Both the position numbers and the translations under genes were made by a program. The notes under the pieces were generated by a model that made no database searches, was not told where the DNA came from, and saw only the letters and a list, made by a program, of their open reading frames with translations. Shown here piece after piece: positions 1 through 64,000 of a stretch of 64,000 nt of DNA (the stretch's first letter is position 1; every line of letters begins with the position of its first letter). This DNA comes from Lytechinus variegatus (Eukaryota; Echinodermata; Echinoidea; Temnopleuroida; Toxopneustidae): contig NC_054755.1 of NCBI RefSeq assembly GCF_018143015.1, forward strand, positions 12,564,124 through 12,628,123. Reading direction: 5' to 3'.

Positions 1-843
1 TTTTCCCAATTTTCGTCAACAAGTTATGTTGTGATTATATATAAATGAAAAAAAAATAAGAAAACACCAAGCATGGAACGAAATTTAACTTTTACATTAA
101 TCACTCATCATCCCTTTTTTTACATTTTCATTTTCATAAAAGCACCGTCTTACTATAAGCCAAATCTGTCCAACCTCATCCTGATCTTGCCAAAAATAAG
201 TAAATCAACAAGGGGCACATAAGCACATTGGGTTATACGCCAACGCCAATGACGTAACTATTTATCTGTTTGTTTATTTGATATTCATATGGTTTTTTTC
301 TACAAAAATGTCCAAGATTCGATGCAGCGAGTGACTAAAGCGAACTTGCGATGCATATGGCTCTTTTTTCTTATCTTTTTTTTTAAATTGAAATTAATTG
401 AATAATCTTATCTCATGTACCTGAAAGTATATACCCAAATATAATAAATTACATGCAAATAGATAAATGAATAAATAAAAACAAACAAATAAATAAATAA
501 ACGCGTGATTATCAAGAATCTACAATATCGTAATGAATGATAGCGATAAATTTGGCGCTGTATAGTTTTAGTGCTGGTTAAGTATAATCCGAAAGCCTAT
601 GTTATGACCTTGATTTGAAATATGAAACCAAGTTAATCCAAACCACAATCTCATTTCAAAGTACAACGATTATTTTAAAAAAACATGATCGAGTAAGATT
701 TGACCACAGTGAACCTTTGCTTCATATATAATATGAATAGGCATCATCTGTTATTGATGATGCGTTGCAGATACGGCAATCAATTACGGCATAAACTTAT
801 ACACAGAAAAGGACTGGTCTTAAATAGCTGTTTGAACTCTCAT
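1..843. other. AT-rich non-coding stretch
   Basis: No supportable gene or structured repeat is seen here. The stretch is AT-rich with A/T runs and short AAATA-type simple sequence near 470-500. Confidence 0.5.
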
Positions 844-1016
844 CAGGGGCCGCGGAACGGTTTTCAAAGTGGGGGGGCTGAGCCAAAAGTGGGGGGCTGA
901 CCATGCTAAAAATCACAATCGTATGGTCATTTTTGCGTTTTTGTACACGGTTTTGGAAAAGAGTGGGGGGGGGGCTGAAGCCCCCCCAGCCCCCCCCCCC
1001 GGTTCCGCGGCCCCTG
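844..1016. mobile_element. MITE with 12-bp TIRs and 5-bp TSD
   Basis: A 173-bp element starts CAGGGGCCGCGG and ends with the exact reverse complement CCGCGGCCCCTG. It is flanked on both sides by CTCAT (839-843 and 1017-1021), a 5-bp target duplication. The interior is G-rich on the plus strand next to the left end and C-rich near the right end, so the element can fold on itself. It has no coding capacity. The CAGGG-type end suggests a hAT-related non-autonomous element; the 5-bp duplication would fit the hAT5-type subset rather than the usual 8 bp (family knowledge, not tested). A diverged copy lies at 1697-1870. Confidence 0.75.
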
Positions 1017-1021
1017 CTCAT

Positions 1022-1696
1022 AACTAGTTAAAATTACTATATCAGAAGTCAGTTGGGTGCAACTTATTTGCCTTGTCATATTTCTTTTAAATTATAGTCA
1101 GATACGACTCTGTTCTAGTCCAATTCGACTATTTTCCCAGTCAAATATGATTTTAAAATGTCCCACTATTGACACTTTGATTTAGTTCTTTTTACTAATT
1201 TGTTAATGTGAACTCAACACTTTGGCGTCCAGATCATATTGTAAATCAGCTGTTGAAACATATATTTTTTTGTTTCAAACATGAAATGGATTCAAACTAT
1301 AACTCTTGATCAATAATTTTAGATATGGAATAAGTTTGCAATTAAGTGATTATTGTAATCAACCTAGATTGAATGTAAGCATTTCACTGTTAAATTCCCT
1401 AATTGAACAAAGACACACTTCATCTCATGATCTGCAAATAATTACTGTCAAAATAAAATGAAACCATATCACTTTTTAAAGATATCAAATTAATCAACTA
1501 AGGAAATAAACCGCGGGGGACGCGCGGCTGGAAATTTGTGAGCGACATAGGGAATTTGATGGATGCGTTTTTGAAGTAAAACGGCCCTTCCTTTTATAGC
1601 ATGACATTCGTGATGTTTTTAGATTGCATGAAGATGTCATGATGATATAAATGGAACTCGTCGAAATATCATTACTTCGGCCTCGCCTGTCAATTC
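1022..1696. other. Non-coding, nothing recognised
   Basis: AT-rich sequence between two copies of the same MITE family. Short open frames here have no coding character. Confidence 0.4.
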
Positions 1697-1870
1697 CAGG
1701 GGCCGCGGACATGCGGAACGGTTTTGAAAGTAGGGGGTGGGGCTTAGCCGAAATTTGGGAGGTATAACCATGCAAAAGAAGTCACAATCAGAAGGCTTTT
1801 GTACAGGGTTTTGGAAAAGGTAGGGGCTGAAGTCCTGATCACCCCCCCCCCCCCGGATCTTCGCCTCCAG
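1697..1870. mobile_element. Diverged second copy of the 844-1016 MITE
   Basis: It begins with the same CAGGGGCCGCGG end. It shares the internal GGAACGGTTTTGAAAGT, the CCATGCAAAA-type middle and the GGTTTTGGAAAAG-GGGGCTGAAG block with the first copy. The right end (GGATCTTCGCCTCCAG) has diverged from the expected terminal repeat. Flanks AATTC and AATCT are only approximately alike, so the target duplication is eroded, which suggests this copy is older. Confidence 0.6.
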
Positions 1871-2684
1871 AATCTTTACATGACTTGTGTGGATGCGTGT
1901 TGTTTTTTTTCATTTTAAAACAAAACGAAATGAAGCAATATGTTCCTTTTTGCATGTCATGTAATTCCAGTACAGTTAAAAGCACTCCACGTGTATATAG
2001 TTTTCAAATATAAACCACATGAACATTATTGATCTTTTTTTTTAAATATCAAACTAGGAATAGGGGGGTCATGAAACTTTCCGGGGGAGAGCTCTCTCCA
2101 CTGAAGCGTCCCTCCCATCTGTGTTCTATGAAAATACGTGTTAGCAATTTATCCTTTAATCCGTTTTTTTACGTGTATTCTTTTCTCCTTTAACTTTTTT
2201 TTTGTTCAACAAAACTATGTTCGTTTCTTTAGTTTTCAATTGAAATCAACCCATTCTACAAAGAGCCATGTTTTCCTTTGTTCTTCGTGTCCGTAGCTAG
2301 AGGCTCAGATTTAATGAGTTATGTTGTGAGGGTTCCCATTGTGTATGGATCGTAACACAGGAATCAACTTTCTATGGAATATTTTCCCTAATTTTCAATT
2401 TGTGGAGATTAAAATAAAACCTTTCAGCTAATTTCATCAAAGAATAATATCCTCCCTTTTGATGTGACACCATGCAGATTCATCTTTCGCAAATTGAAAT
2501 ATTATATTAAAAGGATGGAGGATACGATTTTAATTCAATAAGTGCTCATTGATATGCATTATCATTAAAAAATAACATCTCTACGAAGTAAACCTATTGC
2601 GTAAATATGAACAAAGGAGCGCTGCTATGAGCTATGAAATTTTAAGGTTTATTATAGCGCCTACCACTTTAAAAAAAGGTTTAC
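1871..2684. other. Non-coding, nothing recognised
   Basis: AT-rich sequence with no convincing open frame, RNA gene or inverted repeat on either strand. Confidence 0.4.
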
Positions 2685-3359
2685 CAGGGGCGTCGATCCA
2701 TTTTTCAGATTGGGGGGCAATATCATGAATCAATTTTCCAAAAGCGCTCGATCACGCAAAACAAACAAACTCACCCTCACACACACACATATGCCTATAT
2801 ATATTTGTACATATATGTATATATATATACACACACACACACACACATACAGTTAATATATATATATACATATCTCACCAGCAGATTAATGCGAGCGCGA
2901 AGCGCGAGTTGAAAATTTTAATATTTCGATCTGAAAAGAAAATTGAGTTTAATGGACGTTTTTGATAAAGAACAAGATATATATATCGAACAAAAGATTA
3001 TTGCAAGTCGAAGTGGGAGTTCTTTTGAGGTTTAGAACTGAAAACGGGACCATATTCACCTATTTAATCAAGGAAAATATGGGGTTTTGTTACAGAAATG
3101 ATGCGAGCGCGAAGCGCGAGCTGAAATATTTTTATCATTCCAATCTGAAAAGTGGACATTTTGAGCACGATTTTAGACGAAGAACGAGTTGTGTATCTCA
3201 ATCTCGCTTGCTGATTTCTGTGTAACATTACAATCTTATTTTATTTTTACCACATGCGGAATTATTGGGGGGGGGCAAAACGATATGTTTGCCCCCCCAA
3301 TATTTTCATGGTGGGGCGATCGCCCCCCTGCCCCCCCCCCCCCATAATCGACACCTCTG
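2685..3359. mobile_element. Non-autonomous hAT-like element with 8-bp TSD
   Basis: A 675-bp element is flanked by perfect 8-bp direct repeats AGGTTTAC (2677-2684 and 3360-3367). Its ends are CAGGGGCGTCGAT and, reverse-complemented from the right, CAGAGGTGTCGATTAT. An 8-bp duplication with CAGRG termini is the hAT signature. Inside are a CA/TA microsatellite (about 2776-2870) and two copies of GCGAGCGCGAAGCGCGAG (near 2890 and 3107), each followed by a similar 50-60-bp stretch. A C/G-rich hairpin (3266-3345) lies near the right end. No transposase is present. Confidence 0.75.
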
Positions 3360-3362
3360 AGG

Positions 3363-3552
3363 TTTACCCAATATTGGGTAAAATGGGGACATGCATGTTG
3401 GTTGGGTACAAAAATACCAAATATTTTGTAAATAATGCGTAATGTTGCGTTGAAATTTACCCTTAAAACATGCATTTAGCCCAATGGGGTAAAAAAAGGA
3501 AAAGAATACCCAGCAAACATGCATGTTCCCTTTTACACAATATGGGTAGAAT
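3363..3552. mobile_element. MITE or fold-back element
   Basis: The left part (TTACCCAATATTGGGTAAAA then GGGGACATGCATGTTGG) recurs inverted at the right (AACATGCATGTTCCCTTTTACACAATATGGGTA). The arms are about 45 bp around a 100-bp AT-rich centre. It abuts the right flank of the hAT-like element. No coding sequence. Confidence 0.55.
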
Positions 3553-4392
3553 TTTACTTAGTGTTTTAGAGTGTATAAGTTTACTCTTCCCCCTATGTTT
3601 GCTTATATAATTAAGAACGTAAAGAAACATAACATGTAATCAGATATTAAAACATTCTATTTTTTTCATAGTAATGATATTGAGCAATAAACAAATTTGG
3701 ACATACTTGAAATACTCATTTATCATAAAAATCGAATTATCATCTTCATGACCATAAGTGTATATAAATACATCTCCCCCATCACTCTCTCTCTTTCTCT
3801 CCCTCTCTTTCCCCCTTTCTCTCTCTCTTTTTTTCAATCTGTATGATTTGTCAGGCTGATGAATGTGGGGTCACTTCGAAACATTTTCCTTTCTTTTCTA
3901 TGTTGGTGTACAGTTTCTTAAACAGAATCAGAATCATTTTACAAATAATGTTTCCTCAGAAGCATTTGGTAAGAATATCAATGATGTATTTTTTGAATGT
4001 TTAAAATGAAGTACAGTCCCATACAACCTCACACTGATACCGACACCCGCATCCACCCTCATCTAATCATTAATAAAACTGACAATAAGGTGATAATAAT
4101 TTGTAAAATACCTAATAGTTAATAAACGGCGAAAGAGAAGAAAATCAGATTATGAAATGAAAATAATTAATACCTCGTTATTATACTGTCGTACCATCCT
4201 TTACGATCGCCACGATTGGCCTTTCGTATAACTGATCACGATTTTTTTTAACCATTCAATAATTTCTACGATCAAGACGATTGCCACGACCAATCTGATA
4301 CGATCCGATACGATCATTACGATTACTCTACGATTAAAACAACCGTTTCAATCGTGGCGCAAATCTTGACAGTGAAAACTAGATATAAGCAA
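3553..4392. other. Non-coding with simple repeats
   Basis: It contains a CT-rich tract (about 3784-3836) and a low-complexity stretch at 4200-4340 in which ACGAT and its complement ATCGT recur every 10-20 bases. No gene is supported. If the minus-strand exon at 4570-4725 is real, this is part of its first intron. Confidence 0.4.
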
Positions 4393-4523
4393 ATCGGTCA
4401 CACCGCAAAAACCGACTCCTTATATACGACCGACCGTGACGTTATTTTCCATTTTTTATTTTCATTTTATTCAAAGTGACATGAAATCGGTCGTGATGGA
4501 GTCAGTTTCGTTGGTGTGTCTGT
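4393..4523. mobile_element. MITE (GGTCACACCG family)
   Basis: Inverted arms CGGTCACACCGCAAAAACCG...ACGACCGA and TCGGTCGTGATGGAGTCAGT...GGTGTG enclose an AT-rich centre. The total is about 130 bp. It lies in the putative first intron of the minus-strand signal-peptide gene. Confidence 0.55.
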
Positions 4524-4569
4524 AGCATAAGAAATTGTCTTAAAAACAAGTTTTATAATTAATACTCAC

Positions 4570-4725
4570 ATCATTTTTCGGCCCCAACGTTGAAATTTCA
4601 TGAGTACTGTTGATCAGATCTTGGAGGTTATAACTCTCTGTCGTGCCTTGGCCATCGGCAGACAAGACAGTTCCCCCGACAAAGAGAAGGGCGGCCGTCA
4701 CCAGAACGGTCACAAAATCATCCAT
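4570..4725 (-). CDS. First exon of a secreted or membrane protein (gene continues left)
   Basis: Read on the minus strand, an ATG in good context (AAAATGG) opens a 52-codon exon that ends exactly at a consensus donor (GAT|GTGAGT), in phase 0. Residues 1-22 form a signal peptide: MDDFVTVLVTAALLFVGG is a hydrophobic core, with a likely cleavage after VLSA. The mature start is Gln/Thr/Ser/Asn-rich, with one N-glycosylation sequon (NST). No domain can be named from 52 residues. No further exon could be recognised between 1 and 4569, so the rest of the gene probably lies beyond the left edge, or this is an orphan exon. Confidence rests on the coincidence of start context, signal sequence and donor. 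Confidence 0.5.
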
Positions 4726-6705
4726 TTTGATTTCCAGTGAAAAAAAAAATCAGAACAAGAATAATTCAGGTTCAGATTATGGATTCCCTTAATAAATGCT
4801 CATCCAAATGTTGTCAGAATTATCGTTCAGTTCATCGCTAATTTTACCAATGTTTCCTGTTCTTAATCCTTTCGCAAAAAGTCAAGTTTTCTATTTGTAT
4901 TCACCCTTCTATTACAATAAAATACTTCCATCTACGTTTTAATGTCAGTGAATAAATCGAAATATAACTCCTTTCGTGGTATTTGCATGCTTAAATCTGA
5001 AAAAATCATCTCCGCTGCATCCAGAACTTTACTTTGCCTGCATGATGACTCAAAGTTGCAGTCGTGTCAATATCCTTCAAATTTTGTTCGCGCTTCGCTC
5101 ACTTTCCATTACTCGTGTGATGGTTCTAAATTAACGGAAGCGCTTTTCCCCCTCAGTTTCATTTTCAAAATGGTCGCATCAACTAGAGGTCGAAGGTACT
5201 TTTATCCTCCTACCGTCAAAATCAAAATCCATCTCATTGTACTGAGATTTCTGGAGGACATTGTCATTGATGATGATGAATCGCCAGGCTCGGGAATATC
5301 TGCAAGAGGAGTATCCGAAGGTGTTTTTCAGCTGATGGCAATTATACTAGCATCCAGTAAAATGATTTTTAGATTGCCGCCATAGTGGATAACCAAAGCA
5401 GGCTGAAGAAAGAGACAGAAAATGCTGAATGAAAATCAAATCAGCAACACGCTATATAATTCGATAAAATCCAAATATCGATTCGCTCTCAAAGCTCTCG
5501 AGATCTTGAAGGAATTCATTGAACCCCCAACGAAGTTGCAAGAAACAATCACATCAGTCCAATACCTTGACAGAGATCATCAGCTCTAAAATCAGAAATT
5601 AGTTCAAGGGTTGGTTGTGTCATAATGTAAACCCTTTTCATAAAAAAAGTATATTCTTGCGCAAAACCTCTGTTTTATACCTCTATTTTTCGTCGAGTCA
5701 CGATTTTTTTTACAGGAACCACATGAAATCTTGACAATCAGTCCTGTCATCAAATGCTGCTAGGTGCCTGCCTGCTGTGAACACGTCTCCTAGCTACAAA
5801 AAGCGGCGGCGTTCTCCCGAAACTCTCAACAGTTTGCTGGTAACTCACGGCGCAGAAAAGAGCAGACGACTATCTGCAGAAGATCAGAATCGCGATATCG
5901 CGGAGTATCGTCAGCATTGCGCGCCAACCATTGCAAACCTTTCCTCTATCTCTGTCTCTCAGCTTCTTGTGCTAGGGGGATTAATATTTAAATATTCATC
6001 ATAGCCGAGTTTATGAGGCTTAGCGCTTGCATTAGCGGTGATCTAGCTGAAGTGACACATTATAAATTAATTCATTTGATAATTAAGATTTTGATCACCT
6101 TGGTATGTAATGAGGGATCTGTATCCACTTGCGGAATATGAGGGGACGACCTATACTCGAGGTGAAGATGGGGATGAGGGCGTACATGGTGTAGGATTGG
6201 TCTGATGTTAATCGATGTGAGATTCGGGCAGGGGGGCAGGGGGCCCCCGGGGGAACCGGAGGCTGCTGGGGCTCCCGAACCACTCACACGACCAGTAAGT
6301 GACAGTGGACAAAAATTATCGATCATTGTGATTTTTATGAATACCCATCCCACCCTCATCCCACACATAATCACACCTATACACACACACAATATGAAAA
6401 TCATGAGTTGAGTGCCTAAAAAAAGAAGATCTCACAATGTCTTATATAGGTCTAATGGGAGTTTCTTTTATGTTATGGCCAAATATAATGTTCGGTTCTT
6501 TTGAAAACTGCCTAATAATAAATTATAATGATATATTAGTAATAATACATCTGTAAAGCGCTAGACACGTCGTTCTGATGTAGCGCTATATATATAAAAG
6601 CGGAATATTATCATTATTATCAAACTGGGTTAAATATTTAATGACCCCGTCGAGGGAGCGTAACGAACAAGCCCTAGTGAGTTATGGGGTTTATCGTCCT
6701 GATGT
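4726..6705. other. Region without a confirmed gene
   Basis: Several open frames occur (for example 4942-5385 + and 5777-6004 +) but none shows a known domain or a matching set of splice sites. A GC-richer patch at 5780-5930 holds the 12-bp palindrome CGCGATATCGCG. Another at 6205-6298 (+) encodes Gly/Pro/Glu-rich residues and ends at a strong CCA|GTAAGT donor, so it could be an exon, but the opposite strand is open too. A SINE-tail-like stretch (AAAGCGCTAGACACGTCGTT...GTAGCGCTATATATA) lies at 6553-6595. Confidence 0.3.
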
Positions 6706-7030
6706 TACGGAGGTTTTTTTCTTCATTTTGAGAAATTTGAGGTGAGAAATCAGAAACGTATCTGCACTTCGATAATTTCTCATTGGAAGTACTTAGGAAA
6801 TTTGATAAATTCATATTCATAAACAAATTCATCTCCCTTTCCTAGTCAGTGTGATTTCCTGACCATCCTGTAAAAATACATTCAAGAGAGTGCAGTGAGA
6901 TAGAAAATTGAACTAGCACAAATGCATTTTCCTTAAAATATATTATACACCTCGGAACAAATTTATCTATTCAATAATTTCGTTTCTGATTTCTCACCTC
7001 AAATTTCTCAAAATGAAAAAAAAATACCGT
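6706..7030. mobile_element. MITE with ~45-bp TIRs
   Basis: Left arm: TTTTTCTTCATTTTGAGAAATTTGAGGTGAGAAATCAGAAACG. The right arm is its inverse, ending in AAAATGAAAAAAAAATACCG. The element is about 325 bp with a non-coding AT-rich centre. Confidence 0.6.
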
Positions 7031-9072
7031 GAGTCAAATTTCTCTACGTAAGACAGTGCAGCGAGTGAGGAGAAATACAGATAAATGTAGGTAAAATTGT
7101 TTTTTAAGTCATTAAAATAGATCAAACCATATTTACAAGCTTTGCATTTCATATCACTTATCTGCCAAGTTTGACAACTTGGCATGTCGTCCAAACCTGT
7201 TTAGTTTCAGTATGCATTCATAATACACAGTCGGGGGGCTGTTGACGTGTATTTTTCTTGTTCTTTACCTTTTTGTGACAAAAAAGTTCACAATTTTCTT
7301 CGAAGGCCCGTACTTTTACCTCCTTATGCCGATGCTACCGAGAGTGTTAGAGAGGCAGATTTTGAATTTAGGCAATCGGTTATTAGTCGGGGAAAGCCAT
7401 AAAAATCTACCCTCCCCAACCCCCTCAGTTCCCCCATCTTACCGGTACTTTCTTTCTTTATTCGTTTCTTCTTTTCTTTCATTTTCTTTTCCCCTTGTTT
7501 TATTTCGTTCTCCTTCTTCATTACTTTACACTTTTATACTACTGTAATTGCCTATAAGGAGGTGTGTGTGGGGGGGGGGTTATGTTGATGTCTAACATGC
7601 TCCGCCGCGTCCCTACTGGACTAAGAGTGATCATCTGGCATATGACATAATTGATTGATTGCAATTGATGATTACATTGTATAATCATTTATCTCTGAGA
7701 TCACCGATGCTTCGCAAACATTGTTTGACCGCTAGATGGCGCACGACTTGAAATCGGAAAGCGTGTGCTTTTCACTTACACCTCTGAATCAGAGCTTTTA
7801 TTCCAAGTGGAAGTTTTATTTTCAAACAGTGACCTAAATAAAAAGCACACTGCCTGAAAGTTTTGCTGTTTTGCCAATTCTTTCCAGCCCAAAATTTTCT
7901 TCGACCTCTTCTTATTCCATTCGTTGACTTCTTCGTTTTCTTCTTGATTTTTTTTTCATTTTTGTGCCGACTCAGTCATACACAAAAGCAAGTAGGGCCT
8001 ATCCTTCAACATTTCCCAATAACTACTGCTCGATTCGAAAAAAAGAACTTCCTTACATCAAGCCTTGGCCTTGCACTTAAGTTTCTGTGAATGGTCTCTT
8101 TTCCTTACTGTGGACAAGCAGATCTATGCTATTGGGCCTCTTGACAGCCCATGCATCGATTATATATCATATATATCCATATATATATTTGAAACATCTT
8201 AAAGTTTCACGTATTGGCTTCTCTAATAGACAAGTAACAAAATATGCTGAAGATAAAAGGTAATGCGTTCAATGCCAATATAGTTTTTATTTACTCAAAT
8301 TTTCGACGGACCTCCGTCTTCTTCAGGAGTATATACAATGTGTGGTATCAATCAGAGAGCGCATCCTCAGACAGATGTTGTTATGATGACTGGCTGAGGA
8401 TGCGCGCCCTCAATATATTCAAATATATATATTTGAATATTTGAATATTTGAATTCCCAATTTCTATTGCAAGTTTATTTAAAAATACCCCTTTCATTAC
8501 TGTTGATCAGCACCGAGGTGTTATTTTTTACTATGTTATATTTTTTCAATTTTGCAGTGGTATTTTTTTTAATGCATCTCAAGACTATCTAATTGATTAT
8601 TTTGGCACCCTTTTCAGTATTCCCTTTTTTAACGTGCAGTATTTTGTGTAATAGTATTTATACATGTATATATAAATTTTATTTATGTCTTGGGAGCGGT
8701 CTGTGTGGGGGCTCATGCCTTCGGTCAACAGTGATGAATTTCGCTTTAGTGCCCCCAGACCCACATGCCGTTCCCGCATTTCTTTGCATGTTAATGTACT
8801 GATTTCCTAATGTATGTGTATGTACTTTTTTATATTGGTCAAATAAATAATAATAATAATAATTACTCTCCGAACTCGATCCCTGATCATGGATCCATGC
8901 CCTGATATATATTATTTTATATCCCCTCTTCTCTATCCTCTGTCAGAAGACTGAGATGCAGTCGCTCTGAATAGGACAAATTCTTAATCGTGGGATTATA
9001 GCTTGGTTGATCTTCGTGGCACACTCTCTAGTCGCTTTTGTTCTCCTATTCTAAATGGTGACCATAATGGAT
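7031..9072. other. Non-coding, small hairpins only
   Basis: No gene is supported. A 40-bp hairpin (AGCGCATCCTCAG ... CTGAGGATGCGC) sits at about 8357-8410, followed by an AT palindrome of ATATTTGAATA repeats (8408-8450). Confidence 0.4.
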
Positions 9073-9308
9073 GGCAGTGGCGTACCAAGGAGCTTCCAAC
9101 TCCTTGGGCGTACCTAGGATTTTCCAAAGGGCCGGGCAGATTCGTCCGCCAAAAAATTTGACAAGCAAAAAAAAAGTCTTCAAGACAAGTTCAAAAGGGC
9201 TCGTCACGGGTATCGTGACTCGTCGGGGGGGGGGCATACGTCCCTTGCATGGGTTGTGACTCGTTGCATGGGGAGGCAGTCTGCCCCCCCCCGTAGGTAC
9301 GCTAATGA
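9073..9308. repeat. Interspersed repeat with GTACGCC-type ends
   Basis: Ends AGTGGCGTACCAAGG and (inverted) TTAGCGTACCTACGG bound a repeat with the internal block TTTTCCAAAGGGCC...TTGACAAGCAAAAAAAAAGT. A diverged piece of the same internal block recurs at about 10155-10290 (ATTTCCAAAAAGGGG...CGACAAGCGAAAAAAAAAGT). Confidence 0.5.
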
Positions 9309-9465
9309 TGAATGGTCATATTCTAATTATTATTATTTTATTTGGCATTACAAAACATAGAGAATACATATAAATCAGAGACAATCAATCAACATTTTGC
9401 ATGATAGAGAAAATAAGACCTGGATGAGAGTTGGAGCGGCTGCCTGGGTATGCAAAAAAAGGCTA

Positions 9466-10083
9466 ACTTAAAGGTCAAGTCCACCTCAGAAAAATGTTGA
9501 TTTGAATCAATAGGAAAAAATCAGACAAGCACAATGCTGAAAATTTCATCAAAATCGGATGTAAAATAAGAAAGTTAAGACATTTCAAACTTTCGCTTAT
9601 TTTCAACAAAATAATTATATGAACGAGCCAGTTACATCCAAATGAGAGTTTCGATGATGTCACTCACTCACTACCTATTTCTTTTGTTTTTTATTGTTTG
9701 AATTATGCAATATTTCAATTTTTACGAATTTGACGATTAGGACCCCCTTGCCTGAAACACAAAATGTTAAAATAATGGAATTCCATGTGTTCAGGGAGGA
9801 ATAAAACTTCATTTCACATGACAATGACGAGATAATCAAAATATTTCATATTTCATATAATAAAATACAAAAGAAATAGTGAGTGAGTGATATCATCAAC
9901 TCTCCCATTTGGATGTAACTGGCTCGTTCATATAACTATTTTGTTGAAAATAAGCGAAACTTTAAAATGCCATTACTTTCTTATTTTACATCTGATTTTG
10001 ATGAAATTTTCAGTGTTATGCTTGTGGATTTTTCTCTTTTTATTCAAATCAAGTTTTTGTTGGGGTGGACTTGTCCTTTAATA
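9466..10083. mobile_element. MITE with ~210-bp TIRs (family present three times)
   Basis: The left arm starts TTAAAGGTCAAGTCCACC and runs through TCATCAAAATCGGATGTAAAATAAGAAAG and TGATGTCACTCACTCACTA. The right arm repeats all of this inverted, ending GGGGTGGACTTGTCCTTTAA. The centre is AT-rich and non-coding. Relatives occur at 42089-42575 (both arms, right end lost) and 62935-63060 (left arm only). Confidence 0.7.
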
Positions 10084-10384
10084 GCCATAACCCGCAGGTC
10101 TTCCTCCCCAACTCCATCCAGTCAAACCACTGATCAGTGAGTCAAACCGGTCTTATCAAACCCAGGGAATTTCCAAAAAGGGGTGGCATTTTGTACAGGA
10201 AAAAAATCGACAAGCGAAAAAAAAAGTTTTCCTTACGAAATCGAGATCATTTTGTTCCGGGAAAAATGAGGCATGCCAAAAATGACAAGGATATTGGGTC
10301 CTCATGTTTTTAGCAGATGCATGATATTCCCTCTTGAAAAAAAGAATTGGGGCCTCAATCAAGAGCGCCTTACGAAAGCTCGTG

Positions 10385-10475
10385 AGTGCGCGTGCGCAAA
10401 GAGTGGCTTTGTTGGGGATCGGATCGGATGAAAAAAAAGCGTTTTCGAGTTATCGCTTTTGCGCATGCGTACATT
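10385..10475. promoter_or_regulatory. CpG-rich patch with NRF1-type motifs
   Basis: Two close matches to the NRF1 palindrome (YGCGCAYGCGC) occur in inverted arrangement: GTGCGCGTGCGCAAAG near 10388 and CTTTTGCGCATGCGTAC near 10457. CpG frequency is visibly higher than in neighbouring DNA. This could be a promoter or a stem of a mobile element. No transcript can be assigned. Confidence 0.3.
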
Positions 10476-10789
10476 CATTGTCAAGCAGCAGAGAGTGCAC
10501 GCCAAAAACACGTGAAGCCCTAATTAAAAGCCTAGTTATAACTGTTTTTTGTAAGTATAATGAAAACATACTGACTCTAAAACTGATATATTGATTTTTG
10601 AACTGTATGCTTTGAGTATATTCGTGTTTTAAGTAAAAGGTCTCTAAAACTCTAGTTATAAATGTAAAAGTTTGAACACTGCTCACTGCTTTTTTACACT
10701 TGGCAAAAGTGGTTGGTTTTGTGAATTGGTCGGACTGAGCTGAGTGACGTGACGTGAGTGAATCTACCGCCCAACTACTAGTATAGTAA

Positions 10790-11690
10790 AGTATTGTATT
10801 ACCGGACACTATCATATTTCCGGACGCGCATAGTACTGCGTACGAAATCAATTTCGTACCGTAAGACTTCCGCAGTTCAATTTCACAGATCAATTCAAAG
10901 AACAAGTTTGCAAAAACAAGGCAAAAAAATCCAACTTTTACCTTATTTTTCTCTAAAATGGCAGAAAATGCTTAAAATATCATATAACATAGTTTTGCAT
11001 TAACAATTGATCCCAAAATGCCAAATGATCTATTTTCTGATGGCAATACGGACCTAATTTCTGGCCTGATTCGCCGAATTTCAATCTCGTCCGCTCCATC
11101 GATCAGATCGTCGACGGCGGCTAGTTCTCGAGGTATGTAGCCTACCCCGGCCGTCCGTGCGCGAGGTAGAGAGCCGTCAACGATCGTCTGCGCATCGATA
11201 GAACTTGACTGAGGGTCACGATATGAACGAGCATAAATACTGGAAAGTGCCATATCGAACACGCAATCAAAAAAAAATTAAAAAAATGAAATTAGTTAGC
11301 AAACACCAATTTATTACAAAGATCTGCTCAAAATCGATATAAGAAAGCAAACCAAAACTTAGAATTTACTCATGAGACGATATGTCATGAAAAAATCACA
11401 CCAACTTTTTCTTACACCATTATAATTAAGAATGTTTTTACTCGTCCGTGGAGCGTCCGGAATTATGATGTAATTTGTCACGCACGAAAATAATTGTTTT
11501 TCGCGGAGGGGTATGCGGCAAGTGCGGTGCAAAGAAAACGGTTGGAAAATATAAAATAATTTCAACATATTCATAATTTTCAGAATATTTGGAATAGCAA
11601 GGTATAATTTTTCTTCATTGTATTTCCTCTAGTTGTCATTTTTAAAGCACTGAAATAAAGGTGTCCGGCAATAGGATACACTGCCATACT
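10790..11690. mobile_element. Candidate DNA transposon with CCGGACAC ends
   Basis: Near 10788 the sequence reads AGTATTGTATTACCGGACAC. At about 11660-11692 the inverse reads AGTATGGCAGTGTATCCTATTGCCGGACAC. A second, internal inverted pair (TTCCGGACGCGC near 10820, GCGTCCGGAATT near 11451) sits inside the first. The interior includes a CpG-rich segment (11030-11240) that is open on both strands. I cannot assign a superfamily and see no clear target duplication. Confidence 0.4.
11018..11132 (+). other. Possible 5' coding exon
   Basis: An ATG (context AAAATGC) opens 38 codons that end at a strong donor (CGAG|GTATGT). The residues are Ser/Ile/Arg-rich (LISGLIRRISISSAPSIRSS). The minus strand is also open over 11262-10975, so the strand is uncertain. 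It lies within the candidate transposon and could be the first exon of its protein, or chance. No domain is recognised. Confidence 0.25.
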
Positions 11691-12103
11691 ACCGAGTACT
11701 GTGTCTGCATGCTGCAGCTGCAGAGTGCATTTACTGAGTGTGTTAATAACTGTACAAATCTACATGCATGACATGGTGAATGTGAGTTGTGACTAGACAT
11801 TTTCCGACATTTCTATGTTATGGATTTACTTTTTAAATAAGAATTCATTCGAAAAATGTGAAAAGATGGGGAAAACTTGCCACCGTCATGACTGTGATTT
11901 CATCGTCTTCCCGGTGGGGTCACTCAATCATTAATGGGGACCGCATGACCGTTTAATACCAAAATCCCGGGAAAAGGGGTCAATTTCATGGAACGACCGC
12001 GGACGGAAAACTTCTCGAAGTAGTGAAAATAGGGGTGGTCACTCACTGTCCTCGATCTGATGTAAATAGGGGTCAGAAAAAGGGGAGAAACATGATCACG
12101 GGA

Positions 12104-12773
12104 ATAGCCAGGCAGCTTCTAGAGAGTAAAAATCATTTACTGATGTAAGGTTACTCATACAAAGCCAGGTCTTCATTTCTATACTGTATGTGTGTAGGCC
12201 TACCACCAAAAAACCTGAAACTATTGCCCCAGAGATTTCTACTTTCTCTCTGAAAGATCTAGCATGTCTAGCCCTAGCCTAGGCCTAAATCATGTACATG
12301 GGATTCAACTTCATTTCCGACATTTCTACGCTATGGATTTTATTTTTAGACAAGAATTCATAAAAAAATGAGAAAAATATCATGAAAAGAAGGAAGAGAC
12401 TTGCCCCATGTTTACGCCGCCATCTTGTTTCTATTGTTCTTCACCCACGATACTAACGCTTGCGTCGGGTATCGTGGGTGAAGAACAATAGAAAACAAGA
12501 TGGCAGTATAAACATTTTTTTTTTCTCTTTTTTTGATGAATTCTTGTCTAAAAATAAAATCCATAGCGTAGAAATGTCGGAAATGAAGTTGTATCCCATG
12601 TACATGATTTAGGGCAAGATCTTTTAGAGGGAAAGTAGAAATCTCGGGGGCGAAAGTTTTGGGTTTTTTGGTGGTACACACAAATGTATAGAAAGGAAGA
12701 CCTGGCTTCGTATGAGAGTAACCTTACATTAGTACATGATTTTTACTCTGTAAAAGCCTTCTGGCTATGTGTG
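12104..12773. repeat. Large near-palindrome (two ~300-350-bp arms, 15-nt loop)
   Basis: The left arm (about 12104-12453) recurs inverted in the right arm (12469-12773). The last 33 bases next to the loop are almost perfect (CTATTGTTCTTCACCCACGA against its complement), with a loop at 12454-12468. Arm matches also include GTAAAAATCAT, AAGCCAGGTCTTC, AATCATGTACATGGGAT and TCCGACATTTCTACGCTATGG. The left arm has an extra ~40 bases. A third, partial copy of one arm lies at about 11796-11890. A YY1-type site (GCCGCCATCTTG) is at 12416-12427. The palindrome sits directly before the putative first exon of the RBMX-like gene. Confidence 0.8.
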
Positions 12774-12789
12774 TGTACTGGTATTCGTT

Positions 12790-12980
12790 GTGTGTAGATT
12801 GAAGAACAAGTCGGAAGACGATCTGGCTCGCAATTTGAACTGTAGAAAGTTGATCAGGAGAACAATTGCGCTACTTATTTTTCAATAATGGTTGCCCAAG
12901 GTCAGTGGAGGCACAATGCCAATATGCATGCGTGACCCACTAGTTAGGAATCCACTGCCAAACGTGGTTCATAGTGCGAG
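12790..12980 (+). other. Putative non-coding first exon of the RBMX-like gene
   Basis: The only strong donor upstream of the RBMX-like start is GCGAG|GTAAGTAT at 12981. The exon carrying the start ATG is preceded by a strong acceptor (TTTTTTATCTCTAG, ending 13506). Together they imply a 5' UTR intron 12981-13506. The transcription start is not visible; the 5' limit given is a guess. Confidence 0.4.
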
Positions 12981-13534
12981 GTAAGTATACTAATACTAAC
13001 CTCACAATACATGTGAGTGATCTCCAACCCAATATCAGATCTGAGACTTTTGTAAAGAATTTGGATATCCAATTTCAGAGACAGTCTCCAGTTTGGGAGA
13101 CCAATTTCCTTTGTAACTTACATTTGCTGCAAAGGGATTAGCTTGGTGGCAAATAAGAATGTGATAAGCAGATTCCTCATGAAAAATTACCCCTTTTCAC
13201 CGTCTACTTTAAAAATTCATCGTCTACTTTTGTTTTGATATGGATTTTGTTATCATCCACACACAAAACAAGTGGGCTTCTGACCTCAGTGAGATAAAAT
13301 TTTGGATGGAAAAAAATATGCTTTTGTTGGTGTTTCTTTTGTTGTCCTTTTGCAATATCAGTATATGTATTGCATGCATACATGTAAAGTTTGTGTTCAT
13401 TGCGTGGCTTCTTTTATTAGAACTGCACAGATATGTGCATGTGTAGACAACATGCTCTGCGCAGACTTGTTTGAATTTATTATTCTTAATTCTTTTTTAT
13501 CTCTAGACAATTGAAATAAACACAATCAATCAAG

Positions 13535-16500
13535 ATGCCTGCTGCAGTTAAAGACTCGCCAAACAAGGTCTTTGTGAGCAACATTCCTAAGACATGGGAC
13601 GATGCGAAATTAGAATCATTATTTGTCAAGTTCGGCAAAATATCCCAAGGTAAGAATGAACAATACTAAAGCAAATGGTCTGTTTCTGTCCATGACATAT
13701 AGACACTTAATCATACGTTTTAAGTGTGCCTCAGCAAACAGGTTTATTTTCTGGAAGGTTCGATTTAGCTTTTCATGAAGTCCAGACATATTCCAATATA
13801 AGTACCTTGCATTAGAACACCTCGGCTTTGTCTTAAAACAGGTTGCGACATTTTCCAAATTAATCTAAATTCCTTAATCGCAAATAGACTTATGAGATCG
13901 ATCTTGGTTTTAGTTTAATTTCCAAATTGAGTTTAATATTTCAAATTGATCTACATTCCTTAATCCCAAATAGACTTTTGAGATCGATCTTAGTTTTATT
14001 TTTAGTCTGATTTCAATCTATCGCTGCTGTATCGCAACTCTTTGTAAGACATGCCCCATTTCTCACATTGATTATATGATTATACATATTGATGTGAATT
14101 AGCTTTCCGCTACATCCATGTTTATCCATATTTCCTTGTTTCAGACCAGGGGTGTGTTTCATAACAAATCTGCAATGACAGTTTAAAGCTACTGAAATCA
14201 TTTGATTTTATTGGCTGATAATAAACTTGTGCATTTGATATTATATTGAGTCTTCATGAAACTGGACCCTGATGAAAGTTTTAAAGTTTTATCTCTACGT
14301 CTAATCTCTTGCAAAGTAGAGATCTGTATGCATTGACTGTCTGACATGCAGGAAGAGTTAAGTGTATTTATCAATCTTTCAATTGTTTCCTTATCAGTAA
14401 ACTTGATGAAACACAGAGAGACCGGAGAATCTAGAGGATTTGGCTTCATCACATATGAAAGCGAGGAGGATGCAAATGATGCTATACAGGGAATGAATGG
14501 AAAGGTAAGGTCAAAGGTCATAAAGAAACTAACTCTTGGTGATCATGTATTTGTATTCTTCAAATTTGAAATATTTATAAAGTTAGATTAAGAATTATGA
14601 CATGGATGCTTTACATATCTGAGATCGATTTGAATCTTTGCAAATGTAAGATGAGCTCCAGACTAGAGATTCCACTCTCCACCAATTTGTACTGGTGAAA
14701 AGTTTACACTGGGACTCTGGTGAATTTGCCCCCAATGTTGCTCTAAAGAGCCCTTAAAAAGTTTATGATTAAGCAAATTTGGTCTGGTACGCTAAAAAGT
14801 AGCCTGTAAAAGAAGTAAATGAACTTTATATCATATGTGTAATAGTACCATTGCTGTATGTGAGAACATTTTGTAACAGGTGCTTATGTCTGCTAGATTA
14901 AGAATTATTGTATTGAAGATTTGCTTAGCTGAGATTTATAGGATCAGTCATTCAAAGCTACTTGAAGTGGTCATGTCGATATGTCAACTTTTCCTCTTTT
15001 TTCTGGGGGCATACTTTATCAACTGTGTGTTATTATAAGTACTGTATGTTTTTATGATGTTTTTATCTTATCATATTAGACACATGCCAACGAAAAAAGT
15101 TGAAAATACTATTTTACACCCCATTCCTTTCTATTTTTTTGCATCCTCAAAATACTGCAATTCTTTTGACAATGATGACATCCCTCAAGATGGTCTCCAG
15201 ATTTCCACCACTCTTCAAGATGAATGACCTGTAATATTAGTATACCTCGTTTGATTCTATTTTTTCCCCATGTAGGATATTGAAGGAGTGGAGCTGAAAG
15301 TAGATGCTGCCCTCAAGTCTCTACACTCAGGAGGAGGAGCCGGTGGTGAAAGGGGAGGCAGAGGGGGCTTCAGAGGAAGAGGAGGCCCAAGGTACGTCAC
15401 TGGTTTTAATAAGCAAGTTCAGGGGTACTTCTTTGGCTAGTTTTCAAAAAAAAATCTTTCGTTTCCTTTTAGGACATGCAGTTGTCCCTACCTACAATGA
15501 ACTTTCCTTCTTTTAGGATTCTTCTTTTAGGACATGCAGTTGTCCCATCCTATAAATTACATTTCCTTTCTTTTGTTACAAGTTGTCCCTACCTACCAAT
15601 GACCTTTCCTATCTTTTAGGACATGCAGTTGTCCCTACCTACAAATGAGCTTTCCTATCTTTTCGGACATGTAGTTGTCCCTACTTTTCATCACAGTGGC
15701 GATTGCTACTGTCTACAAACATGATAATTTTGTTTGTCCTGTTTTGTTCAAACTTCCTTTTTATGTGCTCAAATTTTCATTTATATTATAACAACTTTTC
15801 ATGTTTTGTGGACTTTCTTTCAAAGTTAGCCTGGTCTTCCTTCTTCACGATATGTTTTTTTATGTTTTTATTACAGAGGAAGGGGAGGACCTCTTCTGCG
15901 TGGGGGTCCAATGGGGGGCGGGTTCTCCCCAAGAGGCGGACCAAGGGGTGGCTTCATGCCAAGGGGGCGTGGCGGCCCATTCAGAGGAGGTATGGGAGGT
16001 GAAGAAGGAGGAAGTCGAGGGCGTGGTCGATTTGATGGACCACCACGAGGCGGACCACCTAGGGGCGGACCAAGGGGTGGTATGAGAGGGTCACCAAGGG
16101 GTGCGCCTAGAGGAGCACCCAGGGGGGCACCAAGGGGACGAGGTGGGCCAGGAAGGTGAGTCAAATTTACATGTCTTTTTTTTTTCATGCTTTGACTACA
16201 AGCACAGTTTAGTTGTAGATATTTGCCAATTAGATGCGAATTGCAGGTCATCCAGCCTGCCATGGCACAAACTCCCTCAACAACAAAAATAACACACTTT
16301 TCAGAATACCAGGCCAGAGGATTGAGAATTGTAAAAAAGTCGTCTGCACTGACTCTTGTCACTCTACCCTGAATCCTGTCTGAAGATTTGGTCAAGGGCC
16401 AATGGTATAAAATACAATTGATCATTATCTAACATGCCTTACAATACTTGGTAATCATTTAATCTTTTCAACTGCCGATTCTCTCTGAAATTGCAAATAC

Positions 16501-19500
16501 TAGAATCTTGGATATCTAGCGCCCTCTCTCTCTGCAATGTTTCTATTTTCATTTTAAAGAGGCTCTTTGTTTATATATTTTAAGATTTTTGTGATTGGAT
16601 ATCAGAAAGCCACAGCCAAGCGTATTTCCTAAATTTTCACCCCATTCCATGCTTTTTAATACATTTAATTAAAAAAAAACATGCAAGCACTTTGTCGGAC
16701 ATGTTCAAAATAATTATCAATTAAAAACACCCTATTTATCCTGTAAAACACATTCATATCTTCCACCCCGTAACCGTTGTAGGGCATCCTAATTTCGTAG
16801 TGTATTGGAAGTAGTGATAACGTTTGGGGTATTTACCAAACATGATACACGGACTCACTTTGATATTGATATGTATTTTTTGCTTTTCTTTTAGACCACT
16901 GATCGACAGACCTCCCATGGAAGAAATGGACCAAGACGCAGGGTTCAACGGGCCCAGGGGAACCAGACCTCTACTTGGTAAAGGTATGACGCTTTGAGCT
17001 CAGTCCCATATTAGTGTTTACTTGCTGAAAACTGGGTTGAAATCAACCTTTTTATTGTTGAAAAAAAATCCTTTGAAGAATTCTTTTCAAATGATTTCTG
17101 CTACCCTGTTCATATACACCGTTTATGACACAGATTTTTTCACATGGCAATATGCAAAATACTAAGTAAATAAAGTGGAATTTGGGCCTTCTGATGCATT
17201 ATTCTAAATGGGAATGATTAGAATGGGTATTGGACCAAGTTTAAGGAAGACCACTAGACCAAAAGGCAAATTAGCGAACACTGGTAGTAGACCAAGTGGA
17301 TTTAGACCACGTGGTATTAGACTATCTGAGAAGCAGACCACCTGCTTTTAGACCAAGTCCTGTATATGCTATACGATAGCCAAATTTATTGTTATATAAA
17401 TTCCAGAGCCCCTTTTACAAGATCCTGGAGCACCAGATTACCATCAAGCTCGGGAACCCATGGGACATCCCGCCGAGAGAGCCCCAGAAGGATATCGCGG
17501 TAGGTTTCATAATGATAAGATATTTCTGTTTGATAAGAATTTTCCTGTAGACAGAAACTTGAATTTCTTATATTTTTCTGTATATGTAGAAATTTTGTGC
17601 ATTGGTATCTAGTGGTTTTCCCCTCCCATATATTATTTCATTGAATATTTTTTTTAAATCTCTGTCTAGCCAATGATGGCAGTGCTTTGTGTTGTTTTGT
17701 GCAGTGTGAACTGGTGATTGTAGTATGGTTTTTATTGTTATTGAAATATTTGTTTACTCTAAAAAAACAAAAGAATATGTACAATAATTATCGTATATCA
17801 AATAATAGATACATGTATTAATCATCACATTTTAATACAAAAGTATGGCTGTAATATGTTGGGTGTTAACTTTTAAAATAAAAAATCATTTTTTCACTCC
17901 TAAGAATTTTCGTTGATATTTTTCAATAAAACCATGGTTTTTATTCATTGTTCCAACAAGACATAAGAACATGTACAATATATTATGTACAATGATGATG
18001 CATCAATATCCTAATTTGTAATCATAAACACATCTTGATTATCTGCAAGATATATCAACAAAAACATGGATTGGATATAGCAAGTTGAATTGAGTATTAA
18101 AGTCGCTAATCATTCTGCAAATTTTGGTTGAGACCTAATTTGAATATAGTTCTTGTGTGGTGCAATTTTTTTTTTGTTTTAAGTGATTTTGTCTGCTTTA
18201 ATGATGGACAGACTCTATTTTGTTTTTTTCAAGGGTTGGGGTAAGATGATAGCATGTCCAATAAAAAAGGAAATTTAGAACCACATTAATTGGGTTTAAT
18301 TGGCAGTTTTAGATTAATTATTGTACTGTACACCAGTATGATGCTGTTGAAAACTCATTGTTTTCTTTTCATTTTGGGGGAGAAGTGGGGGCTGCTTCAA
18401 AAATTATCTGCATGTGGTTAGATATTTGTTGCCTTATAGAAATTTAATGTCTTGCATGTGCTACTGATGAAGATGCAATGTGTAACACTCCATTGTACCA
18501 ATACTAGAGTTGTATACTTTGTGTATTTTAATTTTTCTCTGTTTATCACGTTATGTATAATGAATTGTAAAAGAAAAATAAATTCAAATCAAAATAAACT
18601 GATGACCAGGGCCCCATTGCGTAAAAGTTACCAATTTGGTAACTTTTTGCCATCTAATGGTAACTACCATGGTAATGGTAATCAACAGCCAATCAAAATC
18701 AAGGATTCCATGCACAAGATACCATTGGATGGCAAAGCTACCGTAATGGTAATTTTTATGCAATGGGGCCCTGCACAGTGAAATACCGATGCACTTTTCT
18801 TAGTGTATTCCCAAATCTTATCAACCTCCCCTTTTCGTTCCTCTGCATTTGTCCATGTTTGATTTCAACCCAAAGATCTGCCCCGGCACAGGCCCGACAT
18901 GAATCAAGATCGATTGCAGCCGTGGGCCGGCCATGGTCGAAATGGTAACTTTCCTTTTGCAGTGATGGCACACCAACACAAGTTTCTTCCTCAATTGTAC
19001 TGTTCCAGTTTTCTTCACGTACACATACCCTACTTCAGATTACTATGTTTCCCTCTCTCTACCATTAAAATGTATCGTCTTTCTTATTTCAACAATCTAT
19101 GCAGTGACTTTGTTCTCAATATGTATGTTTATATCACTGTCCTACATCCCCTAACAACTTAATCCACTTTCCACAAACTGATTTTGGAGCACTGGGGAGC
19201 GTTTCATGAAACAAGCAGTAAGTGATTTTCACTGACTAAGTTGCTCTCAGCCAATCAGATGCAAGAATTTGTAGTAGCTTATAACATCTGTTAGTGCAAA
19301 TCACTGACTCTTTGTTTCATGAAATGCTCCCCTGGATTATCCTACACAATCGGGGACCATCCAGGAGTATGGTGATTACATGAAGGTGATGGCGCCCCTG
19401 GAAAATGCAGCAGACTCATTCTAGTTCTGCTGCCTGATTAGTCTATTGACACTCCAAGATGAAGGACACTACTGTTGTTAATATTCATACTTTCTTTTTT

Positions 19501-22500
19501 CGTATATCATTTCATATTTCGTGTATGTAAAATAGAGTAATAGATTAACTCAGAGTTTTGTTATTGTTGTTGTGTTAGTTGGTGGATACGCCGAAGGGGG
19601 ACTGCTACCAACACACGAAGCCCAATGGGACAACACTGTCAGCGGAGAGCAGGGTAAAATAGACATGACCCAGTTCTTATGTCATTCTAAATTCATGCAA
19701 TTTTTCTTTCGAAATGGCAAGAATAATTGGCATTAACGGCGTGTGTATGAGGGTTACATTTATTCAGCCTTTCTCATCGTGACTGTTATGTTATACTTCT
19801 AATGGTGCATTTGTGTTTTTTCTCAATTTTTTGCTTTTTTTTTTTTTTTGCTTGCTTTATATTCCATCATATATTCCTGTTTAAGAGGTCCTGTTGGTGT
19901 GCGTTTCTGTCTAACTTCATTTTAAAGCTGCTTTAGGTTGAGGGGATAACAGATATGTCAATGATAGCATTAATATTTCCAATTTTGATTTCTTTTCTTT
20001 ACCTGTTAGGTGGAGGTTATTCCGGAGGTTTGCTACCAACGCATCAAGCACAATGGGACGATGCAACCGAGCAGGGTAAAAGTACCTCTATGAACCATTT
20101 CCTATGTCATTCTAATTCATATCATTTTGCTTTAGAAGTGGAAAGAATGCTGGGCATATGCAGCTTGTGTAACCTCTTCATATTCTTAACAATTTTTTTT
20201 CTCCAGTCTTGAATGTTTTCATTGTATTGTTGAGTCTTTCTCCATTTGCTTAACAAAAAAATTGCTTCTATCATGTTTTTTTAATTCATGCTGCGTGTTT
20301 CTGTCTTCATTTCATATTTGTTTAGTGGAGCCTGTATACAAAGACCACACAAAGACAAGAAAGCAGTCTTTACAGACAGTTTCTTGCAATACCGTTTCAA
20401 TGTAGATTACAATTCAGCAGAAACCAAAGTTGTAGTCTGTATACATGGGTGGTCCTTTGATACGCAGGTTGCCACTAAAGCAGGAGAGAGAGAGCGTTTC
20501 ATCAGCTCTTGTTGTCTGACAAGTTGTCAGATCTGACAATGTTGATTCTGATTCAGTGAGAAGCAAGAGGGGCGGGTTTCATCAACATTTGTTGTTTTAC
20601 AAGTTGTCAGATCTGACAACTTTCCTTGATTTTGATCGGCTGAGAGGCGCTATTACTATTGTAACTGTTGGATCAAACGTCCGACGAGTCCTTTCATGAA
20701 ACACTCCCCAGATTGTCTGGCTGTTGCTCCATAGAAACTGTATGCTAAATGCAGACTTTGTCGGATAAAACATCCATCAAGCCATGAAACGTTCCCAAAT
20801 TTGTTTGTAGATTGCATTCCGTTGAGGGGGATGGAGAAAACTGTATAAATCAAACTAATTTGTCAGATTTTGATTTTGTTTTCTGCTTTTGCTAGGTGGC
20901 GGATACCCCGAACGAGGTTTACTTCCAACTCGCCAAGCACAGTGGGACGAGGCACCTGTGAGAAGAGAACAGGGTAAAAATATATATATATAATATACCA
21001 TTTTCACATTGTTCTAATTAATATCATTTTACTTTAGACATTGGAAGAGTACTGGACATAAGCTGTGAACTACAGCAATATAATTATGTATTATATTTTG
21101 TATCAAAGATGTACTTAATTATCTGTGCATTTTTGCTTTGCTTCGTGTCATATCGCTTTTTGTGTATTGTTGAATGAAGTTTGCATGGAAATGATCATAC
21201 TGGGTAATCTAAAATTTTGCTGTGCAGTGACTCATGTTTGCATTCATTGCTGGGTGTCAGTGTATGGGAAAACCTAAAAAATTGGCCATACATGTAAGCT
21301 GGACCATCCCTAATTGGGCTTTTTTCATTAAAGATGCAATATTATTATTGTCAGTCCATTTACTTTTATCTGGACAACGTCTATCTGGAATCTGGGGTTT
21401 TCAATATATATTTTCTTTCAAACAATGCTTGATCATATCTGTTCATTCCTGAACCTCATTTTGCTACATACATGTATTGGTTCAAAGAAATCTCCGACCA
21501 TTTGACATAGAATGACATGCTTTATGAATGATAAAACAAAGTCATACACTGTGCAATGAAAGTGAAGTAAATGTGTACGTCTCCTTTGAATACCACTTCA
21601 GCGTATAAAGGCAAACGAACAAGGACTATGTATTTAATATAATAGTACACAGGTTATTAGCAGCAGGTTTTTAACAATAACGTAATTGGGGTCTTCCACC
21701 AAGGGTAACCCTTTGTAGATCTCAATAGGAGTTCATTTTAATAGGTTACTGGAATGTAGGGGGGTCCAAAGGACATAGCTATTGTATTGCTGGGGGGGGG
21801 CTTGGACTGACTTGTTGGGATTAGGATATGACAATAGATTTACATCCTGCTAGATACTGGTTATTCCCCAAAACACAAAGAAATTACTCTGACTCATCCT
21901 ACACAAGTTATTTTCATGCTATTAGGCCCTCTATTTCCTTCCTTCAAATACAAATTGCCTGTATATCTTTTAGAAAAGGGGGTTGGGTAAATCTCAAGTT
22001 GATATCAGTTTCTAATCAGTTAATCACATCTGACAAGACAAAGAAACTATGAAGACTTTGTTACCATGGATACCAAATATCCAAATATTTCCATACAATC
22101 GTCCCTTTTGATCTCAATAGAAATGATAAACTTAACATTATTATTAGTACGATAGGAAAATAATACAGGAACCTAGTTGGTTGTTATGTCTTTTTTTTAC
22201 TAGGAGTGTATGAACATTCCTATTTAATTATGATAGTAGATAACAGTCGATGCTGTTAAATTATTTGGTCAGTAATCTATGATACATTTCCCCCCATATT
22301 TTAGAACCCCTCATGCGTGAGAGAGAGGCTAGGGCGCCACCTCAAATGGAGCGTCATGCAGGTAAATAACGCTTGGGAACGTTCATGCACTACTTTCAAC
22401 TTTCATTCATACTTCACGATTTCTGTACAAGTTATTGTTTACAAGACAGGGTTCCCACAGTCATGGAAAAATTTGTGGTCATGGAAATGTCAGGGAAATT

Positions 22501-25500
22501 GAAAAATTGTGAAAAGTCATGGAATTGCATTTACCTCTTGGCTATGGCAGCTTTCCAGTTTGTCGTGTCTCGCAACTCTCATACTCTGTGATCATACCGT
22601 GCTATCATAATTGGTGTTCGTGATTTCCATTTTTCCTAGTTTTGTGACGTCCCAAATTCTACATAACTCCCGGGACGTCATGGGAAGTCATGGAAGCAGC
22701 TATTTAGTCGTGGAAAAGTCGTGGGATTCTGTTTTCAAATTTCTGTGGGAACCCTGCAAGAGAAGAGAAAGGAAGATGCTCAGGAAGGCATCAATTCTTA
22801 ATTCTCTACCAATTCATGACCATGCTTCAATTGAATTCATTTTTCATCAATCTATTGATTAATTCCATTGTATTAACAAAGTGGTGATGGAAAATAAGTT
22901 TGTCTCGGGATTTAGATTTACTAAAAAATGCTTTGGATTCCAAGGACATTAATGCATATGAATATATAATAAAATTATTTGTACAAGACTCGTGTATAAA
23001 GGTACCTACAGAATCAAGAACAAGAAAAGAATTATTCCAAAAAAAATTATTATATTTTGTTGGTAATATTACTAGACTAGAAGTACAGCCAACATTCTCT
23101 TGTGAAACTGCAGTTAACATTTCGTATCGTTGTTATTCTTCAACACCAGTACTATCATTTTAACATTTTATTGGGTTGTAGTATGTCATATATTAAGAAA
23201 TTCCTACTTTTCAATCTTATTTCCTTTCATAGTAAACACAAATTTTTTAAATGGGAGAAAATTGCATATTTGGTACGAGTTTAGTACCTCTGTTCTTATT
23301 CTTAGTGCTATTGCTGAATCTGTTCACTAATATGTTTTCCATTTTCTACTCTGCTTTCGTCTTGAATTCAGCAGAGCGCCCTCGCTCTTCCTTCCCTCCA
23401 GAGCGTGAAGCAGGCTATGGCGGCCGTGGTGGCGCTGGTGCTGCTCCTGCTTCCCAGTATGGAGAAGAGAGCTATGGTAAGTGATTTTGAGACGAACAAA
23501 AAAATTATTTAAACTTCAAATTTTTAGAAAAATCAGTTTTATCACAGAACAAAATTCTAATTGATGATATTACTATGCATTTTACTCAATTTAGCCTGTG
23601 CTATTTTCAAATTGCACTGCCCATGGAAAGCTTATTACTCCCCCCACTCTCGGCTGTTGAATATGCATTGGAATTAGCATAATAAGCATGGCATCCAGCT
23701 AGATGTAGGTTCTTTTTCCAAGCTTTATAATAATATGCTGTACCACATGTTCTTATCTGTGTTGATGTGGTCTTCGGCACGATCGTTTTTCATCTAAAAT
23801 TTCATGATTCAATTCCACAAAGTTCATGTCAATAAATATGTCATAAGTATGCTAGATTTAGAGCTACAGTGATATAGTGACAATTAATCTTGATTTTAAG
23901 AAAGTTCACATAAAATCATTTATGATGTTACTTTAACTTTTAAACATTTGTGCTTGACCGTAAGCAATATTCTGTCCCACCATGAGCTCATGCATGTTGG
24001 TGATCTTCAGTGCAGTCATTTTTTTTAGCATACATGTGTCATGTAGGTATAATGTAAATATACCAGATCTTTGATATGGTGACGGTTAACCTTGATTTAA
24101 ATACTTGGTATTGAAATCATTTTTGTACCTGTAAGTACAAGTTATGATGTTACTTTGATTTCTAACATTAACATTTGACCATCAGGTGGAGCCCGAGGTG
24201 GAGGCGCTGGACGTGGTGCCGTCCAGGAGGAGTACGGCCAGCAGAGCCGTGGAGGAGGAGGAGCCTATGACTACGCCGAGTCCAGGCCTGCCAGGGCAGA
24301 GTATGGGGCTGCTTCAGCTGCTGCCGCTGATCCGTACCGCTCCAGGGCTCCCTATGGAGCCAACAGTGAACCAACTCCAGCTCGCCAAACCAGAGAAAGG
24401 TGAATTATTGATCCATTGTTGTCTTGTTAGAAGAGTGGCGATCAATGTACATTTACCTCTTCTATGGAAAGCGAGCACCATCCTAATTTCTCATCAAGAG
24501 ATGATGTGCATTGCAGTGGTGCCAACCGTTCCTATCTGCATTGTCGAATGTTTTTTTTTCTTTCTTTTTAATGAAAATATTACAGTCATGCATAAAAATA
24601 CCTTTTTCCCTAAAGAAATTTTAAATCGTTTCTTCCAACCAAAATACTGCAATTCTTCCTACAGGGTTGGTGTCCCTGTTGATCTCTACTATGAATAGCT
24701 GGCAACTCCCTTATCTTTTCATTGAGAGAGCATGACAAAAGGGTACAGGCTGTTGTCAAATGAATGACCACTGACATATTGTCAAACATGCACTTTCTAG
24801 CATTGTGAAGTATGGTGTTGGTGAATTTCCATAAGCAGTACTCTTCAATAGATATTTTTCACTCATTCCTTTTATCAGTCTAATTGGAAAAAAGTTAATT
24901 GTGCCTTGCATGTATATCTTCCCTGTTTATAAAACTTGTTTATCTTTAGCACGTTCAACTGTTGTGGATTAGTGAAATGTGGTCGGTCGGGAGATTACTA
25001 GTAATAGATCTATGAATTAGCATTATAATAATAATAGCAGCATATTTACCCAGGGTAGCCACTTCAGATAAAAAAACTGTTCTCCCAGCGGGCCCTGCTA
25101 TTATTACCCTGGCTTTAGCACGGCTACCTTGATCGGGCGCTCGAGCATTCGAGGAATTTCTTCCTACCGGGTACCCGGTATTAGAACATAAGGACCCACT
25201 AAACAAAGTATTGTGACCCCTTCTCTCATTCCAATACAGTTACGGCGAGCGTGACTACGCGCCTCAAGCTCGAAGCGCCGACCCCTACGGTGCTGCTCCA
25301 TCGGCTGCAGCATCTCGAGGATACGGAGCCAGGGAGCCTGCCCTCCCCCGTGATGCACCCATGTCCCGTGAAGCACCAAGGGGACGCGACCCAATGGCCG
25401 CCCGGGACTACGCCCCTCCTGTCCGTGGCCAGAGGGACTATGCTGAACCGGCTAGGCGGGAAGAGACTGTAGGGGATTACGCCAGGGGAGGCTTTGCAGA

Positions 25501-28500
25501 GGAAAGACAAGCATCTTCCTTTTCCTCAAGAACCTATGATGAATATGGTAATTATAGTCAACTCTCCATAAGTCAACCTTCTTCAAGTCCAATTATGGCT
25601 GAAGTCAGAGCAATTTCAAGACCAGGCCCCGTTACATCCAATGGTAACTTGCATAGAATCCTTGATTTTGATTGGCTTATGATCAGTGTTACTGTGTAAG
25701 TTGCCATTGGATGACAAAGTTACCTTAAATTGTAATGAATTCATGCCTTTCTTCATTGGTTCACCCAATGCAATGAAGGATCTTGAAACTCGATTGACAA
25801 TTGCTTGAAAGATGGAAGTATTTTGACTCGCAAATTTGTAGAAGTATTTTGACTCGCAAATTTGCAGTTGGTCAGTAACAAATTTGCAAGTCAAAATACT
25901 TATATCTTTCAAGCAATTGTCAATCAAGGTTTCAAGATCCTTTATTGCATTAGCTGAACCAATGAAGAAAAGCATGAATTCATTGACACCAAAGAATTCA
26001 GGAATAAACATGTAAATGGAATTGCTCAAATTGATGAAATCAAACAAAAAAATTTCTTATGTTTTGCCCTCTCTTTTTGATGTATCTACAGCTATTATTC
26101 CAGGTACAAATACATTCATAGTTATAAGTAACTATTTTACTAATTTTCTGAGCTGAATGGTTTGTCTTTTCATCTTTCAGAGAAAGCCAGTAGCCGGGGA
26201 TATGGTGCTGCCTCAGACAGCTATGGCTCTGCCAGGGACCCTGCTGGTAAGTTTCTATTAACCCCCTCCATACCATAAACTCCTCTAAACCACACTTGGG
26301 ATGAATGGAAAACTGTAGTTTGGGGGAATGAAAGAGTTAAGATGTGATAGAGATCATTTCATGCCATTTGCTTCAATGATAATTGCTCTTGTGAAAAAAA
26401 AAAAAACATTGAGCAAACGACAATCCTAGCCATAATGTACCTTGCCCTAATCTTCACAGGTTTCTAAAAATCTATTTTGAAGTTGAAGCAGAAGTGAATA
26501 TCCCAAAAGCAAATGTGGTCTACAGTAAGAATGCCATGATAAATTTATATATATGTGCACCCATGTATGTGTGCTAACACTTGAAAAAGCAAATGGAAAA
26601 AAGGTTTGCTTTGTAGGGAAAAAATAGAATGAAAGGTGAATCGTAATGAGTGGACTCAAACTAAAATTGTTTATCTTTTGTCCACTTTTTGAGGTGAAAC
26701 ATTTTCACAATCAAGTGTTTCAAAACGAAAAAAATATATCTTACCAAAAAAAGAACATAAAAGTAAGATGATTAGTTAATATGTAAGTAGGGAAAAGAAG
26801 ATTTTTCAAATGTATGAATCCCTTGGTGTCATAACCTATAGAAAATAAAATATGAACGTCGAACAGAAGGGAAGAAAAAATAGGGGTAATACAAGCTTAG
26901 TTCTTAGTTGCTTTTGTCGAAAATATGAGTGAATTAGTATCTTATATCTTGAAAATTAAAAATGTTTGGATCATACAGAGTATGTGTATTGAAATTTTAT
27001 TTACATTTTTGTCAGAAATCTGAAAGACTGATGTCCATGCTATAATTAACTAGATTTCATATGCCATCCACATTCAAGAAATAAAATGAAGATGAAAACT
27101 TAGCACATGCTTTGGAGGCATTGACGTGTCTTTTGTAGTGGAAATTATCCAAGAAAAAAATCCTTGGGCTATGAAATGCTTTAAACTAACTCCATAACTT
27201 CTCAGTTTTCCAATAGTTTGTAAGATTTGCTAGACACATGCTGTGCATTGGATGAAATGTGAACTGTTTACAAAAAATAATTTTAAGTGCAAACTTCAAG
27301 GATAGACCAATAAATTTAGAAACTGTCCTGTATCTAGAAACCACCCCCCCCCCCCTCTGTAAGGAAATAAAAATATATATATGATACTTCTAATGATCAA
27401 GATAATAAAATCAATAGAAAATAATTGGAGGATACTGTAATATATTGAATTTTAAGATGCCAAACCAATCATTTTATAGTTCTTGTGAAATGAATTTAAA
27501 CAATATTCTATTACAATTGAATGATTGGCTTTAATCATGACCGTGGAACTTGACCCGGAGCCTGAAAGGGTACCTGGCAGATTAGTTCCTTGAAACGCTG
27601 AGTGCATAGCAACTGCTCTGCTAAATACAAAATAAAATTATTCTGAATTTATATTGTAGAGCGTTTTGAGGCTTCTGATAAGTGTTATATTTTAGCTAGT
27701 ATAATCATTTAGTATCATTACTTTTGTATAAAAACTGTTTCTCAACCTATGTGCGATATTTCACCTAGTCAGGAGGCCCTTACAGACCACACACAAAAAC
27801 AAACAATGAAAAGAACAAGAATTGCAACTTATACTTATATGAAAATTGAAGATGCAATCGTTGATCAGCAATGAAGGTGGGCATGAAAGCTAAATTACAA
27901 AGCGAAAAGAGACATTGTTAGGTACTGAAAAAGGCACACTGAATTCAATATTAAGAGAGTGATGCAAAGAAACTAAAAAGATCAAAAAGGGTAGTAGACA
28001 TAGCAATGAGTATGTCTCTTGTGTGCTTGAAACGGGAACAGAAATGGGGATGATGAGAAATATGATTACCAAATATTGCCATTTTTGTTAACTTACAACT
28101 TGCATAAGCAGTTTTACATAATAGACTGGTCTTTGTTATTGAAATGCCTTTCAGAATTCTCATTTGTTATATATTACACTTACATGTATCAGTAACTTCA
28201 CGTAGGATTAAAACTATTGAAAACAGTAAAAGGACAAACAAAATAAAATTCATGTTCCTTGAACAGCATGTCTTTAACTATGAATATATTGTACATATAC
28301 TCTTCAACGCTGGAAACCTGGCACACATTGAAATGTACTCGACACCATGGACAAAAAAATTGGCCTCCTGCGATAGGTAAATTGACACATCCTCTGATCG
28401 TCTTTGCGATTTCCTGACACTGACCTACCCCATGCTTGACCCATGTTGTTTCTCCTAAACTCATACAGGAAGCTCATCCAGTTCAAGATCAGCCTTTTCC

Positions 28501-28650
28501 TCTCGCGATCAGTACCCAAGTGGGCGTGGCGATCGTGCCGAAAAGCCCGGGTACGGTGACTCTTACAGAACCGCACCCCAATCCTCCTACGGGGGCCGCT
28601 CTGCCCCCGCCGATAGAAATGGGGGCGGCCGCCCTTACAGCCGTTACTAG
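13535..28650 (+). CDS. RBMX: RRM plus RGG protein, hnRNP G / RBMX-like (15 coding exons)
   Basis: The exons are 13535-13649, 14398-14504, 15276-15391, 15877-16155, 16895-16983, 17407-17499, 19579-19653, 20010-20075, 20896-20973, 22305-22361, 23372-23476, 24186-24399, 25240-25547, 26181-26246 and 28469-28650. They join in one frame to 649 aa. One RRM (about 9-88) has RNP2 VFVSNI (12-17) and RNP1 RGFGFITY (51-58); LMKHRETGESRGF resembles RBMX. Residues 95-205 are RGG/RGAPRG-rich. A long Arg/Ser/Gly/Tyr tail with RDY/DPY repeats ends in PYSRY, like hnRNP G. Family role: nuclear binding of nascent RNA and splicing control. It is longer than human RBMX (391 aa), partly from the triplicated exons 7-9. 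Start chosen: first ATG after the acceptor, directly before the RRM. Another RRM-RGG hnRNP is the main alternative. Confidence 0.85.
14147..14272. mobile_element. Small MITE in intron 1
   Basis: CCAGGGGTGTGTTTCATAAC at the left and TCTTCATGAAACTGGACCCTG at the right are imperfect inverted ends around an AT-rich centre containing TTTTATTGGCTGA. It resembles the TTTCATGAAA class seen several more times in the window. Confidence 0.4.
15473..15690 (+). repeat. Degenerate tandem repeat in intron 3 carrying acceptor-like sites
   Basis: A 55-75-bp unit, TTTTAGGACATGCAGTTGTCCCTACCTACAAATGA then CTTTCCTTCTTTT, recurs about four to five times. Most units hold a pyrimidine-tract-AG sequence (CTTTTAG|GACATGCAG) that looks like a 3' splice site. 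No unit carries coding sequence continuing the RBMX-like frame. Confidence 0.6.
17225..17362. repeat. TAGACCAA-rich degenerate minisatellite (intron 5)
   Basis: The motif AGACCAMNTGG / TAGACCAAG recurs about eight times in 140 bp (for example TAGACCAAGTGGATTTAGAC, AGACCACGTGG, TTTAGACCAAGTCC). The sequence is non-coding. Confidence 0.5.
18607..18773. mobile_element. MITE, CAGGGCCCCATTGCGTAAAAG family
   Basis: It begins CAGGGCCCCATTGCGTAAAA and ends TTTTTATGCAATGGGGCCCTG, with inner inverted blocks of GGTAACTTTTTGCCATCTAATGG type and a central CAGCCAATCAAAATCAAGGA. A partial relative lies at about 25622-25735 in intron 13. Confidence 0.7.
19194..19332. mobile_element. MITE, GGGGAGCGTTTCATGAAAC family
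   Basis: Terminal inverted repeats GGGGAGCGTTTCATGAAACAA and TTGTTTCATGAAATGCTCCCC enclose a 95-bp core with CAGCCAATCAGATGCAAG. A truncated relative sits in the kinase gene at about 61045-61180. Confidence 0.7.
19579..20973 (+). repeat. RBMX: Three tandem copies of one phase-1 exon with flanking intron
   Basis: Exons 7 (19579-19653, 75 nt), 8 (20010-20075, 66 nt) and 9 (20896-20973, 78 nt) encode the same module, GGYxxxGLLPTxxAQWD...EQ. All begin and end in phase 1. Homology extends into the introns: each donor reads CAGG|GTAAAA, followed by a shared stretch (ATGTCATTCTAATTCATATCATTTTGCTTTAGAA and variants). Units arose by segmental tandem duplication of roughly 0.4 kb; the second intron was later enlarged by repeats. 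Confidence 0.85.
20490..20712. mobile_element. Nested TTTCATGAAA-type MITE (intron 8)
   Basis: GAGCGTTTCATCAGCTCTTGTTGT at the left and CTTTCATGAAACACTCCCC at the right bound a segment in which ACAAGTTGTCAGATCTGACAA occurs twice. The duplication suggests insertion of one copy into another, or an internal tandem copy. It is related to 32092-32230. Confidence 0.5.
20974..22304 (+). other. Intron 9 of the RBMX-like gene
   Basis: Its first ~150 bp match the intron sequence after exons 7 and 8. A stretch near 21120-21180 resembles the intron that precedes those exons, but no fourth exon copy follows. The remainder is unremarkable apart from a G run near 21790. Confidence 0.5.
22447..22756. mobile_element. 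MITE, CAGGGTTCCCAC ends with 5-bp TSD (intron 10)
   Basis: A 310-bp element starts CAGGGTTCCCACAG and ends TGTGGGAACCCTG, flanked by CAAGA on both sides (22442-22446 and 22757-22761). The interior is built from GTCATGGAA/TCATGGAAAA motifs. The ends are of hAT type; the 5-bp duplication matches the 844-1016 element. Confidence 0.75.
25060..25185 (-). mobile_element. SINE 3' fragment, minus orientation (intron 12)
   Basis: Read on the minus strand it contains GGGTACCCGGTAGGAAGAAATTCCTCGAATG and GCTAAAGCCAGGGTAATAATA, matching the tail region of the full SINE at 39318-39612 (GGGTACCTGGCAGGAATTTATTCCTTGAAATG...GCTAAAGCCAGGGTAATAATA). Confidence 0.6.
25738..25985. repeat. Long inverted repeat (intron 13)
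   Basis: Left arm ATGAATTCATGCCTTTCTTCATTGGTTCA...GAAAGATGGAAGTATTTTGACTCGCAAATTTG. The right arm is inverted: CAAATTTGCAAGTCAAAATACTT...CAATGAAGAAAAGCATGAATTCAT. The arms are about 100-130 bp with a short centre. The left arm carries a tandem double of GAAGTATTTTGACTCGCAAATTTG, next to the loop. It is preceded by a fragment of the 18607 MITE family. Confidence 0.7.
26247..28468 (+). other. Intron 14 of the RBMX-like gene
   Basis: A 2.2-kb AT-rich intron. A SINE-tail-like piece (GGGTACCTGGCAGATTAGTTCCTTGAAACGCTG) occurs near 27568-27600. No further exon is supported. Confidence 0.5.
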
Positions 28651-29650
28651 ACCAAGAGAAGCCGCTCAAATATCAAGAGAAAATTGAGAGAGAAAAATTC
28701 TGACTGCTATGTCAGGCCCTTTTAAAACATCATTGAGGCATTCGTTGAAGAATGATTTGTAAATAGGAATTGCGTTTTTATGCAATGAATTTATTAGAGG
28801 GAACGATAATGTTATTGATTAGGTGTTTCACGATGTTCTTATTTGTATGAATATTCCAAAATGAAGTAATGATTGTATTGGACTATGTTTAGATAGTGTT
28901 AACATTTAACTGTTCTTAAACAGATTTAAAAGTTCCTTTTTAAAGCTTGATGAGCAATTCCATTTTTCTTTTTTCAAATGTCAAAAAGGTTCTAAAGGCA
29001 AAGTAAATTGAATAACGTCATTCTCAAAACCAACGAAACGGTAAAATTGGTATTGAAAAGAAAAATAACTTGAAGAATATGAATGGAGATATCAATGCCA
29101 CCCCTATAAAACTAAGGTGGAATACATATAAAAGATGTTTGACAATGGAAAAAGTGTATCTGAAAGGAATGAATAGATAAGCTCCACTAACTTGGGCATT
29201 GATATTTTTTTGTCAGGTTATGCATTCACCCAAATGGTATTCATAGTAGATATCTGGCGACCTCCAAAAATTGAATTTTCTTCTCGCCTTTGTCTTAAAT
29301 TGTTGAAAATTACAGAGTGCTGTTGATGAGATGCAATATCATGCTTTTCAACGACAAACAAATAATTGTAATGCATTAATAAAAATAAAAAATGATGTTG
29401 AAAAATAAAAGGATTTATATTTGTTAGCAGCTGCTCGTGCCCGAAAAATATAAACCCCCCAAAATAGATTGAGATCCAATATTTTTTGAAGGTTTATTAT
29501 TTACAAAGGCACAATAATAAAAAAAATAAAACAGAAAATAGGGTTTGGTATTCTGAAGAGTCATGACAAAAAAATGGACAAAGAAACAAGGTTTGTTATT
29601 CCTGACATTCATTACTCTGAAAATAAAATAAGGTGTAACAAGCTGTAACT
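28651..29650 (+). other. 3' UTR of the RBMX-like gene, candidate poly(A) signals
   Basis: Following the stop at 28648-28650 is AT-rich non-coding sequence with a first AATAAA at 29378-29383 and others just after. The UTR could also be longer; the DNA stays similar in texture to about 31 kb. Confidence 0.4.
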
Positions 29651-29846
29651 GGGCAATTCCATGAAATAAGTACGTTTGACCCCCTATATGTGGGACCTTC
29701 ACGAAATTGTGTGTCTGTGATTTTTTCTTTTGACAGTCTGTAATGCTCTCAAATGACCATGACTTTGTCAGTTTATGAAGTGAAGTAAAATTGAGAAAAG
29801 TGGGGGCCGGACGTACAAAAAGGTTGATTATTCTATGGAATTGCCC
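29651..29846. mobile_element. MITE with GGGCAATTCCAT ends and AACT TSD
   Basis: A 196-bp element with ends GGGCAATTCCAT and ATGGAATTGCCC, flanked by AACT at 29647-29650 and 29847-29850. Non-coding interior. Confidence 0.65.
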
Positions 29847-32091
29847 AACTCATAAATGTTGAAAGGGGGGATTTCAAAACTTTGAATTACAAAAGGGAAC
29901 TGCATACAACAACTACATGTAAAACTTTTCATATGTCTGTATAGCCAGAATACTGGAACTGGACATTTGAGAAAAAAATTACTAAAATGCATCAGTCTTA
30001 TTACCCCGAGCAAAAAGTCACATATGATGTGTCCAAAATGGTGAAAGAAGACAGATTACAGCTTTTTCACCTAAAAAGTAGTCAAATTTCAGAAAAGCAA
30101 ATGGACACTTGGTATATTTTGTGCTACTGTAAATTTGTTTATAGGTGTTGTAAATTGAATTAGCAAATCTGTAAACAGTGTATCTTGGCATTATTGCTGT
30201 AATTTCTGCTTTATGTAATAATGAGAAATGGGACTTGATAGAAAAGTTTGTTATGACGATCTGTGTACATATGTATTGGTATCTTGATCTGTTTTTAAAG
30301 AGGCGTGGTAGTAGAGAAAAAAATTGTCATTCAACCGGAAGAAATATATTAGCATAGAAATGGGAAAAATTGAATCTCAAATGGGAAATACAGAATCTCA
30401 AATTTTATTCTAGTACCTGAGAAAAATTGATGACCAGACATGATTTTACAGTAGTTGGAATTTTAATAGCATTATCGTTGTTTGTTCTGTACTTACATGT
30501 AAATTAGTAATACCTATGAGTGGATTCATCGATCTAGCATCTTTCCTCATCCCTCTGTTTGACAACCTATTTTACATGTATAGTTTTATATTTTTGTTAT
30601 TGTACTATTGATTATGTCCAGAAAAAAAAGCATGTTTCAATATCCTGAGGGGAAAATGGAAAGGACAGAAAAAGGAAAAGATGAAAATAATAGATTATAC
30701 AGAGAGTGTAGAAGTGCACCTAAATCAACGCATGCACACAAAAACACACCCACGATATAAAAAAAAATTAAAAGCATGAAGAAAATTGAAAGTGTTGCAG
30801 GGTACATGTATATCCACAAAACACAAAATGAAAGCAAAATGAAAAAGTAAAAGCAAAAGAAAGGAAATTGAAACTAGTGTTTGCAGGTATCTATCACATA
30901 AGATGTATGGATTTTACTCTATTTTTATTATTTTTAAGAAAGTGATCATCAAGTAGTTGTTTTTGTAAGTGCTTTGTATTTAATTATGTATCAAACTTTG
31001 TATATTGTATTGTCACATTTTAGCTTATTGAAGACTGTATTGATAAACTGATGAAGACGAAGAAAAAAAATGTTTGTTATCTTTCATTATTTTAAACACT
31101 CAAGATGATACTAACTTAGCCTGTTGCAATACCAATCAGTACAAAAACATTTATATAGCTTCTTTATTTAACATTAATTACATCAACAATAACAAATACA
31201 TTTTTGGCAGGATAGTTTACGGGGTCTTTTTCTAGAGAATTTCCCCTCAGTCAGCTTTGCATATATCTGAAAGAAAAGCAGTAACAAAATGAAAAAAAAA
31301 ATATTGAAATTTTACCCCCCCCCCTTAATAAGAAAGAGGCTAGGATCATGATTGTTAAAAAAATTGCAACAAACTTTGATACCTTGTCAACTCCAGTGAA
31401 ATATACCCTGCACTCAAGTTAGATTTGGGGGTTTCTAAAGACCTCCTGCTCATACTAAAAATGAAAACCAATGCTTTTGGGGTGAATGTTGTCATGTAAA
31501 CTAAGGAATTCCTTTGCTATTGCACCTGCACAAAGGAACATTTGCTTTGAAGTTAATTTGTCTATGACGTCCAGGAATTTAGTTTTTCCGGAGCTCCTCG
31601 GGCCAAGACACATTGTGTGCAAATTCTATGAAAGAAGTATTTCTCTGGCAGCCTCATGACTTAGAAGTGTCAGCCTTGACTACAAAACATTAATTCACCA
31701 TTATTGCAGCAGGCTTCATAACTAACTAAATCCATTGACCATGTTTTGTTAGATACTCCTTAAATATGGGGGGAAATGAATGAGAAAAAGAAATACATGT
31801 AAAACCCCCTTGTGGGGGTTTTATATCAATTTGCAATCATAAGAAACATTTCTGTAGTAGTGGAATACTCTAAACATGCAATGCATTGTAAATCTACATT
31901 GACAATGTTAGCATAGTTTATATCACGCGTACATCGGTACTAGTATGTAGCAGTGAATTTGGTGAACTTGTCATTGCACTCCTGCTTACAAATAGTGTGA
32001 GCTTTCTCTATTCAGGATCGCAAGGCATCAAATTCTAATTTTACAAACCCATGTGGTCTGGCTATGTAGTGTAGCCAACAGAAAATAATCC
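29847..32091. other. AT-rich non-coding, nothing recognised
   Basis: No gene, structured repeat or RNA gene is seen on either strand. This may include distal 3' UTR of the RBMX-like gene. Confidence 0.4.
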
Positions 32092-32230
32092 AGGGAGCGT
32101 TTCATGAAAGGAAGTGCCAGACATTTTATCAGACAGTTACCATAGTAACAGTGCTTCTCAGCCAATCAAATCAAAGCAAATTGTTGGATCTGACAACTTA
32201 TCGGACAAAAATGTTGATGAAATGCCCCCT
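32092..32230. mobile_element. MITE, GGGAGCGTTTCATGAAA family
   Basis: Ends AGGGAGCGTTTCATGAAAGG and GATGAAATGCCCCCT enclose inverted blocks (TTTATCAGACAGTTAC..., TTGTTGGATCTGACAACTTATCGGACAAAAATG) and a CAGCCAATCAAATCAAAG core. Confidence 0.65.
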
Positions 32231-35200
32231 AGTTTTCCTAAAGGTTTATAAAGTAATATTTTTGTCATTTAATAAAAAGGTTAATGTTTACATCTGGTTC
32301 TTTTTAAGTTGAAATTCAGGAATGGGGATTTTCATTTTGAAATTCTCTCTGATTGCAAAATGTTCTGACCAGTCCTATTCCTGATAGTTTTTGTTCATTT
32401 AGCATACAGCTGTTGAAGTGATAAAAAAAAGAAACATGTTTCAAAATGAATTACAGGTTTGTAAAAGGGTTATACAAAAAGCAAAAAAGGCATTTGTATA
32501 GGTGACACAAAAAGCAAAAAGGTATTTGTAAAAGTGGAACAAAAAGCATTGCTGCCCTTAAGCTGTTTGTAAGTTCAGCAAAACTTTAACAAGTTGATGA
32601 AAATGTTTTAGGGTACCATGTTCCACTTATTTTTATTCCCATTAACTAAAGTTTAAATCTGATCTTTAAAAAAAAATCAAAAGCATTGAAAGAAAGCCAA
32701 TTTGGGGAAATTAATTCAGTCATTAAGCTTTCTCAACACTTGATGATATAAACTGCCTTAAAAAGAGAGAGAGAGATAAATGTTTAAAGATTTTACACTA
32801 CAAGACTTGTGCAGGCTCATGGATAAAAAAGACAGACTGGTTACATGAACCCCCCCCCCCCCCCTTCCAAACAGCACATGTCTATGAATGCAAAAAATTT
32901 CTTTGTAATTTTCTTGTAAGAAAAAAAAATTCTTAAAAGACTAAAATGAAAAATCTTGATCATCATAGATTATTCAAATTTTTTGCAATAATCATATTTA
33001 TCTTCATGATTGCCTCACTACTTGTACTGAAAAAAAAAGTGTGGGGAAAAACTTTGAAAGTCATGAAAGAAAATCTATTTTTTTTTTTGCTGTAATCTTT
33101 TTATAATATATGAGCAAACAGCAAAAACTGAAAGAAAAAAACGCTTGTACAATATGTCGTCATTTGGGTTCCAAAGCTTCACATTTAAGCTCCACAGATT
33201 TGCACATATTTGCAACGTTGTTTATATAACCCAACTCCAATAATTCAGAAGCCGGAGTGTTTACCGACGAAGAAATGTCAATGAGTGTGTTTATGAAATG
33301 TACAAAAGGCAAGTATTTACCTGAAGAGGAGAAAAATGATCACAGAAGGTGAAGTTACATCATCACTCAAGATTACTGATGCAAGAAATTCCGACAAGAT
33401 AATTCAAGAAGAAAAAAAAAGAAATTCAAGAATGGTGGTGAGTATGAAATAGAGAAAGAGAGGGAATAAAATATTCAAGCTCTCTTATTTTCAGAAAAAA
33501 ATATAACACAGGAAACACGCTGAAAACTTCAATTCACATGAAATAAATGAAGTTATTTTCAGCAAAATCTGCACACAATAATCTGGGGCAAATAAAATTG
33601 ATTGAATAGTTTCTATGATGAAACTATTTTCCTAAAAATGTATTGAATTATCTAGAATACTTCAAAAAGAGCAAATGTACATATAAGTTGCTTAATATAT
33701 TTGAAAAAAAAACAAAATTTTACCCAGTGTAAATGATATTGTGAACTGTGTATTTATGTGGAATATCTGAATCTAAGAAGTCTTAAAATTAGTGTAAATT
33801 TTCATAAAATGTCATTTCATTATAGGGGAACAATATATCAAACGTATGGGTAAACAAAGTAACATTTAAATTATGTTTGAAGCACATGGGTTATGGGATT
33901 TAAAAGTTTGCTATTATAGCATAAAATCAAACAGCAGACTCATGAATACTTGTGCATGACTGTGCAAACTTTAAATAGCTCTAGAAAACAAATTGACTTG
34001 ATGTTGCATGTACATGTTAATAATCCTGTACCACTTGAAGGAGGAAATCAAATGTTAACAAAACTATATTTTTCAAAATATAAAAGTTGTTTATACATCT
34101 GGGACTTACATGTAATCTAAGTGGGTATCAAATGTAGCGCAACAAGATACTTCATTTTGACATTTAGCTTGCCATTTGCATAAAATACTTGTACCGTCTT
34201 CAAAGAGACATGTACACTCATGTACATTGTGAAGTGTGTAGGAGTGCAAATATTGACCTGAATTGACCTTTTAGTTGAAGTTGAAAGGTGTAGCCATTTT
34301 CCTTTCAGAATAAAAATGAAGAGTAAGACATGGCTACAATTATACAGACCAAAATTTATCATTCTTCAAGTAAATGGTAACAAAGAAACATCATCATTGG
34401 GGAGAAAAAAAGATGTGTAAACTAAACTTATCATCTAAATGCCAAATGTACATGTAAATTTAGCTTTCTGTTTTTAATCAATCTAGACAAGGAAAAGTGT
34501 GTTGGTTGTGCATTATAAGCATAAAGGTAAATTTAAAAAAAAATTTTTATCAATTTACAAAGAAATGAAAGGAGGGAAATATACAATGGTGTTTCACTAC
34601 TTATTGTAATTATTATTTTCATATATCAGATAGAGATACTTTGAACTCAATGTATCGTAATAAATATATTTTGTTTGCTAACAATGTGTAGAGTAGAGTG
34701 AAAGTTTCCCACTCACTTTTCAAAATGTAAGATAGAAATGTAACACTTCAAGCTTGGTAACAGTTTAAGCCAAAAAGAAATCTCTAAAAGACCCCTCCCT
34801 TTCATGAAATAGAGAATAGAAGATGTTAATTACTGCAGAACATTTTTTTTGAAAAATCACGCTGGGAAATGTGATCTCTAAGAGACAATTTACGGAACAT
34901 GTCAAAATGAAGACATCGGGGCTTGACTGGTCCCATTGGAACCCAGTTTAATTTGCTCAGAACAGATGCACCGAAGAAAATGTAATGAGGCATCTAAACT
35001 GGTTTAGATTAAATAAATTTCATTATTCATATGAGAATATTCCCTTTATATTAATTTTTGAAACTAAAATGACCAAGCTCGAACTATGGATTATGGAAAA
35101 GTGATGTGCATGCAGAATTTCTCAATTTTCTTGATTTTATTGTCCTGTAGCATCATATTATTGTACCATTTGGGGCAGGATGACATATTTGATATCAACT

Positions 35201-35977
35201 TTGCCTTTTGTACAAGTCTTTCCAGTTTCATTTCACTCTAAGCTTGAAACATCATATCGTGAAAATTTAATATTGAAATTTATTACTTCTTATGCAGTTC
35301 AGATTTTCATTCATTCTATTAGTGTGCAGGGATCCGTTCAGTCGAACGCCATCTGAACATGGTTAATGAAAATAACCTATGATGACCCACAACTACTAAA
35401 ATGAGAGTACCGATTTCAATATCTGAAACCCCTTCTATTGACAACCGAGAACAGCCTTGTACAAAGACATACTGAAGCCTGTTAATTTTTGAAATCATTA
35501 CATGGCTACATAAGGAACATTTGAACATGAGTTCCATTTTGAGTTTGATTTTTTGGCTTGCCTTCATTTCTTGTCTTGTCCTATATGCTGCACAATGTCT
35601 TTGTTCAAAGTTGTTCTGCACCTTGTACTGCTGTACTAACATGCATCTTTATTCTGTTTTATTTCGATGATTGAATTTAGGATGACTTGCAGCTGTGGTG
35701 TCATTTGAAAGTGGTACAACATTCACTGCTGCCCTGGTGTAGCAGGTTGTCACGTGACCAGTCACCTGACTACCATTGCAAGTCACATGACTGGATAGCA
35801 GCTGATCTCTAACAGAGAAAGACGACAGAAGAAGGTAAGTGTTCAGAACTTTCAATGAAGTGCATTCCACAGTGTTTACTTGACAACCCCACCCTCCAAC
35901 TCCTACGCAATCAGTGATTTGCCACCTAAATGCCCTACACCAAGACTTATGATCAGAGAAGCTCTAAGTACTCTGCT
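32231..35977. other. AT-rich non-coding stretch
   Basis: No gene is supported. The only notable site is the palindrome GTCACGTGAC at 35749-35758 (E-box of the CLEAR/USF kind), followed 25 bases later by AGTCACATGACT. A C run lies at 32850-32864. Confidence 0.4.
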
Positions 35978-36470
35978 TACACACGCTAAAATTTCCTTAA
36001 CCCCGTACTATAGGTGGGGCTAAATTGCCATTTAGCCCCACTTATAGTACGGGGTTAAGCTTAGCCCACTTTCTTTTTACACAGCATTTTTGCAAAGTGG
36101 GCTAACCCCACCTTTAGTACGGGATTATTTGGCCCTGCAAAAAAGCAGGGTTATCCCAGCAATTGCGGTGCTAAGAGCAATAGTACGGGGTTAAGATCGC
36201 TAGTGTAAAACGAAAGTGGGCTAAGCTTAACCCCGTACTATAGGTGGGGCTAAATGGCAAGTACGAGTGAAGTACTTGTACTACGAATGATCGACAAAAA
36301 CCACTAGTCCGGGGTTAGCGAGTTTCTTGTGTGAATAGCAAGCATTCCTTATCCGTGAATAGCAATAACAGTTTGGCATGTGTGAAGAGGAAAAAAATGG
36401 TACGGGTTAAGGATAGTACAGGGTTAGCAATAGTCCGGGGCTAAGAAAATCCTGTGTAAAAAGGGTATAA
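35978..36470. mobile_element. Palindromic mosaic element (CCCCGTACTATAGGTGGGGCTAA)
   Basis: The outer ends ACACGCTAAAATTTCCTTAACCCCG and (inverse) CCGGGGCTAAGAAAATCCTGTGTAAAA define a ~490-bp element. Inside, TTAACCCCGTACTATAGGTG and its inverse recur, including an almost perfect 65-bp hairpin at 35997-36058 and another copy at 36229-36252. Degenerate forms (AGTACGGGATTA, AGTCCGGGGTTAG, AGTACAGGGTTAG) fill the rest. Confidence 0.6.
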
Positions 36471-36951
36471 GTATTGCAAATCTTTTGGCACCAGGTTTTT
36501 GAAAATCAGAAGAGGAGTCACAAAATCATGGCTCAAATTTTGGCTGATGAGGTATAAAAAGTAGCAGGTGAAATGGTTGATTGTCTAACTGGGATAATGA
36601 TCATTAAATGAATTTTAAAAGATAATTAAATGGGATCCTAAATGGTTGTTTGATTACAAATCATTTACCAAATGATTTGGTTAGAAAATAAGCAATCGTG
36701 AGTTTACAGTGTTAGATACTTTTGGTTATGTTTACAAGCTATAATCAATACAGGTGCTCTTATCTGTGTTGGCGATTTCCATCTTTCTCAGTTTTCAATT
36801 AGTTTTCATTTCACATAGGGTATGTTTCAACAATGACAGTCCATATGTAGATTAATAGTTCATCTTCATTCGAGAGACTTTCTAAATTATTGCTCTCGGC
36901 GACATCTGGAGTTTGGCTTAAATTCATTTTAATATATTTTCTTTGCTTCAG

Positions 36952-37178
36952 TTTGCTGCTGGTTTTGCCAAGGTTCCTGTGGCTCCTGGAGGAATTGGCA
37001 CCTACGATGAACAAACCTCGGAAGACTAGGATGATGCCACTGCTCAAACTGCTGCAGCACCCAGCGAGAACTATTTTGTTTCTGACCTTCGGAAGTCTGG
37101 GCTGTTGCTAATGCCAATGCAGTACCCGCTGCTGCTCCTCGAACTGGTGCCACTTCTTATGACCGGACCATTATGTAA
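36952..37178 (+). pseudogene. Ala/Pro-rich terminal-exon-like remnant, unidentified
   Basis: After a good acceptor (TTTTCTTTGCTTCAG) the frame encodes AGFAKVPVAPGGIGTYDEQ before a stop at 37027-37029. The same frame continues with an Ala/Ser-rich stretch (ATAQTAAAPSENYFV). A different frame then encodes EVWAVANANAVPAAAPRTGA and ends at TAA 37176-37178. An AATAAA follows at about 37272. The matching composition across frames suggests one decayed coding sequence (a stop and a frame change), or a real terminal exon ending at 37029 whose upstream exons I cannot find. The source protein is not recognised. Confidence 0.3.
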
Positions 37179-37499
37179 AACTGGAAAGTTGATGTATTGC
37201 ATTTAAAATTGACATATCAATTTATTGATTTGTTGATGGAAGAAAGGAAGTGTAAAAAAATGTTTCTTTAATAATAAAGCAAGTTGGAAATTTAAATTGA
37301 TCTGTCCAAGCTTCTATAATTTGAATCGTGTCCAAGTAACCTTCCCCATCTCGGCAGCTGTTAGGCAGTGGTTTTATGCTGAGCCGAGTAGATGTTACCA
37401 CAAATTCCTCTGCTTACCTGAAAGCCACAGCCGAAGGGTGTGGAGGAAGGGGGGGGGGGGCTTTAGATGTAATGGTGATGGTTATAGTAATAGTGGCGG

Positions 37500-38061
37500 T
37501 GACTGATGACAATCATAGTGATGATGGTCGTATTGATAGTAGTAATGGTGGTCATGATGATAGTGATGATGGTCATATTGATAGTAGTAATGGTGGTCAT
37601 GATGATAGTGATGATGGTCATATTGATAGTAGTAATGGTGGTCATGATGATAGTGATGATGGTCGTATTGATAGTAGTAATGGTGGTCATGATGATAGTG
37701 ATAATGGGTCATATTGATAGTAGTAATGGTGGTCATGATGATAGTGATAATGGGTCATATTGATAGTAGTAATGGTGGTCATGATGATAGTGATAATGGG
37801 TCATATTGATAGTAGTAATGGTGGTCATGATGATAGTGATGATGGTCATATTGATAGTAGTAATGGTGGTCATGATGATAGTGATGATGGTCATATTGAT
37901 AGTAGTAATGGTGGTCATGATGATAGTGATAATGGGTCATATTGATAGTAGTAATGGTGGTCATGATGATAGTGATGATGGTCGTATTGATAGTAGTAAT
38001 GGTGGTCATGATGATAGTGATAATGGGTCATATTGATAGTAGTAATGGTGGTCATGATGAT
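37500..38061. repeat. 45-bp minisatellite, block 1 (~12 units)
   Basis: Unit: GATGATAGTGATGATGGTCA then TATTGATAGTAGTAATGGTGGTCAT (45 bp). A 46-bp variant (GATAATGGGTCATATTG) recurs several times and shifts the reading frame, so long open frames across the array are not evidence of coding. Confidence 0.95.
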
Positions 38062-38453
38062 GCCTGCGAAGACCACTCCATCACCTCCAGCCGTCCCTTT
38101 TCTCCGGGCACTCACCTCTGCATTGGTGGCCCGTACCACCGTGCGGACGGCCTCCGGTGAGAATACAGTGTCAGTGGCGGTTTCCATTTGGTTTTCTTCA
38201 CTTGCAAAATTAGCCATAACAGGCTAAATTCACAAATTACAGTTCTAGAACTGGGCTCAGAACTTGTAAAATTAGTATACAAATAAGCACTCTAACGCTA
38301 TCCTCCTGTAGAGTGCGAAAAGCGCAAAATTCTTCCAAAAATAACTGAGGAAAAAATGACTGCCCGTGGTCAGTCGAACATGCACAAGGCTCACTGATGT
38401 GCGCATGCGCAGCTCGTATCTCATATAATCCCGTAACTTGGAGTTACGAGATA
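38062..38453 (-). other. Unidentified 0.39-kb insert in the minisatellite
   Basis: This non-repetitive segment interrupts the array. On the minus strand it contains a perfect NRF1-type palindrome (TGCGCATGCGCA, about 38398-38411) and, about 190 bp on, an ATG (38215-38217). The ATG opens MANFASEENQMETATD, runs through VFSPEAVRTVVRATNAE and meets a donor-like GAG|GTGAGT. That is the layout of a promoter plus a first exon, but no continuation is visible and the frame runs straight into the array. It may be a captured gene end or part of a mobile element. No family is recognised. Confidence 0.4.
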
Positions 38454-39316
38454 AAATAGTGATGATGGTCATATTGATAGTAGTAATGGTGGTCATGATA
38501 ATAGTGATGATGGTCATATTGATAGTAGTAATGGTGGTCATGATGATAGTGATGATGGTCGTATTGATAGTAGTAATGGTGGTCATGATGATAGTGATGA
38601 TGGTCATATTGATAGTAGTAATGGTGGTCATGATGATAGTGATGATGGTCATATTGATAGTAGTAATGGTGGTCATGATGATAGTGATGATGGTCATATT
38701 GATAGTAGTAATGGTGGTCATGATGATAGTGATGATGGTCATATTGATAGTAGTAATGGTGGTCATGATGATAGTGATGATGGTCGTATTGATAGTAGTA
38801 ATGGTGGTCATGATGATAGTGATAATGGGTCATATTGATAGTAGTAATGGTGGTCATGATGATAGTGATAATGGGTCATATTGATAGTAGTAATGGTGGT
38901 CATGATGATAGTGATGATGGTCGTATTGATAGTAGTAATGGTGGTCATGATAATAGTGATGATGGTCATATTGATAGTAGTAATGTTGGTCATGATAATA
39001 GTGATGATGGTCGTATTGATAGTAGTAATGGTGGTCATGATAATAGTGATGATGGTCGTATTGATAGTAGTAATGGTGGTCATGATGATAGTGATGATGG
39101 TCATATTGATAGTAGTAATGGTGGTCATGATGATAGTGATGATGGTCATATTGATAGTAGTAATGGTGGTCATGATGATAGTGATGATGGTCGTATTGAT
39201 AGTAGTAATGGTGGTCATGATAATAGTGATGATGGTCATATTGATAGTAGTAATGGTGGTCATGATGATAGTGATGATGGTCGTATTGATAGTAGTAATG
39301 GTGGTCATGATGATTA
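38454..39316. repeat. 45-bp minisatellite, block 2 (~19 units)
   Basis: Same unit as block 1, with sub-variants GGTCGTATTG, CATGATAATAGTG and AATGTTGGTCAT scattered through it. The 46-bp variant appears twice in succession near 38820-38880. Confidence 0.95.
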
Positions 39317-39612
39317 TGTGGAGCGTTGTGGCCCAGTGGATTAGTCTCCGGACTTTGAAACAGAGGGTCGTGGGTTCAAATCCCAGCCATGGCGTAGTTT
39401 CCTTCAGCAAGAAATTTATCCACATTGTGCTGCACTCAACCCAGGTGAGGTAAATGGGTACCTGGCAGGAATTTATTCCTTGAAATGCCATCGCGCTGTA
39501 AAAAGGCTGCGAGGCTAAAGCCAGGGTAATAATATCCAAGTCCTTTGGAAGCGCATAGAGACGTTATCCATAATGTGTTATGCGCTATACAAGAACTGTC
39601 TATTATTATTAT
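39317..39612 (+). mobile_element. Full-length tRNA-derived SINE inserted in the minisatellite
   Basis: The tRNA-like head has an A box TGGCCCAGTGG (39329-39339) and a B box GGTTCAAATCC (39373-39383). The body includes TTCCTTCAGCAAGAAATTTA, CACTCAACCCAGGTGAGGTA and a GCGCATAGAGACGTTATCC...GCGCTATACAAGAACTG tail ending in TATTATTATTATTATAG. The same 45-bp repeat resumes immediately after, so it transposed into an existing array. Partial copies occur at 25060-25185, 52255-52430 and 53055-53125. Confidence 0.85.
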
Positions 39613-40085
39613 TATAGTGATGATGGTCATATTGATAGTAGTAATGTTGGTCATGATGATAGTGATGATGGTCATATTGATAGTAGTAATGTTGGTCATG
39701 ATAATAGTGATGATGGTCATATTGATAGTAGTAATGGTGGTCATGATGATAGTGATGATGGTCGTATTGATAGTAGTAATGGTGGTCATGATGATAGTGA
39801 TGATGGTCGTATTGATAGTAGTAATGGTGGTCATGATGATAGTGATGTTGGTCATATTGATAGTAGTAATGGTGGTCATGATGATAGTGATGATGGTCAT
39901 ATTGATAGTAGTAATGGTGGTCATGATGATAGTGATAATGGGTCATACTGATAGTAGTAATGGTGGTCATGATGATAGTGATGATGGTCATATTGATAGT
40001 AGTAATGGTGGACATGATGATAGTGATGATGGTCATTTTGATAGTAGTAATGGTGGTCATGATGATAGTGATGATGGTAGTCATG
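39613..40085. repeat. 45-bp minisatellite, block 3 (~10 units)
   Basis: The array continues after the SINE with the same unit, including AATGTTGGTCAT and GATGTTGGTCAT variants and one 46-bp unit near 39930. It decays into GATGATGGTAGTCATGATAG at its right end. Confidence 0.95.
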
Positions 40086-40379
40086 ATAGAGATGATAGTG
40101 GGGATGGTTGTAGTGAAAGTGTGGTGACTGTGTTGATGATAGTCATGATGGTAGCAATGGGTGATTCCATGCTGTGTCACAAGACAACATTGACATGACA
40201 AAAGATTGTTTGATGGTCATCTTTGAGTGTTACAAGAAGGGGAACGAGAACCAATATTACATATCTTTTGCATTTGAAAGGAAAAAGGTAGTGTTGTATG
40301 GGACACAAAAAATATCAGTGAAAACATCAAAAGCATGGAATCACCTTAATGGTGTTGATGATAACAGTCTGTGGTAATA

Positions 40380-40666
40380 GTGATGATATTGATAGTGACT
40401 GATGATAATGGTCATGGTGGTGGTGAGGATGGTAGTGATGATGATGATGGTGGTGATGATGATGATGGTAGTGGTGGTGGTGATGATGATGGTGGTGGTG
40501 ATGATGATGATGATGGTAGTGGTGGTGGTGGTGATGATGATGGTGATGATGGTCATGATGATGATGATGATGGTTATGATGATGATGATGATGGTTATGA
40601 TGATGATGATGGTTATGGTGATTGATGATGATGATGATGATGATGATGGTCATGATGATGATTGTC

Positions 40667-40699
<33 letters not shown>

Positions 40700-40890
40700 G
40701 TCATGATGATGATGATGATGGTTATGATGATGATGATGGTTATGGTGATTGATGATGATGATGATGATGATGGTCATGATGATGATTGTCATGATGATGA
40801 TGATGATGATGATGATGATGGTTATGATGATGATGATGGTCATGATGGTGGTGGTTATGATGGTGGTGGTGGTGGTGGTGGTGATGGATG
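40380..40890. repeat. GAT/GGT microsatellite with ~120-bp higher-order copy
   Basis: Trinucleotide-rich DNA of GATGATGGT type. A block containing GGTTATGGTGATTGATGATG and GGTCATGATGATGATTGTCATG appears twice, near 40610-40680 and 40735-40800. Frames through it (poly-Asp, poly-Met, poly-His) are compositional. Confidence 0.9.
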
Positions 40891-41770
40891 AATAAGTGAG
40901 TAAATGAATGAATGTAAGTAAATAAATGAATAAATTAAATGGAATGAGGTAAAATAAGAATATAGCTTCTGGATTTTGAGTTAACTGTTGCAAAATTAAA
41001 TTTTCATTTTAAAGAGGTCAATTGTTTTGCTCACAACTATTCTAATATATTCCCCATATACCAAGGCATGCCCTTCAAATTCTAAAAATCTATACAGTAA
41101 TGCTTTGACTATTTCAAATTGATGAGATCTCATGTCTACAAAATCGTCTAGACGTTTTCAACAGCGATCATTCAAGTTTTACTGACATTTGCTTTTCAAA
41201 TATTCAACTTTACTTTTATTTTCCCGAATATTTAACTTGACCTTTTGTTATTTGCTCATCAGTCGATGGACTATAAAGGACCCAATCTTGAGATTTTCAT
41301 AATTCTTGAATAGAATCCACTTAAAAGTAAAGGATGGTGGAACAGGGGGCAAGGAACGAGTGCCCCTATAAGTAGCAAAAAAAAAAAATGAGGGAGAGGA
41401 AGAAAGAAGACTTGTGAAACTTTATGTCTGTTATTCAATCAGGAAAAAATAAATTAAGTCACATATAGGTTGTCCTGCCATCCCCCCCCTTGATCAAAAT
41501 ATTATTTCATTATGGCACCACCGCCCCTTCAATATGTTAAAACAGTAGCATAGTTCAAAACATATTTGCTTATCGATCGGGGGCTCGAAAATATTCAAAA
41601 GCTTGCTCTCTTCATCCTGCTGAAGACTATTTCACTGGGCTGATCAGTTTTGGAAAGGACATTTTCATCAGGATCGTTTGTGAGCCAGCATCATAACCTG
41701 GAATTCCTCTGACAGATCGAGTGATTAGTCTGATACCAGTTCGCTACTGGGGGAGTTACGGCTACTGACC
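40891..41770 (+). other. Upstream region of the polyglycine gene
   Basis: No gene is seen. A TATA-like ACTATAAAGGA occurs at about 41269 and CCTATAAGTAG at 41364; either might serve the gene starting at 41771, but spacing to the ATG allows no decision. Confidence 0.25.
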
Positions 41771-44700
41771 ATGGCTCGGTGGCTTCTTGCGAGTGTGGTC
41801 ATCATTGCCACAGTGTGGAGGTGTACCCAGGCACTCCCCATTTCAAAACTTGAGCAGGTATGTATCAATGACCTCTCTCTTTTCTCTTCTACCGTGCTAT
41901 ATCACAAGTACTCACAGTGGCATTTCAAGGAAAATTGGCACCGGGACAAGCGAGCAAATTGCGCCACTTCTAACTTGAAAGGGGTACCCCAGGATGAAAG
42001 AGTAAAATGAAAACGAGCAAAACGCAGACAATTAAATCGCAGTCCAAAAGGAAATAAAGTTATTGAATTCTAATAGTTTGGCATTAAAGGACAGGTTCAC
42101 CCCAACAAAAAATTAATTTGAAGAAAAAGAGAAAAATCCAACAAGCACAACACTGAAACTTTCATCAAGATCAGATGTAAAAGAAGAAAGTTAATGACAT
42201 TTTTAAGTTTCGCTTATTTCACGAAACAGTATATGCACTTCCTGATGGTGATGATGTCATCCACTCACTATTTCTTTTATTGTACAAATATTCTAATTTT
42301 CTCCTCACTGTCAAGTGAAAAGACAATTCCTCCCTGAGCATGTGGAATAAGCATTGTTTAATACTTTATGGTTCAGTCAAGTTAGTCTTTATGTCAAATC
42401 TGTAAAAAGTGAAATATTGTAAAATTGAAACAATAAAAAAAAGCAAATAGCGAGTGAGGGACATCATCGACTGTCTCATTTGCATGCCACTGAAATGTGC
42501 ATATAACTGTTTTGTAAAAATAAGCAAAACTTAAAAATGTCATATCTTTCTTATTTTACATCCGAATTTGATGAAATTTTGATGAATGAGTGAGGCATAT
42601 TGTTTGATGTTTATTTTATATTTATGCATTATATTCATGATATTGGCTATAATTGACTAATGCAACATTTGTTTGCTTGGTGAATGATAAATTTGAAATT
42701 TTCATTCATGTACCAAGAATAAAAAAAATGACAATTTTAACTTTGATATCAGCCCATCAATAAACTAATATCTAGAAGAGTATTATAAATCTTTCTAACT
42801 TAAACTTGGATCTTTCAAAACATAATAAAGATAGATAAAACCTATTGGGTTGTATTTTTAGAGCCATGCATTAGTTAACCCTATGTTAACCTGAATGACT
42901 ATAGACCACATGTTTATAAAGTGCCCATTGCTAACTCATTCACAAAGTAGAGATTATTCTAATCCAGTGGCGAAAAGTTGCCCCAAAATTCAATTTGTTG
43001 TGAAATGAGAAGAGTAAACTATGAAGAAACAACTAATTTGATAAATTATTGGGTATATTATCTTGGTGATGAATATGAAAGTAAGTTGAAACGTAGCATT
43101 CCATTTAAATATTGACCAAAGTTCTTGTACAATCTAAGTTTAAATCCAGGTCTATTCAAGACCACCAACTCTAGCATGGGTCCTTTTGGTGAATTCAATC
43201 CTAAAATTGATTTTGATCACCTTTAGGAACTAAACATCATTTGCATCTGTATGCCACTTATATTAAAGTTCTTGAAGATGACAAAAGTGCAAAGCAGAGT
43301 TTTGTTTAAATTATGAACACTCACATCTTCAGTGCAGTGGTAATTATGGATTACAGACTAATTACATGCCATAAATTTCCTTTTTGATATCATTAGACAG
43401 GGGAGGCTGACAGCAAAGAACTAGTGAATGGCATCATCACTCAAGACGCCGCAGCGAAAGAGAATGCCCATGATCTTGCTGTGGTGAAAGGTATCCAAAA
43501 AGAAACGGACCAAAACTACATCGATCTGGCCTACGGGTTCGACTACGATGATGAGTTTGATGATTTTGGGAATGACGCCGAAGACGAGGAGAAAGGTGCT
43601 CTAATTGCTCGCCTCTTCCAGCTCAGGGGTAGAGGAAGAGGTAGAGGAAAGCCAAAGCCAAAACCAAAACCAAAACCCTGTTCAGACTGCAATAAACCTT
43701 GTCCTGGAAATGGTGGAGGAGGCGGCGGCGGAGGAGGAGGTGGTGGTGGTGGAGGCGGTGGAGGTGGAGGCGGCGGAGGAGGCGGTGGAGGAGGAGGATA
43801 TAAACCTAAGCCTAAACCAAAACCAGGAAATGGTGGCGGTGGGGGTGGAGGAGGCGGAGGAGGAGGCGGTGGGGGAGGAGGAGGTGGAGGTGGTGGCGGT
43901 GGAGGATACAAACCTAAGCCTAAACCAAAACCAGGTAATGGTGGCGGTGGGGGTGGAGGAGGCGGAGGAGGAGGCGGTGGGGGAGGAGGAGGAGGAGGAG
44001 GTGGTGGCGGTGGAGGATACAAACCTAAGCCTAAACCAAAGCCAGGTAATGGTGGCGGTGGAGGAGGGGGAGGAGGAGGAGGTGGCGGTGGAGGAGGAGG
44101 CGGTGGTGGAGGATATAAACCAAAGCCAAAACCAAAACCAGGTAATGGTGGAGGTGGCGGTGGAGGAGGGGGTGGTGGCGGAGGTGGTGGAGGCGGCGGA
44201 GGTGGCGGTGGAGGATATAAACCTAAGCCTAAACCAAAACCAGGTAATGGTGGCGGTGGGGGTGGAGGAGGCGGTGGGGGAGGAGGAGGTGGTGGTGGTG
44301 GTGGAGGAGGAGGCGGTGGAGGAGGAGGATACAAACCTAAGCCTAAACCAAAACCAGGAAATGGTGGGGGTGGAGGTGGTGGAGGTGGCGGCGGAGGAGG
44401 AGGAGGTGGTGGAGGTGGTGGCGGAGGAGGAGGATATAAACCTAAGCCTAAACCAAAACCAGGTAATGGTGGCGGTGGGGGTGGAGGAGGCGGAGGAGGT
44501 GGCGGTGGGGGAGGAGGAGGAGGAGGAGGCGGTGGAGGAGGAGGATACAAACCTAAGCCTAAACCAAAACCAGGTAATGGTGGCGGTGGAGGTGGCGGAG
44601 GAGGAGGCGGTGGAGGTGGTGGGGGAGGAGGCGGTGGAGGTGGTGGGGGAGGAGGAGGTGGTGGTGGAGGATATAAACCGAAGCCCAAACCAAAACCAGG

Positions 44701-44875
44701 TTATGGTGGCGGTGGAGGAGGGGGAGGAGGTGGCGGTGGAGGAGGAGGTGGCGGTGGAGGAGGAGGCGGTGGAGGTGGTGGTGGAGGGGGAGGAGGAGGG
44801 GGCTATAATTGGCAAAAGTATGTTGGATCATACTACAAAAAAGAAGACAATGCTCTTGCAGAAAAGGAAGCATAA
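41771..44875 (+). CDS. Secreted polyglycine / (Lys-Pro) repeat protein, 521 aa
   Basis: Exon 1 is 41771-41857, ending CAG|GTATGT. Exon 2 is 43397-44875, after CATTAG. Both join in phase 0. Residues 1-22 are a signal peptide (LLASVVIIATVW core, likely cut TQA|LP). Next come an acidic region (DDEFDDFGNDAEDEEK), a basic hinge (RGRGRGRGKPKPKPKPKP) and a Cys cluster CSDCNKPC. Then come ten pure Gly blocks of 29, 25, 26, 21, 23, 27, 24, 26, 31 and 33 residues, separated by nine linkers YKPKPKPKPGN (the last PGY). The tail is YNWQKYVGSYYKKEDNALAEKEA. Gly is about half the protein. All four GGN codons are mixed, so this is not a slipped triplet run. Function unknown; secretion, Gly/Lys/Tyr content and repeats suggest a structural, adhesive or mineral-matrix protein (inference). 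Start: the ATG in ACCATGG context. Confidence 0.85.
42089..42575. mobile_element. Second copy of the 9466 MITE family (intron of the polyglycine gene)
   Basis: The left arm starts TAAAGGACAGGTTCACCCCA. The inverted right arm contains GAGTGAGGGACATCATCGAC and CTTATTTTACATCCGAATTTG. The expected outer end of the right arm is missing. It occupies about a third of the 1.5-kb intron; the rest (42576-43396) shows nothing notable. Confidence 0.7.
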
Positions 44876-46291
44876 ATGAAACAAATTGTTAACCATTTTC
44901 AGCACATTGGGGGCAATCATGCATTAACTAAAATAGAATATTATTTCAGATTAAAGTAAATATTACCTTCTGAGATACTGAAATAGATTATTAAGAAATC
45001 AACTAACAATATCTATTTATTCTATTTGTGCATTTAATTTAAAAAAAGTTGTGAAACCAACTGGCTTTGAAGAATTAAGTGTTTGATATGTATTTCACAA
45101 ATAACATGGTAGAACACAACAAATATCTTATAATTTAGAAACATTCCCAGCATGCACTGTCCATGCATTACCTACAATTGTTTCTGATAGACCATTTTCC
45201 TAGTTAAGTCATGGCAAGGTACAAGGAAGTTAGACATAAAGCAATGAGGATTGACTTTCATACGAATTATATAGACTTTATATATTGTTGACATCTTGCA
45301 GATTCATGAATATGAGATTTTGTGTTCTCATTTTCGATTGTGCAGTTGTGATTAAAAGTTAGTGAACCCAGCCCCACAAAATGCACTGAATGTAGACAAC
45401 AACACTACAATGTTCGGCGAGCCTAGAGGAACAAACTTTGTTCAATGTGATACTTTATCATCGGACTTCTTCGCAATTAAATATCTATAACACGGCAGAA
45501 CATGAACACTTTAAATATGTTCATTTTCTGAAGGGGTTCAAAACTTTTGTGCACCACTGCATATGATTCCCCCATCCCAATGTTCGTCCTAACAACAGGG
45601 CCTATTTCCAAGGAGTCATTGGCCCGTATTCTGAAGTCGGGTTTAACTTAAACTCAGGTTTAGAGTTGTGGTTTAAGTATGGGAAGCCAAAAGTATCATT
45701 TTTTAAAATTAAGTTGTATGTTTCTTATTCATCGATGGTGAAGACAATAATCTTTTTATACTTCCTAGACAATTATGAATGATTTGAGAGCAAAATGAGC
45801 TGAAGTATGATATCTCTACTGTTAGTAATTTGTGTAACAATCGGCTCGCCATACTTAAACCACAACTTTAAACCCGAGTTCAAGTTAAACCCGACTTCAG
45901 AATACGGGCCAGTATGTCTACATACCCCCCACCCCTCCCCCATAGAACTGTCACTTTCTTACAATCTGAATCAATGATTATTTCAAATAATTCCTTTGAT
46001 TTTGATATTTTGTTTTCATGTCGCAATGATTTTGTCAAATGTACAATGTGAGGAAATGATTTAATGTTACTAGTGGATATACAAAAAAATTAAAATATTA
46101 TTCAATGGTGCTTTGATGACTTGCAATTATTTTCATAAGTTTTATTTTTCTCTCCTGTCAATAGAAAATGTAACAAATTGCTATTTTTCTATTTCCTGAT
46201 GAAAAAAATCTGTTCTTCAACTAACTGCTGTTTCAATGATTGTACATGTATTTCATTTATAAATTGCTTTGATTTGAAATTGTGAAATAAA
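44876..46291 (+). other. 3' UTR of the polyglycine gene with poly(A) signal
   Basis: Non-coding after the stop. The first good AATAAA in suitable AT-rich context is at 46286-46291 (TGTGAAATAAACATTTTTAA). A MITE lies inside this stretch. Confidence 0.4.
45621..45910. mobile_element. MITE with GGCCCGTATTCTGAAGTCGG ends
   Basis: Terminal inverted repeats of about 60 bp (GGCCCGTATTCTGAAGTCGG then GTTTAACTTAAACTC, and the inverse at the right) enclose a non-coding AT-rich centre. Confidence 0.75.
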
Positions 46292-46540
46292 CATTTTTAA
46301 ATGAGAAAAAAATATAGTTTGAATTCCAGCACTGTAATTCCAGTTGCCTGTTATGTCATGAGTGAAAGTGTGAAAAGCTTTTACACCCCCCCCCCTCCTC
46401 TTCCTCTGGTGACAAACTTGTTTCCCCTATGTTTTTTCCCCTTTTTTCCTTCTGTCTAGCAGATGACCCATTTTTAAGGCTTTAAATCAGGCTACAAGTC
46501 TTGTATTTCTTCAAAGATTTGCCTCAAATTAAAAAAAAAG

Positions 46541-46628
46541 TCAATTCTCGCCCATATTGGGATTCAAACTTACAACCTTGTCTCTAGTTCTGTCGGCACA
46601 AGGATTATCCCATTGCGCCGCACCTGAC
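46541..46628 (-). mobile_element. tRNA-like SINE head, minus orientation
   Basis: On the minus strand GTGCGGCGCAATGGGATAAT resembles a tRNA A box, and GTAAGTTTGAATCCCAATAT resembles a B box about 45 bases on. The fold is degenerate, so this is a SINE relic rather than a functional tRNA. Confidence 0.5.
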
Positions 46629-47828
46629 AAGTTTCTTAAGTCATTGCAATTTTTTTCATAGCATGACGCTTCATGTTTATGAATATTCTTGAGGTATAGT
46701 CTTTGATGAAATATATCTGCCCAATTCTGATGCCGGCAACAATATGTTGCTGAAAAAAAAAACCTTATTTGATGATTGGTCTCAAGGGAAAAAGCCGGGA
46801 AAAAATCAAATATGTTTGATACACAAGTCACCATCAGTGCCCCGTAACATAAAGATTAGCTATTGATCATGGAGCCGAGTTCTACAATTGATTGCATCAA
46901 TTATTGTGTATGATGAATTTGATACGAGTCCACCCTACGATCAATCACTAATCATTCTGCTTCAGTGTACAGTCCGTCTTCATGGCCTTCTAAAGAATGA
47001 GTTTAATTTGTTTGTTTTTTGTTGGGAGCTTGTGTTCAAGAGTAGGTTGGGAAATCATTTATCAGCTCAGATTTCATGATTGTACAAACTAAGATTTGTG
47101 TTAAAGCTAAATTCCAGTAGTTGCAGTAAAACACTGATTTCGTGAGAAAGTCTGTAAAACCAAGGTTAAGTATTACTTTATCATCGTCGATCTAGATCTG
47201 GTACAGTTACATAAACTGAACTTCGTGAAATCATTAAATCTAAGCTGAAAAACAATCACATTGAAGATCGCTAACACAGATAGGCACGCGTGGGACAGTG
47301 TATATCAAATTGCTGGAATAAAGACCCGACGGAAGTGCCCGAATCCGCGCTTATTTTGCTTATTTCTCAGCAATTACACAATTTCTTCCAGAATCCTTTG
47401 GCACATATTTTTTATTCATATAAACAGACACTTGGGTGGTCATCATATTGGATTCTGTAAAGTCATTTTGAGATCGTTACCAAAACTGGCATTTACCTTT
47501 AATAAAACGGGTATTATTCTATTAAGAGTAACAAAGTTTACTTCACCATCATGGTAATTTCCAAGTGTGATTCTGATTAGGTGTTGAGCCTGGTCAGCAT
47601 GGCAGCTACAAAACCAGTAGAATTCAAATAATTTTATGGTGTTTGTGACACAGGCCAGTCTTAATCTACTATGACATGGCAACATTGAACCTTGACTTTC
47701 AATACCGTACTTTCCCATGAAATCATTATTCGCAGCAACAACCAGGAATGGGCTCTAATCGTTTCAGCACTCATATTTTGAGGACACCATCAATATTGTT
47801 ATATTGCCCTAATAACACAAATTCCACA
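46629..47828. other. Non-coding, nothing recognised
   Basis: No convincing gene or repeat on either strand. Confidence 0.4.
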
Positions 47829-48612
47829 GATAGGAGAGCTTTGGAGGACCTTTGAAAGACCAAATGTTAACAAGGTCTTACAGCATTCTCCAAGATAACT
47901 GAAATTTGTCATCTCTTCAGAATGGTTCAGAAAGACCCCTCAAAGAATTTTGAAAGACTGATGGATATTTCTTGTCTTCAAGGGTGTAAGAGTTCAGATT
48001 TTTATCTAATTTCAGATTTTTTGGTTCTTATTTTCAGCTTAATTTCAGCTTATTTTTTGCTTTCCTCTGTACAAAGGCAATAGAGCTCTTTCTGTTTCAG
48101 ACTTTTTCGACACTCTTCAGCTTTTTTTCAGATCTTTTTATTTGTCACCACTCACACCCCTGTGTCTTACACTAGTTCTGTAGAGATCTTCCAATGATCT
48201 TTCAGAGATCTTTTATGCAACAAGTGATCTTTCAGAATTCTTTCCATGGAAGTTGCCTGGTCTTTCAATGATCTTTACTTACCTGACCTTTCAATGATCT
48301 CTCATAAGTCTTACAATAATCTCCTCAAAAATCTTGGGAGACTGTTGAAAAACCTTGCAAAGACTAATAAGAACTTTGAAAGTTCATTGAAAGACTGCCG
48401 AAAGTCCATTTTCCTGTAAGACCGCTGAAAGACTGTTTTGAACTGTTTTAAAAAGTTTGGGGACTCACAAGGACCACGTAGATCAATGAAAGATCCATCA
48501 AGAATCATGAAAGACCTCGGAGATCTTTGAAAGTTTGTTGAAAGACCCTTGAAATATCAAGCAAGTATCGTGGTCTTACAGCAGTCTTTCAGAGGTCTTG
48601 CTCTCTGGGATG
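47829..48612. repeat. Degenerate CTTTCA/TGAAAG mosaic repeat
   Basis: A ~780-bp stretch is built from GAAAGACC, TTTGAAAGACT, CTTTCAATGATCTTT and GGTCTTACAG motifs in both orientations. The left side is mostly CTTTCAATGATC and the right side mostly TGAAAGAC, as in a worn fold-back element. Ends AGGAGAGCTTTGGAGGACC and GGTCTTGCTCTCTGGGA are roughly inverse. Confidence 0.5.
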
Positions 48613-51600
48613 GGGGTTTCAATACCTTCGCTCCTGTGCTGCACAAAGAAAATCACGAATGGGATGATTTAATCACTCAGACAAACACATCACAATGCAT
48701 ATTAAATTGCTTTTTAAGCCGTTGAATACAGATTTGAGCAAATTCTTCGTCCAAATCTGACCTTTTCTTCCAAAAATATTGCATTTGTTTTATTCAGTTT
48801 GCTTGAAAAAAAAAACAACCCCATTTTTCGCATTTTACATTCAGTCGGATGAAGGCAACATAACTATATTTGTAAAGGCCTAGAGTTGAGAACAAAAAGT
48901 CCAAATAACACAAATACACCACAGTCATGAATTGCCTTGTATAAATGTCAAACGTCAGTTTAATTAGTTCTCGTTTTTTTTTCTTCATCATTTTTGCACA
49001 TCCTCCAGTGAACACTTTCTTTCCAACACGTTTTAAAATATGCATACTTGTACATGATACATTACATAATTACATAAATACACAAACAAGAGTAATAGTT
49101 ATTTATGGACTGTTCTATATACACTGCCGTTGTTTACCAAAGTAAGAAACACCACAAATATCATTCTCGTTAAGAGTTGAGCAACAACAAAAAAGAAAGG
49201 AAATACACGAATAACAATTGCAGTGCGTTAAAAGCAGAAAAAAATCGCGTGAATAAAAAAGAATATGAATTTTCAAACTATACATAATTTTACAAAACTG
49301 AAAAGTGATTCAGCTGATGCGAATCTGAATTCCATCCGACGAAGATGAGCCCCCGTTTCTTGCATGTGATTAATTTCTTATAAAAAAAACAAATGTAAAA
49401 ATGTGGCATACATAAATATTGCCCCAGATATTGAAATGATATATTTTTAAAGTTTAATTAATGCACATATGTTACTTTACAGTTCAGATATTTCTTATCG
49501 CAGTCCATTTAGAAGGTCAAGATATGTACACAGGATATAAGGGGAGATGCTATACATAATAGAGGCAACAGAGCAATTACATGTATATAAAGAAAGAAAA
49601 ATAAACACTGCTGGGAAGTAAGGTGACTTCATTATTTTACAAATACTGAATGAATAAAAGAATTCCTTTTTCATCAGGATATTTCAAGCTATTGGGTTTT
49701 AAAACTGATCATCATCTTTGCACCATTTTGAAATGCAAATTCCATAAAGTTTTCATTAAAAAATGAAATCAGATATTTTTCAACCAGATATATATATATA
49801 TCTTAAAACCTTATAAATAAAGGGTAAAATGCTATTTTATTTACTGTTTTGGAGCCACAGATGTTACCGTTTTGTGAATTTTGAAAAGTGACAATTTGGC
49901 CTTTTAATGCAAGCACAATTATGCACTACTTGAACCAATCAGGTTTTACAGAACAAGTTTATCAATGAAGGCAAAAACATTCCTGCAAAATTATCCTGCT
50001 CAAACATGTGGAGCAAGATAATAATGGCATTATGGAAAAGAAGTAGTTTAATAATGCAATATCCTGAATAGAAAGAGATTAAATTGGACCAATAGTGAAT
50101 TTATGAACTCAATTACTGTAGAGGAACAAATTCAAGGTTTATTATGTTACATGCTTGCAAGAAATGATAATTACAACATTCATTAATGCCTTGTAAAGTC
50201 TACACTATCCAATAAATACATATGAAAAGTGATTAAAAAGTCCTAAACTTACTGTGATTAAAAAGACACATTAACCTATGGAGAAATAGTAACTCATGTA
50301 TATATATCACCCTGAAGTAGTAACAATGATGAATTCTGAAACAGACTCAAATGTTGGACTAAAACATTTCAGTTCTCCTTTGCCTTCATAAAAACATACT
50401 TGTACATGACTACACACATACTGTGACTTCTTTAGCCTAAAATATGACCAACATTGTCACTTTTACATGTAAACTTGGGGTTGCTAGGGAAAATGGCTAA
50501 AGTCGCTCTAAGGCTTCCTGCAATGGAGCCATTCTGGCAATAAAATGGCAGAAAGTAGATTAAAACTTTAGCAGGCCTAGTCAACATTCAAACCAGGGTT
50601 TTCAAAGGCCTGTTAACTCCGCTGGATTGACCACGAGGTTTAGGCGAACAGCATTTGCCTCCCAGCCGCGATTATCATATTTATATCTACTTAGCCTACA
50701 AGCATGTGGTCTATTTATCAGATAATCCACTAGGTTGAGAAAACAGAATAGATAGAAATGTATGGACGACAGGTCTAGGAACATAAATTCTACTAGTACA
50801 TATGAAAGAAGACTAAAAAGAAATAATTTAAACAGTGCAATATCCTCAATCTTACATTGTTTAACTAGAATTACATATAGTTTACTTTATTACATTATAT
50901 ACATGGAATCTATAATGCCTTTTTACACATATGATTTCTAAAACTTAGGGAAACACTATCTAAAAAATAAGAGAGTAAAAAAATAAGGCCCATAGCATGG
51001 CAAGCAAACTTGTTCTCATATTAGAAAACTGAGAGGAAATAAAAATTCAAAAACTTAATAATATCCAAGCACCAGTAACCCAATTTAATTCACATATACA
51101 TGATAACGTCAATTTGCCAACTTCAAATTGAAAGCGACATCACCCCCCCCCCTCCAAGTCAAGTCAATGTTGATCAAACTTGAGAGCGTGAAGGGGCAGG
51201 CACAGAACTTTGATTTTTAAATATAATTGAATGCCTTTGAAAAGAGGGTTTGAACCAAAGTGAACTAGATGGACTATCAACTGTGTACAAGAGAAGTTCA
51301 TGCCTTCCCCATTTTCAAATCTATTGCACACTTAACTCCCAAATTTTCAATAAAACTTTCACAATATCATCAAATCGACCCTCCTATAAGAATTCAGGAA
51401 CAAGTTTAATTTCAAGTTGATCCCTCAGTTTCCAATTATCGTGAGAATAAGACATTTCAATGAATAATATGACATCTGTGACCTTTGACTCTGATATCCC
51501 CCAACTAGTCGTTGTCACTTCCATATGCATACTTTACTTGTAATCAAGTTTCAAATCAGACAGTTCTTCAGTTATGGCGAGAACAAAAACAGGACAGACG

Positions 51601-53339
51601 TATGAATACCCCAGGCATAACAATGGGCGGAGTCATAAAATCCATGAACCGACTATAAAAAGTTCTACTGTTTTTACATCAAATTTGAATTATTTGCTTC
51701 AGAAAACCCTGTCTCACTTAATGTGTGAAGATGTATATCTTCATCATATAAAGACACTTTACTGACTCTATACAGTGAAAAAACATATCGTATCCAAGTA
51801 AAATTCTGAAAACTTTTACTAGTTAGCATCATCATCTTTAATACACAAGCCAATGGCAGATCCAGACAAGGTTGAATGCCCCCCCCCCTTTATATAGCAA
51901 AATCTCAGAAAATTGAAAATTGAGAATTGGATATTTGCAGCCCTCACTTTCAAAACCCTGAATCCGCCACCGGAAGCAATGATGTTTCTTCATATGAAAA
52001 CAATAGTACTTTGAGTTAAAAAAAAAAAACAAAAAAAAAACAGGCATTTATGAACATGCAGCACTTAAAAGATACATACTGTAAGCAAGCTTCTCCCAGT
52101 TATCACATACAGGCTTCCCCACACGTAATGTACAAAATTGTCCATTAACTGGGAAGTATCATACTAGATAGTATACTGACCGAGCACCTATTAACCGGGT
52201 CATAAATGGAGATAAAGATCATAGGAGATTAACACTGTACACTTTACACTATTACCCCATCTCGATCAGACGGTCGTGGATTCAAATCCTACTCCAGGCG
52301 TTAATTTTCCTTCAGCAAGAAATTCATCCATATTGTGCTGCACTCAACCCAGGTTAGGTAAATAGGGGTGCGGCAGGTAATTATTCCTTGACATGCAGAG
52401 CACATAACACCTGCTTTGCTATTAAAGGGCATGGTTTTTATGCCGCATTTATGAGCAATTTGAGACTTCTGATAAAAGTTATTGTTAGTGTCAATCAAGT
52501 TGGATATTCATGTTTTCTCTCGTACTAGGAAAATGTTTTCCCACTGAAAATTCACCACGGATTGAAAAATGTTCTTTTGGCATTACATGTGATACATTAT
52601 AACAGCTAAGTGGTTTAAAGTAGGGAAAACCGTAAATTGCGTATTCACTGCCTAATGAATATGCATGCTTTGATACAGAATTATACTGTATACACAATGA
52701 TACGCCAAACCAAGTCATAACCATTTATTGACAGGATTGGAACCAAAAACAAGGAAAATAAATCACAAGTTGGTTTGGAGTACGAGTTATCACTGCGGGA
52801 AACTAAAATGAAAATAATCATAAATAGCATATAATGACGAGTCTCAAAATCTCATATTTAACTGGACACTATACATAAAGCAACGAGATATACCTCCCCA
52901 TTAACTTCATATTAGACATTGGCTTCATCCATGCATACAATACCAAATATACAAATGATGTTATCCCATTCATCAAAAGGTTATAACCAAGGTTGCTTAG
53001 GACATATTTTACTTTTATTAGATACAGATGGCACCATTGTAGAAACATAATCCGTCAAAGTCCTTTGGAAGCGCACAGCGACGCCATATCATAATGTGAT
53101 ATGCGCTGTACAAGAACTTTTTATCTCAATTGATATTATTAATTAATAATGTTACCATTATCACACAGTCATCAACCTCATCTTATACATATCCCAGTTA
53201 AGCAGGACGCATAATGGTCCCATGGAGAAGGAACCCCATGGTTACCTGTATAAAACAGATATATTTCCACAATTAAATATTTCATGGTCGTTGAGCAGAC
53301 AAAAAAAGACAAGTGAACATTTAATTTAAACACTTGAGG
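48613..53339 (-). other. Probable long 3' UTR or intergenic DNA of the kinase gene, with repeat relics
   Basis: No coding sequence is supported. Minus-strand AATAAA signals are frequent (for example complementary to TTTATT at 48788-48793 and near 49838), so the UTR end cannot be fixed. It contains a small MITE (51854-51970, ATGGCAGATCCAGAC / GAATCCGCCAC ends), a SINE 3' part (52255-52430, CGTGGATTCAAATCC...CACTCAACCCAGGTTAGGTA) and a SINE tail (53055-53125, GTCCTTTGGAAGCGCACAGC). Confidence 0.4.
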
Positions 53340-53960
53340 TGGACATTTTGAACACTTGAATTGAAACACCTGAATGCGGTGAGAACTGTGCTAACAAAAC
53401 CGGTACAACAATGCGGCTATTAGAATATATAGGTTTCATTTTGCAACAGGTAACTTATTTTTTTTCATGATCAATCACTTTGTTTGAATTGAATCATATA
53501 TGTGAAAACTGTGCAAACACAGACAATACATCAATTCAGCTTAAAACAGAATATGGGTTTCAATTTGAAACAGGAGCATTATTTGTTTTCATGTCAAATC
53601 ACTTTTGTATGCAAAGGTATAGATACGCGGTGTCATGTTATTCAAGTTGGGAGGGGGGGTTGACACAAAAGATCACCCCCCTCCACAATAGGTTCGCTTC
53701 AATTGGTCTCCTGAAACTGGTGTAAATTGTGCAAATAAACACCAATACAAAAATTCAGCTAATTGAATATATAGGTATTCAATTTGAAAGAAGAGAATTA
53801 TTTTAACATATTTCATCACTTTCGGTTTGCCTTGGTGCAGATACACGACATCACATTACTCAAGTGGGGGAGGGGGTGGGGTGGACGTGACATATCACCC
53901 CCCCTCCCCAAATGATGGATTCGCTGCTTGAATTTACGCCAGTGTTTGTTTGAAAGGGAG
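53340..53960. repeat. Three degenerate tandem copies of ~200 bp
   Basis: The order 'GTGAAAACTGTGCAAACA - AATACATCAATTCAGCT - AATATATAGGTTTCAATTTG - AACAGGAGCATTATTT - TCATCACTTTTG - GATACACGACATCA - G run - ATCACCCCCCTCC' is seen twice in full and once in part. It lies just downstream of the kinase stop codon, probably inside its 3' UTR. Confidence 0.6.
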
Positions 53961-54088
53961 TGCACCGAACCAAGAGGATATAGAGACAATCTTAAAGAGT
54001 GGATAGTTGACGGATCTCAACCGATTCTCTGAGTGTCTCGTTCCTATGGTAGGTCGTCTGTACACGGTTCAGTCCTTTGAGTGGGGAT

Positions 54089-57000
54089 CTACCAGTTACC
54101 GAGGCCTGCTCGTAAGGTCAGGAAGTAGACTTGGGAGTTGGATGGCCGTATCGACGCAAAAAACACCTGAAAATGGATAAAAATTAATTTAAGATGCTAT
54201 TGAAGTAGTAAAATAGTAGTACATGCTACACTCCTTATCAATGACAAAAAAAATCATACCTGATTTTATTATTCACTACATGTATCTTCCCGTAATGCTA
54301 ATTAACTTTCTAAACTACAAATTGCTAATAATCAAGTTTCAGGCCCTCATCAGTCACCTTCTATCCATTGATTGCTCTTATTATAGAATACATTCCTTCT
54401 TAATTTTCAGCTTGTAGAGCATCAACATCATAGTCTCCATTAAACCCAACTGTATGGTAGATCACATGAAGAAGGAAAATGAGAAATCTTAAACCAAATT
54501 TTGCATGGGAAATATGGACAAAATCCCAGTATTTCATAAAGAATAGAGACAAAAGTTGTTATAGTCTCAACGACATCATATTCAAAGCTAAAGCTCAGTG
54601 AAAACAAACCAAAAATTATGGAGACATCGCTCATGATACATAGGAATAGAAAATCCAGTTATGAGAAAAGGTTAACTCCCATAGGGATTACAGGTAAAAT
54701 GAGAACATATAAAAGATACAAACCTTATCATTCCTCTCGCAGAGGAAGCGTAGCTGTTGGCTTCGTTTGTGCATGAATACGCCGTCAAGGTGTCCAGTCT
54801 CCGCTGATCTGATCTCAATAGCCTTGTTCCCCCAGCCCATTATCTGACCAGTGCTGATATAGGCTGTAGACAATGATAAAAACATTTATATTATAATGAT
54901 GATTATCATATTGGTAGTGATGGTGATGACGGTGATGATGTAATTTTTTTCAAACCAGTATATGAAAACATGATTACATTTTGCAGAAGTCAAACATATT
55001 TGATGATAATGCTGGTGATGGTGATTGTGATGATGATGATGACGAAGATGACGATAATAATAAGAAGCATATATATATATATTGTGCCATCAATATAGAT
55101 ATAATATATTCCGATGAATTCTATTCATCATGACCCTGGCTTTAGCTTTAGCACGCGCTGCCACTTAAAGTGTAGTAACCTCTTAATCCCCCCCTCCGCT
55201 ATTTTATTCATGAGTCCACTGTTCAAACATTGGACTCATCAATAAATATATCAAACCATAACAGGCATCAATTTGGCACATTGTGACAAAAGTATGCATC
55301 AGCCATGGATTCAACCGTGGGTTTTCAAACCCACCTTTGTGAATACGGGCGAAATGGTCTGGGGCAAGCTGCATAAACCGTTGCGATCAACAAAATCAAA
55401 CGCAACTTACCAACTGAAGCAGGTAGCTCTCCCCATTGTAAGATGACATCCTTGAAAGGAACACCTCGAGTATCTACAAATACACCTTCATCTGAAAATT
55501 AAGAGGAAAATATAATATATCCATAAGAGTATTCTTACACAAAAAAAAAACGTTAAGCAAAATTTGGTACAAGCATGTCATTCCCAATATGGCTCAACAA
55601 CACGATTTCATGTACAAATTCCATCCAACTTTTGTCTCAGCCATTAGATTGTTGATTATTTTTTTTTAATACCAGTCATTGAATGTCATGTTGTCAATGA
55701 TCAGAATAGTGTCAGTGAATTTTGTTATTAACGCTGAGTGTGGCAAATGTGCCAATTTTTGTTGGAATCTATCACCCCCCCCTCCCCACCCCATCCTGTT
55801 AACTTACTGTTGAAACACATACATGTACATGAAATAGAAAAATGTAAGAGACTTACTGTTGAAGCAAAGTAAGAGGTATTTTCCCTGTGAGTTTGGTAGG
55901 ATGACTACACAGTAAGGAGTGATAGTGCCAATCTCCTGTCAAGAAAAATGAAAAAAGATATTTAGATTCGATCTGAAATCCATACCAGATAATCCACCAC
56001 AATTATTGCTGAAGAAAATATCTCTAAGCAAGTATTCATTTATCTTATTGCATCCTAGTCCTATCTCTTGATCTTAGCAATATATGACTTCCCTTATCGT
56101 TTCCTTTCTCTTTGTCTTATTGTCTGTCTCCCTGTCTCTCTTTCTCATACAAGTGCGTCTACTACAAAAGTCGAATCACTTGGGACCTCGGTAATATGTT
56201 CAATGAAGGCGATGTTGTATGACTTAAAATTTGACTGAAAAGATGTTATTAAACACATGTTTTTACACATTCTGGTCTGAAACAGTGCTTGGTTATACAA
56301 TTATTCAATTTCATGGAAAGTAGACTTATGTTGTCTACTTTTCTTTCCATGTATCCTTGTTTTCCTTTCTCTCTAATTCTTTCATTTTTCTTCACCCCCC
56401 TTGTCCTCACTCTCTCTCATCGACTCTTGTCTTCCTCCTCTCTGTCATTACCTACCCTAGTCCTCCTTCTTCCTTTATCCTATCTCGATTACTCTCCGCT
56501 GTCTTTCTTTCCCCTCTCTGTAATGATTCACTTGAGCCCCCTTCTCTTCTCTCTCTCTTACTCTCATCTTTCTCTAACCCCCTCCCTCCTCTTTGTCATA
56601 GGCATCATTCTCACTTCCTTCCTAAAACTAGTTTACTGGAAACTAGTTTAGTAGAAACTAGTTTAACGTGTACTGAGAACATTCAAAGCGATCGTCCAAA
56701 CGTTTAGAAAACTGCCTCGCGATGTAGTTTTCAAGATCACTTTGCCTTGTCAAAATGGTTTTAGCGTAAATGAAGACACAACCATTCTTCGGGAACCGAT
56801 CTTCGCAAATTTTTAGCACACTTTTCCACACGAAAGGTATAGAATGCCTACGCTGGGGTTTAAAAACATGTCACCCCACTGAGAGCATTTCCATAGTTTC
56901 CAGTAAACTAGTTTTATAAAGCGTAATGAGAACGGCCTCATCTCTCTCTCTTCAACCCCTCCCCCCTCCATCCACTCTCTGTTATACCCTACCTGAGGTG

Positions 57001-60000
57001 GTGTGTAGATATCTTGCACCGATGCTGAATCCAGGTCAATGGCATGGAATCCATTCACTGACCCATAGATGACCTTTAACCTCTGGTTGTCCTCCACAGT
57101 CAGATCAACAATCAATGGACGATGAACAAGGTTGGGGAAAGACTACAACAAAATTTTAAAAAACAGAACAAAGTTTAAGGAATCTTTTCTTTAATAATGT
57201 CATAGACTGATTCAGTTTGGGTGCTGTTTTTTTTTGTGATTTCTAAACTTGTGGTACATTTCAGGAACCCAGGTGGGTGTTTCATAAAGCTGTTCGTAAG
57301 TACGACTGGTGATCCTTCCTTGTGGTAAATGGTATATTGACTCGGTGATGGTTTAGCGCGTAAGAAGGGTTCACCAGTCGTTCTTAAAGTCGCTCGTAAC
57401 TTACGAACAGCTTTATGAAACGGCTCCCAGGCGAAGATCTCAGTAGTCCCCCCCCCCTTCCCACCCGGTACACCGGTACAGTTAAGGTTAAAGAGAGACG
57501 AAATGTAAAAGGTTCCCCTACCTTGAAGGCCATGAACTTGTGGTACGGTTTGGGAGCCCAGGCGTAGATCTCGATACTGTCTTTGAGGGCGATCACCAAG
57601 AACTTGATCTTCTCGTACTTGATGATCTTGTAATGGATGCAACCTTCAAGATCACCGACGGCAAGGAAACCACTCTTTCTCTTATCCATGGTCTGCTGCT
57701 GCTGCTTGAAGAGAAGTGGTTGGAGACAAAATGAAAGGAGTCTTTTAAATATACAAATATTGTATATATATATATATATATATATATAAGCAAAATGATG
57801 ATGTTCATCTTAAATTACAAAACTTACCCAATATACATATTTTAAATGTATATCCTTCAAGTCATAACTGTTTTAGGGCATATACTTTCATATATTCTGG
57901 CAATGCATTAAATTATACCTGCACTTTTGGGAGGGTTACAAATTATTAATAGGTTTTCATATGACTGCTTGTGATGTTAACCAATGAGTACAAATGTATA
58001 GTAGGCCTATATCCCAGGGTCCTGTACAATTTTTTTTTTTTCAACTAAATTAAATGACATATAAAATACACAGAACTGGAGGCTGTTCTGTGAGGTATAA
58101 GGGACTTTTCCCCATAGCTTTATGAATGACTCGCATCTTTTTTACTCACACTCAATGTAGCCTCTCCGTCGTTCCTCACTATCTTCTGTTTCAGCCATGA
58201 GAGGAAGTATGTCCGTAGCTTATTCTTCTTCCCTGGAAAGACAATCAGAAAAAACAAACCCTGCATGCATCATTTTAATTTCTAAAATACAGAATTCTTA
58301 GCAGGTGGATAGAATCAATCGTATCAATACACTGCAAAAGGATGAGATGTTCAGGCTAATTCAAGTGACATGCTGTACTGCCAGCAATTAATCAGAATGC
58401 TCAGTAGTGAACATATTCTACATTTTGGCCATTGAACACCTTACGATCGGTCAGCGACTCGATTTTGGTATAAAACGTGGTAACACTTGATGCGATATTG
58501 AAACATGGAACATCTTACTGTTTAAAGACCTATATCATTGTAAGAATACTTATGTTCAAATCTGCGACTTTGCTACCATCGTTATAAGAATAAAAGCAAA
58601 TCTAATACCTAGTCGTAATGACTTCATAGCAGTTATACGATCGGCTACAATCTGAAACCAATCTAGCCTTTACTAAAAAGTAAAGGCTTTCAATCATCCA
58701 AAATTGCTATCTTAGTATTCTTACAGTTTATTTGAACCTCAAATTAAAGTATTTTTTTCATTCATTTTTTCAGAAAACAAGCAAAATGCATTTCTTTTCC
58801 AAAATCTGATTGTAGACTAGTCATAAGGTGTGCGGAGGCCTTTAACTACATGTATACCATTGTTAAATTGTTATTTTTTACAACTCAAAAAGCCAACAGT
58901 AAAAACCTTTTCCAAGGCTTCAGAGTATAGAAAGGAAATGTTTACCTGCTATACACACTAGGATGTTCTGACTCTCCAGGACATCCATCTGTTGGAAGCG
59001 TTTTCTTGAGATTAGAGGATAAACCTTGCCTTCTCCTGATCTATCTAGTAACATTAAACCATTGTCTGTTCCAATTAATAGGTTCACGCCTGAATGGAGA
59101 AAGAGAGAGTGATAGCAGAATTAAGCAAAAATGCCAGCTGTAGGAATAATCTAAAAAATTGAACAGAATCCAATGAAATTACCAACCAAGTAATAATAAC
59201 AAAAGAAAGGAAAATCTAATACAAAATGTGTAATTGCAGATAAATGGAGAAAATAAGCATGGCATTTCAAGCCAGGTGTCTAGACTTTTGAAGTAATAAT
59301 AATACACTCTCCTGCAATTGTGTTGGTAATTATTTTTTGGCTTAACTTTCATGATTCCATAGAATTAGGTTTATGCAAATGAACCAGAACTAGATATCCA
59401 GTAATCTGGTGACAATTAACCTTGATTTTAAAGACTTTCTCATGAAATCATTGTTTGCTACAACTACAGGTATTTAGCTATCCACCATTTAAACTGTTAT
59501 CAATGGTAACATCAATCATATGCAGCCTACCATAGAATTGAATTACTATTCAACACCCTTGAGATTTGGTAAAAGGATATAGAAATACAAAATATTCAGT
59601 GAAAATGACTTGTTTTCCTCAGTAACTATCCATATGAATCAACATGAGTAGTACTTGGAGCTTGATTTTTAATTCCACACATATTCTTCTTCATAACAAA
59701 CAAAAAAATGAAATCGAATTGAAACTTTCAGTTTTCTTTATTTATTTGACCAATTTACACTACCATACTCACCCCATAATGAAGCACAGAGTATTTCTGA
59801 GTTAAATTTCTTCCTGTACTTTCTAATTTCTGGCATGTCGTTAAGACTCTCGGGCGTTGTTGGTTTTACGTTGACCGAGATGTTGGATCCGCGACGATTT
59901 GGTGGCGATGGTACGCTCGGTGTCGTTGGACTTGCCCCAAAGCCGAATGCTGAAAAAGATGTCTGCTTCCGCATTGGGGTCTTTGGACCACTGCCTGTGC

Positions 60001-63000
60001 CATTTGCAGCAAGTATGGCCTGTCGGTACTGAAACAACAAAGAAATATTGTTAATGATCCAGTCTTTTTATGATGGCACACTTTCTATATCCTCCTGAAA
60101 GAGGTTATAAGACTGGAACTTTTGTTCTTATTACATTCCAGAGAGATCTTTTCCCCAAGATCAAATGACCTATATCTCTTAATACAACAGGATCTCATTA
60201 ATGAGCATGGTGGCTCAATGATCAAGTGCCCACCACATGAAAAGGAGGCCTTAGGTTCAACACATGATCAACTCATAACAAAGACATAAAAAGTGAAGTC
60301 TGTGCCTTCTAGTAAGGCGCTCAGCCTATTGGAATAAAGGAGGCTAATAATGGCACATCGCAGAAGATTAGACAATAGCTGAAGTGGCTACCTTGAGTAT
60401 ATTGTCGTCATCATCACCATCATCATCACCATCATCATCACCATCATCATCACCATCATCATCATCATAATTATCATCCTCATCATCATCACCAACCATC
60501 ATCATCATCAATATTTCTCAATTTAGAGAAGAATTTACCTCTTCCGATGATGCCTTGTCCTGTGGGACTTGTTGAGATTTTGATGACGCACCCTTGGGAC
60601 TCTGCTGCTGTGGAAGTAGGTCTGGTAGAACATCACTGCTACCAGCATTGATCTCAAGACTACCTGGTCTCACAGGCTCTTTGGCAATCTGTGTAAACAG
60701 TCACATTCAGCAATATTAGAATTCTCATAATAGAGCAAGGGCCAAGTATCACAAAGCATTGATCTCAAGACTACCCGGTCTCACTGGCTCTTTGGCAATC
60801 TGTGTAAACAGTCACCATGACCAATATAACAATTATTGTAATGAAGCAGGGGCCAGGTTACAAAAAGCATAGTGATAGTTGATTTGTAAGCATTATTGAA
60901 ATTTGTGCATATCTGATCTTTAAGCGAAAAAGAATACCATTTCTACACTTTTTTTCTAGTACTGACATTATTAATCCATATGAAATGATAAAGACTAGGA
61001 ATCCAATTTAGTTTGTTCACTTTAAGCTAGATCCTCATTGTGTGGAGAACTGGGGAGCATTTCATGAAAAAAGTTCTGTTGGTGATTTTTACTAATTTGC
61101 TTTCAGCCAATCAGATGCAAGTATTCGAGTAGCTTATAATAATAGTCGGTGAAAATCAATGACTGTGTTCTTTCAGGCTGCACCAAATAAAGGAGATTGT
61201 TCCCTATGGGGCTACTCAATTACCCCTTCCCCTTGTGATAGAAAACTTCCACAAAACAACCCCCCCCCCTCCCCCGAAAGCACAAAAATCGAGGAATGGA
61301 TTCTTACCCTTCTGTTTCCTAAGGGGCTACCTCTATTACCCCCTTGTGATAGAGCTTCTTGTTTCCTCTGTGCATGGGGTGAATCCCTGGGTGACCCTGA
61401 CCTAGGTCTACCTTGACCTTGAGGGGGCGTGCTCCGCCCTCCTGGCTGCACCACGCCCCGCGACTGTCTGTTTGGTGCTACATCAATCTATAGAACAGAG
61501 AGATCAAGAATGGGAGATAATGCAAAATTAATACACATCATCAAGAGTATAAGGCAAAAAATGATTATTTGCCGTGAAAGAGGTACAAAAATTATGGGTC
61601 TGTCTGTCCTGTTTTGTTTGTTTTGTTTCGCTTTTTTCCTTCTCATGTCACGGGTAATATTCTACCGCACCATTCAGCACTTAAAAAGGTTAGGGTCAGT
61701 CTGCACATTTTTGGGGGCTAAATTTGAATTTTAAAAACATAGGTCAGCAGGTTTGAGAAGGGGCGGTCGGGTTACATCAGAGAAACAATTTTTTTTTGTC
61801 TTAGTAAGAACTGACATGCACGGTACCTTAGTTCTAATCATTGGTGCTACATCGATCTACAGAACACAAAGTAAGAGGTATATATGAATGACCATCTGTC
61901 TTAAGTGGTCACCAACATTGTCTCCCATTTGAAAGGAATATGTGTAATAGAACCTGTCTGTAAAGGTCACCCGTCTTCAGTGGCCATTTGTTTTTCTGTT
62001 TCTTTTGGGTCAGGTGGGTGGCCTCGATAGAAAGGTTTTACTGGACTTTACTCATCACAAGTCATAAGTAAATCTATGCGTTAGTCAAAACAAATGACCG
62101 GTCACATCAGGGGCCCGTCTTACAAAGATTTACGATTGATCCAATCAATCGCACCTATGGAAAGCCAGCAAAGTCAACATATAAAATGCATGTTTGTTCC
62201 AAAGATTCTCCAGATATGAATGTATATCCATGAATTCATTGATTTCTTGACGATTTGGTGGGTTCTCCTTTGTTTACAAAGGACATTTTGCGAATTTCCT
62301 GTAGTAAAAGTTATGGCACTGATGGATTTCCATACAGTTACGATTGATTGGATCAATCGTCACTCTTTGTAAGACAGGGCCCAGATCCAATTCATTAGTG
62401 TCCACATCGGGGTAATAACAACATGTTTAGCAGGTCCCGCTGGTAGAACAGTTTTCAGAACTGAAGTGGCTACCCTGCGTACAATAGACCAATAGCTTAC
62501 CTGTGTTCTGCTTGAACCAGGTTGTGCATTCTTAGACTGGATGAAACTTGTGGTGCTCTCTGTACTCTCAACACTGTCTGTACTTGCATTAGGATCTACA
62601 AGATACACATGGAAACAATACAGTGATATAAACGATCATAATGATAACAATAGGACAGTTTTTTTTACACTAAAATACAATACTATAAATTCTTTATGCA
62701 TGACAATTTATGGAAGAAAAAAAGGTTGAGAGAAAATTAAATGCACAATAGAAAACCCTAGACATACAAATAACTTAATGAGGCATTAAAAATAAGTGTT
62801 TTCAGTTCTACATCACTTTTGAATTGGTCCAATGGGTGATATTTCTTAAAGTGGATTTATGGCACAATCACTTCATCAACCTACCCCCCCCCCCCCCTTA
62901 TGATCTTTCAAATTGTACAGGCTAGTTATGGCTAAAAAGACAGTCCACCCCAAGGAAAAGTTGATTGAGTGAAAACGTGAAAAATTAAACAAGCATACCA

Positions 63001-64000
63001 CTGAAAAATCTTACCAAAATTTGATGTAAAAATAAGACATGACAATTTCAGATTTCACTCACATCTCTCAAGACAGTTAAATAAATCACGGAAATCAAAA
63101 TTGGATGAATAGAGCGGCTACCTGAAAACACAAGAGGCAGAAAACAGGAAAATAATTGAAATAGACTGCCTTATACCAATTAAAAAGGAATGTTTGATAT
63201 CTTACCTTCTTTAATAACAAACGTTTCTAATGTGTCACCATCATATCCAGGAGTGCCAGGTCTGTAATGCCAAAAACAAACAACAAAAACAATCAAATAT
63301 TCTTTTCATATAAATCTTTTATGTGTAAATGTGAATAGTGAATTCATTGTTATTCTCTTGGTTGCAGAAATATATAGAATGCATTTAGGGCAATATGAAG
63401 AATTTGAGTTGCCCCTTCCCCCCCACAAAAAAATGAAGGTTTTGATAATTTTAAGGGGTACTTTGGGTATGGCAAGTACAAAACCGACCATTAGCTTTAA
63501 AATATCTAATGATGTGTGTATTACTTACCAGTATTTTCTTTTCATTTTTGAAATATATCTTTTTACCGAGGGGGTATTCTTCTTACACCTTGAAGTGTTT
63601 GCAGAAATTTGGGGCTAGATTTCTTTTCTTTCAAGAACCCTTTTTTAATGCAACAAGTGGTAAAAATTGTTATTCTGGCGAGGGTAGATAACTGATTTTC
63701 TAAGTTTTTCTGAACGCCGTTTGTGGCAGATCTTGGGGCGACTCCAGAAAGATTGTCGCTCATAACCATAAAATTTGGGGAATTCAGGGGGCATTTTTGC
63801 TGTTATCAGAGCTACCAAGTCACACTCATTATGCGTGAGACTCCAGCATTTTGGACTTTTGTTCATCCCCTCGAATCAGATTCACAGAAAATCTCACGTA
63901 TAGCTGGTCTTTGAACTTGGCATCTCTGTGTTATAGGGGTGAAAATGCCTGTCTCTTCCATTTATTTCTGACATTGTTACTTACAAAGGTCTTGGAGCAT
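54089..64000 (-). CDS. MAP4K4: Misshapen/NIK-family Ste20 kinase, C-terminal half with CNH domain (partial)
   Basis: Minus-strand exons: 63985-64000 (runs off the edge), 63206-63261, 62501-62595, 61827-61856, 61308-61487, 60539-60688, 59773-60028, 58946-59089, 58150-58232, 57522-57704, 56993-57142, 55857-55935, 55411-55491, 54724-54863 and 54089-54166. All have GT-AG sites and phases agree, giving 572 aa to the stop. The first ~250 residues are a Ser/Pro/Gln-rich linker ([29 protein letters not shown]). From [13 protein letters not shown] on is a complete citron-homology domain: [66 protein letters not shown], ending [10 protein letters not shown]. These match the MAP4K4/TNIK/MINK1 family. 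The kinase domain must lie beyond position 64000. Family role: germinal-centre kinase IV, acting upstream of JNK/Hippo signalling, with CNH binding small GTPases. Which vertebrate paralogue it resembles most is not decided; invertebrates usually have one. Confidence 0.9.
57275..57428. mobile_element. MITE, GTTTCATAAAGCTGTTCGTAAGT ends
   Basis: Inverted ends GGTGTTTCATAAAGCTGTTC and GAACAGCTTTATGAAACGGC extend inward (GTAAGTACGACTGGTGA / TCACCAGTCGTTCTTAA). It lies in the intron between two CNH exons. Confidence 0.7.
57762..57789. repeat. (TA)n microsatellite
   Basis: An uninterrupted TATATA tract of about 26 bases, in the kinase intron upstream of the tandem-acceptor exon. Confidence 0.9.
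60195..60315 (+). mobile_element. tRNA-like SINE relic
   Basis: TGGTGGCTCAATGATCAAG resembles an A box and TTAGGTTCAACACATGATC a B box about 45 bases downstream. The following CTTCTAGTAAGGCGCTCAGC is SINE-body-like. It differs in sequence from the SINE at 39318, so it is probably another family. Confidence 0.45.
60405..60512. repeat. (ATC)n microsatellite
   Basis: Runs of CATCATCACCATCATCAT with few interruptions, just 3' (minus sense) of the linker exon 60539-60688. Confidence 0.9.
60754..60835 (-). pseudogene. Partial duplicate of kinase exon 60539-60688 (acceptor and 5' half)
   Basis: On the minus strand GACTGTTTACACAG|ATTGCC and the next ~40 coding bases ([14 protein letters not shown]) are repeated about 105 bp upstream of the real exon, with several silent or single-base differences. 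The copy breaks off after GAGATCAATGC and has no donor, so it cannot splice as an internal exon. Intron sequence on the acceptor side is duplicated too. Confidence 0.75.
61045..61180. mobile_element. MITE, GGGGAGCATTTCATGAAA family, one end worn
   Basis: The left end GGGGAGCATTTCATGAAAAA and the core TTTCAGCCAATCAGATGCAAGTATTCGAGTAGCTTATAAT match the element at 19194-19332. The right end is diverged. Confidence 0.6.
62108..62382. mobile_element. MITE, GGGCCCGTCTTACAAAGA ends
   Basis: Inverted ends of about 40 bp: GGGCCCGTCTTACAAAGATT then TACGATTGATCCAATCAATCG, against CGATTGATTGGATCAATCGT...CTTTGTAAGACAGGGCCC. It lies in the kinase intron between 61856 and 62501. Confidence 0.75.
62935..63060. 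mobile_element. Left-arm fragment of the 9466 MITE family
   Basis: AAGACAGTCCACCCCAAGGAAAAGTTGATT followed by AAACAAGCATACCACTGAAAA and AAATTTGATGTAAAAATAAG matches one arm of the elements at 9466 and 42089. No second arm. Confidence 0.55.
63262..63984 (-). other. Last visible intron of the kinase gene
   Basis: It lies between the partial exon at the right edge (donor CTTT|GTAAGT) and exon 63206-63261. Several open frames occur on both strands but none continues the kinase-linker frame or shows a domain. Confidence 0.6.

Follow-up and report, generated by a model that had tools for sequence, protein, structure and literature searches.

Within the 64-kb stretch of DNA analysed here (the window), an animal-type gene of two exons appears to lie on the + strand at 41771-44875, with a predicted splice and a product that is probably secreted (Table 1). 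The first-pass annotation had described this product as ten pure polyglycine blocks of 21-33 residues joined by nine near-identical linkers; both were counted, and its coordinates, reading frame, splice-site sequences and unit counts were correct on recount. The start codon of exon 1 stands in the surroundings CTGACCATGG. The exon translates as MARWLLASVVIIATVWRCTQALPISKLEQ, which comprises a hydrophobic leader, MARWLLASVVIIATVWRCTQA, followed by LPISKLEQ. By hydropathy alone (10-residue peak of 2.75), this leader is a signal peptide candidate. Cleavage of signal peptides follows the -3/-1 rule, from which we infer a cut after TQA. The leader and the ACCATGG start agree with the proposal that this is a secreted, protein-coding gene, which is probably right.

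The acceptor reads TTTTTGATATCATTAG/ACAGGG, and the two exons join in phase 0. As the reading frame of exon 2 contains no Met codon, an upstream coding exon is needed. We scanned 35000-43390 for ATG codons with a phase-0 donor (match of at least 6 of 7) lying 15-60 codons further on, and obtained eight candidate first exons, including the one at 41771. The other seven start at 39265-39316, inside or just beyond a 45-base minisatellite, and use a common donor at 39444. Three of these seven have hydropathy peaks above that of 41771 (3.73-3.76 vs 2.75) and four have lower ones; two, starting at 39277 and 39298, also carry a purine at position -3 with a G at position +4. We consider the seven less likely and favour 41771, which is clear of the repeat and shows the complete ACCATGG context. 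Downstream of the gene, no AATAAA was found within 44876 to 46200.

Table 1. Positions of the features of the gene and its neighbours within the window.
Feature	Position	Strand	Remarks
RRM exon	within 14361-14549	+	Pfam RRM_1, E 9.3e-12
RG-rich open stretch	15830-16156	with the RRM exon	open frame listing
TATAAA, possible core promoter	41272..41277	+	pattern match only; sole TATAAA from 41001 to start codon
Exon 1	41771..41857	+	87 bases; start codon context ACCATGG; donor CAG/GTATGT; sequence and hydropathy
Intron	41858..43396	+	1539 bases, phase 0; GTATGT...TTTTTGATATCATTAG; sequence, predicted splice
Exon 2	43397..44875	+	492 codons and stop TAA; nearly whole mature protein
Acidic head, exon 2 part	43397..43624	+	ends with non-acidic KGALIARLFQL (last 11 residues)
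(Arg-Gly)4 then (Lys-Pro)5	43625..43678	+	sequence
CSDCNKPCPGN	43679..43711	+	its three Cys are the only ones past the predicted leader
Gly block 1 (29)	43712..43798	+	sequence
Linker 1 YKPKPKPKPGN	43799..43831	+	sequence
Gly block 2 (25)	43832..43906	+	sequence
Linker 2 YKPKPKPKPGN	43907..43939	+	sequence
Gly block 3 (26)	43940..44017	+	sequence
Linker 3 YKPKPKPKPGN	44018..44050	+	sequence
Gly block 4 (21)	44051..44113	+	sequence
Linker 4 YKPKPKPKPGN	44114..44146	+	sequence
Gly block 5 (23)	44147..44215	+	sequence
Linker 5 YKPKPKPKPGN	44216..44248	+	sequence
Gly block 6 (27)	44249..44329	+	sequence
Linker 6 YKPKPKPKPGN	44330..44362	+	sequence
Gly block 7 (24)	44363..44434	+	sequence
Linker 7 YKPKPKPKPGN	44435..44467	+	sequence
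Gly block 8 (26)	44468..44545	+	sequence
Linker 8 YKPKPKPKPGN	44546..44578	+	sequence
Gly block 9 (31)	44579..44671	+	sequence
Linker 9 YKPKPKPKPGY	44672..44704	+	single amino-acid change; sequence
Gly block 10 (33)	44705..44803	+	sequence
C-terminal tail YNWQKYVGSYYKKEDNALAEKEA and stop	44804..44875	+	Tyr-rich
ATTAAA, possible variant poly(A) signal	44950..44955	+	pattern match only; 75 bases past stop
CNH-domain exon	within 57387-57809	-	Pfam CNH, E 1.6e-7

Among 11 neighbouring stretches scanned against Pfam, two scored above the cut-off. One carries an RRM and, with the RG-rich open stretch beside it, may represent an hnRNP G/RBMX-type gene; the other carries a CNH domain, in what may be a MAP4K4/TNIK-type kinase, and drew no match from the PDB at E 0.01. 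The dispersed repeats of the window resemble those of sea urchins in appearance.

Together the two exons encode a protein of 521 residues with a mass of 43.8 kDa and a pI of 9.85; it contains 54.9% Gly, 10.0% Lys, 8.4% Pro and 3.3% Tyr. Its parts follow one another as leader, acidic head, KGALIARLFQL, (RG)4, (KP)5, CSDCNKPCPGN, the ten Gly blocks with their nine linkers, and a Tyr-rich tail. Residues 22-94 of the acidic head (exon 1 end to base 43591) have a pI of 4.05 and a charge of about -16. The 416-residue part that starts with (RG)4 and runs to the C-terminus has a pI of 10.34, a charge of about +45 and 67.3% Gly. What had been called an acidic/Cys region does contain acidic and Cys parts, but these do not form one region: the acidic head is followed by (RG)4(KP)5 and only then by CSDCNKPC. 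Each linker, as well as the tail, begins with one Tyr (17 of the 521 residues are Tyr), and the tail appears hydrophilic by eye. The whole protein contains 17 Ala and a single His, and no RGD.

The stretch from 43712 to 44803 consists solely of Gly blocks and linkers. The blocks are 29, 25, 26, 21, 23, 27, 24, 26, 31 and 33 residues long (265 Gly in total), and eight of the nine 11-residue linkers are YKPKPKPKPGN, the last being YKPKPKPKPGY. Tandem Repeats Finder reported a higher-order unit with a period of 111 (8.7 copies, score 1081). Besides these ten blocks, neither strand of the 64 kb contains a GGN run of 10 or more codons, and there is no second KPKP codon run in the window. All four Gly codons occur within the blocks (GGA 122, GGT 85, GGC 42, GGG 16). 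Plain triplet expansion was ruled out by this mixture, in which a run of one codon never exceeds six.

The open frame across the array had been offered as evidence for coding, but it carries little weight because a GGN run is free of stop codons whichever forward or reverse frame is read. Other long open frames do overlap the array, one of 424 aa on the + strand and two of 385 and 381 aa on the - strand; over the entire exon 2, the other two + frames contain 4 and 36 stops. We therefore dropped the open frame as proof of coding and counted synonymous and nonsynonymous changes instead. Comparison of the nine linkers gave a minimum of seven synonymous changes against one amino-acid change, counted as states minus one per column. 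With 21 of the 99 possible single-base linker changes being synonymous, the binomial probability for 7:1 is 1.3e-4, columns being assumed independent. Between linkers only GGN codons occur, the third base taking all four letters, and no residue other than block Gly separates blocks from linkers; this uniformity arises partly by construction, because a block was by definition a run of Gly.

The blocks also carry a record of their origin. Seven of the ten open with GGT GGC GGT, and the first eight codons are common to blocks 2, 3, 6 and 8. When third-base strings were aligned, blocks 2 and 3 had 24 equal positions, one mismatch and one gap (z 8.4 vs 200 shuffles), and blocks 3 and 8 had 22 equal positions and four mismatches. 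These base patterns support recent duplication followed by third-position drift for both pairs. The earlier proposal of recent unit duplication, drawn from the common openings, was thus borne out by the near-equal third bases of blocks 2 and 3. When all ten blocks were connected in a spanning tree, 41 mismatches at third positions and 38 gapped codons were counted, and for several among the 12 block alignments listed the shuffle z was about 2. Because many of the tree alignments were poor, we relied only on the five third-position mismatches of the two good pairs, for which (1/3)^5 = 0.004. Duplication of units that were already mixed may account for much of the variety seen at third bases. 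The Gly codon mixture and the 7:1 synonymous excess in the linkers agree with the earlier view that the protein, rather than a triplet expansion, is maintained, and the codon-level evidence supports a gene kept at the amino-acid level.

This evidence bears on two readings in which the protein matters little. If the GGN array were kept as a nucleic acid that forms DNA or RNA G-quadruplexes, the protein being incidental, invariant GG pairs alone would suffice, and the base pattern of (GGN)n on the coding strand suggests quadruplex potential. G-quadruplexes do not need loops of exactly one base, however. The linkers are moreover A-rich rather than G-rich, seven of their eight changes are synonymous, so that conservation acts on the protein, and a leader exon, an ACCATGG start and phase-0 splice sites are present, so that we regard this reading as highly improbable. 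It is somewhat less improbable, although still unlikely, that the locus is young and prone to slippage, a low-complexity gene or pseudogene on which constraint is weak, with the array as a coding minisatellite. The recent unit duplication fits such an origin, as do the very repetitive surroundings, with the 45-base minisatellite and a TGA run at 0.9-4.3 kb before the start codon. The sea urchin is also reported to have the longest Gly repeat of 22 surveyed proteomes (PMC5125637), so long Gly runs may be easily tolerated in such animals and the present ones are less surprising. Slippage with little constraint does not readily explain 265 Gly codons without a frame break or another residue between linkers, nor the 7:1 synonymous excess beside an intact start codon and splice sites.

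We searched for relatives of the predicted protein. No Pfam family was found at E up to 1, either for the 134-aa N-part or for exon 2. At the same E limit, the exon 2 query retrieved 36 distinct PDB sequences. Going by name, 28 of them are peptide/beta-2-microglobulin/MHC single-chain constructs; the other eight include an LRP6/mTOR entry, the M3 receptor, the SK2 channel and fusion proteins. The best match, to the LRP6/mTOR entry (E 0.00033), covers 26 residues at the array start. Judging from the match list, we take all of these hits as low-complexity Gly matches. The N-part gave three PDB matches at chance level (E 0.49 or worse). The absence of Pfam families and of a recognised natural relative in the PDB is in line with the earlier statement that no known family has this architecture. 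Pattern searches matched seven stretches in viral contigs and 95 in prokaryote genome contigs, with no confirmed relatives among them; as these collections hold viruses, bacteria and archaea, they are silent on animals, whose orthologues may already be annotated under a generic name. Gly-rich silk-like proteins are a known kind; among the literature matches listed, judged by titles and abstract openings, this block and linker architecture was not recognised.

AlphaFold2, run on exon 2 alone without an alignment, gave a mean pLDDT of 32.9 and a pTM of 0.15; none of the 492 residues reached 50, and two low-confidence helices were modelled in the head. The low pLDDT would fit a disordered protein and would equally fit a lone repetitive sequence, and such a single-sequence model is silent on polyglycine II. 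The absence of both a Pfam domain and a confident fold is expected of a disordered structural protein.

On balance, we lean modestly towards a secreted, cationic, mostly disordered, silk-like protein that self-associates as a matrix or adhesive. The structural, adhesive or mineral-associated role suggested earlier would be consistent with the sequence. Past a product that is encoded and probably secreted, we infer every step, arguing function from composition alone. The chain could behave as an alternating sticker-and-spacer polymer, with Gly blocks as stickers and the cationic KP/Tyr linkers as hydrated spacers. Polyglycine II has a rise of 3.1 Å, at which each block would be about 8 nm long, and blocks of different chains might join through backbone hydrogen bonds into polyglycine II or beta-like stacks. 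Alternating Lys-Pro sequences are expected to be stiff, extended and hydrated; the positively charged linkers would keep the chain soluble until assembly, and could bind polyanions such as acidic matrix proteins, sulphated sugars or mineral surfaces. The Tyr at every block end might make cation-pi contacts or undergo oxidative (DOPA or dityrosine) cross-linking; in DOPA adhesives such as the mussel foot proteins Tyr is modified to DOPA, a change for which the 17 Tyr here would be candidates. The Cys cluster may link chains, and the acidic head may shield the cationic array either ahead of secretion or in its course. Outside the cell, such a chain would yield a tough gel, fibre or adhesive, or a component of the skeletal matrix. 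A more specific version, which we put forward tentatively, is a natural multi-block copolymer in which the ten blocks form polyglycine II cross-links while Tyr-(Lys-Pro)4 rods keep the chain soluble until deposition and cross-linking.

Precedents exist for both faces of polyglycine. Polyglycine II nanodomains are described in some spider silks (PMC7584646, PMC6168590), and in a mouse disease model polyG is described as forming branched fibrils that coalesce into ribbons (PMC13383697). The polyG of NOTCH2NLC is likewise a long, uninterrupted Gly run able to self-assemble; as described, it arises from a GGC expansion and forms pathological nuclear inclusions, whereas the present protein has a leader, charged linkers and mixed codons (PMC13383697). 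Given the aggregation of long polyG in disease, the blocks may instead have arisen by slippage and be tolerated as by-products, without having been selected as stickers. They range in length from 21 to 33 residues, a spread that we note against the selected-sticker view. Should the protein be made and secreted, it would be a gene-encoded polymer in which homopolymer Gly alternates with (Lys-Pro) blocks, a natural case of cells handling long polyglycine harmlessly, a simple template for adhesives or fibres that assemble themselves, and a chemically extreme addition to the Gly-rich matrix proteins that animal lineages have evolved separately. If the copolymer reading is true, polyglycine, elsewhere a disease aggregate, would here be a working structural element.

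A biomineral matrix protein would be a special case of the silk-like matrix reading, in which the cationic, disordered array steers crystal growth in or around calcium carbonate, as do the repeats of sea urchin spicule matrix proteins. We consider this doubtful, although less so than the other alternatives. The spicule matrix proteins SM30 and SM50 are defined by a C-type lectin-like domain, which is absent here since no Pfam family was found. The protein also lacks Pro-X-Y repeats with Asn or Gln and, by eye, a hydrophobic C-terminal segment, its Gly content is 54.9%, and the two neighbouring stretches above the Pfam cut-off are the RRM and CNH loci rather than a known skeletal gene cluster. 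In favour of a mineral role, the Lys-rich region of pearl-oyster KRMP-3 is reported to control CaCO3 growth (PMC4498902). KRMP-3, which together with the shematrins stands near the present protein by description, is broadly alike in combining a Lys-rich part for crystal control with a Gly/Tyr part for chitin binding, but these are described as two separate domains, against ten alternating blocks here (PMC4498902). The sea urchin proteins Sp-Hypp_2998/2999 are, by their descriptions, also basic, Gly/Pro-rich, predicted to be disordered and without a database match; they differ in that Gly makes up 30% and a transmembrane segment is predicted at the C-terminus, where the present protein has 54.9% Gly and a tail that is hydrophilic by eye (PMC2909932, PMC2527298). 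The AP-rich group of tooth proteins (PMC2614417) is not matched either, the present protein having 17 Ala in 521 residues, non-acidic Gly blocks and no Pfam domain. The Gly-X-Y triplets of collagen are likewise not seen, the Gly blocks being homopolymers outside any Pfam family.

Gly-rich antimicrobial peptides provide a model for another reading, a secreted antimicrobial or immune effector with a leader, an acidic pro-region and a cationic, Gly-rich, microbe-binding mature part. The acidic head (pI 4.05) does precede a cationic array (pI 10.34). The coarse plan also resembles that described for SpTransformer (Sp185/333), with the leader in exon 1 and repeats and a Gly-rich, disordered mature part in exon 2 (PMC5491942), although the splice here is predicted. 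SpTransformer proteins are described as having a His-rich region and, in most members, RGD (PMC5491942), whereas the present protein has one His and no RGD. The intron of 1539 bases, the near-invariant rather than mosaic 11-residue linkers, and the lack of a second GGN array or KPKP run in the 64 kb further argue against an immune effector, which we judge improbable.

We return to the silk-like matrix or adhesive reading. Silk-like proteins typically carry GGX or GPGGX-like motifs, in contrast to the homopolymer Gly blocks and near-invariant (KP)4 linker found here. Tick-GRP77 is not known to have homopolymer Gly blocks. This tick cement protein is otherwise comparable, being described as disordered, Gly-rich, secreted as an adhesive and endowed with periodic cationic and aromatic residues; its condensation, gelling and adhesion are driven by Arg and aromatic residues set at intervals (PMC11794139). 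The Tyr at each block end of the present protein could make cation-pi contacts in the way that those residues do. The SilkSlider survey lists 53 silk-like sequences in S. purpuratus, but 12 of these sea urchin matches are given as known or likely false, an immune family being among the causes (PMC4944945), so composition can mislead on function. Silk-like proteins in that survey carry an N-terminal signal peptide, for which the present protein has its hydrophobic leader as a candidate; they are alike in having a long, Gly-rich, domain-free region, and a lineage-specific origin is described as typical of them (PMC4944945). The apparent SilkSlider threshold is at least 25% Gly in 80 residues (PMC4944945); the present protein exceeds it, with 67.3% Gly over 416 residues.

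Two neighbouring loci carry recognizable domain matches. The RRM exon and the RG-rich open stretch are probably part of a plus-strand gene for an RNA-binding protein, and the minus-strand CNH-domain exon probably belongs to a kinase or related gene. Directly past the gene predicted to encode a secreted polyglycine block protein, the two inverted near-copies look by eye like a small inverted-repeat element.

Neighbouring loci and repeats around the polyglycine gene (positions within the window)
Feature	Position	Strand	Details
RRM exon and RG-rich open stretch	14361-16156	+	RRM exon: Pfam RRM_1, E 9.3e-12
Minisatellite, 45-base unit	37515-39314		~40 copies, 79% matches
Minisatellite, 45-base unit	39614-40078		10.3 copies, 96% matches
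TGA trinucleotide run	40381-40862		~160 units, 78% matches
Two near-copies, inverted, of a stretch containing CGTATTCTGAAGTCGGGTTTAACTT	45615-45915
CNH-domain exon	57387-57809	-	Pfam CNH, E 1.6e-7

The polyglycine gene's start codon lies 0.9 kb downstream of the TGA run. Upstream of this gene, both strands of the 45-base minisatellite are open in several frames, one plus-strand frame reading as DDGHIDSSNGGHDDS-like repeats.
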